Positions 1 to 8,675 of a stretch of DNA of 8,675 nucleotides are shown piece by piece; the first letter of the stretch is position 1, and every line of letters begins with the position of its first letter. The translations under genes and the position numbers were made by a program. The DNA is from Actinomycetota bacterium (GTDB lineage Bacteria; Actinomycetota; Acidimicrobiia; Acidimicrobiales; Iamiaceae), in NCBI GenBank assembly GCA_017882935.1, contig JADGOP010000077.1, positions 1 through 8,675 on the forward strand, in the 5' to 3' direction. A model generated the notes under the pieces. That model did not search any database and was not told the DNA's origin. It was given only the letters and a program-made list of their open reading frames with translations.

Positions 1-399
1 GTGGCGAAGCGGCTGCACGAGCTGTGCCCCGACGGCATCGACGTCTACTTCGACAACGTCGGCGGCGCGATCCTCGACATCTGCCTCGGCCAGCTCGCCA
101 TGAAGGGCCGCATCGTCTGCTGCGGTGCCATCTCCGCCTACAACGACCGCGACAGCAGCCCCGGGCTGAAGAACTACTTCAACCTCATCATCAAGCGGGC
201 GCGGATGGAGGGCTTCCTCATCCTCGACTACCTCGACCGCTTCCCCGAGGCGCAGGGCGACATGCTCGGCTGGGTCCTCGAGGGCAAGGTCAAGCACGCC
301 GTCCACGTGGTCGACGGGCTCGAGGAGGCGCCGAACGCCCTCAACCTGCTGTTCACCGGCGGCAACACCGGCAAGGTCATCGTCAAGCTCGACGCCTGA
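1..399 (+). CDS. NADP-dependent MDR-family oxidoreductase, C-terminal part (5' end outside window)
   Basis: C-terminal 132 residues of a zinc-independent medium-chain dehydrogenase/reductase of the CurA/YncB/leukotriene-B4 dehydrogenase type, which reduces activated C=C bonds with NADPH in the cytosol. Visible marks are the Rossmann segment YFDNVGG (residues 16-22), the following strand and loop RIVCCGAIS (about 37-45), the N-Y-x-N-L stretch leading into RARMEGF, and the terminal strand GKVIVKL. The family is normally about 330-340 residues, so the catalytic N-terminal domain lies left of the window. The GTG at base 1 lies inside the cofactor domain and is almost certainly an internal valine rather than a start. 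The gene ends 7 bases from the convergent DUF427 stop, leaving no room for a separate terminator. Family assignment is firm; substrate is unknown. Confidence 0.88.
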   Translation: MAKRLHELCPDGIDVYFDNVGGAILDICLGQLAMKGRIVCCGAISAYNDRDSSPGLKNYFNLIIKRARMEGFLILDYLDRFPEAQGDMLGWVLEGKVKHAVHVVDGLEEAPNALNLLFTGGNTGKVIVKLDA

Positions 400-406
400 C
401 GGATCG

Positions 407-772
407 CTACGCGGCGAGGGCCTCGCCGTCGACGGTGATCTCCACGCGGTCGGGGTAGAAGCTCAGGTGGCCCGTGATGTCGGCGGCCGCCGGGATCGGT
501 GCCTCGTAGGCCCAGACGATGCCGTCGTGGGTGACGCCCTCCACGTCGACCGACCAGTACGCCGCCTCGCCCTTGAACGGGCAGGTGGTGTGGAAGGTCG
601 TGGGCCGCAGCAGGTCCATGCGCACGTCGTCGCGGGGCAGGTAGTAGCGGGTGGGCAGGCCGGTCTCGTCGAGCAGGAGGGGGTGGTCGGTCGCCGCCAG
701 GAGCACCCCGTCGACCCGCACCTCGACGTGGGCGTCGGTGGGCGTGATGGTGATGGTGTGTCCGGTGCTCAT
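407..772 (-). CDS. DUF427 domain-containing protein
   Basis: A 121-residue protein that spans one DUF427 domain. The family signature is clear: T-T-x-C-P-F-K-G-E-A-x-Y-W-S-V at about residues 61-75, preceded by the Y-Y-L-P-R-x-D-V segment (43-50) and followed by a W-A-Y-E strand and Y-P-D-R-V near the end. DUF427 proteins are small beta-rich proteins with no established biochemical function. The ATG at 772 overlaps the HxlR stop codon by four bases (ATGA), which fixes the start and implies translational coupling. The reading frame stays open further upstream, but that part lies inside the HxlR gene and is a shadow. It is the last gene of the leftward SRPBCC-HxlR-DUF427 unit. No signal peptide or membrane segment is seen, so it is probably cytosolic. 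Confidence 0.9.
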   Translation of the reverse strand: MSTGHTITITPTDAHVEVRVDGVLLAATDHPLLLDETGLPTRYYLPRDDVRMDLLRPTTFHTTCPFKGEAAYWSVDVEGVTHDGIVWAYEAPIPAAADITGHLSFYPDRVEITVDGEALAA

Positions 773-1170
773 GGTTGCTCCAACGGCGTGGGGCGGTCCG
801 CCATTCCCCGTGCCGTGCCATCGGGTCGGGCGAGGTTGCGGGAGCCGAAGTCGGCCAGGGCGCGCAGCGTCGGGATGAAGTCGCGACCGAGGTCGGTGAG
901 CTCGTAGCGCGCCCGTGGCGGGCGCTCGCTGTAGGCGACCCGGCGGACCATGCCGCCGGCCTCGAGCCCCTTGAGCCGGGCGGTGAGCAGGTTCGGCGCG
1001 ATGCCCGCGAGTGACCTCTGGAGGTCGACGAACCGCCGGTGGCCGAAGGCCAGGTCGCGCAGGATCAGGATCGTCCAGCGGTCGCCGACGAGGTCGAGCG
1101 TGCGCGCGACCGGGCACGCCTGCTGGCTGTCGTAGCGGCGGCCCCGCACCTGCGCCGCGCCGCGGGCCAC
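769..1170 (-). CDS. HxlR-family winged-helix transcriptional regulator
   Basis: A 133-residue MarR-like winged helix-turn-helix regulator of the HxlR family. The hallmark N-terminal block C-P-V-A-R-T-L-D-L-V-G-D-R-W-T begins at Cys19 and is followed by the I-L-R-D-L helix (about residues 36-40). The recognition region is R-F-x-D-L-Q-R-S-L-A-G-I-A-P-N-L-L-T-A-R-L (46-66), and the wing leads into A-R-Y-E-L-T-D-L-G-R (87-96). Cys19 matches the conserved cysteine that acts as a redox or electrophile sensor in some family members. I chose the GTG at 1170, five bases after the SRPBCC stop; a second GTG at 1149 is possible, and an ATG at 1218 would give an untypical basic leader overlapping the SRPBCC gene. 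The stop overlaps the DUF427 start by four bases. It probably regulates its own operon and the divergent oxidoreductase through the repeat at 1736-1758. Confidence 0.9.
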   Translation of the reverse strand: MARGAAQVRGRRYDSQQACPVARTLDLVGDRWTILILRDLAFGHRRFVDLQRSLAGIAPNLLTARLKGLEAGGMVRRVAYSERPPRARYELTDLGRDFIPTLRALADFGSRNLARPDGTARGMADRPTPLEQP

Positions 1171-1174
1171 GGTC

Positions 1175-1705
1175 CTACCCGTCCTGTGCGGCCGGTGCGG
1201 GTGCGCCTGTCCCGGCACCCTCGACCAGGCCCTTGATGCCCGCCAGGTTGGCCTCCATGTTCGTGCGCCACTCGCCCAGGCGCCGCGAGATGATGCGGCC
1301 CTCCTTCTCGGGCATCGCGTCGATGGCGATGCTGAGGCCCGAGGGGTCGGGCCCCATGCGCGCCCACTGGCGGACCGTGACCGCCTCGCGCCCGGGGTCG
1401 ACCTCGAAGCCCCAGGTGGCCATCTGGTTGTCGCCCGCCGTCACGCGCCATGCCCAGCGGCGGCCGGGCTCGAGCTCGACGACGGTGCACTCGGTCGACC
1501 ACTCGCCCAGCGCCGGGTTCCGGTTGTGCCCGCGGAAGCGGTTGCCCACCGCGACGGCGGTGGCCCCGTCGAGCCACTCGACCGACTGGAGCTCGCCCGA
1601 GAAGCGCGCGGGCAGGTTGATGTCGGTGACCAGCTCCCAGATGGCCGCGGGGTCGCCGACCACGCGCTCCTCGACCTCGACGGTGGGTTGGTCCCGGTAG
1701 CGCAT
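1175..1705 (-). CDS. SRPBCC (START/Bet v1-like) family protein
   Basis: A 176-residue protein of the SRPBCC superfamily (polyketide cyclase/dehydrase-like), a helix-grip fold with a hydrophobic ligand pocket. The start is typical: a first strand V-E-V-E-E-R-V-V (residues 9-16), then D-P-A-A-I-W-E-L-V-T-D-I-N-L-P-A-R-F-S (18-36), where a charged turn and helix precede the pocket. A second block has G-R-R-W-A-W-R-V (81-88), and the last helix N-M-E-A-N-L-A-G-I-K-G-L (149-160) closes the pocket. The final 15 residues are Ala/Pro/Gly rich and probably disordered. A strong Shine-Dalgarno sequence (GAGGGGG on the minus strand, 1713-1719) lies seven bases before the ATG. It is first in the unit with HxlR and DUF427. 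Ligand and reaction cannot be read from the sequence. Confidence 0.87.
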   Translation of the reverse strand: MRYRDQPTVEVEERVVGDPAAIWELVTDINLPARFSGELQSVEWLDGATAVAVGNRFRGHNRNPALGEWSTECTVVELEPGRRWAWRVTAGDNQMATWGFEVDPGREAVTVRQWARMGPDPSGLSIAIDAMPEKEGRIISRRLGEWRTNMEANLAGIKGLVEGAGTGAPAPAAQDG

Positions 1706-1735
1706 CGACGTTCCCCCTCGCCCACACGGGCGTCA

Positions 1736-1758
1736 GTCACTAGACGGAATATAGTTAC
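1736..1758. promoter_or_regulatory. Inverted repeat in the divergent promoter region, candidate HxlR operator
   Basis: GTCACTA and TAGTTAC flank a 9-base spacer and form an inverted repeat with 6 of 7 arm positions matching. It lies in the 94-base gap between the leftward SRPBCC-HxlR-DUF427 unit and the rightward LLM oxidoreductase. It is noticeably more AT-rich than its surroundings. HxlR proteins bind as dimers to such imperfect inverted repeats, so local autoregulation and control of the divergent gene is the natural reading. The repeat is seen; the binding partner is inferred. Confidence 0.5.
1750..1755 (+). promoter_or_regulatory. Candidate -10 element for the LLM oxidoreductase gene
   Basis: TATAGT (5 of 6 to TATAAT) would place transcription start near 1762 and give a leader of about 38 bases before the ATG at 1800. 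No good -35 hexamer is seen 16-18 bases upstream, which is common in high-GC actinobacteria. On the opposite strand the overlapping TATATT (1753 down to 1748) could serve as the -10 of the SRPBCC unit. Both elements lie in the right half of the inverted repeat, so a bound repressor would block both directions. Confidence 0.35.
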
Positions 1759-1799
1759 CCGCCCGCTGCGGGTGCGGCGGGACCACCGCCGGGGGACGC

Positions 1800-2825
1800 A
1801 TGCGCGTTGCAGCTCTGATCGATCCGCACCATCCCGAGGCCGCGGCCTTCGCACTCGAGGCCGAGCGCATCGGGGTCGCCTCCCTGTGGGTGCCCGAGGT
1901 CTGGGGCTACGACGCGCTGACCGGGTTGGCGCACCTCGCCGCGCAGACCACCACCATCGGGCTCGGCACCTTCGTGGTGCAGCTGGGGTCGCGCAGCCCG
2001 GCGTTGCTCGCCACCTCGGCGCTCAGCCTGCAGTCGCTCTCGCACGGCCGGTTCCACCTCGGCATCGGCGTGTCGGGCCCCCAGGTCATGGAGGGGTGGC
2101 ACGGCGTCCGCTTCCACCGACCGGTCCAGGCGACCCGGGAGACCATCGAGATCATCCGCACCGTGAGCCGGGGCGAGGTGCTCCGCCACGAGGGCGAGAT
2201 CTACCCCCTCCCGCTCCCCGACAGCCAGGGCCGCGCCCTGCGTCCCCTCGTGAGGCCCGACCACGTCCCGATCTACCTCGCCGCCATGGGACCGGCCAAC
2301 CTGCGGCTCACGGGCGAGCTGGCCGACGGGTGGCTCGCCAACGCCTTCATCCCCGAGTCTGCCGAGCCCTTCCTCGGACCCCTCCGCGAGGGTGCCGCAC
2401 GCGCCGGGCGCTCGCTCGACGACCTCGATCTGGTGGCCCCGGTGGCGCTCGAGATCACGCCCGACGATACGGCCGGCGACGAGGCGGCGCGCCGGCACGC
2501 CCGTGGCTACGCCTTCACCATCGGCGCCATGGGGAGCGGCAGCACGAACTTCTACAACGAGGCGTTCGGGCGCCTGGGCTTCGCCGACGAGGTGGCCGAA
2601 GTCGAGCGCCTCTGGCGCGCCGGACAGCGCGAGGAGGCCGCCGACGCGGTCCCGCTCGAGCTCGGCGCCCTCACGAACCTCGTCGGTACCAAGGAGGCCA
2701 TCGCCGCGCGGTTGCCCCTCTACCGGCAGGCGGGCATCACCACCCTGCTGGCGAAGCTCGACGGGCCGCACGCCGACATGCTCGCCGGCCTCGAGGTCCT
2801 CGTCGGTCTCGCCGCGGCGCGGTAG
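1800..2825 (+). CDS. LLM-class (luciferase-like) flavin or F420-dependent oxidoreductase
   Basis: A 341-residue TIM-barrel protein of the bacterial luciferase-like family, full length for this class. The N-terminal block A-E-R-I-G-V-A-S-L-W-V-P-E-V-W-G-Y-D (residues 21-38) is the usual strand and loop leading to the cofactor site. The stretch S-L-S-H-G-R-F-H-L-G-I-G-V-S-G-P (79-94) with M-E-G-W-H-G after it is typical of F420-dependent members, as is P-I-Y-L-A-A-M-G-P (157-165) followed by A-D-G-W-L (175-179). Such enzymes transfer hydride between F420 (or FMN) and an organic substrate in the cytosol. F420 use is inferred from family resemblance and probable actinobacterial origin. A purine-rich GGGGG lies four bases before the ATG. 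The gene is divergent from the SRPBCC-HxlR-DUF427 unit and ends 24 bases from the convergent ABC permease stop. The substrate is unknown. Confidence 0.88.
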   Translation: MRVAALIDPHHPEAAAFALEAERIGVASLWVPEVWGYDALTGLAHLAAQTTTIGLGTFVVQLGSRSPALLATSALSLQSLSHGRFHLGIGVSGPQVMEGWHGVRFHRPVQATRETIEIIRTVSRGEVLRHEGEIYPLPLPDSQGRALRPLVRPDHVPIYLAAMGPANLRLTGELADGWLANAFIPESAEPFLGPLREGAARAGRSLDDLDLVAPVALEITPDDTAGDEAARRHARGYAFTIGAMGSGSTNFYNEAFGRLGFADEVAEVERLWRAGQREEAADAVPLELGALTNLVGTKEAIAARLPLYRQAGITTLLAKLDGPHADMLAGLEVLVGLAAAR

Positions 2826-2849
2826 GACCGCTGGCGCAGGGCACGACAA

Positions 2850-3656
2850 CTAGGTGCCGATGTCGCGGTGCTGCAGTGCGACGACCGCGGCACACACGAT
2901 CACGACGATCGACCCGAGGGTGACACCCAGCGCAGGCCACGATGCGCCGGTGCGGAGCGGGTCGTGCCCGATGTACTGGAAGAACGGTGAGGCCTTCCGG
3001 ATCGGCTTCAGCCAGCCGACCAGTGGCGCCAGGCCGTTGACGAGGTAGGCGAGGACGGCGAGCGCCGCCGCGATGGAGCGGCTCGTCCCGACCCGTCCGG
3101 TGAGCGCCCCCACGAGCAGGGCGATGGCACCGAACTCGATGCCGAGGAGCCCGAGGTGCAACATCGCGGCTGCGCTGTTGGTGAGCGGCACGTCCATGCC
3201 CGCGATGCGTCCCTCGATCAGCAACCACGCCCACATGGACACCATCAGGAGGGCCACCCCGACGGCCAGGGCCGCGGCCTTCTCCAGCAGGATCCGTCTC
3301 CGGCTCGCGGTGTTGACCATCATCAGCTCGAGGGTGCGGTGCTCCTCCTCGCCCGCGATGGCGGCCGCGCCGGCGTTGACCGCGTAGAGGAGCACGACGA
3401 CCGGCCCCATGAAGGTCAGGAGCTCGGTGTTGAGGTACCCGGCCGGCGTGCTGAAGTCGATGCCGCTCCCGGTGGTGAAGAGCGCCCGGTAGGCGCGCGG
3501 CATCTCGTCGATGAGCTTGCTGAACGAGCTCCCGGTGCCCTTCACACTCGGGTACACGGCCACGTAGATGGCGATCAGCCCACCCAGCGCCAGAGCCCAC
3601 GCGAGCAGCGAACGGCGCTGGGCGTGCAGCGTCTGGATCGTCACCTCAGGCCGCAC
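2850..3656 (-). CDS. ABC-2 type transporter permease subunit
   Basis: A 268-residue integral membrane protein with about six hydrophobic segments (near residues 17-35, 80-101, 125-146, 165-186, 194-212 and 241-261). An extracytoplasmic loop fills the gap between the first two segments. After the second segment comes the charged stretch G-E-E-E-H-R-T-L-E-L-M (102-112), the cytoplasmic coupling region typical of ABC-2 exporters. The protein ends in L-Q-H-R-D-I, also usual for the family. The GTG start at 3656 overlaps the end of the ATPase gene by 11 bases and has a GGAGG-type Shine-Dalgarno nine bases upstream, inside the ATPase coding region. It pairs with that ATPase to form an exporter, probably as a homodimer because no second permease gene is adjacent. 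The substrate is unknown; drug, antibiotic or lipid export is common for relatives. Confidence 0.85.
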   Translation of the reverse strand: MRPEVTIQTLHAQRRSLLAWALALGGLIAIYVAVYPSVKGTGSSFSKLIDEMPRAYRALFTTGSGIDFSTPAGYLNTELLTFMGPVVVLLYAVNAGAAAIAGEEEHRTLELMMVNTASRRRILLEKAAALAVGVALLMVSMWAWLLIEGRIAGMDVPLTNSAAAMLHLGLLGIEFGAIALLVGALTGRVGTSRSIAAALAVLAYLVNGLAPLVGWLKPIRKASPFFQYIGHDPLRTGASWPALGVTLGSIVVIVCAAVVALQHRDIGT

Positions 3657-4560
3657 TGGTCTCGGCCTCCCCGTAGTAGGCGAGGAACATCTCCTCGAGA
3701 TCCGCCTCGGTGATCGACACGTCGACGACGCTGACGCCGGCGAGCACCTTGAGCGTCGCGTCGAGCGACCGTTCGGGGACGCGGCAGACCATGCTCTCGT
3801 CGGCGCAGGTGAGCCCGGCGATGTTGGGGATCCGTTCGAAGAGGGCGGGGCTGACAGGGCTCGCGAACCTCGCGACGACGTGGTGCAGGGCCTTCGCGCG
3901 CAGGTCCTCGAGCCGCTCCACGGCGACGAGGCGTCCCGACCGGATGACGCCGACGCGGTCGGCGGTCCGTTGCACGTCGTCGAGCACGTGTGACGAGAGC
4001 AGGACGGTGCCTCCCCGAGAGGTCAGCTCGCGGACCATCGCGTGGAGCTCTCGCTGCACCAGCGGGTCGAGGCCGCTCGTCGGCTCGTCGAGGACGGCGA
4101 GCTCCGGCTCACCCATGAACGCCTGCACGATCACGAGCTTCTGCCGGTTGCCGCGCGACAGCGCCCGCACGGGTCGGTCGAGCTCGAGACCGAGGCGATC
4201 GGCGATGTCCCGGCCGCGGCCGACCTGCGCCGGGTCGTCCCGGAGGCGGGCCAGGTACGAGATCGTGTCGGTTCCGGTGAGCTTCTCCCAGAGTCCCGGA
4301 TCGCCAGGGACGTAACCGGTTCGGGCGTGCACCCGCACGCTGTCTCGCCACGAGTCCATGCCCAGCACCCGCGCCTCGCCGGCCGTGGGCCGCAACAGGC
4401 CGAGCAGGACGCGGATCGTCGTGGTCTTCCCGGCGCCGTTCGGGCCGAGGTAGCCGAACACCTCGCCGGGCTCGATGTCGAGGTCGACGTCGACGAGAGC
4501 GCGGTGCGGCCCGTAGTTCTTCGACAGCTTCCGAAGGCTCACAGCCGCCGTGGTGGGCAA
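3646..4560 (-). CDS. ABC transporter ATP-binding protein (ABC-2/drug exporter type)
   Basis: ATPase of an ABC exporter, 304 residues from the TTG at 4560. Walker A is G-P-N-G-A-G-K-T-T (residues 39-47); the Q-loop region is G-Y-V-P-G-D (82-87); the signature is the degenerate L-S-R-G-N-R-Q-K (134-141) common in ABC-2 exporters; Walker B is L-A-V-L-D-E-P (154-160) with D-loop S-G-L-D; and the switch histidine is His191. The last 80 residues form a C-terminal regulatory domain ending at E-E-M-F-L-A-Y-Y, as in DrrA-like proteins. There is no ATG in frame. TTG at 4560 (12 bases after the aldo/keto reductase stop), GTG at 4542 and even CTG at 4575 are the options; none has a good Shine-Dalgarno sequence, so translation probably depends on coupling. 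It overlaps the permease start by 11 bases. Confidence 0.9.
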   Translation of the reverse strand: MPTTAAVSLRKLSKNYGPHRALVDVDLDIEPGEVFGYLGPNGAGKTTTIRVLLGLLRPTAGEARVLGMDSWRDSVRVHARTGYVPGDPGLWEKLTGTDTISYLARLRDDPAQVGRGRDIADRLGLELDRPVRALSRGNRQKLVIVQAFMGEPELAVLDEPTSGLDPLVQRELHAMVRELTSRGGTVLLSSHVLDDVQRTADRVGVIRSGRLVAVERLEDLRAKALHHVVARFASPVSPALFERIPNIAGLTCADESMVCRVPERSLDATLKVLAGVSVVDVSITEADLEEMFLAYYGEAETSAA

Positions 4561-4571
4561 GGTATCGGTGC

Positions 4572-5453
4572 TCAGATGCGCTCGAGCGCGCCGCCGTCGA
4601 ACAGCGGCGTCATGCCGTGCGCGGCCACGTCGGCGTCCAGCTCGGTCCCGCTGGGCGGCAGGGGTTCCCCCTGGGCAGCCGCCAGCGTGGCGGTGAGGAG
4701 CGTGGCGTCGCTCGAGGTGTTGAGGAACAGCTGCGGGTTGGCGAGCACGAAGGCCACCGCGTGGGCCAGGGCGTCGCCTGCGGGCAACGGCTCGTACCAG
4801 GCGAACTTCGGGCCGGTCGCCTCCGGTTCCCAGCGGCGCCGGGCGATGGCCTTGATGGTCTGCACCGCCACCTCCCGCTCGGCGCACACCTCGAGCAACT
4901 GCTCGACCGACGCGCGGTAGGCGTCGTCGCGCAGCAGCACATGGCTGTAGGGGAGCAGCACCGAGGCGAAGTCGAAGCGCTCGAGGCTGCTCAGGTGGCG
5001 CTCGGCGATGCGCAACCCGTGGCCCGTCACGCCGATGTGGCGCACCAGACCCTCGTCGCGCGCCCTCGCGAGTGCCTCGACGGCGCCGCCGGGCCCGTGC
5101 GCCACGTCGAACTCGTCGGGCTCCACCAGGTTGTGGAGCTGGATGAGGTCGACGTGGTCGACGCCGAGCCGGGTGAGCGACCGTTCCAGCTCGGCCCGGG
5201 CGCCGTCGCCGGTGCGCTCGCCGGTCTTGGTGGCCAGGAACACCTCGGCGCGGTGGTCGGCGAGGAACGGGGCCAGTCGCAGTTCGGAATCGCCGTACGC
5301 CGCCGCGGTGTCGAGGTGGTTGATGCCCCCGGCGCGCACGACCTCGAGGACCTGGTCGGCCTTCTCCTGGCGCATCCCACCCAGCGCCGCAGCACCGAAG
5401 ATGACCCGTGAGCTGTCGTGCCCGGTCCTGCCGAACGGCCGCAACGCGATCAT
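4572..5453 (-). CDS. Aldo/keto reductase family oxidoreductase
   Basis: A 293-residue aldo/keto reductase, an NADPH-dependent (beta/alpha)8 barrel that reduces carbonyl groups in the cytosol. All four catalytic residues are visible: Asp48 and Tyr53 in H-L-D-T-A-A-A-Y-G, Lys76 in A-T-K-T and His107 in L-I-Q-L-H-N. The C-terminal part has A-F-V-L-A-N-P (234-240), where many members carry a cofactor-binding loop, and it ends in M-T-P-L-F-D-G. I chose the ATG at 5453, where family homology begins with R-P-F-G-R-T-G. Its upstream sequence lacks a clear Shine-Dalgarno; GTG codons near 5510 would add a proline- and serine-rich leader without family resemblance. It is the first gene of the leftward operon with the ABC exporter and is divergent from the Rrf2 gene. 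The substrate is unknown. Confidence 0.9.
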   Translation of the reverse strand: MIALRPFGRTGHDSSRVIFGAAALGGMRQEKADQVLEVVRAGGINHLDTAAAYGDSELRLAPFLADHRAEVFLATKTGERTGDGARAELERSLTRLGVDHVDLIQLHNLVEPDEFDVAHGPGGAVEALARARDEGLVRHIGVTGHGLRIAERHLSSLERFDFASVLLPYSHVLLRDDAYRASVEQLLEVCAEREVAVQTIKAIARRRWEPEATGPKFAWYEPLPAGDALAHAVAFVLANPQLFLNTSSDATLLTATLAAAQGEPLPPSGTELDADVAAHGMTPLFDGGALERI

Positions 5454-5515
5454 CGGGGTCGACGGTAGCGCCGGCAGCGACGACCGTGCCGGGCCGTCGC
5501 CGGCCACCACGATCC

Positions 5516-5521
5516 TATAGT
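5516..5521 (+). promoter_or_regulatory. -10 element of a probable leaderless promoter for the Rrf2 operon
   Basis: TATAGT (5 of 6 to TATAAT) ends eight bases before the GTG start codon at 5530. Transcription would then begin at or within a base or two of that GTG, giving a leaderless mRNA, which is common in actinobacteria. The lack of any Shine-Dalgarno sequence before 5530 agrees with this. No convincing -35 hexamer is seen in the very GC-rich upstream sequence. Confidence 0.55.
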
Positions 5522-5529
5522 CTCTGACT
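5519..5529. promoter_or_regulatory. Small perfect palindrome at the Rrf2 promoter, candidate operator
   Basis: AGTC and GACT flank a 3-base spacer (TCT) and fill the space between the -10 element and the GTG start, overlapping the last three bases of the -10. Rrf2 regulators often repress their own promoter by binding inverted repeats at this position. The arms are only four bases, so this may be the core of a larger degenerate site or chance. It does not obviously match the published NsrR consensus. Confidence 0.3.
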
Positions 5530-5937
5530 GTGCGACTTGAGATAACCCGCCGAGCCGACCTCGCCGTGCGCGCGATGGCAGTCCTGGCCGATGCCGGCGG
5601 GCGCGTCAAGGGCGGCGATCTGGCCACGGCCCTCGAGACCACCCGCGGCTTCGTGCCGCAGGTCCTCGGTCCGCTCGTCGCGGCCGGCTGGGTGTGCTCC
5701 GATCCGGGCCCCACGGGCGGCTACCGGCTGACCGCACGGTTGCAGGACGTCACCGTGCTGGAGGTGGTCGAGGCGGTCGAGGGCCCGACCGACCTGGGGC
5801 GTTGCGTGGTGGCCGACCGCCCGTGCGGCTCGCACGGTCAGTGCGCGCTGCACGTGGCGTGGGCCCGCGCCCGGGGCGAGCTGATGACCTCGCTCGGCGG
5901 CCTGGCGATGTCCGACGTCAAGCTCCCGGGACCGTGA
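5530..5937 (+). CDS. Rrf2-family transcriptional regulator, NsrR/IscR-like with three cysteines
   Basis: A 135-residue winged-helix regulator of the Rrf2 family. The N-terminal helix has R-R-A-D-L-A-V-R (residues 7-14); the recognition helix region is T-R-G-F-V-P-Q-V-L-G-P-L (38-49); and the wing carries the conserved G-x-x-G-G-Y-R-L (60-67). After the dimerisation helix (V-x-x-A-V-E-G) come Cys92, Cys99 and Cys105, spaced as C-x6-C-x5-C. These sit where NsrR and IscR hold their Fe-S cluster (usually C-x5-C-x5-C). Asp10 aligns with the aspartate that completes the [4Fe-4S] ligand set in Streptomyces NsrR. An NO- or redox-sensing Fe-S repressor is the best reading, strongly supported by the downstream RIC and globin genes. 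The GTG start appears leaderless, and the stop overlaps the next start by four bases (GTGA). Confidence 0.9.
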   Translation: MRLEITRRADLAVRAMAVLADAGGRVKGGDLATALETTRGFVPQVLGPLVAAGWVCSDPGPTGGYRLTARLQDVTVLEVVEAVEGPTDLGRCVVADRPCGSHGQCALHVAWARARGELMTSLGGLAMSDVKLPGP

Positions 5938-6731
5938 CGGCCGCGCCCGCGCGTCCTCGGCCCGCGTGGTGGGCGGTCGCGATCCCCTCCGAACACGGCG
6001 GGTGGGCCCTCTCGCTCGAGGCCGGTCTGCTCGGCCTCCTCGTGACGCCCTCCCTTCCCGGTCTGGGGCTCGCGCTCGCGGCGCTCGTCGCGTTCGTGGC
6101 GCGCACGCCGCTCAAGATCGCGCTGGTCGACCGGCGGCGGCACCGCCGGCTGCCGCGCACCCGGCTGGCCGAGCGGATCGCAGTCGGAGAGCTGGCCCTG
6201 CTCCTCTGCCTGGGTGTCGGCGTGATCGCCACCGCAGGGTGGACCTGGTTGGTGCCCGTGGCCCTCGCGGTTCCGCTGGCCGGCGTGGAGCTGTGGTTCG
6301 ACATGCGCAGCCGCGGTCGTCGCCTGGTTCCCGAGCTGAGCGGTGCGGTCGGCATGGCCGCCACCAGCTCGGCGATCATCGTTGCCGGTGGCGGAGGTGC
6401 CCGCCTGGCCTTGGCCGCGTGGCTCCTCCTCAGCGCGCGGTCGGTCGCGTCGATCCCGTTCGCCAGGGCGCAGGTCGATCGGCTGCACCACGGAGCACGG
6501 CCCACCACGGTCAGCGACCGTGCACAGCTCGCGGCGGTCGGCCTCGCGGCGGTTGCCGCCGTCGTGGAGCCGAGCGTCGTCGTGGGCGTCGTGGCACTCG
6601 TGGTGGTCGCGGCGCTGCAGCTCGTGTGGGTCCGGCGCCCGCCGGTCCCCGCCAGGGTCCTCGGCATCCGTCAGGCGGCGGTGGGGCTCTCGCTCATCGT
6701 CGCCACCGCACTCGGGGTGCACCTCCTGTGA
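5934..6731 (+). CDS. YwiC-like family integral membrane protein
   Basis: A 265-residue membrane protein with about eight hydrophobic segments (near residues 25-38, 42-57, 84-101, 103-120, 138-152, 156-170, 197-211 and 215-233, perhaps a ninth at 245-263). The N-terminal motif I-P-S-E-H-G-G-W (17-24) just before the first segment is the family signature. A basic cytoplasmic loop (about 65-81) and a conserved-looking polar loop R-S-V-A-S-I-P-F-A-R-A-Q (169-180) interrupt the membrane segments. The family is named after Bacillus subtilis YwiC, encoded near fnr and nitrate respiration genes; its biochemical role is unknown. The GTG at 5934 overlaps the Rrf2 stop by four bases and has a weak GGGA upstream, so translation is probably coupled. 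Its place between an Fe-S regulator and an Fe-S repair protein suggests a role in NO or redox stress at the membrane. Family assignment is fairly firm; function is not. Confidence 0.8.
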   Translation: MTAAPARPRPAWWAVAIPSEHGGWALSLEAGLLGLLVTPSLPGLGLALAALVAFVARTPLKIALVDRRRHRRLPRTRLAERIAVGELALLLCLGVGVIATAGWTWLVPVALAVPLAGVELWFDMRSRGRRLVPELSGAVGMAATSSAIIVAGGGGARLALAAWLLLSARSVASIPFARAQVDRLHHGARPTTVSDRAQLAAVGLAAVAAVVEPSVVVGVVALVVVAALQLVWVRRPPVPARVLGIRQAAVGLSLIVATALGVHLL

Positions 6732-6767
6732 CTGCGCCATCACCCCAGCCCACCGAACCGCTTCACC

Positions 6768-6774
6768 GAGAAGG
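6768..6774 (+). promoter_or_regulatory. Ribosome binding site supporting the GTG at 6785
   Basis: GAGAAGG lies ten bases before the GTG at 6785. It competes with a GGGGTG at 6714-6719, eight bases before the other in-frame GTG at 6728, which overlaps the YwiC stop as GTGA. The choice decides whether the RIC protein carries a 19-residue extra N-terminus. Confidence 0.4.
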
Positions 6775-6784
6775 CCGACACACC

Positions 6785-7501
6785 GTGATCCCCATCGACC
6801 CCGACAGCACGCTCGCCGACATCGTCACCGCCCATCCGTCCGCGGCCCGGCTGTTCGAACGTCACGACCTCGACTACTGCTGCGGGGGATCGCGGACCCT
6901 GTCCGAGGCGTGCGTCGAGGGAGGTCTCGACCGGACCGCTGTCGTTGCCGACCTGGCCGAGCACGCCATGGGCGACGCCTCGGTCCCCCTGACGGCGCTG
7001 GGCCTGGGCGAGCTCGTCGACCACATCGAGGCCACGTACCACGTGCCCCTGTGGAGCGAGCTCGACCGCCTGGACTCGCTCCTGGCGAAGGTGGTGGGGG
7101 TCCACGGGGCACGCCATCCGGAGCTCCACTCGGTCCGTGACGCGTTCCGGAGGCTGAGGGCCGACATCGAGCCCCACCTCCGGGACGAGGAGCACACGAT
7201 CTTCCCGGCGATCCGCCGGTTGAACGTTGCGCCGTCCCGGGAAGCGGCGCCCGTGGGCCTGATCGAGGCCATCGACGGCCTCGCTCGTGAGCACGACGTG
7301 GCTGGCGCGCTGCTCAGCGATCTCCGGGCGGTGACCGGCGGCTACCGGGTGCCGGACGACGGGTGTGCGGCGTACCGCGCCTGCTTCGGGGGTCTCGCCG
7401 ACCTCGAGGCCGATCTCCACCTGCACGTGCACACGGAGAACAACGTGCTGTTCCCGGCCGCCGACCGGGTCGCCCGGCGACTCGCCCCGGCCGCACCGTG
7501 A
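6785..7501 (+). CDS. Iron-sulfur cluster repair di-iron protein (RIC/ScdA/YtfE family)
   Basis: A 238-residue cytosolic protein of the RIC family, which restores Fe-S clusters damaged by nitric oxide or oxidants and may also handle NO directly. The N-terminal ScdA domain carries D-Y-C-C-G-G at residues 30-35. The C-terminal hemerythrin-like domain has the histidines and glutamates that bind the di-iron centre. By alignment with E. coli YtfE these are His86 (T-Y-H), His131 and Glu135 (H-L-R-D-E-E), His170 (R-E-H-D), and His214 and Glu218 before N-N-V-L-F-P. Length is slightly above the usual 220. I chose GTG 6785 because it puts the cysteine motif at the distance from the start seen in YtfE and ScdA; GTG 6728 would add 19 Pro/Thr-rich residues and give a third GTGA overlap in this operon. 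The stop overlaps the globin start (GTGA). Confidence 0.92.
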   Translation: MIPIDPDSTLADIVTAHPSAARLFERHDLDYCCGGSRTLSEACVEGGLDRTAVVADLAEHAMGDASVPLTALGLGELVDHIEATYHVPLWSELDRLDSLLAKVVGVHGARHPELHSVRDAFRRLRADIEPHLRDEEHTIFPAIRRLNVAPSREAAPVGLIEAIDGLAREHDVAGALLSDLRAVTGGYRVPDDGCAAYRACFGGLADLEADLHLHVHTENNVLFPAADRVARRLAPAAP

Positions 7502-7953
7502 GCCCCGTGCCGGCCGCGACACCCGACCATGCGCTGGCTCCTGCCGAAGCGCTGCGCCCCGACCTCGACCGGCGCTCGCGGATCCACGACCTCGTGATCG
7601 CGTTCTACCGCGAGATCGTGTTCGACGAGCTGCTCGGCCCGGTCTTCACCGAGGTGGCAGAGACCGACTGGTCCACCCACATCCCGAAGCTCATCGACTT
7701 CTGGTGCCGGATGCTGCTCGACGAACCGGGCTACGACGGCTTCGTCCTCGCGGCACACGAGCACGTCCACGACACCGAGGCCTTCCGGCTCGAGCACTTC
7801 GACCGCTGGTACGCGCTGTGGGTCGCCACGATCGACGACCGTTGGGCGGGTCCCCATGCCGAGCTGGCGAAGCAGCGCGCCTTGCGCATCGGCCGGACCC
7901 TCGCACGCCGACTCCTCGGAACCGGGTGGACACCCGACACGGGAGCTCCCTGA
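7498..7953 (+). CDS. Group III truncated hemoglobin
   Basis: A 151-residue 2-over-2 globin of truncated group III, with an N-terminal extension of about 25 residues. Visible globin landmarks are F-Y at 36-37 (Tyr37 as probable B10), Phe50 in P-V-F (probable CD1), H-I-P-K-L-I-D-F-W (61-69) with His61 as probable distal E7, His87 in A-A-H-E-H as probable proximal heme ligand, and H-F-D-R-W (100-104) with Trp104 as probable G8. Tyr B10 and Trp G8 are typical of globins that bind O2 tightly and react with NO. Relatives such as Campylobacter Ctb are induced by NO, though their exact chemistry is debated. The GTG at 7498 overlaps the RIC stop by four bases and lacks a Shine-Dalgarno sequence, so translation is coupled. 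It is the last gene of the module. Family is firm; position assignments are by eye. Confidence 0.88.
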   Translation: MSPVPAATPDHALAPAEALRPDLDRRSRIHDLVIAFYREIVFDELLGPVFTEVAETDWSTHIPKLIDFWCRMLLDEPGYDGFVLAAHEHVHDTEAFRLEHFDRWYALWVATIDDRWAGPHAELAKQRALRIGRTLARRLLGTGWTPDTGAP

Positions 7954-7999
7954 GGCGTACCGTCCTGGCTACGGCAGAACCGAGCAATGGGGGTAGGGC

Positions 8000-8293
8000 A
8001 TGGCAGCGCAACTCATCCTTCAGTTCGAAGGCGTCTCCGAGGCCGAGTACTGGGCGGTCAACGAGAAGCTGGGCATCTCGCACGACCAGTCGGCGGGGTG
8101 GCCCGAGGGCATCCAGACGCACACCGCCGGCTTCGCCGACAGCGGTGCGTTCGTCGTCACCGAGGTGTGGGACTCGCAGGAGGCCCAGGGTCGGTTCATG
8201 GAGTCACGCCTCGGCCCCGCTCTCCACGAGGTCGGCCTTCCGGCACCGTCGAGCATCACGTGGATCGAGCTCTTCGGGCAGAAGCTGGTCTGA
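8000..8293 (+). CDS. Small protein, possible dimeric alpha/beta-barrel (ABM-like) fold
   Basis: A 97-residue protein I cannot assign to a named family with certainty. The pattern fits a ferredoxin-like dimeric alpha/beta barrel: a first strand L-I-L-Q-F-E (residues 5-10), a helix with E-A-E-Y-W-A-V-N-E-K-L-G, an H-T-A-G-F motif, a strand F-V-V-T-E-V-W-D (51-58), then a helix S-Q-E-A-Q-G-R-F-M-E-S-R-L (59-71) and a final strand W-I-E-L-F. The strand-then-helix step with E-V-W-D-S is common in antibiotic-biosynthesis-monooxygenase-like proteins. The ATG at 8000 has strong GGGGG and AGGG runs just upstream (7989-7998). It follows the globin by 46 bases and may be transcribed from its own weak promoter or by read-through. 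No signal peptide or membrane segment is visible, so a cytosolic place is likely. Confidence 0.75.
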   Translation: MAAQLILQFEGVSEAEYWAVNEKLGISHDQSAGWPEGIQTHTAGFADSGAFVVTEVWDSQEAQGRFMESRLGPALHEVGLPAPSSITWIELFGQKLV

Positions 8294-8357
8294 CCCACGC
8301 GCGGCCCGAACGGTGGCGGCGGAGCCTGCTCACGCGCCGTCGCCGCGGGTCCGCCGG

Positions 8358-8675
8358 CTAGAGGGGGAAGGTCTCGCCCACGAGCTCTTCGGACCGCGCC
8401 CACAGCGCCCGCGCCGTGTCGGGGTCGAGTGCGTACCCCATGACGCCGGGCACCTCGTCGGTGTCGGTGACGATCGGCGCCACGTTGCAGTCCTCGCAGA
8501 ACCTGCCGCCGATCTCGTCGGCGTCGGCCACCGTGGCCGCCCAGACCTGGGTCGCCGCACCCTCCGGCACCGACTTCCACACGTTCGGCCGGTTCCCGCG
8601 GGCGGCGATGAGCTGGGTCAGCGTGTCGTCGGTGAGGTGGCGCGCCAGCTCCGTCATGATGCCGCCGGGGTGCAG
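8358..8675 (-). CDS. Short-chain dehydrogenase/reductase, C-terminal part (cut by window edge)
   Basis: The last 105 residues of a short-chain dehydrogenase of the extended-C-terminus, WW-domain-oxidoreductase/retinol-dehydrogenase-like type. The frame is open to the window edge and starts with L-H-P-G-G-I-M-T-E-L, the P-G segment after the catalytic Y-x-x-x-K that contacts the cofactor. Further on are K-S-V-P-E-G-A-A-T (substrate-loop helix) and F-C-E-D-C-N-V-A, a C-terminal motif seen in this subgroup, then A-L-W-A-R-S-E-E-L-V-G near the end. The Rossmann fold and catalytic residues lie to the right of the window. An internal ATG in M-T-E-L is not the real start. The gene converges on the 97-residue protein gene, with 64 bases between stops. 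The substrate is unknown. Confidence 0.88.
   Translation of the reverse strand: MHPGGIMTELARHLTDDTLTQLIAARGNRPNVWKSVPEGAATQVWAATVADADEIGGRFCEDCNVAPIVTDTDEVPGVMGYALDPDTARALWARSEELVGETFPL

Follow-up and report, generated by a model that had tools for sequence, protein, structure and literature searches.

In the window, i.e. the whole stretch of 8,675 nucleotides that was analysed, four rightward genes were located (Table 1), encoding an Rrf2-family regulator, a YwiC-like membrane protein, a RIC protein and a group III globin; this content, proposed in a sequence-only reading, was borne out by family profiles and a PDB match. The 4-base overlaps GTGA claimed there are exact at 5934 and 7498; the one at 6728 is doubtful, because GAGAAGG precedes GTG 6785, the codon with which related RIC proteins line up at their N-termini. 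Translation of RIC probably starts at 6785, which would leave no overlap. A fifth rightward ORF (8000–8293) begins 46 bases past the globin gene; no homologue of it was found at E 1e-3 among the ORFs of 65 related loci.

Table 1. Genes and predicted control elements of the operon (window coordinates).
Feature	Position	Strand	Description
predicted −10 box TAGTCT (TANNNT type)	5518..5523	+	leaderless promoter; from sequence and conservation among rrf2 upstream regions
predicted operator AGTCTCTGACTGTGCGACT (AGTC-N4-AST-N4-GACT)	5519..5537		odd palindrome; overlaps −10 box and rrf2 start codon
rrf2	5530..5937	+	Rrf2-family regulator, 135 aa, GTG start; C92, C99, C105; PF02082, TIGR00738
ywiC	5934..6731	+	YwiC-like polytopic membrane protein, 265 aa; PF14256; predicted UbiA-like fold
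ribosome-binding-like GAGAAGG	6768..6774	+	precedes preferred RIC start; read from sequence
RIC gene	6785..7501	+	YtfE/ScdA-type di-iron protein; GTG 6785 preferred, GTG 6728 possible; TIGR03652
globin gene	7498..7953	+	group III truncated haemoglobin, 151 aa; 2ig3 match

The RIC protein, translated from 6728, scored 209 bits against TIGR03652 (cut-off 204.7), matched PDB 9r7j and 5fnn, and carries the CC motif DYCCGG; residues H105, H150, E154, H189, H233 and E237, which we take from alignment to YtfE and its ligand list to be the di-iron ligands, are kept in 33–35/36 aligned rows (window counted twice). Model, motif and His/Glu ligand-type residues place the protein in the RIC (YtfE/ScdA) family. 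For the globin, 2ig3 (group III truncated haemoglobin, Ctb) was the sole PDB match (E 3e-8), and no Pfam or NCBIfam globin family was found at E 0.01; the residues Y37 (30/31), H61, H87 and W104 (31/31 each), presumably Tyr B10, His E7, His F8 and Trp G8 of the haem pocket, are conserved as in group III.

The YwiC-like protein scored 67.4 bits against PF14256 (cut-off 25), and fold comparison of its structure model (pLDDT 90.4) suggests a possible UbiA-like fold. By sequence, no link to solved structures was obtained up to E 10, and a single UbiA Pfam match (E 0.82) among 21 YwiC members. UbiA prenyltransferases carry the motifs NDxxDxxxD and DxxxD; no Asn-Asp pair was seen by eye in the window protein, and the invariant columns of the YwiC alignment hold scattered Asp and many Arg, NDxxDxxxD and DxxxD not being found. 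At five YwiC genes from another class of this phylum (L129–L131, L136, L137; loci are cited by L numbers) no Rrf2, RIC or globin gene is labelled in the 3.4-kb stretches. Literature searches: 'YwiC-like' was not found, alone or combined with NsrR; 'ywic' gave unrelated words among the matches listed; no paper joining 'group III truncated' and Rrf2 was found.

The regulator scored 93.5 bits against PF02082 (cut-off 30) and 76.9 bits against TIGR00738 (cut-off 73.3) and belongs to the Rrf2 superfamily. Assignment to a named subfamily was rejected for NsrR (NF008240, 19.8 bits, cut-off 182), IscR (48.6 bits, cut-off 207.55), RirA (38 bits, cut-off 193) and CymR (26.8 bits, cut-off 195), all by NCBIfam equivalog models. 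C92, C99 and C105 are invariant in 23/23 aligned orthologues; position 10, equated by eye with Asp8 of ScNsrR, is Asp or Glu in 22/23 (Gly in L027). The available text on ScNsrR names Cys93, 99, 105 and Asp8 as cluster ligands (PMC5411485; PMC9338935), and the same pattern of three cysteines and an N-terminal acidic residue, here all putative ligands, is present in the window protein, with x6 in the first Cys gap vs x5 in ScNsrR. The ligand pattern is thus NsrR-like; by family model and by operator consensus (below) the regulator is not NsrR.

Compared with solved structures, the Rrf2 profile gave 6y45 – 54.9 bits, IscR – 44.5 bits, NsrR – 40.3 bits; the closest entries by score, 6y45 and 6hsd, we take to be RsrR. 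This ranking favours the alternative of a sensor of iron-sulfur or iron status (like IscR, RirA or SufR) or of redox state (like RsrR), the operon serving general iron-sulfur maintenance with N-oxides as one insult among others; a SufBD-core gene (272–273 bits) divergent from a globin-ywiC cluster in L043 and L062 agrees with it. The fetched stretch of L043, however, is without an rrf2 orthologue, the Rrf2 protein of L062 is divergent (147 bits), operator and neighbours indicate nar, nir, RIC and globin genes, and no suf or isc gene was found at the operator sites (the neighbours of five unplaced sites lay outside the family search); we consider this alternative unlikely. RsrR of Streptomyces venezuelae is described in the available text as a redox-sensing [2Fe-2S] protein with 11-3-11 sites (PMC5015018); as far as that text goes, the window regulator differs from it in sites and targets, and the Cys regions align unevenly.

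One promoter had been proposed for all four genes. No terminator-like site was found in 5400–8400, and no canonical sigma-70-like promoter was found in the same range; the single promoter stands as a prediction, of another type. The TANNNT box spans −12 to −7 relative to the rrf2 GTG, and because of this geometry the promoter is predicted to be leaderless. The box is conserved in rrf2 upstream regions: A at −11 in 21/21, G at −10 in 20/21, T at −9 in 21/21.

The palindrome AGTC-N4-A[C/G]T-N4-GACT, predicted to be the binding site of the encoded regulator, is exact at 22/35 rrf2 orthologues and within one mismatch at 29/35; after removal of two pattern-fetched loci (L100, L102) the counts are 20/33 and 27/33, and among 12 independent orthologues (neither motif-defining nor pattern-fetched) 5 sites are exact and 6 within one mismatch. 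A good site is missing at 6/35. The non-coding bases −11, −9, −3 and −1 are identical in 21/21 upstream regions, while the flanks diverge; loci with too low a bit score or an unreadable start were left out of this alignment, among them L030 and L044, which were restored in the 35-orthologue count (own limit of 170 bits). The right arm lies within coding sequence, so its conservation may be partly protein-level. In L009, L024 and L116 codons 2–3 no longer give the right arm, and a palindrome shifted by 8 bases scores equal or better; L061 and L112 have an altered coding arm, yet without a shifted palindrome. In 780 kb of related loci 20 sites were observed vs 0.4 expected, and the window's genome has one exact site only, at rrf2 (control pattern 0). 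Genome-wide, in 37 chosen genomes (8 genomes of relatives and those of 29/65 related loci), operator and reversed control gave 28 vs 29 exact matches (counts only); the operator being no commoner than its control, a site outside a promoter is uninformative. Self-regulation, claimed in the sequence-only reading, thus gains strong comparative support from the conserved predicted operator over the regulator's own start.

According to the available text of PMC1274295, the NsrR regulon of Proteobacteria, Bacillus and Streptomyces has among its targets dnrN (RIC), the glbN globin (Legionella), nirK and a tehB homologue; the operator consensus is gATGyAT-N5-ATrCATc. The core target of NsrR is hmp. 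Within the cited text, the Rrf2 regulator, RIC, globin and nirK targets and a palindrome in a 19-bp odd frame are common to both systems; the operator sequence and the presence of YwiC set the window apart. The sole match to the NsrR consensus in the window (≤3 mismatches) lies at 1795, away from the operon, and at ≥12/14 two sites only (L066, L076) were found in the 65 loci and the window.

The order rrf2-ywiC-RIC is contiguous in 18/82 loci, with the globin gene directly next in 5; the full four-gene order, for which recurrence had been expected, is present in four loci besides the window and is not unique to this genome. By their records, the relatives are mostly Acidimicrobiia and stem from MAGs of soils, sediments, lakes and reactor-type sources. 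That the four genes adjoin through inheritance alone, with no regulation common to them, is very improbable: ywiC is without partners beside it in 39/75 gene runs that carry it, some of them located at contig ends, but reshuffled sets, in which RIC, globin, ywiC, nirK or nar adjoin rrf2, recur, many with the same operator. This operator also precedes cytochrome c-narG in L018, L033 and L055 (the latter two, 90% identical there, count as one lineage), nirK-like genes in L098 and L104, and ywiC without rrf2 in L036. The operator sites at nirK and nar genes stem from few genomes. Further arrangements: rrf2-nirK adjoining in L118 and L120, nirK-rrf2 in L119, narGHJI-rrf2 in L124.

NirK or NarG was matched in 9/12 rrf2 carriers vs 17/136 other genomes (Fisher P 6.6e-6, kinship ignored), with thresholds chosen after seeing the data: Rrf2 ≥183 bits, a limit that excludes three weaker ones among 15 matched genomes; NirK >140 bits, below the curated cut-off of 296 (50/148 genomes match at E 0.001); NarG E 1e-100. 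No NirK or NarG match was obtained in the window's own genome (79% complete). This co-occurrence and the palindromes found at nar and nirK genes support the nitrogen-oxide link proposed earlier; the lack of a NirK or NarG match in the window's own genome speaks against it.

The respiratory genes permit another explanation, namely that the operon controls and serves nitrate/nitrite respiration itself, as an anaerobic-respiration switch like ArnR of Corynebacterium, stress protection being secondary. It is consistent with the cytochrome c-narGHJ genes directly downstream of rrf2-ywiC in L018, the nirK operons with rrf2 and the NasC-like Mo-enzyme genes directly 3' of the globin gene in L025, L029 and L107; RIC and globin are damage-handling by family, however, and the window's genome, in which neither NarG nor NirK was found, has only distant matches to NasC-like enzymes (26–33% identity). 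We regard this explanation as unlikely, though to be kept in view. ArnR is an NO-responsive iron-sulfur repressor of nitrate reductase and NO detoxification (PMC12343034, available text); it is likewise actinobacterial, but not an Rrf2 protein, and in that text its target is hmp, not RIC and a group III globin.

Boxes GGGAC-N4-GNCCC, similar to the DosR/DevR consensus of Mycobacterium (PMC2275270, available text), occur near many nirK-like genes of related bacteria, and a related box precedes some relatives' rrf2 operons. With a first, cruder consensus the boxes were inconspicuous; since the later version was fitted to these very loci, an independent test comes solely from ten nirK-like genes (L139–L148). 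A perfect box is absent at five more distant NirK-like genes (L118–L120, L128, L138). In the window the best match (8/12) is no better than in shuffles, and the box is a feature of relatives only.

The best reading, and one we hold quite probable on these comparative grounds, is that Acidimicrobiia have an NsrR-like nitrogen-oxide regulon that represses itself and uses an operator of its own. Since the palindrome over the start codon of the operon also precedes nitrate/nitrite-reduction genes in some relatives, a role in shielding the cell from nitric oxide is likely. The Rrf2 protein would occupy the palindrome over the promoter and start codon of its gene and repress the operon; NO or a related nitrogen oxide would damage its putative iron-sulfur cluster and release the operator, and RIC, the group III globin and the membrane protein of possible UbiA-like fold would be produced. 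Relatives with NarG or NirK may generate the NO themselves by reducing nitrate or nitrite; in the window's genome, where neither was found, the operon would more likely face NO from neighbours. Repair of damaged iron centres (or nitrite reduction) would fall to RIC, and the globin would oxidise or bind NO. The YwiC-like protein may protect or modify some component of the membrane; what exactly it does there is the weakest part of the scheme.

A wider proposal, on which we are evenly divided, is that Acidimicrobiia have a nitrogen-oxide regulon of their own, run by a non-NsrR Rrf2 subfamily whose operator is built into the rrf2 start, such that loss of rrf2 would join ywiC to the operator, the promoter and the first codons. 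Layered with DosR-type boxes, this regulon would defend respiration by means of RIC, globins of group III and a membrane protein of putative UbiA fold. Nothing on control of nitrate/nitrite reduction in Acidimicrobiia was found in the literature among the matches listed. The explicit operator makes the regulon testable and ties YwiC to a process; with such a regulon, NsrR and ArnR would gain an actinobacterial counterpart.

The four genes proposed in the sequence-only reading (an Rrf2 regulator, a YwiC-like membrane protein, a RIC repair protein and a group III globin) were borne out by family models and PDB matches. The 4-base overlaps it placed at 5934 and 7498 were exact; that at 6728, which it gave as possible, is probably absent, as a RIC start at GTG 6785, with GAGAAGG ten bases upstream, agrees better with related N-termini than GTG 6728. 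The window, 8675 bp, takes up an entire contig of a MAG that is 78.7% complete (2.76 Mb in 478 contigs); no terminator-like site was found at 5400–8400. A rightward 97-aa ORF lies 3' of the globin; it gave no Pfam or NCBIfam match and no homologue in 65 ywiC loci.

Gene order among relatives: a YwiC alignment was scanned against genome contigs and the resulting 65 loci, 16 other fetched loci (L-numbers denote such loci) and the window were combined (n = 82); runs were taken from script-called genes with profile labels (same strand, gaps ≤250 bases), the starts being approximate because the gene finder was home-made. In named records the YwiC relatives came chiefly from Acidimicrobiia or from Actinomycetota not placed further; some were from Chloroflexi or Acidobacteria, and single ones from other groups. 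The run rrf2-ywiC-RIC was contiguous in 18/82 loci and the full four-gene order in five (window, L025, L029, L107, L121); the search proposed earlier for this order thus returned four loci besides the window. RIC follows rrf2 in L102, L116 and L117, globin follows rrf2 in L123, and a RIC-ywiC pair occurs in an Acidobacteria MAG (L077); 39 of 75 ywiC gene runs were without any partner, some at contig ends.

In Rrf2, C92, C99 and C105 were conserved in 23/23 sequences and position 10 was acidic (Asp or Glu) in 22/23, resembling the NsrR cluster ligand set given in PMC5411485 and PMC9338935; a cluster receiving an NO signal is predicted. The protein scored above the TIGR00738 cut-off and reached that of no other curated subfamily model. 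RIC retains the YtfE ligand residues; YtfE and ScdA are reported (PMC9052748, PMC12412097) as NO-making nitrite reductases besides their role in iron-centre repair. Since RIC-type nitrite reduction would yield NO, the adjacent globin, which retains the group III haem pocket, would be a sensible partner. The structure model of YwiC was confident (pLDDT 90.4) and resembled UbiA-type membrane prenyltransferases, with weak E-values and in a comparison where helical bundles generally score high; the usual UbiA-type Asp motifs were absent. That YwiC acts on haem, a quinone or a membrane lipid, by a modified or new activity, is a guess.

Alignment of 21 rrf2 upstream regions gave a conserved odd palindrome, AGTC-N4-A[C/G]T-N4-GACT, between diverged flanks; its centre lies two bases 5' of the start codon and it overlaps a TANNNT box. 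Rrf2 is predicted to bind and repress there. The NsrR operator gATGyAT-N5-ATrCATc (PMC1274295) has the same 19-bp odd frame and different letters. Exact sites numbered 20 in 780 kb of fetched loci, a set including those that defined the motif, vs 0.4 expected (first-order Markov model). Among 35 distinct rrf2 orthologues, taken at ≥170 bits and with sites accepted between −40 and +10, the operator was exact in 22, 21 of these at the same place, and within one mismatch in 29; without L100 and L102, fetched by the pattern itself, 20/33 and 27/33; for orthologues neither motif-defining nor pattern-fetched, 5/12 and 6/12. Six scored lower (L044, L112, L119, L120, L122, L124). The one-mismatch level was reached at 16/751 called gene starts (L016–L080, rrf2 starts included). 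Part of this conservation is explained by coding constraint, because the right arm overlaps codons 2–3; the left arm and the centre lie outside coding sequence, and where the coding arm is altered an 8-base-shifted palindrome is present in L009, L024 and L116, and absent in L061 and L112 despite a similar change. The window's genome gave a single exact site, that of the window, and none for the reversed control. MAG KLAP8 carries three rrf2-ywiC-RIC copies on separate contigs (L029, L032, L039), each with an exact operator.

Across 37 genomes, picked from genomes that carry a ywiC locus, exact matches to the pattern numbered 28 vs 29 for the reversed control, and pattern frequency alone therefore carries no signal; the signal of the predicted regulon is carried by site position, given for the 28 pattern sites only. 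Of these 28, 17 fall at the start of rrf2 and one at that of ywiC (L036). Three precede a gene for a dihaem cytochrome c, itself followed by narG (L018, L033, L055; L033 and L055 ~90% identical around the site); two precede nirK-like genes (L098, L104), and the remaining five lie elsewhere (L099, L101, L103, L105, L106). The order in L018 is rrf2-ywiC-[site]-cytochrome c-narG-narH-narJ, with Mo-oxidoreductase domains, the C-terminal domain of nitrate reductase beta at 74 bits and a delta match that, at 20 bits, stays under its cut-off of 22.2; narG there is similar to a TIGR01580 protein of genome G046. In L104 and L098 the operator precedes a ribosome-binding-like site and an ATG; the proteins are termed NirK-like because TIGR02376 gave 145–153 bits, below the 296-bit cut-off. 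In L036 an rrf2-like promoter, operator and first codons are fused in frame to ywiC, and database protein P0066, known from its protein start only, has rrf2-start-like codons fused to ywiC; both are apparently as expected had rrf2 been lost and promoter and operator retained. A truncated rrf2-like ORF lies between operator and cytochrome gene in L055.

In 148 genomes of the window's order a clear rrf2 orthologue was found in 12 (at least 183 bits; next score 118), NirK-like matches >140 bits in 18 and NarG in 9. NirK accompanied rrf2 in 7/12 carriers vs 11/136 others (P 6.6e-5, kinship ignored), and NirK or NarG in 9/12 vs 17/136 (P 6.6e-6, kinship ignored). nirK is directly 3' of rrf2 in L118 and L120 and precedes it in L119; an rrf2 paralogue follows narGHJI in L124. 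The window's genome (78.7% complete) gave no NirK or NarG match.

Directly after globin in L025, L029 and L107 stand a membrane protein and a NasC-like molybdopterin oxidoreductase; in L025 the former matches QmoC weakly (29 bits, cut-off 300) and the latter scores 776 bits against a cut-off of 1100. Genes for a DmsB-like subunit, a Rieske protein and a SLAC1-type channel follow in L025, L029 and L047, and the set may encode a reductase complex, possibly membrane-bound, for nitrogen oxides or another substrate. Labels in these four loci came from clustering and representatives. The window's genome holds only distant NasC-like matches (26–33% identity). DUF1971, a cupin-like domain whose family includes YeaR and the N-terminus of TehB, is fused N-terminally to group III globin in L025 and L068 (PF09313, 49.3 and 44.6 bits), adjoining the operon or ywiC. 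A polytopic protein of ~390–415 aa that no Pfam family matched turns up repeatedly close to globin, ywiC, rrf2 and nirK; many of the 120 listed homologues bear the JGI name 'nitrite reductase (NO-forming)'. SufBD-core genes are divergent from a globin-ywiC cluster in two loci (L043, L062).

Boxes of the form GGGAC-N4-GNCCC (≤300 bases upstream or ≤60 inside a called start) were found at 7/10 nirK-like genes not used to define the consensus (L139–L148), and in all at 12/15 close NirK-like genes of the order (L098, L104, L125–L127, L139–L141, L144–L147; in L147 21 bases inside the called start) vs 13/730 other starts and 0/5 distant NirK-like genes. A related consensus, built on the same loci as counted, lies 35–68 bases before 9/35 rrf2 starts vs 10/751 starts. 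These boxes resemble the DosR consensus TTSGGGACTWWAGTCCCSAA (PMC2275270), and those near nirK-like genes may form a DosR/DevR-like hypoxia/NO activation layer; the window has no such box.

Coordinates of features in the window and in loci of relatives
Locus	Feature	Position
Window	operator	5519–5537
Window	97-aa ORF	8000–8293
L025	DUF1971-globin fusion	5723–6475
L068	DUF1971-globin fusion	8238–8999
L036	rrf2 start-ywiC fusion	6903–7780
L055	truncated rrf2-like ORF	5642–5800
L033	operator ahead of dihaem cytochrome c-narG operon	9561
L043	polytopic protein	5657–6817
L062	polytopic protein	
L072	polytopic protein	
L102	polytopic protein	2136–3311
L126	polytopic protein	1316–2563
L135	polytopic protein	1974–2852
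L043	SufBD-core gene	3623–5059
L062	SufBD-core gene	3260–4687

The sequence-only reading was mostly right in its observation (genes and order, the overlap at 6728 apart), and its inference of a nitrosative-stress operon was well aimed. What the sequences show is the genes, operator conservation, gene order, site positions and co-occurrence; operator binding, repression, the cluster, the NO signal and the YwiC activity are inferred steps. The operon would behave as a target unit of NsrR does, yet its regulator is not classed as NsrR.
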